Assembly (NCBI GenBank): GCA_013203475.1
Contig: JABMNV010000106.1
Span: forward strand, 1-59,957
Length of the DNA: 59,957 bases
Reading direction: 5' to 3'
From: Acidobacteriota bacterium
GTDB taxonomy: Bacteria; Acidobacteriota; Vicinamibacteria; Vicinamibacterales; SCN-69-37
Position numbers and translations under genes: made by a program. Below are positions 1-59,957 of the stretch, piece after piece (position 1 is the first letter of the stretch; every line of letters begins with the position of its first letter). The notes beneath the pieces were generated by a model that searched no databases, was not told the DNA's origin, and worked only from the letters and a program-made list of their open reading frames with translations.

Positions 1-15
1 GCCAGCAGTTTATAC

Positions 16-53
16 TGCTACTGCTGGGTGCTATGTGCTGGGTGCTGGGTGCA
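16..53. repeat. 7-bp-periodic repeat of the same family (TGCTNNG units)
   Basis: tgctggg tgctatg tgctggg tgctggg tgcattg at the window start. Confidence 0.75.
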
Positions 54-61
54 TTGATTAA

Positions 62-907
62 ATGACAAACGCTTTACTTGACGCGCTCAAACACACACCG
101 AACGTCTTGTCGGTCGAGCTTCGCCCGCCGCGGGCCGAGCTGGACTCGCCCACGGGCATGGACGCGTGGATTGACACTTACCACACGGTGCATGGGTTGG
201 TCCGCAACGACATGTTCGTGTTTCTCACCGACAGCGCCGTGGGCGCCAGGGAAGAAAACAACCTGCGGCATCTGGTGATCAACCTCGGCAACGACGTCCC
301 TCGCAGTCACGTCATCCCATTTCTGACGACGAAGCATACGCAGGACTATTGCCTGTCGTATGCCGAACGCGCTCTGCATGAGGGGTTCCCGTCGCTCGTG
401 GTGCTGGGCGGAGACAAGTCCATTGGTCCACCGCGGTGTGTCCCGCACGCATGGCAACTCCGTGAAGACATTCGCCGCCACGTCCCCGATTTGGCGCTGG
501 GGGGATGGGCGAACCCTCATCAGAACCCGGTCACTCAAGTCGGGTATCTCCAGGGTCCGCGCTTCACGGGCGAGCTGTATCTGACGCAAGTGGTCTCGCA
601 CCACGACCTGCCGAAGGTCGAGGCCTTCCTGGGCGAACAGGACGCCGCCGGCGTGACCACGCCAGGCATCTTTGGCGTGTTTTACTACCGCAGCGCCAGC
701 CCAAAGACGTTATCGATTCTCCAGCAGTTCCTCACGGTCCCCGCCGAGGCGCTCACAGCCGAGTTTGCGGCAGGCGAAAGCCCGGAGGCTATCTGCGCGC
801 GATCGATTCGGGAACTGCGACGGGCAGGCGCAAAGCACCTCTATCTGTCGAACCTTCCCATCCGCGGCACTCGGCAAATCCTCGAACGGATCCTCTCGCT
901 CGTCTGA
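62..907 (+). CDS. methylenetetrahydrofolate reductase-like (MetF/FAD-linked oxidoreductase family) protein
   Basis: 281-aa ORF; VELRPPRAE start and LVVLGGDKS and LGGWANPH segments resemble MTHFR-fold proteins. Confidence 0.65.
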   Translation: MTNALLDALKHTPNVLSVELRPPRAELDSPTGMDAWIDTYHTVHGLVRNDMFVFLTDSAVGAREENNLRHLVINLGNDVPRSHVIPFLTTKHTQDYCLSYAERALHEGFPSLVVLGGDKSIGPPRCVPHAWQLREDIRRHVPDLALGGWANPHQNPVTQVGYLQGPRFTGELYLTQVVSHHDLPKVEAFLGEQDAAGVTTPGIFGVFYYRSASPKTLSILQQFLTVPAEALTAEFAAGESPEAICARSIRELRRAGAKHLYLSNLPIRGTRQILERILSLV

Positions 908-910
908 TCT

Positions 911-1518
911 CTATGTGAATTCCCGATCCCATGTCCCGGCGAACACGAAGTCCGCCGCGGCCCGCCGGCGGCGCGGGGCCTGCTCGGCCGCCCGGTGTTT
1001 TTATTTTTGAGCACGCCTGGCGAGCCGGGATAACCGATCACCATCACGACCGCTGGCTCAAATCCTTCTGGAACCTGACAGGCCTCACGCGCCGCACTGT
1101 GATCGAACCCTTCCATCTGTCGAATGGCCAAACCCTGTGACTGCGCCTGCAAGGTCAGAAATGCCACAGCCTGGCCCGTGTCGTAATATGCGTGGCGATT
1201 GGCGTCGCCTGTCAGTTCCAATATCAGTTTTACGGCAGTCAGCACCATGACGGGCGCGGTCTGTGCCCACGCCTGTTTGCTCGGCTTGAGCGTGCTGAGC
1301 AGCGCGTCGTAGGCGTGGGGCGACTGGTCGCGATGGGCCACCACGAACCGCCACGGCTGTTCGTTGCAGGAAGATGGCGCCCATCGTGCGGCTTCAAACA
1401 ACTGCCACAAATCGTCGACGGGCACAGACCGATCGGGATCAAATGCTCGTGGACTCCAGCGTTCACGAATCAGGTCGACAACGTCATGGTCGGCCTGCGC
1501 GTGTTTGGGATGCGTCAT
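911..1518 (-). CDS. nitroreductase family protein with an apparent C-terminal frameshift
   Basis: MTHPKHAQADHDVVDLIRERWSPRAFDPDRSV...AARWAPSSCNEQPWRF is typical nitroreductase; the expected C-terminus (HRAAEQAPRRRRAAADFVFAGTWDREFT*) is in another frame after an A-rich run near 998-1010. Confidence 0.85.
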
Positions 1519-1545
1519 GGTCACGGTGTCTGTATCATCTGAGGA

Positions 1546-2724
1546 ATGGCCCGATTCCTCGACAACGTTCCTTTCTCCGGCATTATTCGCATTCGCGACA
1601 TGATGTACTCCGTCGAGAAGCCCTTTCGGCTCGATCAGGGCGATGTGAGCTTCGACGCGCCTGAATCCGTGAAGGACGCACTCCGCAAGGGCATTGCCGA
1701 GAACCGAACGCACTACGTGCAAACGACGGGTATTCCGCCGCTGCTCACGCTCCTGACCGAGAAGATGCGGAACACGAACGGCATCCCTATCGGCGGACCG
1801 GAGGAGGTCATGGTCACCAACGGTGGCATCCACGCTCAATACATCGCTTGCCTTGCGCTCCTTGAGCCTGGCGACGAAGTGCTCGTGCCCGATCCGAACT
1901 GGCCTCCCACTGTCAGCAACATCCTGGCAGCACAGGCGGTGCCTGTCCCGTTCCCGGTCTACGAGTCGCTCGGCTGGCGCCCGGACATGGACGAATTGGC
2001 GCGCCTGATCACGCCGAAGACCAAGGCCATTCTCATCAACACCCCGAGCAATCCCACCGGTGGTGTGCTCACCCGTCAAGACCTGGACGCACTGGCTGCG
2101 CTGGTCACTGAGCACAACCTCTGGGTGTTTTCCGATGAGGCTTACGAGGACTTCGTATTCGACGGACACGAACACCTCAGCATCGCGGCGTGGCCCGGTC
2201 TGTACGAACGAACGATTCCGCTCTACACGTTCAGCAAGAGCTACGCGATGACGGGTCTCAGACTCGGTTATCTGGCGATCAAAGATCCCAAGATCCGCGA
2301 GCGGGCGCGCAAGGTGATTTTCTGCACCACGTCCAACGTGTCGTCACTGATTCAGTACGGAGCGGTGGGAGCGCTGGAAGGACCGCAGGATGTGGTTGTG
2401 GCGTTTCGCGACGAGTGCGCCGCGCGCCGAGACATGTTCTACGAGAAACTCCCCCAAGCCTCCAAAGGCCTGCTCACTGGGGCACATCCAGCGGGCGCGT
2501 TTTACGCGTTCGTCAAGATAGACCCGGAGTGGAGATCACCGCTGGCCGACGCCCCTGAGTCACTGTCGTGGGCCATGGCAGAGTTCCTGATCAAACGGGC
2601 CCGAATCGGTTGCATTCCAGGCGCCGACTTCGGCTCGCACGGAGAGGGACACCTGCGGCTCTGCTTCGCCCGAGGGCGCGAAGAACTGGCGGGCGCCCTG
2701 GCGTCCATGGAAGAACATCTGTAG
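1546..2724 (+). CDS. pyridoxal-phosphate-dependent aminotransferase (class I/II, AspC-like)
   Basis: 392 aa; NTPSNPTGGVLTRQDLDAL and YTFSKSYAMTGLRLGY PLP-lysine motif. Confidence 0.93.
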   Translation: MARFLDNVPFSGIIRIRDMMYSVEKPFRLDQGDVSFDAPESVKDALRKGIAENRTHYVQTTGIPPLLTLLTEKMRNTNGIPIGGPEEVMVTNGGIHAQYIACLALLEPGDEVLVPDPNWPPTVSNILAAQAVPVPFPVYESLGWRPDMDELARLITPKTKAILINTPSNPTGGVLTRQDLDALAALVTEHNLWVFSDEAYEDFVFDGHEHLSIAAWPGLYERTIPLYTFSKSYAMTGLRLGYLAIKDPKIRERARKVIFCTTSNVSSLIQYGAVGALEGPQDVVVAFRDECAARRDMFYEKLPQASKGLLTGAHPAGAFYAFVKIDPEWRSPLADAPESLSWAMAEFLIKRARIGCIPGADFGSHGEGHLRLCFARGREELAGALASMEEHL

Positions 2725-2819
2725 GCGAAAAGTCTTGAGATGGCACACGAGCCATGAAGGTCCTGAAGAGGACCGCCTTCTCGCGCGCCATGCGCACCAA
2801 CTGCAGCTTGACCTCACCA

Positions 2820-2972
2820 TCGGTGCGCTGTTCCACGTCCTTGGATATGCCGTACCCGTGACGCGTGGCATCGGTCAGCGACAGCAGAATGTGAAGAACG
2901 GCTGGCGTCAGGGGTAGAAACGACCTGGGTGTCTCGGTGGCTGCGAACGATTCGACGATTTTGTTCGCTACG
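2820..2972 (-). pseudogene. PadR-family transcriptional regulator N-terminal remnant
   Basis: Reverse-strand frame reads SFLPLTPAVLHILLSLTDATRHGYGISKDVEQRTDGEVKL, like the PadR wHTH N-terminus, then loses similarity; no start codon seen in frame. Confidence 0.5.
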
Positions 2973-2977
2973 GGTGG

Positions 2978-3718
2978 TTAATACACGTGCCGGCCACCGT
3001 CGACGCGAATCGTCTCCCCGGTAATGAAGTCGGAATCGATCAGGGCGAGAACGGTTTTGGCGATTTCCTCTGCCCCACCCCAGTGCCCAAGCGGCGTGGC
3101 GTCTTCCACGGCCTTGCGTTGTGCCTCCGAGTACTCCGCAGGTGCGAGCACTGGGCCTGGAGCGATGGCGTTGACCAGGATTTTGTCGGCCGCCAGTTCC
3201 AGCGCGAGACCTTCCGTCAGCGCTTTGACGCCAGCCTTCGCCACGTAATACGCCAGATATCCCTTGTACCGAGGGCGTCCGCTGGCCGCGACCCAGTCTG
3301 AGAAGTTGATGATGCGCCCACCGCCTGCCGCGCGCATGTGGGGGGCAGCCGCTCTGGCGCACAAATACGCGCCGCGCAGGTCCACGGCGAGTTGTCGGTC
3401 CCACGCCGCTTCATCCAGATCATCGAATGCGACCGGATCGTAGGTGGACGCCATATTGATAAGCACATCCAGGCGACCAAATTCGCGCGCCGCCGCGTCC
3501 ACCACACTCGCGCAGGATGCGGCGTCACTCACGTCGGCCTGGACCACCAGCGCGCGGCGACCAAGCGCCCGCACTGCCGCTGCCGCCTCGTCGGCTTCAG
3601 ACCGCGACCGGTGATAGGCCAACGCCACGTCGGCGCCCCGCGACGCCAGTGCCGTGGCCACAGCCATCCCCATGCGTGTAGCGCCGGTGATCAGAGCTGA
3701 TTTGTTGGTGAAAAGCAT
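2978..3718 (-). CDS. SDR-family NAD(P)-dependent oxidoreductase
   Basis: SALITGATRMGMAVA, NMAS and YYVAKAG motifs; start trimmed to MLFTNKS because the upstream ORF runs into a repeat. Confidence 0.92.
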   Translation of the reverse strand: MLFTNKSALITGATRMGMAVATALASRGADVALAYHRSRSEADEAAAAVRALGRRALVVQADVSDAASCASVVDAAAREFGRLDVLINMASTYDPVAFDDLDEAAWDRQLAVDLRGAYLCARAAAPHMRAAGGGRIINFSDWVAASGRPRYKGYLAYYVAKAGVKALTEGLALELAADKILVNAIAPGPVLAPAEYSEAQRKAVEDATPLGHWGGAEEIAKTVLALIDSDFITGETIRVDGGRHVY

Positions 3719-3721
3719 GAG

Positions 3722-3848
3722 ATCAGTGCTCGGTGCTGGGTGCTCAGTGCCCGGTGCGCTGGCGGTTGGGGCACTCCGTAACTCAGCACGTAGCACTCAG
3801 CACGTAGCACCCAGCACCCAGCACGTAGCACGTAGCCCCCAGCACTGC
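3722..3848. repeat. 7-bp-periodic repeat cluster with two inverted halves (GTGCTNN units, then AGCACNN units)
   Basis: Left: cagtgct cggtgct gggtgct cagtgcc cggtgcg; right: cagcacg tagcact cagcacg tagcacc cagcacc cagcacg tagcacg. Confidence 0.85.
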
Positions 3849-3850
3849 CT

Positions 3851-4336
3851 CTAATATTTCCCCCGCAACCGCGCCCGGCCGGCTTCTCTGGACGCCCGGG
3901 TCGATTCGCGGTATCCGTCGATCGACCAGTCGCCAGCACCGGTCAGGGTGAGACAGACCAGCGCGCCGATCAGCACGACGCTGAACTCGGTCCCCTGTCC
4001 ACGGTCGGGCGTCCCCATCCAGTTAAGGAAGAAGCCATTCATCAGGTGCACCTTCCAGATAGCGACACCCATGATGATGGTAAGCAGGGGCGACACAAAG
4101 CGTGTCAAAAAACCGACAGCGAGCAGGAGACCGCCGAAAAATTCGACGATACCCACGAATACGGCGAGTGGAAACGCGGGGTTGAGGTTTATTGCGGCGA
4201 AAAACTGGGCAGTAACGTCAGGTCCGCCTACACCTATCCCCGGGCCGGCCCATAGGCCGAACAGCTTGTTTGCTCCGTGTGCGACGAATACCGCAGCCAG
4301 TGCCAACCGCAGCGCCACCAGACCAAGTCCGTTCAA
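3851..4336 (-). CDS. DoxX family membrane protein
   Basis: 161 aa; ALRLALAAVFVAHGANKLFG, GIVEFFGGLLLAVGFLTR. Confidence 0.88.
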   Translation of the reverse strand: MNGLGLVALRLALAAVFVAHGANKLFGLWAGPGIGVGGPDVTAQFFAAINLNPAFPLAVFVGIVEFFGGLLLAVGFLTRFVSPLLTIIMGVAIWKVHLMNGFFLNWMGTPDRGQGTEFSVVLIGALVCLTLTGAGDWSIDGYRESTRASREAGRARLRGKY

Positions 4337-4441
4337 CGCGCCCTCCTGTCAATGGACTATTTTGCCACTTTTCAGGCCTATCGTCTCACTTTCCGGGCTA
4401 TGCTTCGCGATAAATCTAGGTCAAAGAAGCAGGAGACAGCG

Positions 4442-5737
4442 ATGTGGACACGACGACAGTTCCTCAACCGAACCAGCGCAGTGGCCGGAGCCGCTCTGGC
4501 CACCTACAATCCGAACGGTCTTTCACGGCTGCTTGAAGCCAGCGCTGGACAAAATGGCCGTGCGCTTGCGGATGTGACCCGCGACGAGGACTTCTGGCGC
4601 GAGGTGCAGGAGGGCTTCACGCTCGACCGCACGATCATCAACCTGAACAACGGTGGCGTGTGCCCGAGCCCGCGTGCGGTGCATGAGGCATTCAAGCGCT
4701 ACCTCGATATTTCGAATCAGTCACCGGTGTACCACATGTGGCAGGTGCTGGAACCAAACATCGAAAGCGTGCGCCGAGAACTCGCGCGAGACATCGGTGC
4801 CGATCCGGAAACCATTGCGGTCACGCGCAACGCCAGCGAAGCACTGCAAATTGCGCAACTGGGCATCGACCTGAAACCGGGCGATGAAGTGCTGACCACC
4901 AATCAGGACTATGGTCGGATGTTGAACACGTGGGAACAGCGCGTCACCCGCGAGGGCATCAAGCTCACCAAGATCTCATTCCCCGTGCCACCGTCGCAGG
5001 CCGACCTGGTGCAGCGTTTCGAGCGCGCGATCACGCCTGCCACCAAAGTGATCCACTTCTGCCACATCACGAACCTGACAGGGCACATCTTCCCGGTCAA
5101 GGAAATCTGCGCGCTCGCCCGTAGCCGAGGCATCCTCACCATCGTCGACGGCGCCCATGCCTACGCGCACTTTCCGTTCAAGATCACGGACTTCGACTGC
5201 GACTACTACGGGTCGAGCCTTCACAAGTGGCTGCTGGCGCCGATCGGAACCGGTCTGCTGTACGTCCGGCCGGATCGCATCGAGAAGACCTATGCCCTTC
5301 AGCCCGCAGCGATAAAACAGGCTGACAACATCCGCAAGTTTGAAGAAATAGGCACACACCCAGCCGCCAATCACAACGCGGTCGCCGAGGCGCTCGTGTT
5401 CCATCGCGGCATCGGCGCCGACCGGAAGGCGGCGCGTCTGCGCTACCTCAAAGCGCGCTGGGCCAACGAACTCACCACACTCGACCGCATCGAACTGCAC
5501 ACGAGCCTGGACCCGGCGCAATCGTGCGCGATCGGCACAGTCGGCATCAAGGGTATCAAGCCAGGAGACATCGTCTCGAAACTGTGGGCAGACCGCCGCA
5601 TTATCGCCACGCCGATCACGGTCGGCACTGCGGACGCCATGGAATACGCGGGCGTGCGCGTGACGCCGAACGTCTACACCACGCTCGACGAAGTCGATAC
5701 GTTTATTGACATGATGACGAAGCTCGCCAAGAGCTGA
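4442..5737 (+). CDS. aminotransferase class V-fold PLP enzyme with Tat-like signal (isopenicillin-N epimerase-like)
   Basis: MWTRRQFLNRTSAVAGAALA twin-arginine leader; VDGAHAYAHFPF and SSLHKWLLAPIGTG PLP site. Confidence 0.88.
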   Translation: MWTRRQFLNRTSAVAGAALATYNPNGLSRLLEASAGQNGRALADVTRDEDFWREVQEGFTLDRTIINLNNGGVCPSPRAVHEAFKRYLDISNQSPVYHMWQVLEPNIESVRRELARDIGADPETIAVTRNASEALQIAQLGIDLKPGDEVLTTNQDYGRMLNTWEQRVTREGIKLTKISFPVPPSQADLVQRFERAITPATKVIHFCHITNLTGHIFPVKEICALARSRGILTIVDGAHAYAHFPFKITDFDCDYYGSSLHKWLLAPIGTGLLYVRPDRIEKTYALQPAAIKQADNIRKFEEIGTHPAANHNAVAEALVFHRGIGADRKAARLRYLKARWANELTTLDRIELHTSLDPAQSCAIGTVGIKGIKPGDIVSKLWADRRIIATPITVGTADAMEYAGVRVTPNVYTTLDEVDTFIDMMTKLAKS

Positions 5738-5746
5738 TGGTGAGAT

Positions 5747-5766
5747 GGCGGGGCCTAGGCCCCGCC
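5747..5766. terminator. 20-bp perfect palindrome, terminator-like hairpin without U-tract
   Basis: ggcggggcctaggccccgcc between two + strand genes. Confidence 0.4.
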
Positions 5767-5858
5767 CGGTAGAGACGCGGGCATTCGATCTCCTCGGTGT
5801 CGGCTGCGTGTTGGCACGAGAGAGGCGAGGCTGCAGGGCTTCGGGGTAGGATCAACTT

Positions 5859-7073
5859 ATGTCTACCCCTCCGAACGTGCACGTTGCTGCTCGAATCCAG
5901 GGCTTTACGTATGCCATTCGCAATGTGGTGGCGGAAGCCAGAAAAGTGGAGGCCGCAGGCCGGACGGTTCGCTATCTGAATATCGGCGATCCTATTCCGT
6001 TCGGCTTCACAACCCCACCACACCTGATCGAAGCCGTGGACCGCACCATGCGCGACGGCGACAACGGCTACACGGCGTCGGTCGGCATCACGCCCGCCCG
6101 CGAAGCCGTCGCCGCAGAGTACGAGTCTCGCGGCATGCCTGTGGGTGTGGACCGCATTATTCTCACAGCCGGCACATCAGAGGGCATCGAACTGGCGCTG
6201 GGCGCGATGGCTGATGCGGGGGATGAAGTGTTGGTGCCCACGCCGACGTATCCGCTCTACACCGCGGTGCTCGCCAAGTTGGGCGCGCGCGCGGTGTTTT
6301 ACCGCACGGACCCGAACAACGGCTGGCTGCCAGACCTGGATGATCTCAAGTCGAAGATGACCGCGTTGACGCGCGCCATCGTCGTGATTGATCCGAACAA
6401 CCCCACCGGCGCACTCTATCCTGAGGCCACGCGCCGCGCGTTGATCGCCGTGTCGAACGAGTCCGGGGTGCCTATCCTCGCCGACGAAGTCTATGGCGAC
6501 CTGAGTTTCGACGGCCCCTGTCCGTTGCTGGGGAGCCTCGATCCGGATGCGGCCATCCTGTCGTTTTCGTCACTCTCCAAAGCCTATGTCGCACCTGGTT
6601 GGCGTGCCGGGTGGCTCACCGTCGGGCGCACCACACGACTCGACGACGTGCTGGCGGGGATCAAGAAACTGGCGGATGGTCGTTTGTGCAGCACCGGGCC
6701 CATGCAGCACGCCGTCACTGCGGCACTGACTGGTGACCGCAGTCATCAGCAAGAGTTTGTTCAGGCGCTGGCGCTCCGTGCCAAGCTGACCACGGACAGA
6801 CTGAACGCCATTCCTGGAATGAGTTGCGTCGCACCACAGGCTGCGTTCTACGCCATGCCGAAAGTAGACCTGCCGCCCGGCGTCACCGATGAAGACTATG
6901 TGCTGGCGCTCCTGCGTGAGACCGGCATCCTTTGCGTGTATGGCTCCGGGTTCGGGCAACCGGCGGGTGATGGGTTCTTCCGCGTGGTCTTCCTGGCGCC
7001 GCCGGATGCACTAGCAGCGATTTACGACGACATTGGTGCATTTACTGGCGACTACCTCTCGAGAATGTCTTGA
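5859..7073 (+). CDS. aminotransferase class I/II (AlaA/AspC-like)
   Basis: 404 aa; IDPNNPTGALYPEATR, SFSSLSKAYVAPGWRAGW. Confidence 0.93.
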   Translation: MSTPPNVHVAARIQGFTYAIRNVVAEARKVEAAGRTVRYLNIGDPIPFGFTTPPHLIEAVDRTMRDGDNGYTASVGITPAREAVAAEYESRGMPVGVDRIILTAGTSEGIELALGAMADAGDEVLVPTPTYPLYTAVLAKLGARAVFYRTDPNNGWLPDLDDLKSKMTALTRAIVVIDPNNPTGALYPEATRRALIAVSNESGVPILADEVYGDLSFDGPCPLLGSLDPDAAILSFSSLSKAYVAPGWRAGWLTVGRTTRLDDVLAGIKKLADGRLCSTGPMQHAVTAALTGDRSHQQEFVQALALRAKLTTDRLNAIPGMSCVAPQAAFYAMPKVDLPPGVTDEDYVLALLRETGILCVYGSGFGQPAGDGFFRVVFLAPPDALAAIYDDIGAFTGDYLSRMS

Positions 7074-7092
7074 CGTTTACGAGGCAACAATC

Positions 7093-7806
7093 GTGAAACT
7101 ATCGGTCATCATGCCCGCCTACAACGAGAGGCGGACCATCCGAGAAATCGTCAGTCGTGTCCTGGCGGCCGAGTTGCCGGACATCGAGAAGGAAATTCTG
7201 ATCGTTGACGACGGGTCGACGGACGGCACACGAGACATCATCGCGGAGATGGATGGCACAGACGGCGTACGGGTGATCTATCAGGGGAGCAATCAGGGCA
7301 AGGGAGCAGCAGTGGCACGAGGCCTTCGAGAAGCCACAGGTGACCTCTTGTTGATTCAGGACGCCGACCTCGAGTACGACCCGGCCGAGTACGCACAACT
7401 CCTGCGGCCCATCCTGCGGGGCGACGCGGAGGTGGTGTACGGCTCACGCTTTCTCGGCTCACCGCACGGTCAGCGGGTGTTGTACTTCTGGCATTCGGTG
7501 GGCAACAAGATGCTTACGCTCCTGTCCAATGCCGTCACGGATCTCAATCTGACGGACATGGAAACCTGCTACAAGGCCATGACGCGGGAAGTAGCCGGCA
7601 AGCTCGACCTTCGCTCCCAGCGTTTTGGAGTCGAGCCTGAAATCACCTGCAAAGTGGCTCGTCTCAAAGTACGTATCTACGAAGTCCCGATTTCGTATCA
7701 CGGGCGCACGTATGCAGAGGGGAAGAAGATCGGCCTGAAGGATGCCGTGCAGGCCGCGTGGACCATTCTTCGCTACGCGCGCTGGTCACCCCGGACAGAC
7801 CACTAG
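7093..7806 (+). CDS. glycosyltransferase family 2
   Basis: KLSVIMPAYNERRTIREIV...IVDDGSTDGT...QDADLEYDP; GTG start at 7093 chosen. Confidence 0.93.
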   Translation: MKLSVIMPAYNERRTIREIVSRVLAAELPDIEKEILIVDDGSTDGTRDIIAEMDGTDGVRVIYQGSNQGKGAAVARGLREATGDLLLIQDADLEYDPAEYAQLLRPILRGDAEVVYGSRFLGSPHGQRVLYFWHSVGNKMLTLLSNAVTDLNLTDMETCYKAMTREVAGKLDLRSQRFGVEPEITCKVARLKVRIYEVPISYHGRTYAEGKKIGLKDAVQAAWTILRYARWSPRTDH

Positions 7807-7813
7807 TCGCCTC

Positions 7814-9781
7814 ATGCGGTCACTCATGACGCGGCGGGGTGGCCTCATCGCGACCGCAACGTACCTGGTCCTGGCGGTTGTCATGACCTGGCCTCTGGCG
7901 CGCGTGATCGATCATGAGATCGCGTCCGACCTTGGCGATCCGGTCTTCAACGCATGGGTCCTGCTCTGGACGGGCGGACAACTGATGGCGTTTCTGGGTG
8001 GAGACGTCACGGCGCTGAGCCGCTACTGGCATGGCAATATTTTCTTTCCCGAGCCATTAACCATCGCCTACTCAGAACATCTTGCCCCTCAGATGTTGCA
8101 AGCGCTTCCCATCCTCGCGGCCACCGACAACGTCGTGCTCGCCTATAACCTCCTGTTCCTGTCAACGTTCGTATTGTCAGGACTCGGCATGTTCCTGCTT
8201 GTGAGAGACATTACGGGAAGACCTGTGGCAGCGCTGGTCGCCGGCATCGCATTTGCCTTCGCACCGTACCGCTTTGCGCAACTCTCGCATCTGCAGGTGC
8301 TGTCGGCACAGTGGATGCCGTTTGTGTTGTACGGATTTCGACGTTTTCTTGAAACGAAGCGCCGACGCGCTCTGGTTGGGGGCTCGGCAGCCCTGGTAGC
8401 GCAGAACCTGTCGTGCGGCTACTACCTGCTGTTCTTTGCGCCCTTCGCGGGCGCGTATGTGCTTTACGAACTGGCTGTCAGACGCCGACTGAAGGATTGG
8501 GCCACGTGGCGTGCGTTCGGTCTCGCTGCGGTCGTCGTGGTCCTTGTCACGCTGCCGTTTCTGTTGCCGTATCTCGAGGTGAGAAATACGGGTGTGGGGG
8601 TGAGGCCGCTCGGTGAGATTCAGAGGTTCTCGGCAGACACGCACGCCTTCGTTACGCCGCCGCGGGTGAGTCTATTCTTGGGCGAACGACTCGCTGGGTT
8701 TGACAAGGGCGAGGGGGCAGCGTTCCCGGGCGCGGCGATTCTTTTGCTGGCGTCAGTGGGAATCCTAGTCGGTCTGTGTGAACGATACAGTCCGGCTCGC
8801 GTGCCGGCGTCACTTTCGCCCTGGCGCCAGGTGGTCGGTGGCGCTCTTCTGGTGCTGCTGGTCGCCCACCTCTACGCATCGACGACCCTGCTGGCGACGG
8901 GCAAGCTTTGGGTGCCATTTGGCCAGAGCTGGACCCTGTACCTCCGCGCGGGCCCGACGTTGCTGTGGACGTTGGTGCTGGCGCTGAGTTGGGACGTGGT
9001 CATGCGACGAACTCGCGAGGCGCGCACGCCGTGGCGGTTTTACACGGTCGCGGCGTTGGTCGCCGCATCGCTTGCCCTGGGACCCCAGATCGCCGTCGAG
9101 GGCCGGCTAATTTCACCAGGACCCTACGCCTGGCTCCTTGACTACCTCCCGGGTTTTGACGGTCTACGTGTCCCTGCGCGATACGTGATGCTCGTCACCC
9201 TGTTCCTGGCGGTACTGGCGGGAATTGGTGCGTCAGCCCTCATCGGACGCGCGCGCCGCTGGGGCACCATCTGCGCCATCGCAGCGGCGGTTTTCATGCT
9301 TGTCGAGGTCTGGCCTGGGCGGTTTCCAACAAACGTACCGCTCACCCAAAGCGATGAAGACAGCGAACGCGGTCTTGAAGTCGCGGCGGGCGAGCTCAGA
9401 GTGGGACGTGACATTCCGCCCATCTACAAGGTCATTCGTGACTCTCCAGGCACAGTCGTGCTCATCGAATTCCCATTTGGTGATCCCGCCTGGGACCTGC
9501 ACTCGGTCTTTTACGCCGGCTACCACCGGCAGAAGCTGGTCAACGGCTTCTCCGGGTTCTTTCCTGACTCGCAGCAGCACCTGATCGAGATGTTGAACTG
9601 GCGAACACGCGAACCAGAAACCGCGTGGCGCGCAGTGTCGGGCTCCGGGGCGACGCATGCACTGGTCCACGAAGCGGCGTTTTCAGACAGTCGGGGCCGT
9701 GACCTGATCGACTGGCTGTTCGCCTCGGGCGCCCGAGAGATATTAGTGGACGGAACCGACCACCTCTTTACGCTGCGCTGA
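7814..9781 (+). CDS. multi-pass membrane protein, glycosyltransferase (GT39/YfhO)-like
   Basis: Many hydrophobic segments; DPVFNAWVLLWTGGQL and LDYLPGFDGLRVPARY typical of this conserved membrane family. Confidence 0.6.
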   Translation: MRSLMTRRGGLIATATYLVLAVVMTWPLARVIDHEIASDLGDPVFNAWVLLWTGGQLMAFLGGDVTALSRYWHGNIFFPEPLTIAYSEHLAPQMLQALPILAATDNVVLAYNLLFLSTFVLSGLGMFLLVRDITGRPVAALVAGIAFAFAPYRFAQLSHLQVLSAQWMPFVLYGFRRFLETKRRRALVGGSAALVAQNLSCGYYLLFFAPFAGAYVLYELAVRRRLKDWATWRAFGLAAVVVVLVTLPFLLPYLEVRNTGVGVRPLGEIQRFSADTHAFVTPPRVSLFLGERLAGFDKGEGAAFPGAAILLLASVGILVGLCERYSPARVPASLSPWRQVVGGALLVLLVAHLYASTTLLATGKLWVPFGQSWTLYLRAGPTLLWTLVLALSWDVVMRRTREARTPWRFYTVAALVAASLALGPQIAVEGRLISPGPYAWLLDYLPGFDGLRVPARYVMLVTLFLAVLAGIGASALIGRARRWGTICAIAAAVFMLVEVWPGRFPTNVPLTQSDEDSERGLEVAAGELRVGRDIPPIYKVIRDSPGTVVLIEFPFGDPAWDLHSVFYAGYHRQKLVNGFSGFFPDSQQHLIEMLNWRTREPETAWRAVSGSGATHALVHEAAFSDSRGRDLIDWLFASGAREILVDGTDHLFTLR

Positions 9782-9799
9782 CGGCCATATACTGGGTCT

Positions 9800-10980
<1,181 letters not shown>

Positions 10981-10981
<1 letters not shown>

Positions 10982-12144
10982 TGGTAGAAAAGCCCGATCC
11001 TCCGAAGAGGTTCTTCGACGAATACACGCGCGGGTTTGACCGCACGGAGTTTCAGCGGCTTTTCACGCGTGATACGGCTGATGCGTACCGCTATTTTTCG
11101 CGTGGCCTTGATCTCAACGCACTCGCTTTGGCCCCCTGGTACAAGCGGTGGCCCACTCACGCGCGGCTCTTTTTCATCGCGTTCGCCATGCGTCTGTCGC
11201 CGGCACGACGGGTCTTATACGCCTTCGCGTTGATCTCGGCCGTGATCGGGCTGGTGCAGTTGTTCGACGGCTTCAGCACGGTACGGTTCTTCCTGTTCCC
11301 GTTCACGCTGGAGCTCTACCTGCCCGCGTGGGTGGAAGGCACCTCATGGATGGTGCTCGCGTTTTTCGCTATCCACCTGCTGGTCTTGATGGAGGTAGCC
11401 GATCGCCTGTCGCTCAAAGGCGAACTGGAAGTCGCGCGAGACATTCAGCTTGCCATGTTGCCGTTTGGATTGAAGGAGGCAGGAGACGCGCGGGTCTTCG
11501 GTACGACGCGGCCTGCCAACACGGTCGGCGGCGACTTCTACGACATCCTGCCACTCGAAGACGGGCGACTCCTGGTCGCTTTGGGCGATGTCGCCGACAA
11601 GGGGAGCCCGGCGGCCCTGCTGATGGCCCTCTTACTCGCCATGCTTCGAACGTTAGTGGACGAGGGTCTGGAGTCGACCCGGCTGATCGCCAGGCTCAAT
11701 GTCCAGATTTGCAAGCACAGTCCTGGCTCCCGGTTCATCACGTTCTTCTACGGGTTGTATAACCCGGCCGACGGTTCGTTGGAATACGTCAACGCGGGAC
11801 ACCTGCCTCCGATGGTCAGGCGCACAACGGGGGAAATTGAACGTCTGGAGGGAGGGGGGATGGCCCTCGGGATGTTTGAGAACGCAACCTATGAATCACG
11901 TCGCGCCACTGTCGGCATCGGTGACGCGCTGGTGTTATACACCGACGGAATCACCGAGGCGGAGGACCGCAATGGCGTGGCATTTGAGGACGAGGCGCTT
12001 GAAGCGGTGCTCAGGGACCGACAGGCTGAATCAGATCCCGAGGTGTTGGCGCGCGCCATCATTTCGGCTGTGGAGTCCCATGCGGGCGATCTGCGTTTGG
12101 CAGACGACCTGACGGTCGCGATCTTGACGCGAACCAATAGCTAG
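10981..12144 (+). CDS. SpoIIE-type PP2C protein phosphatase with N-terminal membrane region
   Basis: ARDIQLAMLPFG..VGGDFYDILPLEDGRLLVALGDVADKGSPAAL; TGATG coupling to upstream gene. Confidence 0.9.
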
Positions 12145-12153
12145 GAGGCTGGC

Positions 12154-14868
12154 GTGTTGACCCGACCCCTTCCATTGCTCGGCATGGTCGCGATGGTCGT
12201 GATGCTTGCCTCTCAGGCCGCACAGGAGCCACAGGTGCGGCCGATGCAGGCCGACGGAGTGCTTCGGCTCCTGACTGACCTCGAGGGAGCGCTATCGACG
12301 AACAACGTGGACGAGCTCGTCAGGCTGGCGTCGACCAGCTTGCCCACGGCCGAGTTCAAGACGTTCGTCCAGTCGTCGTTTGGCGAAGGGCAAGACACCG
12401 CCGCCGTCCGGGAACGTGACCGCCGGCCCGTGGGCGCTGGATTCAGGGTGCTCGTGGAGATGCTGATCGGCCGCGGCGGTGTTGGCAAGATCGGCACGTG
12501 GCAACTGCTCGTGCTGCCAAGACTCGTCCAGCCAGGCGATGACCAAGCCGGTCGTTTCGAACTGGCCGGGATGGCGCCGGTCGCGTCGATTGACGGCTTG
12601 GTCCAGCTCACCCTGGACACCACACAGCAGTACGCCGCGCGCGATTTGGTCTTCACCGGACCAGGGCTGACCGTCCGGATGTCTTCGGGGTCCGTGTTCC
12701 TGGCACGCGTTGAGGCGGGGGCTACCGCGCTGGTCTTCCGAGGCAAGGGCGTCATGCTCTTTGCGCCCGACGATCCGGCCGAGCAGGTGCAGGTGCGTGC
12801 CGTGAGCGGCAAGCCCGCCCTCGAGACCGATCTCAAGTCGGCCTTCATCCGGATCAATCCGGGCGACTTCGACAACCACCTGACGGCGTCGCGGTTGGTG
12901 CCGGTGGTGACAAATCAGGACGATCTCAGGCGCGCCGGCGAGTTATTCGAAGAGTTCAGCCAGAAGAGCTACGCGTTGAATCTTGGCGACCTGACCACCG
13001 AGCGCTGGTCACTATTGCCACCAGTCGGCGACCTGCTCGCAGAGCTTCATACCGACGACTTCGAGACCCTCACCTACGTCCGGGCCAAAGACGATGCGGA
13101 GGACGTGTCGCTGTTTGATCGCGAGAAGGGCCACAACATCTCCGTCTACGCTTCGGCGGAGCGCCTCACGTCGCGAGGTCGGTACTACAACGAGGATGAC
13201 GCCGCGGCGTATGACGTGGAGCACTACGACGTCGATGTTCGAATCGATCCGGAACGCGAATGGATCAGCGGCAGCGGATCGCTGCGTCTCAAGACGAAAC
13301 AGGATGGACTGACCACGCTCTCGCTCAGGCTGGCCCAGTCCTTGACGGTCTCGTCTGTCTCATCACCGCAGTACGGGCGCCTGCTGGCCTTGCGCGTGGC
13401 CGGTCGAAGCAGCGTGCTCGTCAGTCTCCCGGCCGCGGTCCCTGCAGGCACGGAGTTGATCATCGAGATGGCCTACAGCGGTCGGGTCCCCGCACAAATC
13501 ATCGGCAACGAGGCTCTTCTAGTGGGTGCCGACTCTCAGCAAACCAGGCCGTATGCGCCTGAGCGCACAGTCCTGCCTGAACCGCGGTACCTCTACAGCA
13601 ATCGTTCGCACTGGTATCCGCAGGCGTCGGTCACCGACTTTGCCACCGCGTCCCTCAAGATTACGGTGCCCGCGCAATTCCAGGTCGTGGCCTCCGGCAG
13701 TCTCCTGAGTTCTGTTGTGACGCCAACGGTTGAGGAGCCGACGGACAAGGGGGACAGTCACGCCGAACGTGCCGTCAGCTTCTCGGCAGATCGTCCCCTG
13801 CGCTACGTCGCCTGTGTCATTTCGCGTTTTGTCTCCGTGGGCCAGGCACAGGCGACTGTCGCGGCGCTCGCGCCAGCGTCTCCGGGTGTCGGCGACGGCA
13901 GCCCCGGTACCGTCAACATTGATGTTGTGGCGACACCCCGACTGCGGCGTTCCAACGGGGAGCTGCCTGAACGCACGGCAGAGATCGTGGAGTTCTTCGC
14001 CTCACAAATCGGTGAGGCTCCGTATCCAGACTTTACGTTGGCGACCATGGACGACGAGCTGCCAAGCGGTCACAGCCCAGCCTACTTCGCCATCTGGAAC
14101 CAGCCAGTCCTGCCGACAAATCTCACGTGGCGCGACGACCCGGTCTCGCTCGCCGGACACCCGTTCTTTTTCTTGGCACACGAGGTGGCTCATCAATGGT
14201 GGGGACAGGCCATTGGCTGGAAGAACTACCACGAACAGTGGCTGAGCGAAGGGCTCGCCCAGTACTTCGCGGCCCTGTACGCCGGCCACGACCGTGGTCC
14301 GGAGACCGAGCGACGCATGTTCCTCCAGATGCGCGGGTCGGCCCAGGACCTGTCGAAGTACGGCCCCGTCCACCTGGGGTACCGGCTCGGACACGTCCAG
14401 GGCGACGCGCGAATCTTCCGAGGGCTGGTCTACAACAAAGCTGCGGTGGTCCTCCATATGCTCCGCCGGTTCATCGGCGAAGACGTGTTTGCCAAGGGTA
14501 TCCGCCGATTCTATCGGGATAATCGATTCCAGAAGGCGGGCACCGGCGACCTCAGGCAGGCACTCGAGGCAGAGTCCGGCCAGCCGCTGGAGCGGTTTTT
14601 AGAGCGCTGGATTCACGGATTCACACTGCCGGAGCTCAAGCTCTCGTGGCGAATGGCCGACGCCACGCACGTGACCGTTCGGGTGGAACAGCTCGGGGAC
14701 ACGTTTGACCTGCCGCTGACGGTCACCCTTCGACTGGACGGTGGCCAGCAGGAGCAGGTCACCCTGTTGATCACGACCAAGGTTCATGAGACCACGATTC
14801 CAGTGGAGGGCGTGGTTCAGCGCGTGGACACCAGGGACGACATGAGTCTGGTCACGATTCGAAGGTAA
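12154..14868 (+). CDS. M1-family metallopeptidase
   Basis: 904 aa; HEVAHQWWGQAIGWKNYHEQWLSEGLAQY (HExxH-x18-E). Confidence 0.92.
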   Translation: MLTRPLPLLGMVAMVVMLASQAAQEPQVRPMQADGVLRLLTDLEGALSTNNVDELVRLASTSLPTAEFKTFVQSSFGEGQDTAAVRERDRRPVGAGFRVLVEMLIGRGGVGKIGTWQLLVLPRLVQPGDDQAGRFELAGMAPVASIDGLVQLTLDTTQQYAARDLVFTGPGLTVRMSSGSVFLARVEAGATALVFRGKGVMLFAPDDPAEQVQVRAVSGKPALETDLKSAFIRINPGDFDNHLTASRLVPVVTNQDDLRRAGELFEEFSQKSYALNLGDLTTERWSLLPPVGDLLAELHTDDFETLTYVRAKDDAEDVSLFDREKGHNISVYASAERLTSRGRYYNEDDAAAYDVEHYDVDVRIDPEREWISGSGSLRLKTKQDGLTTLSLRLAQSLTVSSVSSPQYGRLLALRVAGRSSVLVSLPAAVPAGTELIIEMAYSGRVPAQIIGNEALLVGADSQQTRPYAPERTVLPEPRYLYSNRSHWYPQASVTDFATASLKITVPAQFQVVASGSLLSSVVTPTVEEPTDKGDSHAERAVSFSADRPLRYVACVISRFVSVGQAQATVAALAPASPGVGDGSPGTVNIDVVATPRLRRSNGELPERTAEIVEFFASQIGEAPYPDFTLATMDDELPSGHSPAYFAIWNQPVLPTNLTWRDDPVSLAGHPFFFLAHEVAHQWWGQAIGWKNYHEQWLSEGLAQYFAALYAGHDRGPETERRMFLQMRGSAQDLSKYGPVHLGYRLGHVQGDARIFRGLVYNKAAVVLHMLRRFIGEDVFAKGIRRFYRDNRFQKAGTGDLRQALEAESGQPLERFLERWIHGFTLPELKLSWRMADATHVTVRVEQLGDTFDLPLTVTLRLDGGQQEQVTLLITTKVHETTIPVEGVVQRVDTRDDMSLVTIRR

Positions 14869-14886
14869 AGGTAGAATTCAAAGGTT

Positions 14887-16656
14887 ATGGAAACGGTCAC
14901 GCTGACGATTGACGGTACCCCGGTCACAGTTGAAAAGGGCACGACGGTTCTGGCGGCGGCGCTCAGGAGTGGCAGCCCGGTGCCGTATTACTGCTACCAC
15001 CCTGGTTTGACGGTCGACGGCTCCTGTCGAGTCTGCATCGTCAAGATCGAGAAGATGGCCAAGCTGCAGACGTCGTGTTCCTCGGTCTGCGCCGACGGCA
15101 TGGTGGTGAGCACGAACACGCCTGACGTCGAGGCCGCGCGGGCCTCGGTTCTTGAGTTTCTGCTGGTGAACCATCCGCTCGACTGCCCTGTCTGTGACAA
15201 AGGCGGTGAGTGCCCACTGCAGGACTATTCCTATGAGCACGGCCCCGAGCGCAGTCGGATGGACTTCCCCCGCCGCGTGTTCGACGGCGAGGGCGTCAAG
15301 GCCGACGTCGACTTTGGACCCACGCTCATGCTCAACCGCAACCGCTGCATCATGTGCACCCGGTGCGTGCGGTTCATGGCAGAGGTCGATGGCGACGCCC
15401 AAATTGGCGTGGCCCAGCGGGGCATACACAGTGAAATTGCCACATTCGATGAGCAGGGCGTCATGTCACTGCTCTCGGGCAACCTCATGGACGTGTGCCC
15501 AGTCGGTGCCATCACGACCAGAGATTATCGATTCAAGTCGCGCCCCTGGGACAACCCGACGGCCGTCGACTCGATTTGCACCGGCTGCGCGAAGGGGTGC
15601 AACACCACCTCGTGGATCAAGGCGAAGCCTGAGTGGGCCAAAGGCGCGCAACTGGTGCGCATGACGCCGCGACAGAACGCCGAAATCAACCAATATTGGA
15701 TGTGCGACATCGGCCGGTTCGACTATCACTGGGTCGAAGGCGACCGACGCCTCTTGCAGCCGCATGTGCGTACGGCGAATGGGTTTGATGCCACACCCTG
15801 GGACGACGCACTGACTGCCGTCAAGGGTGCGGTTGACGCGGCGGGTGCAGCGCAGACACGCATCCTCGCGTCCGGCCACCTGTCACTTGAGGAACTGCAC
15901 GTTCTGAGGCAGTTTGGGGGGCTCACGGGCGGTGTGACCTTCAGTTGGCGATACCGCGAGAAGCCGCAGTCGATGAACACGAAATTCAGAATTCCGGCCG
16001 TGGACGCGCCGAACCTGCGGGGTGTCCGGGACCTCGGGTTCAAAGTCGCGCCCGTTGACGGGCCCGCGGACGTCACGGGGCTGCGCGCAGCCGTTGACAC
16101 CGGTGCGGTGAAGTTGCTCTACGTGATTGACACCGGCCCGGACGGGTCGCTCGGCGACACCGAATGGATTCTTGCGGCGCGTCAGGCCGGCAAGATCTCG
16201 ACCCTCATCGTGCAAGGTGTGCTCAAAACCGAATTGGCCGAAGCCGCGGACATCGTGCTTCCGGGTTGCGCGTCTGTGGAAAAGGACGCGACCTTCACCA
16301 ACATGACCGGCCACGTTCAGGCGTCATCGCGCGTCATTATGCCGCCGGGAGATGCGGTCGAAGACTGGCAGATTCTCTCGAAGGTGGCCCTCGCGCTGGG
16401 CGGCGCTGTCGCGGAAGGATCGGCAAGCGCGATTCGCCAGGCGATTGCTGCCGAACTGGCAAACGTGCCCGGATACGCGGCGCTGGCCGACGTGGTCTTT
16501 TCGCGGCCCGTCGCGGCGAGGCAGTACCTTGAAGCGTCCAATGAATCTGCGCGCGGCAAGTGGGAAGAAATGTTTCTGGCGCCAGTCAAGTTCGGGGACG
16601 ACTTCGGGCCACTGCCCCGTGCTGATGTCTTTCCCCTGCGCCAAGTCGATAGCTAG
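14887..16656 (+). CDS. nuoG: NADH-quinone oxidoreductase subunit G-like (2Fe-2S/4Fe-4S) protein
   Basis: 589 aa; YYCYHPGLTVDGSCRVCIVKIE, CPVCDKGGECPLQD, CIMCTRCVRF, CTGCAKGC. Confidence 0.88.
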   Translation: METVTLTIDGTPVTVEKGTTVLAAALRSGSPVPYYCYHPGLTVDGSCRVCIVKIEKMAKLQTSCSSVCADGMVVSTNTPDVEAARASVLEFLLVNHPLDCPVCDKGGECPLQDYSYEHGPERSRMDFPRRVFDGEGVKADVDFGPTLMLNRNRCIMCTRCVRFMAEVDGDAQIGVAQRGIHSEIATFDEQGVMSLLSGNLMDVCPVGAITTRDYRFKSRPWDNPTAVDSICTGCAKGCNTTSWIKAKPEWAKGAQLVRMTPRQNAEINQYWMCDIGRFDYHWVEGDRRLLQPHVRTANGFDATPWDDALTAVKGAVDAAGAAQTRILASGHLSLEELHVLRQFGGLTGGVTFSWRYREKPQSMNTKFRIPAVDAPNLRGVRDLGFKVAPVDGPADVTGLRAAVDTGAVKLLYVIDTGPDGSLGDTEWILAARQAGKISTLIVQGVLKTELAEAADIVLPGCASVEKDATFTNMTGHVQASSRVIMPPGDAVEDWQILSKVALALGGAVAEGSASAIRQAIAAELANVPGYAALADVVFSRPVAARQYLEASNESARGKWEEMFLAPVKFGDDFGPLPRADVFPLRQVDS

Positions 16657-17573
16657 ACCCCTCTGCGAAATGGCGTTCGCACGAGCAACGCCTTGGGTCG
16701 AACGCTGATCTCCAGCGTCCCTGACGTCTCGAACACTTCCCCGTCGAGGTGACAGACCATCACGTCGCCCGTGATGGTGGCGCGACGTATCTGGGCTCGC
16801 TCCAGTCCGTGGGCTGGTTGCCGATGACGCACGAACAATCGACGAGCGCGCCAGATCTGTTGGAACGGGTGACCACCTTCTGCGAGCAGCAGATCGAGTA
16901 GTCCGTCATACGGATCGGCGTCGGGCGCCAAGACCGCACCGTTGCCGTACTCGGGTGCATTGGCGAAGGCAATCAGGAACCGGCGGCCCCGTCGCACCTG
17001 TGCCACCTCCAATGCTGGTGCCGGCCCGGACCAACTGACGACGTATGCGGGAGCGCGGTAGGTCCAGACCAATTGGAGGCCCTTAGTCACGTAGCCCAGG
17101 CCGCCGCGCTTGGAGCGAGTCGCAAACAGCTTTCCCACTTCGGCGTCAAAGCCAATACCGGCAATGTTCAGGAAGATCCGGTCGCCCGCATAACCCACAT
17201 CAATAGCGGTGGTGGCTGGCCCCAAGGCGACGTGCAAGGCTGACTCAGCGTCGATGGGCAGCTTCAGCCCTCTGGCGAGCCCATCCCCCGATCCGCACGG
17301 CAGAATGCCAAGCGCGACGGGTCGGCCCACCAGGGCCTGCGCCACCTCATTCACCGTGCCGTCGCCGCCCATGGCGATCACGGTGTCGCACCCGGTGTCG
17401 ACCAAGTGCTGCGCAAGATCGCGCGCGTGACCGCGCCGTTCGGTGACCAGCACCGTCGGCTCAACGCCGTTGATCGACGCGCACGAACGCGCAAACGCCA
17501 CGCGGCGATCGACTTCGCCTGGGCGGCTGCCGCCGCGGCCAGCGATAGGATTAATCACGATTCCGACAGGCAT
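16653..17573 (-). CDS. diacylglycerol kinase-family lipid kinase
   Basis: MPVGIVINPIAGRGGSRPG...VIAMGGDGTVNEVAQAL...LPCGSGDGLARGLKLP. Confidence 0.92.
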   Translation of the reverse strand: MPVGIVINPIAGRGGSRPGEVDRRVAFARSCASINGVEPTVLVTERRGHARDLAQHLVDTGCDTVIAMGGDGTVNEVAQALVGRPVALGILPCGSGDGLARGLKLPIDAESALHVALGPATTAIDVGYAGDRIFLNIAGIGFDAEVGKLFATRSKRGGLGYVTKGLQLVWTYRAPAYVVSWSGPAPALEVAQVRRGRRFLIAFANAPEYGNGAVLAPDADPYDGLLDLLLAEGGHPFQQIWRARRLFVRHRQPAHGLERAQIRRATITGDVMVCHLDGEVFETSGTLEISVRPKALLVRTPFRRGV

Positions 17574-17598
17574 AACGGCGGTGCTATAGTAGCGTCCA

Positions 17599-18783
17599 AT
17601 GCTGAACAAGCGTCGCTTTCTCATGCTGCTTTTGATTGCTTGTCTCGCCGTTGGTGGCACCCTCTTTCAAACCTATCAATTTGAACAGCGCGTCGATCGC
17701 GATCGCGCGGCGGAAGACGCAGTGGTTCAGCAATTGGATGCGACGGCCGACGCCCTGGCCGACGTTCGTTACGCACAAGCGGGGTATGTGGCCGTCGGCC
17801 AGGGCGCCGACTTCTGGATGGCCAGGTTTAACGAGGACCTGGCACGCGTCGAAGGAATGCTCCGCGAACGACAGCGAACCACGGTGTCGAGCGGCGCGCT
17901 GACTCACTACGACGCCGCGATTGAACAACTCGGCGCCTTGCGCAAGTCTGACGGCCGCGCCAGGAACTACGTCGACAATGGTCAGTTGATTCTGGCCTCC
18001 GATGTCATCTTTGTCGAAAGCGGTGAAATCATCGGCCAGATCGCCGGGAATGTCTCGGCCGCGCGTGACACAGAAAGTTTTGAGTCTCGGCGGGCGCTGG
18101 CGGACGTGACTCGTTATCGCCAGGCCGTTGGTGCGTCCGGGCTGGCATTCACACTCCTGGTGGGGATCATCCTTTACGCCAGGATCAAGGTCACTCCGAT
18201 TGAAGAACTGCCCCATGTGGTGGAAACAGCCGAAGATGCCGCGCAGCAAACGACTCCGACTAGCGTGGCAGCCCCAACCGAGGTCACCGGCGTCACCGGA
18301 GTCAAGGAAGCAGCCGATGTCTGTGTTGACTTGGCACGACTGCTCGACGGCCGCGACCTGCCGGTGCTCCTGAGTCGGGCCGCCGCGGCCATCGGAGCCA
18401 AGGGGCTGGTCTTGTGGGTCATCGACGAATCAGGCCAACACCTGCGGGCCTCAATGGCCCACGGGTATTCAGACCGAATGCTGTCGCGGCTGGGTCAGTT
18501 GCCGGTATCTGGTGACAACGCGACGGCGCTCGCCTGCCGGACGCTGCAGTCCCAGGTGGTGCCTGGCGCGTCGGATGAAGCCACTGGCGCGCTGGCCGTG
18601 CCACTCATTGGCGCCACTGGCTGCGTCGGTGTGTTGGCCGCAGAAATCGTGGGCACGGGCACCAGCAGGCACCAACTCCCGATTGCCAGACTGATTGCGG
18701 CCCAGCTCTCGGTGGTCATCCGCCCCGACGCCGCAACGTCCTCGTCGTCGTCTGAGTCCGTGGGCTCCGCCGCGGTCCAGTAG
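17599..18783 (+). CDS. membrane protein with GAF-like domain
   Basis: Two TM segments flank a four-helix-like periplasmic region; C-terminal GAF-like sequence IGAKGLVLWVIDESGQHLRA...LAVPLIGATGCVGVLAAE. Confidence 0.6.
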   Translation: MLNKRRFLMLLLIACLAVGGTLFQTYQFEQRVDRDRAAEDAVVQQLDATADALADVRYAQAGYVAVGQGADFWMARFNEDLARVEGMLRERQRTTVSSGALTHYDAAIEQLGALRKSDGRARNYVDNGQLILASDVIFVESGEIIGQIAGNVSAARDTESFESRRALADVTRYRQAVGASGLAFTLLVGIILYARIKVTPIEELPHVVETAEDAAQQTTPTSVAAPTEVTGVTGVKEAADVCVDLARLLDGRDLPVLLSRAAAAIGAKGLVLWVIDESGQHLRASMAHGYSDRMLSRLGQLPVSGDNATALACRTLQSQVVPGASDEATGALAVPLIGATGCVGVLAAEIVGTGTSRHQLPIARLIAAQLSVVIRPDAATSSSSSESVGSAAVQ

Positions 18784-19011
18784 GCGGTCCGCAGTGCCAC
18801 CGGCAGGCGGCACCGTCTGGCTCCAGACGTCACCCGATGCGTACAGTGTCAGCGCCTTTGCTGGCCCAAACACGGGATTCTAGTACGGCACGCATCTTGA
18901 TTACTTAGGACATCGAAGTCGTTCGACGTCACACGGGGTGCGTCTCTCTCACGACAGGCAGGCGCTGGCATCGCAGCATCTCGTGGGTCTTTGGTTGACG
19001 CTCGAACGGCT

Positions 19012-20799
19012 TCACTGCGTCAAGATCTTGAGGGCGACAACGGTGGTGTCGTCGTTGCGGGGGAACCCATCTCGATGGGCGTCCACGGCCTCAACGATCG
19101 AGTCGATGATTTCCTTTGCGGTCAGGTGCTTGGTGCTCGCCACGATGTCCAGCAACCGCTCACTGCCAAACTCGTCGCTTTGTCGATTCATCGCTTCCGT
19201 GACGCCATCTGAACAGAAGACGAAGACATCTCCCGACGACAGGGGCAGACTCACCTCGTCATAGGTCATCCCGGAGAACGACCCCAGAGGCACGCCGGGC
19301 GCTTCAATCAGACGACACTCATCGGCAGTGGCGCGAACGGGATACGGCAATCCCGAGTTCGACAGCGTGACCATCTTTCGCTTGAGGTCAAAGATCGCAT
19401 AACACAGCGTGCAGTAGTACTCCTCAAGCTTGCGCTCATGCAGGATCGTGTTGATCGACATCAACACCGCAGCCGGCGACGACCGTTCGGGAACATAGCG
19501 CCGACGGAAGGTGCGGCCACGCACCAACTCTCCGGCAAACACGCTGTACAGCGCGGCGGGAACCCCTTTGCCTGACACGTCACCAAGCGCGATGATCAGG
19601 GTGTTTGACTCTGGTACGAGGTAGTCGTAAAAGTCGCCGCCCAGTTCCAGTGCCGCAGAAAACGACGCGTGAACATCCACGCCCTTTAGGCGCTTTGGCA
19701 ATTTGGTTGGCAGGAGTGCGGCCTGCACACGCCGGGCGAATTTCAGTTCTTTCTCCAGCCGCGCTTCGGTCTCTGAGACCTCTTCGTAGAGGCGGGCGTT
19801 CTCAATGGCGACCGCAGCCTGGCTTGCCAGCAGCGTCAGAATCTCGACGTCTCGTTTGCTGAACGCATCCAGGTCAGGGCTTTCCAAATCGAAGACGCCC
19901 ACGCAGCGGTCCTTGAGCAACATGGGCACCGCCAGTTCCGAGCGCACGTCGTCGACGACCTTGATGTAGCGGGGATCCTTGGACACATCGGGCACCAACA
20001 CGGCCTCACGATGCAGGGCGGCGTAGCCGACCAAGCCCTCGCCCATGGGAATCTTGGGTAATTCGACCCGGTCGCCAAACTGCACGGCCACCTTGATTTC
20101 AAGCTCGTCGGTGGCCTCGTTGAGCAACAGGATTCCGAACGTGCGGTAGTCGACCACCCGACGCGCCAGCTGGGCGATCCGCTCCAGGAGCAGGTCCAGA
20201 TCCATCAACGCGGCCACGTCGCGGCCGATCTCGGCCAGCGTCTCGAACGCCTCGGCGTCGAGGCGCTGCTGCTCAAACAGACGCGCGTTGACAAGCGCCA
20301 AGGCCACGTGAGCACCAAACTGGCGAAGAATGGCCGCGTCTCGCTCAGAATACATGTCGCGCGATCGGCTCAGCACATTGAGGGCACCGATCGACTTCTT
20401 CTTGTGCACAAGCGGCACGGCCATCGTGGAGGCCATGCCTGGGACCAATTCGACGTATTGGGGCTCCAGGCTGATGTCCCCCACCAGCCGAGTCTCCTGC
20501 CTGGTGATCACCTGGCCGACCAGACCGTGAGTCACATGGGGGTGGTAGTGCGAGGTGTCGGGGTAGCCCACGGCGTATCCGATGCTGAGCTCCCCGCGTT
20601 TTTCATCGTGGAGGTAGACCGCAAACGCGTCGAACGGTATGAGGCGGCCGATGAGTTCGGGGATTTTCTCAAGCAACTCGTCCAGATCGATCACGGACGC
20701 CACCCGACGACCCAGGTCGAACAACGTCAACAAGATGTCGCGTTCGCTGGTACCCACAGAGAGGGGAGAGGAGAGACGATCGGTAGAATGCGAACTCAT
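19012..20799 (-). CDS. GAF-GAF-SpoIIE protein phosphatase
   Basis: Two GAF domains plus ELKFARRVQAALLPTKLP...LGGDFYDYLVPESNTLIIALGDVSGKGVPAAL. Confidence 0.92.
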   Translation of the reverse strand: MSSHSTDRLSSPLSVGTSERDILLTLFDLGRRVASVIDLDELLEKIPELIGRLIPFDAFAVYLHDEKRGELSIGYAVGYPDTSHYHPHVTHGLVGQVITRQETRLVGDISLEPQYVELVPGMASTMAVPLVHKKKSIGALNVLSRSRDMYSERDAAILRQFGAHVALALVNARLFEQQRLDAEAFETLAEIGRDVAALMDLDLLLERIAQLARRVVDYRTFGILLLNEATDELEIKVAVQFGDRVELPKIPMGEGLVGYAALHREAVLVPDVSKDPRYIKVVDDVRSELAVPMLLKDRCVGVFDLESPDLDAFSKRDVEILTLLASQAAVAIENARLYEEVSETEARLEKELKFARRVQAALLPTKLPKRLKGVDVHASFSAALELGGDFYDYLVPESNTLIIALGDVSGKGVPAALYSVFAGELVRGRTFRRRYVPERSSPAAVLMSINTILHERKLEEYYCTLCYAIFDLKRKMVTLSNSGLPYPVRATADECRLIEAPGVPLGSFSGMTYDEVSLPLSSGDVFVFCSDGVTEAMNRQSDEFGSERLLDIVASTKHLTAKEIIDSIVEAVDAHRDGFPRNDDTTVVALKILTQ

Positions 20800-20862
20800 T
20801 GGTGGGCTGACGCGCGGGTGGAACTGCTTGCAATTATACTTGGTTCTCCAACAAAGCCGACC

Positions 20863-21318
20863 ATGACCGACTTGAAGCTTCCACTCGACTACACCGCGAT
20901 CGAACGCATCCTGCCCCACCGATATCCGTTTTTGTTGGTGGACCGCATTACCGAGTTCGAGCCCGACACGCGCATCGTCGGCATCAAGAACATCTCCAGC
21001 AACGAGCGGTCACTGGCAAGGTCCCCGGGCCAGCGCCCGGCCATGCCCTCCACCTTGCTGACCGAAGCCGTCGCCCAAGTGGGCGCGATTCTGATCCTTT
21101 CGAAGGAAGAGAATCGCGACAAGCTGATTTTCTTCATGGGTATCGAGCGCGTGCGCTACCGTCGGCCAGTGCATCCTGGCGATGTGGTGCAGATTGAGGC
21201 CATCGTCAAGCGATTGCGGAGTCGGATGGGCGTGCTCAGCGGCACGGCCACCGTCAACGGCAGAGTCGTGTTGACGGGCAAGATGACGTTCGCGTTGGGA
21301 CCTCGGGACGCTAGCTAG
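20863..21318 (+). CDS. FabZ-like 3-hydroxyacyl-ACP dehydratase family protein, degenerate catalytic His motif
   Basis: LPHRYPFLLVDRI, AMPSTLLTEAVAQVGAIL, FMGIERVRYRRPVHPGD; HFPGHP region reads SPGQRP. Confidence 0.85.
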   Translation: MTDLKLPLDYTAIERILPHRYPFLLVDRITEFEPDTRIVGIKNISSNERSLARSPGQRPAMPSTLLTEAVAQVGAILILSKEENRDKLIFFMGIERVRYRRPVHPGDVVQIEAIVKRLRSRMGVLSGTATVNGRVVLTGKMTFALGPRDAS

Positions 21319-22487
21319 ATCGAGCGAAGCATGATCAAGCCGTCCAGGGCGGCGACCCGAGCGCGGGCCGGATCGGGCACAGGCGCGGTCGTATCGGCCA
21401 CGACATAGACCATCTCGTTGCGGGTGGCACTGGCCAGTCCGGCCACGATGGCCCCTCCCCGGGTCAAGGAGTCTGACACCGTGGCCGCCGATTGCTCCGC
21501 GGCTCGCACGAGACAGAGACAACGATGCGCAGACTGTCTGGACGCTACCAGTTCAGGAAAATTGACGGCATTGCGCACGGAGCCGTGCTCCAGAAAATCA
21601 CGAACCTGGTCAGCCACCATCACGGCGCAGTTATCTTCGGCTTCTCCGGTGGACGCGCCCAGGTGTGGCAACGTGATGCACTTGGGATGATTGGTCGTCA
21701 GGGCTGTCGGAAAGTCACTGATGTAGCCATGGGCGTGCCCCATGTCGAGTGCCTCCACCATGGCCGCTTCGTTCACGATACCTTCGCGCGCGAAGTTCAG
21801 CACGACGACGCGCGGCTTCATTGCCTTGAGACGATCGGCGTCGATCAGGTTTCTCGTAGTCGACCCGAGGGGCACATGCGCCGTGACGAAGTCTGCCGTG
21901 CGAAGGGCTTCATCCAGAGAGCGCGCGCGCTGGATGGATGCAGACAATTGCCAGGCGCCGTCAAGCGTGAGGCCTGGGTCATACCCGACCACCCGCATGC
22001 CGAGTACGGCGGCGGCATTCGCCACGCGCCCGCCAATGGCGCCGAGACCGATCACGGCCAGCGTGCGGCCGGGCAGCTCGTAGCCGGCGAACATCTTCTT
22101 CCCCTTCTCCACCGCCGCCTTGAGTTCCTCTGGTGTGCTCGCCGCTTGCACCTGCTCACGCGCAAACAGCGCCGCCGGGACAATTTGCCGACACGACATA
22201 ATGAGAGCCGCAATGACGAGTTCTTTGACCGCATTGGCATTGGCGCCTGGGGCGTTGAAGACGGGAATGCCGCGCGCGGTCATCGCTGTGACCGGGATGT
22301 TGTTGACACCCGCGCCGGCGCGGCCAATCGCCTTCAGAGATGAGCCCAACTCAGCGGTGTGGAGATCAGCGGACCTGAGCAGGATGGCGTCAGGGTTGGA
22401 GAGGTCGGCGCCAGTGGTAAACCGGTCTTTGGGCAGCCGTGCGAGACCGACCGGAGAGATGTTGTTGAGTGTCTGGATGTTGAACAT
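21315..22487 (-). CDS. serA: D-3-phosphoglycerate dehydrogenase
   Basis: AIGRAGAGVNNIPV, VIGLGAIGGRVANAA, LGASTGEAEDNCA, ACT-like C-terminus. Confidence 0.93.
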   Translation of the reverse strand: MFNIQTLNNISPVGLARLPKDRFTTGADLSNPDAILLRSADLHTAELGSSLKAIGRAGAGVNNIPVTAMTARGIPVFNAPGANANAVKELVIAALIMSCRQIVPAALFAREQVQAASTPEELKAAVEKGKKMFAGYELPGRTLAVIGLGAIGGRVANAAAVLGMRVVGYDPGLTLDGAWQLSASIQRARSLDEALRTADFVTAHVPLGSTTRNLIDADRLKAMKPRVVVLNFAREGIVNEAAMVEALDMGHAHGYISDFPTALTTNHPKCITLPHLGASTGEAEDNCAVMVADQVRDFLEHGSVRNAVNFPELVASRQSAHRCLCLVRAAEQSAATVSDSLTRGGAIVAGLASATRNEMVYVVADTTAPVPDPARARVAALDGLIMLRSI

Positions 22488-22505
22488 GATGCTTGGCCAA
22501 GACTA

Positions 22506-23456
22506 TCAGGACCCTTTGTATAACACCCGGTCGAAGCGCCGATGGTACGACGTGAAGGGCCCAGCGGTATCGTCAGCGTCAATGTGTTTGTGCACCTGAT
22601 GAATCTTCGCGTCGAGGTCATCAGCCGCGGCCAGGATAAAGGCCTCGACGGTCATCGGCTCGACAGGAGACCCCATCGCTTTGGCACCGTGGTGTGACAG
22701 GACCAGATGTTCGAGCTGAAGCTGGATGTCATAGGGGAATCCGGTCATGGCCTGCGCTGTCTCTCGCACCAGCGACGCCCCCATGGTGATGTGGCCGATC
22801 AGGTTCCCTTCCACGGAATACTCGGTGGTCACGCCATACGACAGCTCATCGAGCTTACCAATGTCGTGCAGGATCGCTCCGGCCACCAACACGTCGCGAT
22901 TGGCACCGTAGGCGTCGGCGAGAAAGATCACCGTGTCGAGAATTTTGAGGACGTGTTCCAGAAGTCCGCCGCGGTAGGCGTGGTGCACCGACTGTGCCGC
23001 TGGCCAGATTCTGAGACGATCGCCCTGCTTCGCCAGAATGCGATTGAGCAACTCACGCACCTCCGGCGTGGTAATCCCCGCCACATGGGCCTCAAGCTCC
23101 TGCCACATCTCATCGAGCGGACGCGGGGCGCAGGGAATACACGACTCCTCACGAAAACCATCAAGCGCGTCGTGCTGCGCGTCAACCCGACGGATCTTGT
23201 CGATGACCAACTCCAACCGCTGATTGAAGAGGTTGCCGCGCGCCTGGATCTTCACGAACTCTCCGGCATCGAACTCGTCCTTCAGCACGTCGACATCCTG
23301 AAAGATTTTGGCCTTGATTTCGCCCGACGTGTCCTGAAGAACGATAGCGAGATAGTTGCCGCTCTTGCCTGAACGCAGTTCCTTTCGAGCGCACAAGAAG
23401 AACCCCCATCCGTTGGAGGTGCCGGTCAGATCAGAGATTTTTGATAGTTGGGTCAT
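22506..23456 (-). CDS. YhaM-like 3'-5' exoribonuclease (OB-fold + HD domain)
   Basis: N-terminal OB-like fold; HHAYRGGLLEHVLKIL, AGAILHDIGKLDEL, LVLSHHG. Confidence 0.88.
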   Translation of the reverse strand: MTQLSKISDLTGTSNGWGFFLCARKELRSGKSGNYLAIVLQDTSGEIKAKIFQDVDVLKDEFDAGEFVKIQARGNLFNQRLELVIDKIRRVDAQHDALDGFREESCIPCAPRPLDEMWQELEAHVAGITTPEVRELLNRILAKQGDRLRIWPAAQSVHHAYRGGLLEHVLKILDTVIFLADAYGANRDVLVAGAILHDIGKLDELSYGVTTEYSVEGNLIGHITMGASLVRETAQAMTGFPYDIQLQLEHLVLSHHGAKAMGSPVEPMTVEAFILAAADDLDAKIHQVHKHIDADDTAGPFTSYHRRFDRVLYKGS

Positions 23457-23649
23457 GGGCCAACTGAGTGTACTGCGAGATGTTCACGCGCTCCGAGTGC
23501 CTCACAGACGCGGTGCTTCCGTTTTCTGGACTGGGGTGGTCTTTTGTCCGTACCGTCCTCGATTGGCGCAGGCCGGCTGGCAGCGGCAAACCCGGAGACC
23601 TACGGCCGCCAAAGTCGATGCCTGGATGGCCGTTGGACGACCGTGAAGG

Positions 23650-23897
23650 CACGTCGTTAATCGCAGTCAGGACAAGGACATGGTCACAACCCTCGGGTGG
23701 TTCATCTGCCACACGTTGACGGTCGACGAGGGTGTCAGGTCCCGCACCGTCCGGACCTGAAGGCCACCCACACCTACGGCGACGATCAGAAGGTCCTGCT
23801 GTCCACCGAGACGATGACCGTCGCCGTGACCGGCAGTTCGTTCACTTACACCTTTCCCGCGCACTCCCTGACGATTCTCCGTGTGAAGGGTGGGTAG
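23650..23897 (+). pseudogene. GH51 alpha-L-arabinofuranosidase-like C-terminal remnant (frameshifted)
   Basis: [14 protein letters not shown] in one frame, [12 protein letters not shown]...[23 protein letters not shown] in another; no intact ORF. Confidence 0.5.
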
Positions 23898-23986
23898 TGC
23901 CCTCGGGGCTGTAGCGCGCCTGAGCCGAAGGCCCGAAGAACCGTTTGTTCCGGGGCTTGATGAAGAATCCGGGCTAGTATTCCGAT

Positions 23987-24541
23987 ATGCGTACGAATTT
24001 TTCTATTTTGGGGCGGTCACGTGTCCCGCAGTCATTGGTCGCGCTGGCTGGCCTGTTCACGATTTCGTGTGCACCTGCGGCTGATTCGACGGCTGTGGAG
24101 CAGGCGGCGCAGGCGGCTGCACCAACCCCGCCTCCCGCGACTGGATTTCAGGTGGCGCCAGGGCTCCCGCCCCTCCCCACCGCTGGCCTGGCGGCCGCAC
24201 CTCGGTCCGTAGAGACCGTCCGTGCGGTCTACGAATTCGCGGCCAGTCACCCTGAGGTGCTCGACTACGTGCCCTGCTTTTGTGGTTGTGAAAGTGCGGG
24301 CCACAAGAGCAACACCCATTGTTTTGTCGGCGCTCGCAATTCAGAGGGTACCGTCACGCAGTGGGATTACCACGGACTCACTTGAGGGATCTGTATTGAC
24401 GTCGCGCGTGACGCGATGCAAATGTACAACGGTGGTACCTCGGTGAAAGACATTCGATCGTCCATCGACAAGAAATACGCGGGTGCGATGACCCGCACGC
24501 CGACACCGGCACCGCCCGACGGTGGCGGCGATCGGCACTAG
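23987..24541 (+). CDS. PCYCGC-motif secreted protein, candidate selenoprotein (in-frame TGA 24383-24385 read as Sec)
   Basis: HPEVLDYVPCFCGCESAGHKSNTHCFVGARNSEGTVTQWDYHGLT-[TGA]-GICIDVARDAMQMYNGGTSVKDIRSSIDKKYAGAMTRTPTPAPPDGGGDRH*; family position of TGA is normally Cys of CxxC. Confidence 0.85.
24400..24418 (+). promoter_or_regulatory. candidate bacterial SECIS hairpin
   Basis: CGTCGCG-CGTGA-CGCGATG: 7-bp stem (one GU), 5-nt loop with G at position 2; loop begins 21 nt after the TGA. Confidence 0.7.
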
Positions 24542-24548
24542 GACTCTC

Positions 24549-26078
24549 GTGGCCAGCGGTCGCCACCCCTCGCTTCCGGACGATGCGTTTTTTCATCTGT
24601 TCGAGGGACTGCGCGAGGGCGTCTACATCGGGTTGATCGGGGCCGACTCCTCCGCAACGTTCGCCGCCAATCCCCACCTCCGGTTGATCCTGGGGTGGGC
24701 CGAAGACGTGGCCACCAGCGAGGTTCGGCCATTTGAAGCCGACCGTTTTGTCGACCCGATCGCACGCGACAGCTTCGTCTCACTGCTCAAGCGGGACGGC
24801 GCCGTTCACGATCACCTGCTCCGCCTCAGACGGGTCGACGGCACGGCGGTGTGGATCGAAGTCACGGCCCGGGCCGGACCGCTCGCTGATTCGCTTCGTG
24901 TGGAAGCCGTGATGCGCGACGTCACCGAGCGGAAGAAGCTCGAGGACCAGGCCCGGGAGGTCTTCCACCAACTCTCACAGGCAGAAAAGCTTGCGGCCCT
25001 GGGACAGACGATGTCCGGCGTCGCGCATGAACTCAATAACCCTTTGGCCACGGTGTTGGCCTGCGCTGAGCGCCTGGCCGGACGCCAACTCGACGACCAG
25101 ACATCACGCGACCTGGACGCGATTCATAACGCCGCCGAACGCGCAGCCCGAATCGTACGAAACCTTCAGACGTTTGCCCGCAAACGGCATACGACACGCA
25201 CGATGGTAGACATCAATCACGTGATGCGCGACACGCTCGCCCTGCGTGCGTATGAACAGCAAGTCGCCAATGTCGTGATCGTTGAGGCCCTGGCGTCGGC
25301 ATTGCCACAGGTGTTTGCCGACCCGCATCAAATTCAGCAAGTACTCCTCAACCTCGTCATCAACGCCGAACACGCGATGCTTGGCGCACACGGTCGTGGC
25401 TTGATGATGCTGCGCTCGTGGCATGAACCTGAGCGCGACGCGGTGCTGCTCGAAGTGAGCGATGACGGCCCGGGTATTCCCGAGGACGTACAGGCCAAGA
25501 TCTTTGATCCGTTCTTTACAACAAAGGCCGTCGGTAAGGGCACCGGGCTTGGGCTGACGGTCGCCTACGCCATCGCTCACGAGCACGGTGGCCGGATCAG
25601 CGTGTCGTCCGTTCCGGGCGGTGGCGCGTCCTTCGTGCTCGAACTGCCGTCAGGTGGCACGCACGTTCGGGCGCCTGAGTCGTCGTCGGCGCCTCCAGCC
25701 GCGGAAGTGCCCGTGGGAACGCGGGCCCTGGTCGTGGAAGACGAACAGGCGCTGGGTGAGGCCGTGGCAGACACGCTCAGGGACGCCGGGTTCGAAGTGG
25801 ATCGTGCGGCCGATGGCGAAGAGGCGATCGCGCACACACAAACGCGCGCCTACGACGTGATCATTTGTGACCTGAAGATGCCGCGCGTGGACGGCATGGA
25901 ATTTTTTGATCATCTCGCGGCCACGGCGCCTGCGCTGACGAAGCGCTTGATCTTCGTGACGGGCGATGTGGCGGGAACCGAAGCGGAAGCGTTTCTTGAA
26001 CGCAGCGGCTGCCATTGGCTGGCCAAGCCGTTCCGGTTACGCGACGTCGTACGTCTGGCGCGTGAAGTGATCGCGTAG
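24549..26078 (+). CDS. hybrid sensor histidine kinase (PAS-HisKA-HATPase) with C-terminal receiver domain
   Basis: GVAHELNNPLATVLACAERL H-box, DDGPGIPEDVQAKIFDPFFTTK, GTGLGLTVAY, VIICDLKMPRVDGMEF; GTG start 24549 or 24522. Confidence 0.93.
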   Translation: MASGRHPSLPDDAFFHLFEGLREGVYIGLIGADSSATFAANPHLRLILGWAEDVATSEVRPFEADRFVDPIARDSFVSLLKRDGAVHDHLLRLRRVDGTAVWIEVTARAGPLADSLRVEAVMRDVTERKKLEDQAREVFHQLSQAEKLAALGQTMSGVAHELNNPLATVLACAERLAGRQLDDQTSRDLDAIHNAAERAARIVRNLQTFARKRHTTRTMVDINHVMRDTLALRAYEQQVANVVIVEALASALPQVFADPHQIQQVLLNLVINAEHAMLGAHGRGLMMLRSWHEPERDAVLLEVSDDGPGIPEDVQAKIFDPFFTTKAVGKGTGLGLTVAYAIAHEHGGRISVSSVPGGGASFVLELPSGGTHVRAPESSSAPPAAEVPVGTRALVVEDEQALGEAVADTLRDAGFEVDRAADGEEAIAHTQTRAYDVIICDLKMPRVDGMEFFDHLAATAPALTKRLIFVTGDVAGTEAEAFLERSGCHWLAKPFRLRDVVRLAREVIA

Positions 26079-26096
26079 CGTGATCGTAGAAAGTGT

Positions 26097-26846
26097 CTAG
26101 GCGACGGCCTGAGACTCGAAGGCCAGCGCCGGCATCTTCGCGGGCATCAGGGCTGTGCGCAAGCGAGCCACCGCACGGGCATGCAGTTGTGACACGCGCG
26201 ATTCGTTCACGCCAATATCCTTCCCAATCTGCTTCATCGTCGCTTCACGGAAGTAGTAGAGGCTGATAATCCGGCGCTCGCGGGCCGGCAGGGACGCCAA
26301 GGCCGCTCGGACACGCGCACGTGATTCGTTGTCTTCGTATTCCCGATCAGGCGCGGGGGGTTCGCTCGGCACGAGCACTGCGGGCAACGTGGAGCTGTTC
26401 ACCGAATCGTGGTTGGCCATCGGCGAGGTCGACTCGATCGTGCTGATTCGAAGGATCGTGCGTTCGAGTCGGGACTCATCGGCCCCAACTCGCTTGGCCA
26501 GGTCGGAAAGCGTCGGCTCGGCGCCGAGCTCGCGGCGAAGCGATTCGCGGGCGGCCTCAAGCTCACGGCGTTGGCGGCGCACGCCGCGAGGCCAGGCGTC
26601 ACGGCGCAGGGCGTCGATCATGGCACCGCGCACCCGGCGCTCAGCAAACGTCTCAAACTTGATTCCCCGAGCCTCGTCAAAACGGTGCGCCGCGTCCATA
26701 AGGCCAATCACGCCATCCTGGACTAGGTCACTCACGTCGACGGAGTTGGGCATCGTGGACGCCATGCGTCGGGCGAGTGATTCGACGAACGGTAGTGTGG
26801 CGACGACCCGGTCGTGCTGGTGATTGGCAAGTGGCGAACGCTGCAT
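26097..26846 (-). CDS. FliA/WhiG-type RNA polymerase sigma factor
   Basis: VDVSDLVQDGVIGLMDAAHRFDEARGIKFETFAERRVRGAMIDALRRDAWPR; LPARERRIISLYYFREATMKQIGKDIGVNESRVSQLHARAVARLR. Confidence 0.92.
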   Translation of the reverse strand: MQRSPLANHQHDRVVATLPFVESLARRMASTMPNSVDVSDLVQDGVIGLMDAAHRFDEARGIKFETFAERRVRGAMIDALRRDAWPRGVRRQRRELEAARESLRRELGAEPTLSDLAKRVGADESRLERTILRISTIESTSPMANHDSVNSSTLPAVLVPSEPPAPDREYEDNESRARVRAALASLPARERRIISLYYFREATMKQIGKDIGVNESRVSQLHARAVARLRTALMPAKMPALAFESQAVA

Positions 26847-27092
26847 AGACCCTCCAGGTGAGCCGGCCAGCTAGTTGGCCGAACGCTGCTATGAAGGGCA
26901 ACACGGATGCCAAGTCGATAAGCGAAGAAAGAACAAAACTGTCTTCGGCCGGTGACTTCGCACTAACCGTCTTGTTATCAGTGATTTAAGAGGTTGTTTC
27001 GGGGTGTGAAGGTGTGTGCAACGGCGTGCTTTTTTGGGACGAAGTGGTCAATCGTATGACAGGCCGTGAAGGGCGTGGTCAAAAATATGACA

Positions 27093-27335
27093 CTAGGAAG
27101 TCTCTGGGATGGGGATGATTTGGCGAATCTGCTGGCTGGTTCGGATGGCCTCAAGTGCGCCTGCGACCACTTGGGTCGCCCGGGCTCGATGCGTCTCTTC
27201 AGCCAGGCGGTGCTCGAGTAGTTCGGCGTTCGCCAGGATAATCCCGAGTTGGTTATTCAGGCGGTGAAAGAGCTGGTTGAGGTCGCGTTCTGTCGTTGTC
27301 GCGCCAACATCTGCCCGAATGTCTGGTCGAGCCAT
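27093..27335 (-). CDS. small HisKA/DHp-like phosphoacceptor protein without an ATPase domain
   Basis: 80 aa; LFHRLNNQLGIILANAELLEHRL resembles an H-box; stop codon before any HATPase. Confidence 0.6.
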   Translation of the reverse strand: MARPDIRADVGATTTERDLNQLFHRLNNQLGIILANAELLEHRLAEETHRARATQVVAGALEAIRTSQQIRQIIPIPETS

Positions 27336-27342
27336 GATCTGG

Positions 27343-27546
27343 TCAGGCAGACCGATGCAGGTCGAAGGCGCTCGTGGTGGGAGCATGAGCATCGCGCCAC
27401 AGGGAATCTTCGAAGATGCGAACGGACCCGCCGGCCGTTCTGACGTACTGCACCTTGCGGCTGGCGATCCAGTTGTAAATGGTCCGGCGACTGACACCCA
27501 CCACTTCACACGCTCTGGGAATTGAGACGGTCTTCCGTTCAAGCAT
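27343..27546 (-). CDS. excisionase/MerR-like helix-turn-helix protein
   Basis: 67 aa; TVSIPRACEVVGVSRRTIYNWIASRKVQYVRTAGGSVRIFEDSLWR. Confidence 0.75.
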   Translation of the reverse strand: MLERKTVSIPRACEVVGVSRRTIYNWIASRKVQYVRTAGGSVRIFEDSLWRDAHAPTTSAFDLHRSA

Positions 27547-27614
27547 ACGTCCGGAACTATCGGCCGCCTCGGCGGCGAACTGTAGGTCTGTGTCAAAATA
27601 CCGGCGCGCTCCAC

Positions 27615-29009
27615 ATGTCTGCTGACGAACTTCATCCCCTTCACCTGCTGCTGGTCGACGACGAGGCCGCGTTTCGGGAAGTGATTGCGGAGCGTCTGGC
27701 TGAGCACGGGTATCGAGTTGAGCAGGCGGGCACGGGCGAAGAGGCGCTCGAGCGACTCAACGACTTTGCCTTCGACATTCTCCTGACGGATCTTCGATTG
27801 CCCGGCGTGGACGGGCGGCAAGTGCTCGACGAGGCGTTTGCGCGCTACCCCGACATCATTGCGGTGGTGATTACGGGATTCGGCACTGTGCGCGAGGCGG
27901 TTGAGGTCACCCAACTGGGCGCTGAAGGTTTCATCACAAAGCCGTTTCAGTTCGAGGAATTGGTGCACGCGCTGCACACAGCGGTCGAAAAGCGGCGGCT
28001 GCGCTCAGAGAACGCGTACCTGCGCGAACAACTCCTCACGCGATTTCACCTCGGCGGCATCATTGGCCAGGCCGCGCCGGTGGTGCAGATGCTCGAACTG
28101 ATTCAGACGGTGGCTGTGACGGCAAGCACCGTGCTCATCACAGGAGAGACGGGCACCGGAAAGGAATTGGCTGCGCGGGCGATTCACGACGCCAGTCCGA
28201 GGCGGTTGCAGAAATTTGTGGCGATCAACTGCAGCGCCATTCCAGAGACGTTGCTTGAGGCGGAGTTGTTTGGGCACGTGCGGGGCGCCTTCACGGGCGC
28301 GGTGGCCAATCGGCAGGGCCGGTTGGAGCAGGCTCATCGAGGAACGTTGTTCCTCGATGAGGTGGGCACTATGAGCCTGCCGCTGCAGGTCAAGTTGCTG
28401 CGTGTCCTGCAGTCACGGGAGTTCGAGCGCGTCGGCGAGTCGCAAACCGTCAAGGTGGATGTGCGCGTGATCGCGGCCACCAATTCGGACCTCAAACAAA
28501 TGGTGACTGAGGGCTCCTTCCGCGAGGACCTGTATTACCGGCTCAACGTGATTCCCGTGCACGTGCCCGCGCTCAGGGAGCGCCGGTCGGATGTGCCGTT
28601 GCTGGCGCAGCACTTCCTCGATCGGTTGAGCAAAGAAACACCGTCGCGGGGGAGGGTCACTATCGCCCAGGATACCCAGCAGGCCTTGATGGCCCACTCC
28701 TGGCCTGGCAATGTCCGTCAGTTGGAGAACGTAATGGAGCGCGCGTTTGCCCTATCGCCAGGACGCGCGCAACTCGAGTTGGCCGATTTGCAGGAAGATA
28801 TTCGGGGAAGCGTGGCCCCGTTGACGTCTGAGTCCGTGGCTTTCTCAGCCGAAGGTGTTGACTTCGGCGACTTAGTGGCGCAGTTTGAACATGCACTGAT
28901 TCGACGCGCCCTTGAACACAGCGGTGGAAACAAACGCGTGGCGTCGGATTTGCTGAAGATCAAGCGCACGACCTTGATCGAGAAACTTAAACGCCTGGAG
29001 CGTTCCTGA
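27615..29009 (+). CDS. sigma-54-dependent NtrC-family response regulator
   Basis: Receiver domain, AAA+ (GETGTGKELAARAIH, GAFTGA), C-terminal Fis-like HTH. Confidence 0.96.
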   Translation: MSADELHPLHLLLVDDEAAFREVIAERLAEHGYRVEQAGTGEEALERLNDFAFDILLTDLRLPGVDGRQVLDEAFARYPDIIAVVITGFGTVREAVEVTQLGAEGFITKPFQFEELVHALHTAVEKRRLRSENAYLREQLLTRFHLGGIIGQAAPVVQMLELIQTVAVTASTVLITGETGTGKELAARAIHDASPRRLQKFVAINCSAIPETLLEAELFGHVRGAFTGAVANRQGRLEQAHRGTLFLDEVGTMSLPLQVKLLRVLQSREFERVGESQTVKVDVRVIAATNSDLKQMVTEGSFREDLYYRLNVIPVHVPALRERRSDVPLLAQHFLDRLSKETPSRGRVTIAQDTQQALMAHSWPGNVRQLENVMERAFALSPGRAQLELADLQEDIRGSVAPLTSESVAFSAEGVDFGDLVAQFEHALIRRALEHSGGNKRVASDLLKIKRTTLIEKLKRLERS

Positions 29010-29012
29010 TAT

Positions 29013-29624
29013 ATGCCGCCGCCAAATAGGTTCTGGGTCATCCTGATCGGAGAGACCGCCACATCTTTCAAGGGGAAGGAGCGCGAAGACCTGCTGCCCA
29101 CCTACAAGCAGCTGCAGCGGACACAATCGGGCGTGTCGCTGCGGTGGTTCGAACGCGGCAGAATCTGGGAGTCGCCCGATGCCGCCGAAGGGGCCGCCAA
29201 ACTGGCCCTGACCGAGGGGAGAACCAAACGGCCCAAGGAGTGGCGGCCGGGCGGTGAACACGTCGATCCGAAGGCCCGATTTCAGCTCAGTCGTGATCAG
29301 AAACGCGCAAAATTCAAGAAACGACTGATCGAGGACAGCATCGCCTCGTCGGCGTCTCCATTCGGTCCAAGAAAGCCCAGGGACGACAAGAGCTCGTTTG
29401 AGAAGTCCCCTTTTGAGCGGCGACCGGAGGGGAAGGATCCTGGGGTCCGGGGGTCCGTGGGTCCGGGGGTCCGTGAGTCCATGGGTCCTGGGGTCCGTGA
29501 GCCGAGGCGAGAGCGGCCGTCTGGATCACCAATGGAGAATCCGTTCAAGAAGAGCGGCGCGAGCGGCGGCAGCTCTGGCGGCGGATCCAAGCCACTTAAA
29601 CGTAAAACACCAGCATCTAGATAG
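29013..29624 (+). CDS. hypothetical protein with repeat-bearing, low-complexity C-terminus
   Basis: 203 aa; ordered N-terminal ~80 aa then K/R/P/G/S-rich tail encoded partly by a minisatellite. Confidence 0.65.
   Translation: MPPPNRFWVILIGETATSFKGKEREDLLPTYKQLQRTQSGVSLRWFERGRIWESPDAAEGAAKLALTEGRTKRPKEWRPGGEHVDPKARFQLSRDQKRAKFKKRLIEDSIASSASPFGPRKPRDDKSSFEKSPFERRPEGKDPGVRGSVGPGVRESMGPGVREPRRERPSGSPMENPFKKSGASGGSSGGGSKPLKRKTPASR
29439..29501. repeat. GGGTCCGTG-type minisatellite inside coding sequence
   Basis: cctggggtccgggggtccgtgggtccgggggtccgtgagtccatgggtcctggggtccgtgag. Confidence 0.85.
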
Positions 29625-29660
29625 TCGCGTTATTGGTCGAATGAGGCACTAAGCGAACAC

Positions 29661-30746
29661 CTAGTCCATTCGGCCTAAATGAAAGAAAACTGCAATCATT
29701 TCTCGAAGCTCAGGAATCGACCTTGCGCTGTTGATCGCCACGCGTAGCTGAGCGCCACCTTCCAGGCCCTTCGTGTACCAGGATCCGAGGGCTCGCAGCT
29801 TGTTAATCACCCAACGTTCACGGCCTCTGGCCTCAGGTGAGGGGCCATCGAAGAGTTGGCCTGGCGCGATGTGCCTGAAGCCAGACGCCTCACTCACCCG
29901 GTCGTCGATCAGCATATCCATATAGTCGAGCAGAAACTGTCCGCGGGCTTCAAACGGAACGGGCTCGGCGTGTCCCCCGAGGGCGGCTGCGGCGGCCTGC
30001 TTGAAGATCCAGGGGTTTCGCAGTGCCCCCCGACCCACCAGAATACCGGCGACGTTTGACTGCCGCAAACGCTCTACAACCTGCTCGGCTTCCACACAAT
30101 CGCCCGATCCAAACACCGGGATCGAGACATCGTCAGCCACGCGGGCAATAAGGCCCCAATCCGACTCGCCGGAGTAGGACTGTGCGGCGGTGCGGCCATG
30201 CACGGCCACGGCAGCGGCGCCGGCTTGTTCGGCCATGCGGGCCATGGTTGGTGCATTGATGTCGTGCTCGTTCCAGCCGGCTCGCATTTTCACCGTCACG
30301 GGAATCTTCACAGCCTTAGCCATCGCACTAATAATGGCGGCCGCGTGAGACGGGTCGCGCATCAGGCTGCATCCCGCATGGTGTTTCGCAATCTTGGGTA
30401 CCGGACATCCCATGTTGATGTCGACGATGTCTGCGCCCATGGCCTCGACGATCTGGGCAGCGTGAGCCATCTTCTGTGGATCGCCGCCGAAGATCTGGAT
30501 TGAGACCGGGCGTTCCTCTTCGGTGTACTCGGCGTACTCCAGCGTGCGGTCGATGCCACGCACCAACCCTTCGGAGCTGACCATCTCAGTCACAACCAGA
30601 CCACAACCACCCTGGCGTTTGACGAGGCGACGAAAGGCCGTGTCGGTCATGCCGGCCATGGGAGCCATGGCGACCGGGGAGTCGAGGCTCACAGAACCGA
30701 TCTTGATCACGGCCGCCTGGCGTCCCGTACTAGTAGGGTTTGACAT
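29661..30746 (-). CDS. dusB: tRNA-dihydrouridine synthase DusB
   Basis: MAPMAGMTDTAFRRLVKRQGG, DINMGCPVPKIAKHHAGCSLMRDP, VHGRTAAQSYSG. Confidence 0.94.
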   Translation of the reverse strand: MSNPTSTGRQAAVIKIGSVSLDSPVAMAPMAGMTDTAFRRLVKRQGGCGLVVTEMVSSEGLVRGIDRTLEYAEYTEEERPVSIQIFGGDPQKMAHAAQIVEAMGADIVDINMGCPVPKIAKHHAGCSLMRDPSHAAAIISAMAKAVKIPVTVKMRAGWNEHDINAPTMARMAEQAGAAAVAVHGRTAAQSYSGESDWGLIARVADDVSIPVFGSGDCVEAEQVVERLRQSNVAGILVGRGALRNPWIFKQAAAAALGGHAEPVPFEARGQFLLDYMDMLIDDRVSEASGFRHIAPGQLFDGPSPEARGRERWVINKLRALGSWYTKGLEGGAQLRVAINSARSIPELREMIAVFFHLGRMD

Positions 30747-31233
30747 CGGACGCATTCACTTCAACAGACACTCCCTGGCCGATGAGATCCACAGACAGGA
30801 AGAGCCGCGTGCGAGAGCCTTTTCTGACCAGGCGGCCCACCACGCCTTTCAGCGGGCCGTGAGACACCTCGACTTTGTCGCCTTCCTTGATCAAGGGACA
30901 CGGGTCAAACTGGAGCTCGGAGTCAACGAGCTGTCGGATGCCGGACAATTCCTCTTCAGGAATCACTGCCGGGGCGCCGGCTACCGAGACAATGTTAACG
31001 GCTCCCACACACGTGAGCACAACCAGTCGCTGATCTAGCGAGAACTTGGCAAAGCAGTAACCAGGGAACAGCGGCCACTCGACCTGCTTCTTGCGGTCCT
31101 TCCAGTGCGACCACCGCATGACGGTGGGAAGGAAGACGTCGATGCCCTTCTGTTCAAGCTGCTGGCGCACCACCTGCTCGTGGCGCGATCGCGTCCAGAT
31201 GGCAAACCACTCTTCTTGGTCGGTGCTTTCCAC
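30730..31233 (-). CDS. NusG/RfaH/UpxY-family transcription antiterminator-like protein
   Basis: EEWFAIWTRSRHEQVVRQQLEQKGIDVFLPTV...WPLFPGYCFAKF, KOW-like GDKVEVSHGPLKGVVGRL; start (GTG 31233) uncertain. Confidence 0.88.
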   Translation of the reverse strand: MESTDQEEWFAIWTRSRHEQVVRQQLEQKGIDVFLPTVMRWSHWKDRKKQVEWPLFPGYCFAKFSLDQRLVVLTCVGAVNIVSVAGAPAVIPEEELSGIRQLVDSELQFDPCPLIKEGDKVEVSHGPLKGVVGRLVRKGSRTRLFLSVDLIGQGVSVEVNASDVKPY

Positions 31234-31243
31234 TTCTTCGAAC

Positions 31244-32338
31244 TCAGGAGATTTTCTTTTTATGCTGTTCGCGATACTGCTCGTAGAGCTTCTTGAGGTC
31301 GTCGTCTTTCCACTCGATGATGGCCAGCTCACGCAGACCCTCGATGAACCTCTGCATCTCGACGTCCTGGCGTTCACCTTGCACTTTGGCGCCCACATCA
31401 ACGCGAACGGTCTCAAAGGGTTCAACCCCCGCGTCTGTTTTTGACTCAACCTTGAGGAGTTGGAAGCCCACGGGTGTGCGAATCGGCTCGGCGATGTCGC
31501 CCGTCTTGAGGGGCGTCAACACGGCCCTCAGGCTCTCAGCGAGTTCGTTCAGATTGAGCGGGCCAATCAATCCACCGTTGGCCTTTGACCCTGATTCCGA
31601 TAACTCTGTGACGAGCGCGGCGAAGTCTTCGCCTTTGAGCGCGCGGGCTCGAGCTGCGAGAATTTTTGCCTGCGCGGCCTCGTCTTCCGCAACGTTGATC
31701 ACCGGTTGCCCCAACTGCGTCTGACTCGGCACGAGGACTGAAATCTCTCGAACGGTAATCATCGTGGGCTTCATGAACTCTTCGGGATGGGCCCGATAAT
31801 ACTGGCGGGCTTCTTCTTCCGTGATTGAAATTCGGGGCGAAACATCCTGCCGGATCACGCCCTGTTGCAAGTAGGCTCGCTCAAAATTTTTCCGCAACTG
31901 GTCCATCGTCAAACCCTGGGAGGCCATCGCAGCTTGGAATGTCGCCTCGTCAAACTGGTTGTCTCTCTTAACTCCGTCAACCATGTCCTTGAACTGAGCG
32001 TCGGTCATGCGCAGGCCAAGCTCGCGACCTCGCTGCACAAGAATCAGCTCGTCAATCGTGTTCGCGAGAATCTCGGGTGTGATTTCGATCAGGGACTGAC
32101 GCAGCGACTCGTCAGTCTGAAGGTCCATCTGCGAGAGCTGACGCTGATTCTGTTCCCTCAGAACATCAATTTGCAGCTGCTCAAGTTCAGTTTTAGTGAA
32201 GATCGCGCCGTTGACCTTGACCAACACACGCTGGAGCACAACAGGACGAGCTTGAGTTTGGGCCGCTGGCGTCTGTGCGGCCAGTATCGCCGTTGAGACC
32301 ACTGCCCCCGCAAGTGCGCACGAGATAATTCGCTTCAT
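31244..32338 (-). CDS. SurA-like periplasmic peptidyl-prolyl isomerase (parvulin)
   Basis: Signal peptide, VLVKVNGAIFTKTELEQ, TVREISVLVPSQ parvulin-like domain, TPVGFQLLKVESK. Confidence 0.9.
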   Translation of the reverse strand: MKRIISCALAGAVVSTAILAAQTPAAQTQARPVVLQRVLVKVNGAIFTKTELEQLQIDVLREQNQRQLSQMDLQTDESLRQSLIEITPEILANTIDELILVQRGRELGLRMTDAQFKDMVDGVKRDNQFDEATFQAAMASQGLTMDQLRKNFERAYLQQGVIRQDVSPRISITEEEARQYYRAHPEEFMKPTMITVREISVLVPSQTQLGQPVINVAEDEAAQAKILAARARALKGEDFAALVTELSESGSKANGGLIGPLNLNELAESLRAVLTPLKTGDIAEPIRTPVGFQLLKVESKTDAGVEPFETVRVDVGAKVQGERQDVEMQRFIEGLRELAIIEWKDDDLKKLYEQYREQHKKKIS

Positions 32339-32393
32339 CACCACATCTCCAACTATAACCGGTAGCCCGTCATCGAGACCCGTACGCCCAACG

Positions 32394-35300
32394 TCAGCCT
32401 GAGGTTAGTCCCCGACTCAATTCATCGAGCACTTGACGGACACGCTCGAACAACCCACCTGGCGCCCGAGGGTCTGGCGAAGCCTGAGCCAGAATCTCTT
32501 CCCGTGAAAAACCGCTCGACACATCGCCGGACGTGGCACGGGTCGTCCACCATGACTCCCGGCCTGGAGGGGCATCGGGGGTTTTGGTGCGGAATTCCCT
32601 CTTGGGCTTCAGACGGCCAGGCGGCGGAATGGCCGGTTTCTTCGTTTCGGGTACGGACTTGGGCGGTTCGACCGGTCGGACCAGGTCCAACTTGAGCGTG
32701 GCTGGGGGCAGCAGTGTCAGATCGCCGCGGCTCTGAACCATCCGCAACAACCAGACTGGGTCAAGCTTGGCATCCTGTCTGAACTTGAACACCACGCCAG
32801 TCCCTTCGCGGTCGACTGTGTCCAGACCCAGTCGGTCAGACAGGGCTCTAAGCCTAGAATATTCTGCTAAATTCAGCAGAGATTCGGTCGTTGGACCATA
32901 TCTATCAGTAAATTCAGACAAAAGAGAGTCGACCTCTTGCACAGTCCTTGTGCTCGCCATTCGGCGATAGGCTGCCAGGCGTTGGTTCATATCGGTGATA
33001 TAGGATTCTTCGATTCGGAGGTTCAGCTTGAGATTAACGGCTGCACGCCGATCATCCTCAATTTCCTCTCCTTTGAGCTCTCTGATGGTCTCTTCGAGCA
33101 GTTTTGTGTACATATCGAAGCCAACCGCTTCAATGTGTCCGCTCTGCTGACCCCCCAGAAGATTGCCGGCTCCACGGATCTCAAGGTCCATTGCCGCGAT
33201 ACGGAAGCCCGATCCAAGGTCGCTGAATTCACGAATCGCCGCCAGTCGCTGACGAGCAACCGGAGACAGTGTTTGCTCTGGAGGTATCAGTAGATAGGCA
33301 TATGCCCTACGATCAGACCTTCCAACGCGGCCCCTCAATTGATAGAGCTGCGAGAGCCCATATCTGTCGGCCCTATTGATAATGATGGTGTTGGCGTTTG
33401 AAATATCGAGGCCGTTTTCGACGATGGTGGTGGAGACCAGAACGTCGAACTTGTGGTCCACAAACCCCACCATGACTTTTTCTAGTTCACCTTCCGCCAT
33501 CTGGCCGTGGCCAATCCCGATGCGGATGTTCGGCACAAGACGCTGGATGAGGTTGGCGATGGAGAAGATCGACTCCACTCGGTTGTGGACAAAGAAGATC
33601 TGGCCGCCACGGTCAATCTCTGTCCTGATTGCCCGGGTAATCACTTCCTGGTCGAATTTGACGACGTGCGTCTGGATCGACAGCCGGTCCCGGGGTGGTG
33701 TCTCGATGACCGACATGTCGCGAATGCCGACCAATGACATGTTGAGCGTCCGCGGAATGGGTGTCGCAGTCATGGTGAGGACGTCGACTTTCTTTCGAAT
33801 CTGCTTCAGCTTCTCCTTGTGGACCACACCAAATCGCTGTTCTTCGTCCACAACCAGCAGTCCAATGTCTCGAAATGTCACGTCTTTTGATAGCAACCGA
33901 TGGGTGCCCACGATGATGTCGAGTTGACCTGACGCGAGTTTCTCAAGCGTTTCCTGCTGTTCGGTCTTGTTGCGAAAACGGCTGATCATGTCGATGCGGA
34001 CAGGAAATCCAGCGAACCGGTCCTTCAGGGTACGTTCATGCTGGAACGCGAGCACGGTGGTCGGCGCGAGGAACGCGACCTGTTTGCCATCCATGACCGC
34101 CTTGAACGCGGCGCGCATCGCGACTTCTGTCTTACCAAAACCGACGTCGCCGCAAAGCAGGCGGTCCATCGGCATGGTGGACTCCATATCTTTTGAGATT
34201 TCGGCGATCGCTGACTGCTGGTCTGGAGTCAGGTCGTACTCAAAGACGTCGTCAAATTCCTGCTGCCAATGGGTGTCTGACGTGAACGCGTGGCCAACCA
34301 CGGCTTTGCGCGCGGCATAGAGCTTGAGCAGCTCTTCGGCCATGTCGCGCATCGCCTTCTTGACGCGGGTCTTGGCCTTTTCCCAGGTGGCTCCGCCAAG
34401 CCGGTCGAGTTTGGGTGCCGCGCCGCCTGTATATTTCTGCACCAGGTCGAGGCGGTCGAGTGGCACAAACAGTTTGTCTTCACCCGAGTAGCGAAGTTCC
34501 ATGAACTCCTGGTCGTCGCTTCCCGAGCCAATGGCCATCTTCTTGAGGCCAACGAACTTTCCGATGCCGTTGTCGATGTGAACAACGAGATCGCCCACTT
34601 TGAGATCGCGAAAATCAGAGACGAACGTGCGGGCAGCAGACTTTCGTCGTTCGCCAGTGCGGCGTTCTTCTTCGAAAAGATCGGTTTCGGCAAACAGCAG
34701 CAAATTGCCAGTGGGGAGGTGGAAGCCTCGAGACAAATGTCCAGTGGTGACCAGAACGGTGGCACGGGCCAGGTCTTCGTTGTCTCCGATCAAACGGGCG
34801 CGCACCTCGTAGTCGGCCAACAGTTCCACGGTCCGTTCTGCCCGGCCGGCTGATGCGGCAACGAACACCACGGTGTCGCCGCGTTCGCGCGACCGTCGGA
34901 TTTCTTCCACCCAGTCGCCGATGCGACCGCGGTATTCCACGACGGGTTGACAGGGCACATGCAGCTCACCGTCGGTGTCGTCGAGCGAGAGCTGCGTGAT
35001 TCGGCGTCCGCCTTCGAGCCAGGCCTCCAGTTCGGACCAGGGGAGTGCGAAGTGTTCGTACGGCTGTGCGCCAGTGTGACGAGCGGCGGCATCCTCGGCA
35101 CTCGACCGCCACTGTTCTTCCAACCCTCGTCCCCGCGCGGCGACGTCGTCCAATTCGTACACCAGCAGCGTCACTCCGGCATGACGGGCGTAGTCGATGA
35201 AGGTGGCGGTTCGGTCGTGACCAACGGCTGCTGGCGCAGCCGTGTGGCGGACGGCCGCTGGCTCCACCTCTGGCATTAACTCGCGTTGCGGTGTCAGTGT

Positions 35301-35987
35301 GAAGGCGTCAAGGGCGGTGAGCGATCGTTGCGTGGCGGCGTCATAGCGCCGAACGGATTCGATGATGTCGCCGATGAACTCGAGGCGGATCGGCTGAGCT
35401 TCCGATGTCGGGTACAAGTCAACCAGACCGCCACGTACGTGGAACTCTCCGTGTTGGTCCACGGGGTCGGCGGGCGAGAATCCTGCAACGGCCAGGCGTT
35501 CGCTCAGGTCGTGCGGAGAGATTTCGGTGCCTGGCTTGAGGATCAGGCTCGCATCGGCGATACGCGTGGGGTCGCTCAGTCTCGGAGGCAGTGCACGCGC
35601 AGAGGCAATGATGAGCCGGGCGGTGCGGGTGGCCAAAGCCGCCAGGGCTCGAGCCCGAGCCGATGCCACTTCGAGGTGGGGCTCGAGACCGCGGTACGGA
35701 TCAACTTCTTGGGAGGGAAAAGGCAGGACGGCCCGCTCGGCTTGGGAGTCCGAGAGCCCTTTCATTGCACCGAGAAAGAAGCGCGCGTCCCGTGTGAGTT
35801 GCTCAACGTCGGTATCGGTCGGGACAACAAGAACGACGGGACTCTCTTGCGCCAGCGCTGAGGCGTGGAACGCCATCGCACCTGGACCGAGACCGGCCAG
35901 GCGCTGAATCGATCGGGAGAGGCCGGCGCGAGTAGCGGCCGACTTCAGCAGCGATCGGAATGCGAGGGAAGCAGAAGGATGGAGCAC
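32394..35987 (-). CDS. mfd: transcription-repair coupling factor Mfd
   Basis: 1197 aa; RecG-like helicase motifs GDVGFGKTEVAMRAAFKA, DEEQRFGVVHKEKLK, UvrB-like N-terminus, TRCF C-terminus. Confidence 0.97.
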   Translation of the reverse strand: MLHPSASLAFRSLLKSAATRAGLSRSIQRLAGLGPGAMAFHASALAQESPVVLVVPTDTDVEQLTRDARFFLGAMKGLSDSQAERAVLPFPSQEVDPYRGLEPHLEVASARARALAALATRTARLIIASARALPPRLSDPTRIADASLILKPGTEISPHDLSERLAVAGFSPADPVDQHGEFHVRGGLVDLYPTSEAQPIRLEFIGDIIESVRRYDAATQRSLTALDAFTLTPQRELMPEVEPAAVRHTAAPAAVGHDRTATFIDYARHAGVTLLVYELDDVAARGRGLEEQWRSSAEDAAARHTGAQPYEHFALPWSELEAWLEGGRRITQLSLDDTDGELHVPCQPVVEYRGRIGDWVEEIRRSRERGDTVVFVAASAGRAERTVELLADYEVRARLIGDNEDLARATVLVTTGHLSRGFHLPTGNLLLFAETDLFEEERRTGERRKSAARTFVSDFRDLKVGDLVVHIDNGIGKFVGLKKMAIGSGSDDQEFMELRYSGEDKLFVPLDRLDLVQKYTGGAAPKLDRLGGATWEKAKTRVKKAMRDMAEELLKLYAARKAVVGHAFTSDTHWQQEFDDVFEYDLTPDQQSAIAEISKDMESTMPMDRLLCGDVGFGKTEVAMRAAFKAVMDGKQVAFLAPTTVLAFQHERTLKDRFAGFPVRIDMISRFRNKTEQQETLEKLASGQLDIIVGTHRLLSKDVTFRDIGLLVVDEEQRFGVVHKEKLKQIRKKVDVLTMTATPIPRTLNMSLVGIRDMSVIETPPRDRLSIQTHVVKFDQEVITRAIRTEIDRGGQIFFVHNRVESIFSIANLIQRLVPNIRIGIGHGQMAEGELEKVMVGFVDHKFDVLVSTTIVENGLDISNANTIIINRADRYGLSQLYQLRGRVGRSDRRAYAYLLIPPEQTLSPVARQRLAAIREFSDLGSGFRIAAMDLEIRGAGNLLGGQQSGHIEAVGFDMYTKLLEETIRELKGEEIEDDRRAAVNLKLNLRIEESYITDMNQRLAAYRRMASTRTVQEVDSLLSEFTDRYGPTTESLLNLAEYSRLRALSDRLGLDTVDREGTGVVFKFRQDAKLDPVWLLRMVQSRGDLTLLPPATLKLDLVRPVEPPKSVPETKKPAIPPPGRLKPKREFRTKTPDAPPGRESWWTTRATSGDVSSGFSREEILAQASPDPRAPGGLFERVRQVLDELSRGLTSG

Positions 35988-36005
35988 GAAAAGCGACTCC
36001 CCATC

Positions 36006-36482
36006 CTAACCCGCTTCTTTCTTGATTTTCGCGATGATCGATGTTGTGGACCAACCTTGTTCGACAGGCATCAGAATGACCGTGCCGCCTCCGGCCTCAA
36101 CGGTATCTCGCCCCACGATCTTGTCCGGCGCCCAGTCGGCGCCTTTGACCAGCACGGCTGGTTGAATGGCGGTGATGATCTCGGCGGGGGTGTCTTCGTC
36201 AAACACGACGACCGCGTCCACGCATCGAAGCGCGTCAAGAATTTCGGCCCGTTCAGTTTCCGGAGTCAACGGGCGCGTCGGCCCTTTGATGGCGCTGACT
36301 GAACGGTCGGAATTGATGGCCACGATAAGCGCGTCTCCTTCGGCGCGAGCCGCCTGAAGATATCGCACGTGGCCAGGGTGCAGCAGATCAAAAACACCAT
36401 TAGTGAACACCACCCGTTTCTGGTCCCGTCTCAGGCGCTCAGCCCACCGGGCGGCCTGATCACGATTTCGGTGAAACATCAC
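36006..36482 (-). CDS. rfaE2: D-glycero-beta-D-manno-heptose-1-phosphate adenylyltransferase (RfaE domain II)
   Basis: [39 protein letters not shown]. Confidence 0.93.
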
Positions 36483-36649
36483 GGGAGCTTAACGCGTTTT
36501 GAGAGCTCACATTCACATAAATGGGAGGGCGACCGCTCGCGTCGCTCACAGACGGGCAGCCGACAACACGCCACCCCACCGAACCGCCGCAGTTGTCTCT
36601 TGCTGGTCCAGGCTACGTGGCCCGAGGCGGGGAAAAGCGTCGACCCTTT

Positions 36650-38641
36650 CTACAGAACGGGGATTCCGAGGCCTAGCAGGTATTCAAACGTCGAATCGTA
36701 GAAGGCAGGAGGGCGTGTCGGATCGGTCATGTCACCCTGCGGCACGAATATGACCATGCCTTGACGTGCGCGAGTAAGTAGAACGCGGTAGGCGTTGCGC
36801 AGATAGGTTCGTCGGTCCTCCTTCTTGACGTTCTGCCACTTGCTGGCCACAAATGAGTGGCCACTCCAGCCATTGTTCGCGAAGCGGAAATCCGCGTCCC
36901 ACGTAACGCAGGCCCAGTCGAGTTCCAAACCCTGGACCTGGAATTCAGTGGCGGCATCCTCCAGGTAGAAACTCGATCGAGTATCGGTTCGATCGTTCAG
37001 GAACCAGTGGACAGGATTAACTTCGACTCGGATGTCGACTGCGTGTGGCTTGAGGCGTTGGGCCCCTGAAGACGCGACCAGGCCATAACGCTCAGAGCCT
37101 CGCGCTTTGCTGCGGATCCAAGCTTTGGCCTGGTTCAGGTCACGAGTGAGAGAAATCGGGTAGCGCGGGAGCACTTGCTTCAGCAGGTTGCTGGCTTCCT
37201 CCCTTTCAAGGTCGAGAACTGCCTTCACGAAACGAGAGACGTTCTCCGCTCGAAAGGATCGCATCGAAACAGACAGGTGCAGACGGTCATCCTTGATGAC
37301 GTTGCCGTGTCCTCCTAGGTGTTGGATGGCTGTTCCAGCGTCGTACTCGGAGTCGGTCAGATTAGGCGAAATGTACGCAGTCCACGCTTGGAACGAACCT
37401 GACACGGCCTCGAGCCATGCAGAGATACCGGCTTCGCCCCGATTGATTTCTTGTCCGCCGCCAACCAAGCAGATCACGACTGCCCAGTCAGAGTGACGGT
37501 CTAGATAGGAAAGAAGAAACTCCGGTTCGGATTGAGTGAACCCGGGTCGCCCCTTCTTCCGTCGCATGAAGTCGGCGGTCATCGAATGATTCCATGCCCG
37601 TTGCGCCTCGTCGAAGATCACGACGTGGTCGCTCGGCGGACTTGGATGGTTCAGTCCCTCATCCCGGAAGTGGTGGACATTTTGAATGAATGCTTTGATC
37701 TTCTGCCGGACGTCGCCCTTCCGGGTCTTGTCCTTCTTCGCGCGAAGACGACGCATCTCATCTCTGGCCAGGGCCTCACTCAGGACCTTGACCAACGGCC
37801 CGTTTCCTGAGAGGAAGATCGCATGAGTTGGACTCGTTTCATCCCGGCGCCTCGTAGCCACATTGAGACCTACCAGAGTCTTTCCGGCACCAGGCACGCC
37901 TGTCACGAAGATGATGGCCTTTTGTCGATCGGTTTTCGCCTTGTCAATGATCTCTTCCACGCCGGTCGAGGTCAGATTCAGATTGCGCGCTCCTGCATCG
38001 TGTCGAGCAATAGCGTCGACCGAGTGTCTGGAATACAAGGCCTGCGCCGCTTCAATGATCGTTGGAGTCGGCTGGTAGGGAGCCTGTGCCCAAATAGCCG
38101 CATCGATGGGTGTTCCAATCGCGGCATCGAGGCCCAACTGAATTGCTGCCCGTAGCTGGGCGCCGCCACCGCCACACGGCATCGGCGGATATACGCCGTC
38201 ATCCGCAGGTGGAAGCAAGCGCGGCTCCAGGTCGTGCAACTCGGTGGCCACAAGAATCGGAATAATTGGCGCAGCATGGCTTGCTCGATGGAAGTTCTTG
38301 AGATCCAGCGCGTAGTCCCAAACCTGGTTATGGTCTGCGGTCCTGATTAGGCGTTCCCCGACCTTGAATTCGATCACGAAAATTGCAGATCCGCTCACGA
38401 GGACGGCGTCGATTCGGCTGCCAACTCGCGGCACGTCGAATTCCAGAAACAGCGTACCAACGAGACCGGAGAGCGCAGACTTCAAGATCTCGATTTCCCC
38501 AGCCCATGCGTCCTTCTGTGCCGGTTCAATTGAGAACACGCTCCTTGTCGTCAGCGTTCCCAGCACGGCCTCCGTCGTCGTCGCCATAAAGTCGGCCACG
38601 GTGGCGGCGTAGTACGCCCGGGAGTATGGGAGCTCTGACAT
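36650..38641 (-). CDS. DUF2075-type ATPase/helicase with N-terminal PD-(D/E)XK-like nuclease segment
   Basis: VGSRIDAVLVSGSAIFVIEFKVGERL; GVPGAGKTLVGL Walker A; VVIFDEAQRAWN; EFQVQGLELDWACVTW; YRVLLTRARQGMVIFVP. Confidence 0.87.
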   Translation of the reverse strand: MSELPYSRAYYAATVADFMATTTEAVLGTLTTRSVFSIEPAQKDAWAGEIEILKSALSGLVGTLFLEFDVPRVGSRIDAVLVSGSAIFVIEFKVGERLIRTADHNQVWDYALDLKNFHRASHAAPIIPILVATELHDLEPRLLPPADDGVYPPMPCGGGGAQLRAAIQLGLDAAIGTPIDAAIWAQAPYQPTPTIIEAAQALYSRHSVDAIARHDAGARNLNLTSTGVEEIIDKAKTDRQKAIIFVTGVPGAGKTLVGLNVATRRRDETSPTHAIFLSGNGPLVKVLSEALARDEMRRLRAKKDKTRKGDVRQKIKAFIQNVHHFRDEGLNHPSPPSDHVVIFDEAQRAWNHSMTADFMRRKKGRPGFTQSEPEFLLSYLDRHSDWAVVICLVGGGQEINRGEAGISAWLEAVSGSFQAWTAYISPNLTDSEYDAGTAIQHLGGHGNVIKDDRLHLSVSMRSFRAENVSRFVKAVLDLEREEASNLLKQVLPRYPISLTRDLNQAKAWIRSKARGSERYGLVASSGAQRLKPHAVDIRVEVNPVHWFLNDRTDTRSSFYLEDAATEFQVQGLELDWACVTWDADFRFANNGWSGHSFVASKWQNVKKEDRRTYLRNAYRVLLTRARQGMVIFVPQGDMTDPTRPPAFYDSTFEYLLGLGIPVL

Positions 38642-38943
38642 GAATCGTTCGCTGAGCGCCAGGTTATCACCGCGCAGATTCGTCACGTTTGAATGGACGC
38701 GGTTTTCATCCGGCCGGCGCGTCGTCGTGCAGCCCGACTGTGAGCGACGCGAGAGCGAAGTGCCAAGAACAGCTCGGAAAGAGGCGATACCGGCGTGTGG
38801 ATGGGGGCCCCCGCGCCCGCGACGCCTGGACGATAGCCTTGGAGTGCTGGTCTTGCCGCGTCGGCGAACCGGAGGGCGGCACGACGACGTGCCGGCCGGA
38901 TAACAACCTTCATCGCGGTGTTGAGGCCCACGCCTCGCTACGT

Positions 38944-40272
38944 CTACTTCTGCGGCTTGAACTTGATCGACGACGTGAAGTCCCAGCGGTGTTTTGGACG
39001 ATAGATGCCGCCGTCTTTGATGCGCGACTTGACGCGGAAGGTGTGCAGCATTCGATGGTAGTCGTAGGGGGCACCGTCACGTTTGTGGACGGCAACATCG
39101 AGCTTGTACGTCCCTTCCACGAGATCGAGCGACTCGATGGCCAACGTGACGACAGCCTCTCCTTCGAACCGGTCGGACTCAAGTTCCTCGATGAACGTAT
39201 TGGTGCCGTAGACCATCACGCCATCTGCTGTGAACAGGCCGATGCCAAACACGAAGTCGCGTACAGGCACTGCGGCCCTCACACCTAACATCACGCGCAT
39301 GGCTTCGCCCGTGTGAAACACCTGGGTCGGCTGACCGTCGGCACTTTGAAATTCCACGGTCGTGATCTCCACGCCGCCCGAACCCCAACGCCCCGCACCT
39401 GCCTGCGTCATGTCGCCGGCGTAATCGTCGGCCGCCGCCACCGGTCCTTCGGGGCTAGCTTGACCCGCTTCGCCCGCCTGGGTTTTTGCCTTCTGGTCAG
39501 ATGAGACAAGAAAACGCTCTTCCTGACGAGCGACGTCAGTGACGTACGTCCCGATCACACGCGTCGGATCACCTTCGGCCTTCATCTGTCCGGCGTCGAG
39601 CCACACGGCCTCATCGCAGAATCGCTCGACCAACCCGAGCGAGTGCGTGACGAGCAAGATCGTCTTGCCGCGCCGCTTGAACTCGCCAAACTTGTCGAGG
39701 CACTTGTGGGTGAAGCCCTCATCGCCGACCGCGAGCACTTCGTCCACGAGTAACACGTCCGGGTCCACGTGAATAGCCACAGCGAAACCGAGGCGCATGT
39801 ACATGCCGGACGAATAGGTCTTCACCGGCGCATCAATAAACTCGGTGAGTTCAGCGAACTCGACGATTTCATCAAAGCGCTTCGTGATCTCTTTCTTCGT
39901 CAGGCCCAGCATGATGCCGTTGATGAAGACGTTCTCTCGGCCGGAGATCTCAGGATGAAAACCGGCGCCCAACTCAATCAGGGCCGAGATGCGCCCATTG
40001 ACGTCGACCTTTCCAATCGTCGGCTTCGTGATGCCGGCGACCAGCTTGAGCGCCGTACTCTTGCCTGAGCCGTTCCGCCCGACCACACCAAACGTGCAAC
40101 CCTTTGGCACCGTGAACGACACGTCGCTGAGGGCCTGAAACGTCTCGTCGGGCCGAAGCTGACGGACAAGGTCACCAGATAACAAAGCGCTCTTCAGTGT
40201 GGAAAACTGTTTGCCGCCGTACCGACGGTAGATCTTGGTCACGTTCGTGAGCGTAATGGCCGTCTGACTCAT
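38944..40272 (-). CDS. ABC-2 polysaccharide/O-antigen exporter ATP-binding protein (Wzt-like)
   Basis: VVGRNGSGKSTALKLVAGI, YSSGMYMRLGFAVA, C-terminal Wzt-like beta domain. Confidence 0.93.
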   Translation of the reverse strand: MSQTAITLTNVTKIYRRYGGKQFSTLKSALLSGDLVRQLRPDETFQALSDVSFTVPKGCTFGVVGRNGSGKSTALKLVAGITKPTIGKVDVNGRISALIELGAGFHPEISGRENVFINGIMLGLTKKEITKRFDEIVEFAELTEFIDAPVKTYSSGMYMRLGFAVAIHVDPDVLLVDEVLAVGDEGFTHKCLDKFGEFKRRGKTILLVTHSLGLVERFCDEAVWLDAGQMKAEGDPTRVIGTYVTDVARQEERFLVSSDQKAKTQAGEAGQASPEGPVAAADDYAGDMTQAGAGRWGSGGVEITTVEFQSADGQPTQVFHTGEAMRVMLGVRAAVPVRDFVFGIGLFTADGVMVYGTNTFIEELESDRFEGEAVVTLAIESLDLVEGTYKLDVAVHKRDGAPYDYHRMLHTFRVKSRIKDGGIYRPKHRWDFTSSIKFKPQK

Positions 40273-41057
40273 ACGGCCTCGGCAAACGAATCGCGCAGGC
40301 GGTCGAACACCCAGTACGCCAGCAAGAACAACACCACCGACGCAGCACCCAGCGCGAGCAACCACCACTTGTGGCCAAACGGTCCGTCGAAGAAGAGGAC
40401 CTCCTGATACGAAATGGCCAGATGCGTGAATGGATTCCAGTTGAAGTACTTCATGTACTCCGGAAACTGCTGATACGAATAAATGATCGGCGTCGCAAAA
40501 AACCAGAACGTCAGGAGATTGGAGACCAGATCCTTCACATCACGGAAGTGAACCGCCAGCGCAGACAGAAGCAGAGACAGACCGGCGGTAAACAGCAACT
40601 GGACGCCGACGATCACCACGAACCATGGCAGTTCCCACCAGTCGGGCGTGACGGCGTAGTACGCCATGAACCCGATCAAAATGGGCAAGCCCAACAGAAA
40701 GTGCACCATGTTCGACAGGATGGTGACAAACGGCAACACCTCGGCCGGGAACAACACCTTCTTGATGAGATTTCCACCGGAGATCAACGATCCTGTTGCT
40801 TCCCCCAACGACGACGAAAACCAGGTCCACGGCAGTAGAGCTGTGAACATGAACACCGCATAGGGTTGAAGGCCTTCGGCCCTGTTCTGCAGCAGATAGG
40901 TGAACACAAAGTTGTAGATGGTTAACAGCAGGAGCGGGTTCACGAACGACCAGAAGTACCCGAGCACTGATCCTCGATACCGCGCCTTCAGGTCGCGCGC
41001 CACCAAACTCTGAATCAGGCCTCGGTACTTCGGCAGCTGCCTGAGGTTATGCCACAT
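40269..41057 (-). CDS. ABC-2 polysaccharide exporter permease (Wzm-like)
   Basis: RDLKARYRGSVLGYFWSFVNPLLLLTIYNFVF; overlaps Wzt-like gene start. Confidence 0.92.
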   Translation of the reverse strand: MWHNLRQLPKYRGLIQSLVARDLKARYRGSVLGYFWSFVNPLLLLTIYNFVFTYLLQNRAEGLQPYAVFMFTALLPWTWFSSSLGEATGSLISGGNLIKKVLFPAEVLPFVTILSNMVHFLLGLPILIGFMAYYAVTPDWWELPWFVVIVGVQLLFTAGLSLLLSALAVHFRDVKDLVSNLLTFWFFATPIIYSYQQFPEYMKYFNWNPFTHLAISYQEVLFFDGPFGHKWWLLALGAASVVLFLLAYWVFDRLRDSFAEAV

Positions 41058-41835
41058 CGCCCGAACCGCCGATTTCCACGAGAACCACGGTGATGTTATC
41101 CGGCCCGCCGGCAGCATTCGCTGCAGCGACAAGGGCGTCGGCCGTCTGTTTCAGGTCCTGGGGTCCACCTGCCACAATCGCTTCAATGTCCTTGTGTGGT
41201 ACCACCGAAGACAAGCCGTCGGAGCACACCAGCAGGCGATCGCCAGGCTCGACCACGACCTCTGTGATCTCGACTTCAGGGTCATCACCGCCGGAGATGG
41301 CTCGGGTGACGACGTTGCGCCATGGATGGTGCTGTGCATCTTCGTTGGTCAGGACGCCGGCGCGGACTTGCTCTCCGACCCATGAGTGATCGTGTGTCAA
41401 CTGACGCAGATGCCCCTCGCGCCACTGATACACACGACTGTCGCCAACATGAGCGATATGGGCCTTGTCATCATCGCTGAGTAAGAGTGCAGCCACCGTT
41501 GTGGCCATCCCCTTGAGCGCCACGTTGCCGGCGATCGCCGAAGCGACTTTCCGGTTGGCCAGACGAATGGATGCGATCAGTCGATTCGCGGCGAGTGATC
41601 GTGCGGCTTCAAAGGGAAAGGGCCACGTCTGATTCAGATCAGCGTCACGAGTGTCTGAGATGAACGCTTCGATGACCTCTGCGGAAATACCGGAAGCCAC
41701 TTCGCCGGCCTCGTGCCCGCCCATGCCATCGGCCACTATGTAGAGCCCAAGATCGGGACGCTCACGGAAGGCGTCTTCGTTTCCCTCCCGTCGCAGGCCC
41801 GTGTGGGTGACGGCGGCCGAAGACATATGCAGCAT
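41047..41835 (-). CDS. PP2C-family Ser/Thr phosphatase (Stp-like)
   Basis: THTGLRREGNEDAF, IVADGMGGHEAGEVAS, AHVGDSRVYQW, GGPDNITVVLVE. Confidence 0.94.
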   Translation of the reverse strand: MLHMSSAAVTHTGLRREGNEDAFRERPDLGLYIVADGMGGHEAGEVASGISAEVIEAFISDTRDADLNQTWPFPFEAARSLAANRLIASIRLANRKVASAIAGNVALKGMATTVAALLLSDDDKAHIAHVGDSRVYQWREGHLRQLTHDHSWVGEQVRAGVLTNEDAQHHPWRNVVTRAISGGDDPEVEITEVVVEPGDRLLVCSDGLSSVVPHKDIEAIVAGGPQDLKQTADALVAAANAAGGPDNITVVLVEIGGSGDVA

Positions 41836-41843
41836 CTTGATAG

Positions 41844-42275
41844 TTAACGGCGCATGCGCGCATGTTGTGACACCTGGAGTCGCGTAATGGCGCGCAACAA
41901 GGCCAGGCGTGCCCGTTCAAAGTCCATATCGACACTACCCTTGGCCGCCTCCGCCAACAGATCCTCGGCTCGACGTTTTGCCGCCTCGGCACGCTCCAGA
42001 TCGATGTCGTCTGCCTTCTCGGCGATGCGCGCGAGAATCGTCACGCTACTTGGAAGAATTTCAGCAAAGCCAAATCCCACAAATCCGTGGAACGTCTCCG
42101 TGCCCTTCCGGTACCACATCTCGCCCACCTTCAGAGCGACGAGCAGAGGCGTGTGACCAGGAAGGACTCCAAGAAACCCTTCCTCGCCAGGCAACTGCAA
42201 CTCGTCCACTTCGTCGTGGACGATCGAGCGCTCCGGTGTGACGAACTCAAGACGTAACGTCGTGGGAATAGCCAT
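41844..42275 (-). CDS. atpC: ATP synthase F1 epsilon subunit
   Basis: LEFVTPERSIVHDEVDELQLPGEEGFLGVLPGHTPLL. Confidence 0.95.
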   Translation of the reverse strand: MAIPTTLRLEFVTPERSIVHDEVDELQLPGEEGFLGVLPGHTPLLVALKVGEMWYRKGTETFHGFVGFGFAEILPSSVTILARIAEKADDIDLERAEAAKRRAEDLLAEAAKGSVDMDFERARLALLRAITRLQVSQHARMRR

Positions 42276-42281
42276 GAATCT

Positions 42282-44608
<2,327 letters not shown>

Positions 44609-44612
44609 CTTT

Positions 44613-46127
44613 CTAGACCATCGTCGCGAACTGCTTGCCGAACTCCTCGAGCGCTGACTCAAGTGCGCCCTTGGTGTCGTCGTCAAGAATCTTCTTTTCG
44701 CGAATTGCCGTCAGCACCTCGGCACGTTGCGCTTCAAGGAAGCGGTATAGCTCGACTTCGTACTCGCGAAGTTTTTCGACGTCGATTGAGTCCAGGTACC
44801 CTTTTGTCGCCGCGAAAATGATAGCCACCTGCTTCTCAACAGGCAGCGGTTGATACTGCGACTGCTTGAGTACTTCAGTCAGGCGTCGACCGCGGTTGAG
44901 TTGCTTCTGGGTGGCCGGATCGAGATCACTGCCGAACTGGGCAAAGGCTGCAAGCTCGCGGTACTGGGCAAGGTCGAGACGCAGGCTGCCGGCCACCTGG
45001 CGCATGGCCTTGATCTGGGCGGAGCCGCCGACGCGCGAGACCGAGTTGCCGACGTTGATGGCGGGGCGGAAGCCCTGGTTGAACAGGTCGGCTTCAAGAA
45101 AAATCTGGCCGTCCGTAATGGAGATCACGTTGGTCGGGATGTAGGCTGAAAGGTCGCCCGCCTGCGTCTCGATGATCGGGAGCGCCGTCAGCGAGCCCCC
45201 CCCAAGATCGTTGTTGAGCTTGGCTGCCCGTTCGAGCAAACGGGAATGCAGGTAAAAGACGTCGCCCGGGTAGGCTTCGCGGCCTGGCGGCCGACGGAGC
45301 AACAATGAAATTTCACGGTAAGCCTGCGCGTGCTTCGAAAGGTCGTCGTACACCAGCAGGGCATGGCGACCGCTGTCGCGGAAGTACTCACCAATGGTGC
45401 AGGCCGAATACGGGCTGATGTAGAGCATCGGTGCGGGGTCGGAAGCACCAGCCGCAACGACGATGGTGTATTCCATTGCGCCGGCCTCTTCGAGTATGCG
45501 AACCACCTGCGCGACCGTCGACTGCTTCTGGCCGATCGCGTTATAGATGCAGATAACGCCAAGGCCCTTCTGATTGATGATGGCGTCAATGGCGACTGCG
45601 GTCTTGCCTGTCTGACGGTCGCCAATGATCAATTCACGCTGACCTCGGCCGATGGGCACCATGCCGTCGATGGCTTTCAGCCCCGTCTGCATCGGCTCTT
45701 TGACCGGCTGCCGATCGACCACGCCGGGCGCAAGGCGCTCAATTGGCATCTGTTTTTTCGCCGTGATCGGTCCCTTGCCGTCAATCGGCTGACCGAGCGA
45801 GTTCACGACTCTGCCAAGCATCTCGTCGCCGACCGGCACCGAGATGATGCGGCCCGTGCGCTTGACGATGTCGCCTTCCTTGATCAGGGTCGAACGGCCC
45901 AGAAGCACGGCGCCAACGCTCTCTTCTTCAAGATTGAGCGCGATGCCGAAGAGCCCGTTGGGGAACTCCAGCATTTCGCCGGCCATGGCGCCTTCGATGC
46001 CATGGATGCGTGCGATACCGTCGCCCACGGATATCACAGAGCCCACTTCCGCAACGTCAATGTCAACGGCGTAGTTGCCAATCTGGTCGCGGATGATTTT
46101 TGAGATTTCTTCGGCCTTGATCTGCAT
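44613..46127 (-). CDS. atpA: ATP synthase F1 alpha subunit
   Basis: [42 protein letters not shown]. Confidence 0.98.
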
Positions 46128-46150
46128 CGTGTCCTCGCGGGAGAGCTGTC

Positions 46151-46708
46151 TTACACGGCGTCCAGCAGTTGCTGGCGCATTATTTCAAGCTGGCGTGCCA
46201 CGCTGGCGTCGTACACCGTGCTGCCGACACGGGCGACAATGCCGCCCATGATGGCCGGGTCAACCGCTTCCTGCAGCTGGACGGTGGCACCGGTCGCGCC
46301 AGCCACGGCACTAAGTGCCGTCGCAAGGGCGTCGCGTTTGCCATCGGGCAGCGTGTCGGCGGTCACGATCGTTGCCTGAACGATCTTGCGGTGCGCCATC
46401 AGACGCGCGGAATAATCGGTGGCCACATCACGCACCGCACCAAGACGGTCGCGGTCAGCCAGCATTAACAGGAGGCGACTCACTTCCCCGGACACGTCGC
46501 CGGATGCGGACAACAGGGCTTCGACCAGGGTGCGCTTCTTGGCGGCAGGGATCACGGGAGACGCCAGCGCCTGCTGCAGTTCGGCATTGCCTTCGAGTAA
46601 GGCGACAAACCCGTTGAGGTCTGTCTCGGCTTTCGAGAGGTCCGCAGTTTTTTCCACGACCTCGAACAGGACCTTGGCGTAGCGTCGCGCGGCCGAGCGG
46701 GCGCTCAT
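46151..46708 (-). CDS. atpH: ATP synthase F1 delta subunit
   Basis: [26 protein letters not shown]...[32 protein letters not shown]. Confidence 0.94.
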
Positions 46709-46919
46709 AGGCGGACTCCCACGGCTTCACGCACGGTGGGCAGGCCTGAAAAGGCTGCACCTGAGCGAAATGTGGTCGCGTTGTCGCCGTTAAGGTCTAT
46801 GAGGTCGTTGAGCACGTATGGGCCTCCGCCAGGGCTGATCTGCCACTAGCAAACCGACCATTTATACCACTCCAGAGCGAGCCCGGGCAAGGCTCAGACG
46901 TCTGGGTGGTTGGCCGAAG

Positions 46920-47963
46920 CTAGGTTAAACGGACAAGGACTCCTGCTGATTCTCGAACGGTCACCACCCCAACGTGGGCCGCAGGCAGCCCGGAGGCTAC
47001 CAATTGAGCGAGAAAAGCCGGAGCCTCCGTGGGAGAAACCGTGAACAGGAGGCCACCAGACGTCTGAGGGTCCATGCAGAGCAAGGCCAGTTCGGGCCGA
47101 ACCGTCGTCTCGACTCTGGTCCGGTCAAAGTGTTTCAGGTTTGACCGCCCCCCGCACGGGAGGTTTTCTGCGGCCAACTCGGCCGCCCCAGTCAAGAGAG
47201 GCAAGTGGTTGGTATTGAACACTAACGTGGTTTGACTGGCAGCGGCGACCTCGGTCGCGTGTCCTGAGAGCCCGAAACCGGTGATATCGGTACAGGCGCC
47301 GATACTACCTGCTGGCAGAGCTCTCGCGATTCGAGCGGCCTCGTTGTTCATGCTGACCATGGATGTGATGGCGCTCGCCAGTTGTTCAGGCGTCGAGCGC
47401 TCAAAGCGGGTGGCTCGCACAATCACGCCGGTTCCCAGGGGCTTCGTTAGAATCAGGACGTCGCCAACCCTCGCTCCGGCATTGGAAAAAATGCGGTCTG
47501 GATGGACATGCCCAGTGACTGAGTAGCCGAATTTGACCTCGGGGTCGGTCACCGTGTGGCCACCGAGCAGCGCGACCCCAGCCTCCCGGAGTTTGTCTGA
47601 CCCGCCCCTGAAGATCTCGCGGATGACCTCGGGCGTTGGGCCATCTTTTGGAAACGCCGCGATCGCCAGGGCGGTTCTGGGCTCGCCGCCCATGGCATAG
47701 ACATCACTGAGAGCATTGGCAGCGGCGATCTGCCCGAAGACGTAGGGGTCATCCACAATCGGAGTGAAGAAGTCGACGGTCTGCACTAGTGCCGAATCCG
47801 CTGACCACCGAAACACTCCAGCGTCGTCAGCGGTCTGGAAGTCGATGAGAACGCGGTCATTGACAGTGTCGGAACGCAGGCCGGACATGATTTGTTCGAG
47901 TTCGGCTGCCTGAAACTTGCTGGCGCATCCCGCGCAGTCGGCGTAGTCGGTGAGTTTCTTCAT
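46920..47963 (-). CDS. selD: selenophosphate synthetase SelD
   Basis: DCAGCASK active-site region, VDFFTPIVDDPYVFGQIAAANALSDVYAMGG, LGGHTVTDPEVKFGYSVTG, MDPQTSGGLLF. Confidence 0.97.
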   Translation of the reverse strand: MKKLTDYADCAGCASKFQAAELEQIMSGLRSDTVNDRVLIDFQTADDAGVFRWSADSALVQTVDFFTPIVDDPYVFGQIAAANALSDVYAMGGEPRTALAIAAFPKDGPTPEVIREIFRGGSDKLREAGVALLGGHTVTDPEVKFGYSVTGHVHPDRIFSNAGARVGDVLILTKPLGTGVIVRATRFERSTPEQLASAITSMVSMNNEAARIARALPAGSIGACTDITGFGLSGHATEVAAASQTTLVFNTNHLPLLTGAAELAAENLPCGGRSNLKHFDRTRVETTVRPELALLCMDPQTSGGLLFTVSPTEAPAFLAQLVASGLPAAHVGVVTVRESAGVLVRLT

Positions 47964-47970
47964 GAAGGAC

Positions 47971-48855
47971 CTATGGCTTGGTCAGGGCTTCGTAGATCCG
48001 TTGCAGTTCTTCCTCGCTGGTGAAGTCGATCTCGATACGGCCGCCCCGGGATTTTCGAATGATGCGGACACGGGTACCAAGCGCCATCTTCAGGGCATCT
48101 TCGGCGGCGCGGGTGTTGGCGTCCACTTTGGGAGCTTCTGGTTTGTCGGATCGTGATGTTGTCTCGCGCTTGACGAGTGCTTCGGTTTCACGGACAGACA
48201 AACCACGGGCAATCACGTCGCGACCCACGCGGCGCTGCGCCGCCTCGTCGGTCAGCGACAGCAGTGCTCGGGCGTGCCCCATCCCCATGGCGCCTTCTGA
48301 CAAGGCCGTGCGAACTTCGGCGGGCAGCCGCAGCAGGCGCATGTAGTTGGCAACGGTCGCGCGGTTCTTGCCGACCTGAATCGCGATGGACTCCTGCGAG
48401 AGTTCCAAGTCGTCCGTGAGTTTTCGATAGGCCTGGGCTTCTTCAATCGGATTGAGATCCTCGCGCTGGATGTTCTCAATCAGCGCCACTTCAAGGAGCT
48501 TGTCGTCGGGCACGTCCTTGACGACGACCGGAACCTTCAGAAGCCCGGCGCGCTGCGACGCTCGCCACCGACGTTCGCCAGCGACGATTTCGTACTGGTC
48601 ACCCACTCGCCGGACGATGATGGGTTGGATGACGCCGTTGGCCCGAATTGACTGTGCTAATTCTTCAAGGCGGTCGTCGTCCAACCGCAGGCGAGGCTGA
48701 CTCGGGTTGGGCGAGAGCAGATCGATATCGAGTTCCGTCGGTTTACCTCGATCGCTCAGCGGTTCGGCCGACTGCGGCGCGCGGGACGGAGGAGGAACGT
48801 TATCGCGGATCAGTGCACTGAGACCGCGTCCAAGGGCGGGGCGTTTGGTGGCCAT
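47971..48855 (-). CDS. parB: chromosome-partitioning protein ParB
   Basis: RGLSALI, ANGVIQPIIVRRVGDQYEIVAGERRWRASQRAGL, MGMGHARALLSL. Confidence 0.97.
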   Translation of the reverse strand: MATKRPALGRGLSALIRDNVPPPSRAPQSAEPLSDRGKPTELDIDLLSPNPSQPRLRLDDDRLEELAQSIRANGVIQPIIVRRVGDQYEIVAGERRWRASQRAGLLKVPVVVKDVPDDKLLEVALIENIQREDLNPIEEAQAYRKLTDDLELSQESIAIQVGKNRATVANYMRLLRLPAEVRTALSEGAMGMGHARALLSLTDEAAQRRVGRDVIARGLSVRETEALVKRETTSRSDKPEAPKVDANTRAAEDALKMALGTRVRIIRKSRGGRIEIDFTSEEELQRIYEALTKP

Positions 48856-48868
48856 GAGTCAGGAAACC

Positions 48869-49672
48869 TCAGTGAGTGGTGCGCGTGGCAGCGGAAAGAT
48901 CGCGGGAAAGAAATTCGCGGGCCAGGGCCACATAGGCTTCGGCACCGCGGGAACGAGCGTCATACAGGATGACCGGCACTCCATGACTGGGCGCCTCGCC
49001 CAGGCGGATATTTCGTGGAATCACGGTCTTGAACACTTTGTCGCCGAAGTACTCACGGATGCTTCCGCCCACCTGCTGGCCTAAATTGGTGCGGTCGTCG
49101 TACATCGTGAGCAGCACCCCTTCCACGTCAAGGCCCGGATTTAGTGACGAGCGCACGCGGTCGAGGGTCGCCATCAGGTCGGCAATGCCCTCAAGGGCGA
49201 AGTACTCACAATTGAGAGGAATCAGCACGGTGTCGGCTGCCACGAGTGCGTTCAATGTGAGGAGTCCAAGCGATGGAGGCGTGTCGATGAAGATGTAGTC
49301 GTACTCGCCGCGCAGGGCGTCCACGAACTTGCGCATCCGTTGGTCGCGGTCCGCCAACATGACGAGCTCGATTTCCGCGCCCGTCAGATCGCGATTGGCT
49401 GGCACGAGAAAGAGGTGGTCGACTCCGGTGGCCAGCACGTAGTCGGCCGCTGGCAAGACGTCAGTCGTCAGTGCGTCATAGACCGTGCCGGCCGGTGATG
49501 ACTGTCCTTTGAGGCCAACTCCGGACGTGAGATTTGCCTGTGGGTCGAGGTCAATTAGCAGCACACGGCGGTCAGCCATGGCGAGGGAGGCCGACAGGTT
49601 GATGGCCGTCGTGGTTTTAGCCACGCCGCCTTTTTGATTGGACACAGCAATGACTCTTGTGTTTTTGGCCAT
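48869..49672 (-). CDS. parA: chromosome-partitioning ATPase ParA/Soj
   Basis: IAVSNQKGGVAKTTTAINLSASLA, DLDPQANLTSGVG, IDTPPSLGLLTLNALVAAD. Confidence 0.97.
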   Translation of the reverse strand: MAKNTRVIAVSNQKGGVAKTTTAINLSASLAMADRRVLLIDLDPQANLTSGVGLKGQSSPAGTVYDALTTDVLPAADYVLATGVDHLFLVPANRDLTGAEIELVMLADRDQRMRKFVDALRGEYDYIFIDTPPSLGLLTLNALVAADTVLIPLNCEYFALEGIADLMATLDRVRSSLNPGLDVEGVLLTMYDDRTNLGQQVGGSIREYFGDKVFKTVIPRNIRLGEAPSHGVPVILYDARSRGAEAYVALAREFLSRDLSAATRTTH

Positions 49673-49730
49673 GTGACAGATTAAATAATACCTCTAGATT
49701 CCGTGATGGACCTCTATTGTCGGCGGAAGG

Positions 49731-49875
49731 CTTGTCTAGGTCAAGCATGAAGGGTCCTTCAACACCAACGCTGCCTTGGCTTGCTTGTAGGAAGACGGCA
49801 CCAAACCAGGTAAGCAACGCCTCTGGGCCGCGCACCTTTCAATCGCTGGGCCCAAAGCATGAAGGGCTAGACAAG
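49731..49875. repeat. 9-bp perfect inverted repeat CTTGTCTAG / CTAGACAAG flanking ~127 bp next to parS
   Basis: 49731-49739 cttgtctag and 49867-49875 ctagacaag. Confidence 0.6.
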
Positions 49876-49892
49876 TGTTCCACGTGGAACAC
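49875..49892. promoter_or_regulatory. parS centromere-like site
   Basis: gtgttccacgtggaacac, perfect palindrome matching parS core TGTTNCACGTGNAACA, beside parAB. Confidence 0.92.
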
Positions 49893-49922
49893 GCAGGGGA
49901 CCTGTCGCCCACCTATTCACGT

Positions 49923-50023
49923 CTTCACGCCTCGTGTGCTCACCAGTGCAGAGAAGGCATGGAGCCATCAAGCACCAGGACCTTTCAGAAACGGCCTCTT
50001 CACGCCTTCACGCCTCGTGTGCT
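49923..50023. repeat. 18-bp direct repeat CTTCACGCCTCGTGTGCT (two copies)
   Basis: Copies at 49923-49940 and 50006-50023. Confidence 0.8.
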
Positions 50024-50035
50024 TTTGCTTTTGCA

Positions 50036-50171
50036 ACGAGTGGCCTGTACCAGTCAGAAGTACAGTGCCTTTGCGACGGGGCATCCCGCCTGGCGGCGTT
50101 GCTCCTCGCGCAAATACGGCCAGTATTCTTACTCGTCGCGCCTAACCGGGCGGGCGATACAGGCCACTCGT
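50036..50171. repeat. 14-bp perfect inverted repeat bounding a ~136-bp element
   Basis: acgagtggcctgta (50036-50049) / tacaggccactcgt (50158-50171). Confidence 0.8.
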
Positions 50172-50271
50172 GAGCCGAGTCAGAAGTTCTCCGCGATATT
50201 CAGGCGCGCGGCACCATACGGGGAAAGGCACGACGAATGAAAATACTGCCGGTATTTGAGCGAGGAGCGAC
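50098..50271. repeat. 46-bp imperfect inverted repeat (38/46 matches by eye)
   Basis: gttgctcctcgcgcaaatacggccagtattcttactcgtcgcgcct (50098-50143) vs reverse complement of 50226-50271. Confidence 0.8.
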
Positions 50272-50360
50272 GACACCCTTTTGGATGTCCCGCCAGGAAG
50301 GATGAGTTTTACAGCCTCCGTGCCGTCATAAACACGAAAACAACGCGATAAGTCCTTATT

Positions 50361-51026
50361 TTAGAACAACTTAGCGTTCTTGTCTAATATCCACAACTGG
50401 CTTCCTAACGCAGAAACAAGGGGTTCTTTGTGTCCGGAAGTGAACGATGCACTAAAATCCAGTTTCGCCGACGCTTCTGCGCCAAACCAGAATAGGCGGC
50501 CGCCTGGGCGAAGAAACGCCTGAATACTGCTCATCAACCGCCGGTCGGGACGCACAGCTCGTGCCGTCACCACATCAGCCGCTTCGTGCAATTCGCTGCG
50601 CGACAGAAGTTCTTCCAGTCGGCAGTTCTCAACCGTCGCGTGTGGCATCGCCAGTTGCCTGATCACTTCCTGGAGGAACGCGCACTTCCTAACCTTGACC
50701 TCCACCATGACCAACCGGACCGGCCTCTGGTTTTCGGCCATCAGCGCGAATGGGATAGCCGGTGACCCGCCACCACTTCCGACATCAATGACTAACTTGT
50801 CATCATGGCCCAGTCGACGCGCTGCCATAACAGGCTCCACAATCAGCCGATCGACGGCATCATCTGACAGTGGGTCGACAGAAAGAGCTGTCAGGTTCAT
50901 CTTCTTGTTCCACCGCGCGAGCAACTCGACGTAGGCGGCAAGGCTGGAGACCTGCTCCTGCGACGCAACGCCTCCAGCGCGCGTGATTCGCCTATTCACC
51001 CGCGCCACGGTATCCCGCTCAGCCAC
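50361..51026 (-). CDS. rsmG: 16S rRNA (guanine-N7) methyltransferase RsmG (GidB)
   Basis: [35 protein letters not shown] start overlapping mnmG end. Confidence 0.93.
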
Positions 51027-52854
51027 GGCGTCCTCCGCGCGCCACCCGCGAGGCCACAATGGCCACAGCGGCGGGTGTGACACCAGGAATGCGCGACACC
51101 TGGCCAATAGTGGTCGGGCGGACTGTCGAGAGCCGTTCCACCATCTCTCTCGAGAGGCCAGGGATTCCTTCGTAGTCGAGACCGTCGGGAATACGGCGAT
51201 CGTGCTGACCCTCCACCCGTACGCGCTGCGCGTCATCTCGCTTGAGGTAGCCGCGGTACTTGCACTCGGCCTCGACCGTCGCCGCATCAATTTCACGTAC
51301 ACCGCCGGTCTCAAACCCGTAGCCAGCCGCGACCACGGCCGCCATCCGAACAAGAGGACGCCCCAACGCCTCAGCGGCCGTGCTCGTGATGCCGTCGACC
51401 ACCACGCGAGTCGCCTCTGCGCTCGTGCGGTTCCGCTCCAACCGCGCCATGCGCGCCGAGAACCGTGCCCACTGCTCGTCACTGACGAGTCCAAGGTCAC
51501 GACCAACACCGCACAGCCTCACGTCGGCGTTGTCGATCCGCAGCCTCAGCCGATGCTCGGCCCGCGACGTAAACATTCGGTACGGCTCGAGGCACCCACG
51601 TGTAACGAGGTCATCGATCAGAATGCCAATGTACGCCTCGTCGCGTCGCAACACCACGGCGCCGGCCCGGCAAGCCGAACAGGCCGCATTGATCCCGGCC
51701 ATCACTCCTTGGGCCGCCGCCTCTTCGTACCCCGACGTGCCATTAATCTGCCCGGCAAAGAACAGGCCTGGCACTCGCTTCGCCTCAAGCGACCCGTGAA
51801 GTTCTGTCGGTTGAATGAAGTCGTATTCCACGGCGTACGCATGGCGCAGCACGACCGCGTCCTCAAGTCCGGGCATCGCGTGCACAATGGCGTCCTGGAT
51901 CTCAGGAGGCAGGCTCATCGACATACCATTGACGTAGATCTCATCCACGTCCAAGCCTTCCCGCTCAAGAAAAATTTGGTGTCGCTCCTTGTCCGGGAAG
52001 CGCATAACCTTGTCCTCAAGCGAGGGACAATACCTCGGGCCCACGCCTGAAATCTGTCCGTTGTACAGAGGCGACCGACCGATATGCTCGCGGACCAACT
52101 GATGCACCTCGTCCGTGGTGTGGACGATATGGCAGGACATTTGAGGACGGTCGATTCGCTCGGTTGAGAACGAAAACGGCACAATGGACTCGTCGCCCAA
52201 GTCCTCCTTGAACCGACTGAAATCAATGCTCTTGCGATCAAGCCGCGGGGGAGTTCCTGTTTTGAGCCGCCCCATCTCAAAACCAAATCCGCGCAGCGAC
52301 TCTGCCAGATGGTGCGTGGGTGGCTCCCCAGCCCGCCCCGCCGGACGCTGGGAATCACCGATGTGCACGAGCCCATTCAAAAACGTCCCGGTCGTCACCA
52401 CCAGTGCGCGACACGAGACGTGCTCGCCATCCTCGAACTCCAGTCCCGTCACTGTGCCCTGATCGACCAGAACACGACCGGCCCGACGAAACAGCCAACT
52501 GATGTTCTTGTGCGTGGCCAACGCGTTCTTCACCCAGGCGCCGTACTGCCTCTTGTCCGCCTGTGCGCGTGGCGACCAGACCGCGGGACCACGACTGCGA
52601 TTGAGCAACTTGAACTGCAACCCAGTCGCGTCGATCGCACGGCCCATCAAGCCGCCTAACGCATCAATCTCTCGAACGAGATGTCCCTTTGCCGTGCCGC
52701 CAATTGCCGGATTACACGGCATCAGCGCGACCGTCTCTTCCGAGAGCGTACATAACCCAACCCGGCACCCCATCTGCGCGGCGGCCCAGGCCGCCTCCAC
52801 CCCCGCGTGTCCGGCACCAATCACCACTACGTCGTAGTCGTGGGACGTCTTCAT
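51019..52854 (-). CDS. mnmG: tRNA uridine-5-carboxymethylaminomethyl modification enzyme MnmG (GidA)
   Basis: [49 protein letters not shown]. Confidence 0.98.
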
Positions 52855-54245
52855 TTGCCGATACAGAACCGGCTGAAAATGTGTTCGAGCAGTTCGTCTG
52901 CTGTGCGTCGACCGGTCACCGCCTCGAGCGCGTCCCGAGCCTCGCCCAACTCGGCAAGCACCAATTCTTCGGTGCCCCCTTCGCCCAGGTTCTTCCGCGC
53001 GCGTTCCACTGCGACTAACGCGCGCTCCAGTTGCTGCACATGCCGTTGATTAGAGACCATCGGTGTGTCTCGCTCGACTTGACCTCCCGCCATCGCCGCG
53101 ACCACAGTGGCTCGCAACGCCTCAAGTCCGGCACCAGTCACGGCTGATACCAACTGCGGCACCTCTCCCGGGCGACTCCCGGACCACTCTAGTGGTGCGT
53201 CTGACAAGTCGCTCTTGTTTCCCACGACCAATCGAGGGCCACTCACGGCCTCCAATAAACGCCGGTCGTCCTCGCCCAGGGGTTGGCTCGCGTCAAACAC
53301 CAACAACGTCAGAGCCGCCACGGCGCGCGCTTGAACGGCGCGCCGAACACCTTCTTCCTCGATCGCGTCCACCGACTCACGCAACCCGGCAGTGTCAACC
53401 AGCGTCACTGGAACTCCAAGAATGTCCACGTGTTCTGTCAGCACATCTCGAGTGGTCCCAGCCATGGGGGTGACGATGGCTCTCGACGCTCCAACAAGAG
53501 CGTTGAACAGACTCGATTTACCAACATTGGGACGGCCGGCAATCACGACCATTCGGCCCTCTCGAATCACCCGGCCTCGACGACCATCTGACACCAACCT
53601 TGAGAGTGCCGACTCCAAGAGGTCGAGATCAGCTGTCACCTCACGGCGTGTGATGAAGTGAAACCCTTCATCGGGAAAATCAAGTGACGCCTCAAGCTTG
53701 GCAGCCAGGCTGAACAACTGTTCCTCAATCTCACGGACCGCCGTCGTCAGAGTCCCTTCGAGTTGGTCCATGGCGACGCGCGCTTGAAGGGGAGTGACCG
53801 CGTGAATCAAATCGGCCACGGCTTCGGCTTGAACAAGATCAAGGCGTTCGTTCAAATAGGCGCGCAGCGTGAACTCGCCTGGTTGCGCCAACCGCGCTCC
53901 CTCCAGGCACGCCAGGTCTACAATTCGCTGCAAGAGCCAGGGACTGCCGTGTCCGGAGATTTCGACCACGTCTTCGCCCGTGTATGAGTGAGGCGCAGCG
54001 AACCAGGTCACCACCACTTGATCCACTGATTGGTCTGCTGTCGTCTGGTCCACCAGCGCGCTGGTGTTCGAGTGGACCACGGCCAGTGTCGCGTGGCGGG
54101 CTTCGAATCGCGCCGGGCGGTGGGTTAGTCGTTGGGTGATGGCTGTCGCGTCAGGGCCTGACAATCGCACAACGCCCAGTCCACCTCGGCCCGGTGGGGT
54201 GGCGACTGCCACGATGGTGTCCGCGGTGGAAAAGGCGACGTCCAC
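52851..54245 (-). CDS. mnmE: tRNA modification GTPase MnmE (TrmE)
   Basis: [37 protein letters not shown]-terminal FCIGK. Confidence 0.98.
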
Positions 54246-54260
54246 GGCGGTCTCTCTCCT

Positions 54261-54722
54261 CTACGTCTGGGCGGACACGGAAATGACGACCGTTTTCAGA
54301 AAATCTTCACCCACACTCACGGTGCCCATTCCAGGTTCGTCGGCGACCGTCAGGTGCACAAGGCGACGCTCGTAGGGATTAAGGGGGCCCATCTCCTGGG
54401 CTATTCCTGAGTCGCGCGCTTTCTCCATCAGGCTTTGCGCCATCTGCCGCAACTCGTCATCCTTCGCCTTGCGAAACCCCTGGACGTCAACGATGTAGTG
54501 ACGGTCACCACGCTCTTCACGACGAAAGGCGGTATTGACGATCACCTGTAGTGCGTCGATCGTTTCACCCTGCCTCCGGAGCAATGTGTCTGCGCCTTCT
54601 CCGGTGATATTCACCCGAGCCGCGTCAGGGGTCTCATCAAGCGCCACGTCGAGCGACAGGCCCATCGCGCCAAGGACGTCAGTCAGAAAATCAAGTACTC
54701 GTGCATCAAGTTCTGGGTTCAT
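54261..54722 (-). CDS. Jag/KhpB-like R3H/KH RNA-binding protein
   Basis: TGEGADTLLRRQGETIDALQVIVN; MGPLNPYERRLVHLTVAD (R3H). Confidence 0.93.
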   Translation of the reverse strand: MNPELDARVLDFLTDVLGAMGLSLDVALDETPDAARVNITGEGADTLLRRQGETIDALQVIVNTAFRREERGDRHYIVDVQGFRKAKDDELRQMAQSLMEKARDSGIAQEMGPLNPYERRLVHLTVADEPGMGTVSVGEDFLKTVVISVSAQT

Positions 54723-54735
54723 CTCGTGTCCTCTG

Positions 54736-56508
54736 CTACTTTCCCTGTGCCTTTGGTGTTGCGGCCCGGCCGGCCTGTTTTGCCCGGCGTTCGGCGCTTG
54801 TGCCGCCCAGGGCCTCAGGCCCCGTTGAGCCTGGCTTGCTCGGCGATCCGATCATGCGGTTGGTCATGAACTGCTGCCCCACCGTCATGATGTTGCTCAT
54901 CAGCCAGTAAATCACAAGCCCAGCGGGCGCCCACAGGAACATGACCATGAAGATCAGGGGCATGAACATGAAGATCTTCTGTTGTGCGGGGTCCGCCGTA
55001 GAAGGCGTCATTTTTTGCTGCACAAACATCGTCACTCCCATCAACACCGGTGTGATGTAGAGCGGGTCCATCTGGGAGAGGTCAGTAATCCAACCAAAGA
55101 ACGGTGCGCCGCGCAGTTCGATGGCGACAGACAACATGGCGTAAAACGCAAACAACACCGGCATCGTCAGCAACATGGGCACACAACCACTGGCTGGGTT
55201 GACGCCCCGTTGTTTATAGAGCGCCATCATCTCGGTGTTCATTTTCTGGCGATCAGGATCAGTGATCTTCAGCTTTTCGTAGCGCTTCTGAATCGCCTTC
55301 ACCTCAGGCTGAATCTCCTGCATCTTGCGCATCGACACCATGCTGCGATGCCGCAGTGGAAACATGATCGCGTTCAGGATGATTGTCAGGAGCACGATCG
55401 ACCACCCGAAGTTGCCGACGTAGGTATTGATCCACTTGAGCGACTGCAGAAGGGGGACCACCAGCCACGCGAAGATCCCAAAGTCAATGGCGCGCACCAG
55501 TTGGGTGTCGACAGCCTTCAACACATCGAAGTCTTTCGGTCCGACGAAGAAGGGCATGTTCATCGCGCCAGGCGTCGACACGCTGTAGGAGACAAACGAA
55601 CGTTCTGTCACGCCCGTCTCGGTCGCATCTGGTTCGGGCGTCGGCAACGTGACGGGCTGGAACTCCATGCGCACACTGCGAGTGCCAGGTATCGCCGCTG
55701 ACAGGAAGTACTGATCTCCAACCCCGGCGAAACGCATAACGCCTTCATACGCCGGTTGCTCGAGTAATGAACTCGCACTGGGGCGCTCGACGCTGCCGTC
55801 CTTGTGAAACACAGCAGCCGACGGGTACGCGGCCGTCATCCGGCCACCCGTCGAATAGCCGATACCTACGGCGGGGCCAAACTTGAGGGTCACCGGCCGC
55901 GCCACGCCTTGCACGTCTACCGAGGCGTCAACCGTCATCATGTAGGGCATGCCGTCAGGCTGAAAATGGAAACTTTTCCGTGCCGTCAGGCCTGTCTCGT
56001 CCTGATACTCAAAGCTCAATGTCCCCGGCGCAGCTCCCAGAGACAAAGGGCCCAGCGAGCTTGGCTTGAACTTGGCCACCGACAACACGGCTGACACGGC
56101 GTCCTGGTCAGTCGCCAGGGTAAAAGGGTGTGGATAGTTGGCTGGCAGTTGCGGCGGGATCAAATCGAGCGGCTCGCCATTGGTATCGAAGTATTTCTTC
56201 AACCGCCAACTTTTGATCGTTGCGCCCTCTGTTGAAAATACGGCGTAGACCGTGTCGGTGTTCACGATGATGTCGCGAGCCTCGGTGTCGCCGACAAGGG
56301 TCGCAGGCATCTCGATTGGAGCCGGTGTGATCGCGGCCACCTCTGGTGCCGCTGGCGTCGCAGCGCCTTGCGTCAGCGCCGCAGGCGCCCCTGCAGGCCC
56401 GGTGGGCGCAGCGGCCGGCGGGGCCACTTGCGGAGGCACGATATAGTTCTGGTAGACCGCGAGAATGCCGAACGACAAAACAATTGCGAGGAAGACGCGC
56501 TTTTCCAT
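54736..56508 (-). CDS. yidC: membrane protein insertase YidC
   Basis: MEKRVFLAIVLSFGILAVYQNY; NFGWSIVLLTIILNAIMFPLRHRSMVSMRKMQEIQPEVKAIQ. Confidence 0.97.
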   Translation of the reverse strand: MEKRVFLAIVLSFGILAVYQNYIVPPQVAPPAAAPTGPAGAPAALTQGAATPAAPEVAAITPAPIEMPATLVGDTEARDIIVNTDTVYAVFSTEGATIKSWRLKKYFDTNGEPLDLIPPQLPANYPHPFTLATDQDAVSAVLSVAKFKPSSLGPLSLGAAPGTLSFEYQDETGLTARKSFHFQPDGMPYMMTVDASVDVQGVARPVTLKFGPAVGIGYSTGGRMTAAYPSAAVFHKDGSVERPSASSLLEQPAYEGVMRFAGVGDQYFLSAAIPGTRSVRMEFQPVTLPTPEPDATETGVTERSFVSYSVSTPGAMNMPFFVGPKDFDVLKAVDTQLVRAIDFGIFAWLVVPLLQSLKWINTYVGNFGWSIVLLTIILNAIMFPLRHRSMVSMRKMQEIQPEVKAIQKRYEKLKITDPDRQKMNTEMMALYKQRGVNPASGCVPMLLTMPVLFAFYAMLSVAIELRGAPFFGWITDLSQMDPLYITPVLMGVTMFVQQKMTPSTADPAQQKIFMFMPLIFMVMFLWAPAGLVIYWLMSNIMTVGQQFMTNRMIGSPSKPGSTGPEALGGTSAERRAKQAGRAATPKAQGK

Positions 56509-56524
56509 GTGAGGTAACGAAAGA

Positions 56525-56794
56525 TCAGGACCGTGTCGAGCGTGAATTGCCGGGCACAGGATCAATCCCGTGGGGCCCGAACGGATGACATTTGAGAACG
56601 CGGCGCAGGGAGAGCCACCCCCCGCGCAAGAGACCATGTTGCTCCAGGGCGGAGACCGCATAATGAGAGCACGAGGGCTCAAATCGGCACGCGCCGCCAG
56701 CGAACGGAGAGAGTAGCAATTGATAGGTGTGAACAACGGTCACGCCGACACGCACTCCCAATCGTCGGGACCATGTGTTGGCGCGGACCGGCAT
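56525..56794 (-). CDS. yidD: membrane protein insertion efficiency factor YidD
   Basis: YQLLLSPFAGGACRFEPSCSHYAVSALEQHGLLRGGWLSLRRVLKCHPFGPHGIDPVP. Confidence 0.96.
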   Translation of the reverse strand: MPVRANTWSRRLGVRVGVTVVHTYQLLLSPFAGGACRFEPSCSHYAVSALEQHGLLRGGWLSLRRVLKCHPFGPHGIDPVPGNSRSTRS

Positions 56795-56805
56795 CGCGTG
56801 TGACC

Positions 56806-57168
56806 TCACGCCTGGCCTCTGATTCTTGTGAGAGCCGTACAAAAATCCTCGTCCACCGCCGCGAATGGCGCCCCTAGCATTGCGCGGCGGGGAATGGCTA
56901 CCAAATCAAGTCCTTTGAGTCCACGCTCACCCACGGTATCGGGTTCCGAGTGACGGAAGATTTCGCGTAGGCGCCGTTTGGCGCGATTTCTGGCCACGGC
57001 GTTGCCAAATTTCCGGGACGCGATAAGTCCCAGACGATCATGGCCGTGTTCGTTGACCAACCCCAGCAAGGTGACGTACTTCGTGGCCACGCGGTGACCA
57101 CGTTCCTGAACCGGCAGAAACTCTGGCCGGGACTTCAGTCGAACCGATGGACGAAAACGCTGTGACAT
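56806..57168 (-). CDS. rnpA: ribonuclease P protein component
   Basis: RLGLIASRKFGNAVARNRAKRRLREIFR; position between rpmH and yidD. Confidence 0.94.
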   Translation of the reverse strand: MSQRFRPSVRLKSRPEFLPVQERGHRVATKYVTLLGLVNEHGHDRLGLIASRKFGNAVARNRAKRRLREIFRHSEPDTVGERGLKGLDLVAIPRRAMLGAPFAAVDEDFCTALTRIRGQA

Positions 57169-57213
57169 GGGAGCGCCGCGGCGTCTTTCTCGACGCCGGG
57201 AGCTGGCTACCAG

Positions 57214-57357
57214 CTAGCGGGTGGAAACCGTCAGGCGTTTACGCCCTTTGGCGCGGCGACGCTTCAGTACAAGACGGCCGTTTTTGGTGCGCATCCGCAC
57301 GATGAAGCCGTGCGTGCGACGACGGCGGCGAACATTAGGTTGAAAAGTACGCTTCAT
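57214..57357 (-). CDS. rpmH: 50S ribosomal protein L34
   Basis: Manual translation [47 protein letters not shown]; absent from the supplied ORF list (short). Confidence 0.97.
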
Positions 57358-57476
57358 CAGACTCCCTCTCGGAGCGTCCTTCCTCCACTCTGGAGAAACA
57401 CTGATGCTACTGGAGGCGGGAAAAGCCTGTCAACGTACGATGTCTGAAGCGTATGCTTAAAGTCGTTCGCTTCGGG

Positions 57477-57508
57477 TTTTCCACAGGTGTGGAAAAAACT
57501 GTGGAAAA
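57477..57508. promoter_or_regulatory. cluster of three DnaA-box-like sites
   Basis: TTTTCCACA (57477-57485), TGTGGAAAA (57488-57496), TGTGGAAAA (57500-57508) upstream of dnaA. Confidence 0.7.
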
Positions 57509-57719
57509 CAAGGGGTTTTCGCAGTCTTAGGCCAAAAAATGCAGTCTTTTCAAGTGGTTCCGTGAGGCGAAAGTGTGAAAATACTTACTGAGTAAGGGTT
57601 TTGGTGGGCCATATTCTCGAAACGCTTGCTGCAAAGGTGTTTCATAAGGGCGAAAGCTCAGAAACGCCCGTGTAACAAGGGTCCATGGATCCTCTTTGGA
57701 TTGTCGCGGCAAGGCAGAA

Positions 57720-59111
57720 ATGACGAACACTGTTTGGGATGCTGTTCTCGGGCGTATCGAGACCAAAGTTAACCGTTTCAGCTACTTCAGCTGGTTCCAC
57801 ACCACCCGGCTTCTCAGGGATGGCGGCACGCTTCTGGTTATCCAGGTGCCTAACCCGATGGCGGCTGAGTGGCTGACTACGCATTATCCAGCCCTGATAG
57901 AGGAAGCTCTGGCAGAAATAGGCCGGCCTGGTGTGCAGGTGGCATATGAACCTGCCGAGCCAGGTGACTCCAAGGCGGCCCTGCCGACGCCGTTCACCCC
58001 AGGAGAGTCGTCGCTCGAGGCCGAAAACGCGGAAACGGCAGGTAATGCGAAAAGCCTCGCTCTGGTAGAGGGGGATTCCGAGGGAGGAAAGAGCGCCTTT
58101 GGTCTGAGTCCGCGCTATACGTTCGACACTTTTATCGTGGGCGGATCAAACCAGTTTGCGGATGCTGCGTGCAGGGCCGTGGCTGAAGCCCCTTCTCGCT
58201 CCTACAATCCTCTGTTTATCTACGGAGGAGTGGGCCTTGGAAAGACACACCTGATGCATGCCATCGGGGACTACGTTCTTCAGCATCATCCTGGACTCAA
58301 ACTGACGTACGTTTCGTCGGAGCGGTTCATGAACGAGGTCATTAACGCGCTGCGTTATGACCGAATCCTTGAATTTCGCGAAAAATATCGCAGCGTGGAT
58401 GTTCTGCTTATTGACGATATTCAGTTTATTGCTGGCAAAGAGCGCACGCAGATGGAGTTCTTCCATACGTTTAACGCGCTGTATGACTCCCAAAAACAGA
58501 TTGTTCTCAGCAGTGACTGTCCTCCTCATCAGATTGCCCAACTGGAAGAACGGTTGCGCTCGCGATTTGAGTGGGGGTTGACGGCTGATATCCAGGCCCC
58601 TGACCTGGAGACCAAAATCGCCATCCTTACCCGCAAGGCTGATAGCGAAGGGGTCTCACTGCCCGACGATGTGGCGTTGTATATCGGTGGACGGATTAAA
58701 TCGAACATCCGTGAACTGGAAGGCGCATTGATCCGGCTATTGGCCTACGCCTCGCTCACCGGGCGCGATCTTTCCATGAGTCTGGCGCAAGAGGTGCTCC
58801 GTGACATTCTTCGCCAAGACGAACGGGCGATCACCATTGAGGGCATCCAGAAGTTCGTCGCCGATTACTACCAAATGAAAATAATCGAGCTCAAATCAAG
58901 GAACAACTCGAAATCCGTGGCTCTGCCTCGGCAGGTGGCGATGTATCTTTGCAAGAAACTCACAAAAGCTTCCCTTCCAGAAATTGGGAAAAGCTTTGGC
59001 GGCAAACACCACTCCACTGTTATTCACTCCATCCGAAAAGTCGAAGACCTGCGGGGTAAGGATGAGGTTTTCAACAACCAAATCAACACCCTTCTCCAGT
59101 CACTGCAGTAG
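57720..59111 (+). CDS. dnaA: chromosomal replication initiator DnaA
   Basis: NPLFIYGGVGLGKTHLMHAIGDYVL, LLIDDIQFIAGKERTQ, GGKHHSTVIHSIRKVE. Confidence 0.98.
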   Translation: MTNTVWDAVLGRIETKVNRFSYFSWFHTTRLLRDGGTLLVIQVPNPMAAEWLTTHYPALIEEALAEIGRPGVQVAYEPAEPGDSKAALPTPFTPGESSLEAENAETAGNAKSLALVEGDSEGGKSAFGLSPRYTFDTFIVGGSNQFADAACRAVAEAPSRSYNPLFIYGGVGLGKTHLMHAIGDYVLQHHPGLKLTYVSSERFMNEVINALRYDRILEFREKYRSVDVLLIDDIQFIAGKERTQMEFFHTFNALYDSQKQIVLSSDCPPHQIAQLEERLRSRFEWGLTADIQAPDLETKIAILTRKADSEGVSLPDDVALYIGGRIKSNIRELEGALIRLLAYASLTGRDLSMSLAQEVLRDILRQDERAITIEGIQKFVADYYQMKIIELKSRNNSKSVALPRQVAMYLCKKLTKASLPEIGKSFGGKHHSTVIHSIRKVEDLRGKDEVFNNQINTLLQSLQ

Positions 59112-59330
59112 GTTTTTCCACAACCTCCCCCTGTGCGGCACTGTGGACATCCTGTGTAAAAATAACAAACCCTTTTTTTCAGCAGAACACGTCCAGGATC
59201 TGCACGCCGTTACCCGCAGAAACATGCACAGCTTAACCTGTTGATAATTAGGGGGTAATCGTCAAAATTTGGATTACCAACAGGCCCTTATTACTGTTAT
59301 AATTATCTGTCTTTTTGATCTTCCTAAGGT
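59112..59330. promoter_or_regulatory. dnaA-dnaN intergenic candidate oriC/DnaA-binding region
   Basis: TTTTCCACA (59114-59122), TGTTGATAA (59239-59247), AT-rich stretch ttattactgttataattatctg. Confidence 0.5.
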
Positions 59331-59381
59331 AAGTTCGATCGTTCCCATTTTGGAGCGTTCGAGAAAGAGGTCGCCCCGCTC

Positions 59382-59957
59382 ATGGAGCTAGTGGTTCGCA
59401 AGAACGATCTGCTGAAAGAACTTTCCCTCCTGCAAGGCATCGTTGAACGCAAGAACACGATTCCGATCTTGGCGAATGTCTTGATCGAAGCTGCTGATGG
59501 CGTCGTGTCGCTATTAGCCACGGATCTTGACGTCGCGCTGCGCACCCGCTGTGAGGCAACGGTTTCGAAACCTGGCACGTTGACCCTGCCGGCCAAGAAA
59601 CTCTTCGAAATTGTGAACGCCTTGCCTGATACCGACATTCGCATTGAAGCGGACAAGGGTGGAAAAAGCGTCACGGTCGCCGCAGACCGCTTCGAGTCAA
59701 AGCTGCAGACTTTGCCCGCCAGCGAGTTTCCGACGCCTCCACAGGAGTCTGAGGGCGTCCAGGCGTCCATTCCTGGCGGGGCACTGAAGCGGATGATCTC
59801 TCACACCCGGTTCGCAATAACCAGCGAAGACACCCGGTATTTCCTGAATGGCGCCCAACTGGTTTTGCGGCCCGAGTCACTCAGTATGGTGGCGACCGAC
59901 GGCCACCGCCTCGCACTGGTGACCGTCAACGAGCCCTCAGGTGCCACAGAGCCAGCC
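59382..59957 (+). CDS. dnaN: DNA polymerase III beta sliding clamp (partial, runs off window)
   Basis: MELVVRKNDLLKELSLLQGIVERKNTIPILANVLIEAADGVVSLLATDLDVALRTRCEATV; absent from ORF track because there is no stop in the window. Confidence 0.97.
   Translation, partial: MELVVRKNDLLKELSLLQGIVERKNTIPILANVLIEAADGVVSLLATDLDVALRTRCEATVSKPGTLTLPAKKLFEIVNALPDTDIRIEADKGGKSVTVAADRFESKLQTLPASEFPTPPQESEGVQASIPGGALKRMISHTRFAITSEDTRYFLNGAQLVLRPESLSMVATDGHRLALVTVNEPSGATEPA

Follow-up and report, generated by a model that had tools for sequence, protein, structure and literature searches.

Does the in-frame TGA of a PCYCGC-type gene from a Vicinamibacterales bacterium end the protein, or is it read through, and if so, as which residue? 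The gene lies in a window of 59,957 nucleotides (the whole stretch of DNA analysed; positions 1 to 59,957 of contig JABMNV010000106.1, assembly GCA_013203475.1) from an Acidobacteriota MAG of 264 contigs with Vicinamibacterales affinity. An earlier note, made from the letters alone, had proposed that this TGA is recoded as selenocysteine (Sec). From the comparisons below, we conclude that UGA is almost certainly read as Sec here, and that the gene product is a selenoprotein belonging to the known OS_HP4/CYCXC (PF13798) family. We favour Sec because dozens of related bacteria share the stop at one Cys column together with a near-identical RNA hairpin. The features concerned are collected in Table 1.

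Table 1. Features of the window that bear on the reading of the internal TGA
Feature	Position	Strand	Basis or remark
Predicted PCYCGC-family (PF13798) selenoprotein gene, 184 residues via internal TGA	23987..24541	+	Frame and profile match
CFCGC motif of the PCYCGC signature (Cys 97, 99, 101)	24275..24289	+	C-x-C-x-C invariant in alignments
In-frame TGA, predicted Sec (residue 133) that opens the UxxC (U-G-I-C)	24383..24385	+	Column comparison
Predicted SECIS hairpin, stem GUCGCG/CGCGAU, loop CGUGA	24401..24417	+	Pairing, frozen codons, compensatory changes in locus L133
Hybrid histidine kinase (HisKA, HATPase_c, receiver)	24549..26078	+	Begins with GTG, 7 nt past the read-through TAG
Sigma factor	26097..26846	-	Beyond the histidine kinase
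selD, selenophosphate synthetase, Cys form (CAGCASK)	46920..47963	-	TIGR00476, 345 bits

The read-through frame and its relatives

The frame comprises 132 codons, the TGA, and a further 51 sense codons before a TAG at 24539-24541, as the earlier note had read it; standard ORF callers terminate the gene at the TGA, which the note had also anticipated. With the TGA taken as Cys, residues 76-176 match PF13798 with an E-value of 5.1e-31 (108.1 bits, against a curated cut-off of 25 bits). The PCYCGC label therefore stands at the level of the family, whilst the motif itself differs trivially, being PCFCGC in the window copy. When the genome was searched as DNA, a single PF13798 match was found (102 bits), with one TGA inside it. 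Sequence conservation on both sides of the TGA, claimed previously, is borne out by this match spanning the codon and by purifying selection downstream: over 38 codons past the TGA, dN/dS between the window and its congener is ~0.2 (0.148/0.742), and the degraded downstream sequence that the note had named as evidence against recoding was not seen.

Matches to PF13798 were obtained in 82 of 396 genomes in a search of the phylum and in 93 of 162 in a search of the order. A TGA at exactly the column of the window's TGA occurs in 39 of the 93 PF13798-bearing genomes of the order; the other 54 have Cys only. The distinct forms extracted from the order fall into a single aligned column, with 38 TGA forms (39 loci, window included) and 39 Cys forms (TGC in 32, TGT in 7). 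The note had equated the TGA with the leading Cys of the C-terminal CxxC and had suggested looking for homologues with Cys or TGA there; both kinds are numerous, and the (U/C)xxC column is the same in every TGA form extracted from the order. Stops within the matched PF13798 stretches, in both searches, were always TGA and never TAA or TAG. Among more distant Acidobacteriota, loci L025 and L044-L047 also have TGA at the (U/C)xxC column; at distant locus L030 the TGA that was counted is just beyond the domain and looks like a normal stop. In a second public collection, partly overlapping the first, an alignment query found 317 relatives, and the same TGA/Cys pattern recurred in separately assembled, named records from other studies; a scan of a contig collection with a single-protein query found no relatives. 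The relatives that have names are Acidobacteriota, several of them labelled Vicinamibacterales. Three records (L157, L171 and L189) have titles naming Cyanobacteria or Acidimicrobiia, yet their PCYCGC loci match genomes of the window's order, and these MAGs look mislabelled.

A hairpin downstream of the TGA

The published bacterial SECIS model calls for a stem of 4-16 bp, a loop of 3-9 nt with a G in position 1 or 2, a distance of 16-37 nt from the UGA, and an MFE <= -7.5 (PMC13188914). The window hairpin agrees with this model in stem length (6 bp), loop size and loop G (5 nt, CGUGA), distance (21 nt) and energy (MFE -7.6, only just inside the limit), and the SECIS check that the earlier note had recommended thus comes out in favour of recoding. 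It differs from the general model in that its primary sequence is near-invariant across an order. Folded alone, the window stretch showed no excess stability relative to shuffles (z -0.27), and it was the comparison of codons that was decisive; in the best fold of a longer stretch, the window copy is paired somewhat differently. No Rfam family matched anywhere in the window.

A hairpin of 6 bp, its loop starting 21 nt past the TGA, is present in all 38 distinct TGA forms. Thirty-six share an identical 17 nt, GUCGCG-CGUGA-CGCGAU (GTCGCGCGTGACGCGAT), beginning 15 nt after the TGA. Of the two others, L128 has a single loop change (CGGGA), and the divergent form L133 has GTCACC-CGTGA-GGTGAT, in which two pairs are altered on both sides and the loop is retained; the protein there reads VTREVI in place of VARDAM. 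As the hairpin is almost sequence-invariant, the covariation rests on this one divergent member. The stem is complete, with all six pairs, in 38/38 TGA forms versus 3/39 Cys forms, and in 16% of random synonymous recodings of VARDAM. Nearly every TGA form encodes V-A-R-D-A as GTC GCG CGT GAC GCG. In Cys forms the codons are not frozen, being GTC/GTG/GTT at V, GCG/GCC/GCT/GCA at A and CGC/CGT/CGA/CGG at R. Correspondingly, pairwise synonymous identity among TGA forms is 0.989 in the hairpin codons versus 0.516 downstream, in codons 12-28 of the same genes; among Cys forms, the values are 0.454 at the equivalent codons versus 0.545. On these comparative grounds, we assign the element as a bacterial SECIS. 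The distant TGA forms L044-L047 have a hairpin of the type CAAGGAG-GUU-CUCCUUG, 18 nt past the TGA and common to four genera.

Selenocysteine machinery and the reading of the TGA

The genes that the earlier note had said to look for, selA, selB and selC, are all present in the same genome, in addition to selD: selA scores 531 bits, selB 314 bits, and tRNA-Sec 66 bits, with anticodon UCA (ARAGORN). A second tRNA-Sec match, on contig C160, was rejected since ARAGORN identifies it as tRNA-Ser. Across the order, selA was found in 36 of the 39 TGA genomes versus 34 of the 54 Cys-only genomes (Fisher p = 0.0009, a value that overstates significance because the genomes are related and not independent). 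The three TGA genomes in which selA was not detected (G400, G483 and G501) are draft MAGs with estimated completeness of 90, 81 and 74%; selB was not detected in TGA genome G277, nor tRNA-Sec in TGA genome G253. Within the window's own family, the window genome (G000) and G309 combine TGA with selA; G446-G449 have Cys, with no selA found.

In the mechanism we propose, SelA would make Sec on tRNA-Sec, with SelD, encoded in the window, supplying the selenium donor. The UGA would then be decoded as Sec by SelB carrying Sec-tRNA-Sec, directed by the GUCGCG-CGUGA-CGCGAU hairpin that starts 15 nt downstream. The earlier inference of recoding draws support from the column-wide TGA/Cys pattern, the sel genes, the SECIS hairpin and the selection downstream.

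Other readings of the codon fare poorly. Standard ORF calling does end the gene at the TGA, as it would if this were a real stop in a recent nonsense mutant or in a protein minus its C-terminal half; however, 38 distinct TGA forms from several families of the order are all open downstream and all carry the hairpin, and with dN/dS at about 0.2 beyond the codon, we consider termination very improbable. UGA is reassigned in some bacteria, so that one might entertain insertion of Trp or Gly, or read-through by a near-cognate tRNA, but every other form has Cys in this column, and the genome has tRNA-Sec and selA/B/D with a SECIS hairpin downstream of the codon. Moreover, the congener's copy itself terminates at a TGA, so UGA still serves as a stop there; insertion of another residue is, if anything, even less credible than termination. 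Whilst a MAG of 264 contigs could contain errors, the same TGA is found in the congener G309 and in many separately assembled records from other studies, and an assembly or sequencing error from TGC or TGT has a negligible chance of being the explanation.

The selD genes of several relatives (L136-L139, L141 and L146) have a TGA where selD of the window has Cys (CAGUASK versus CAGCASK). In L136, L138, L139 and L146, the TGA is closely followed by a strong hairpin of the type GCTCGCC-GCG-GGCGAGC. These hairpins are without the CGUGA loop, which is therefore not common to all SECIS elements of these genomes. A second selD in the window's own genome (L147, on G000:C104) also has a TGA (STCGUAAK), followed by an apparent frame-shift, which could point to misassembly or to a contig from a contaminant.

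Family membership, evolution and possible function

The gene belongs to a family already listed as a selenoprotein family, and the earlier guess that the family was undescribed does not hold. Two lists of selenoproteins, both citing Zhang and Gladyshev 2007, include 'CYCXC family protein (hypothetical protein OS_HP4), PF13798, UxxC' (PMC13188914) and 'OS_HP4, UxxC' (PMC9312934); both reviews credit OS_HP4 to the 2007 Olavius symbiont study. NCBIfam model NF041379 is named 'CYCXC family (seleno)protein' (OS_HP4). As the family is already catalogued, what the window form adds to the known selenoproteins is a new subgroup within it, and a well-supported one. A literature search, with subscription papers mostly outside its coverage, found no description of the family in Vicinamibacterales.

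The window protein scores 74.8 bits (E 4.4e-21) against NF041379, below the equivalog cut-off of 90 bits, so that the score does not make it a member; 81 bits are reached both by a Cys form from the order and by a member from Bacillota. We accordingly place the window protein in a sister subgroup of the NF041379 equivalog, whose cut-off is passed by the distant TGA forms L044 and L045 (101.7 and 94.8 bits). The window protein is predicted to carry, as UxxC in place of its C-terminal CxxC, the single Sec that characterizes OS_HP4/CYCXC, and it shares with NF041379 the Pfam family and the CxCxC signature. It differs in having PCFCGC versus PCYCYC, a longer segment between motifs than in L044 and L045, and its own hairpin sequence in place of the CAAGGAG-GUU-CUCCUUG of L044. 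The Bacillota PCYCGC lipoproteins (PF13798) have the same domain and conserved cysteines but, in all loci seen (L221, L226-L232), Cys at the Sec column. What is new here is a Vicinamibacterales lineage that the curated cut-off fails to capture (74.8 versus 90 bits) and the frozen SECIS; the latter is the strongest new observation, and novelty overall is modest.

With the Sec column and the hairpin codons excluded from tree building, the Sec/Cys labels need at least 8 changes, 2 of them forced by well-supported branches, the tree being weakly resolved. Since the Sec forms of the order have, with very few exceptions, one hairpin sequence, ancestral Sec with repeated loss would be the simplest reading. 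Tentatively, the SECIS of the subgroup may be a lineage-specific element whose sequence is recognised in addition to its structure; about six codons would have been frozen in this way. Sec may also be the original state in the order, replaced repeatedly by Cys, in some cases with loss of sel genes. In the order, no fewer than 39 genomes carry a form of the gene that scores under the curated cut-off and at whose TGA ORF calling stops. The near-invariant hairpin, absent from Cys homologues in sister genomes, offers a clean natural test of how SelB reads a SECIS, and the same contrast is a natural test case for Sec and Cys replacing one another.

By eye, the window protein has a putative lipobox at its N-terminus (...LFTISC), and the relatives have either lipobox-like sequences or a single-helix membrane anchor. 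The CxCxC, a His, a Cys and the (U/C)xxC are invariant in the alignments. The product is most likely exported and anchored in the membrane, by a lipid or an N-terminal helix, and is a putative thiol/selenol redox protein. Our best inference is that it works outside the cytoplasm, where the exposed selenol of UxxC, together with the CxCxC, His and Cys that never vary, would take part in thiol-disulfide or metal-thiolate redox chemistry.

With Sec replaced by Cys, AlphaFold2 gave a confident model (pLDDT 92.6, pTM 0.86), which had no significant structural match among PDB and viral models; no solved homologue was found by sequence. The first and fourth structural matches are CcmH domains (2hl7, 2kw0), and HHalign aligns the tail 'G.S..I......Y', as might be expected of a CcmH-like thiol reductase whose C-terminal CxxC and helix pair are related to CcmH. 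The Foldseek E-values of 1.5 and 5.8 are not significant, however, and the HHalign probability is 3.7%, with a score of 20.7 versus 18.7 for the best of 20 shuffles; neither profile nor fold places the protein with CcmH, and we consider the relationship unlikely. Periplasmic handling of copper or another metal by the CxCxC-His-Cys-UxxC set is possible, although we would not favour it: the thiol set is invariant and the gene of G515 (L149) sits directly after CusB- and CusA-like RND efflux genes, but that link is seen at one locus only, a histidine kinase-like ORF comes next in most relatives examined, and neighbours of the Bacillota PCYCGC genes show no functional theme.

An ORF similar to the kinase (LFE..GVYIG, by eye) adjoins the 3' side of the gene in G041, G253, G277, G077 and G397. 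The order of PCYCGC gene, hybrid histidine kinase-like ORF and opposite-strand sigma-factor-like gene recurs in several relatives (L049-L052 and L150).
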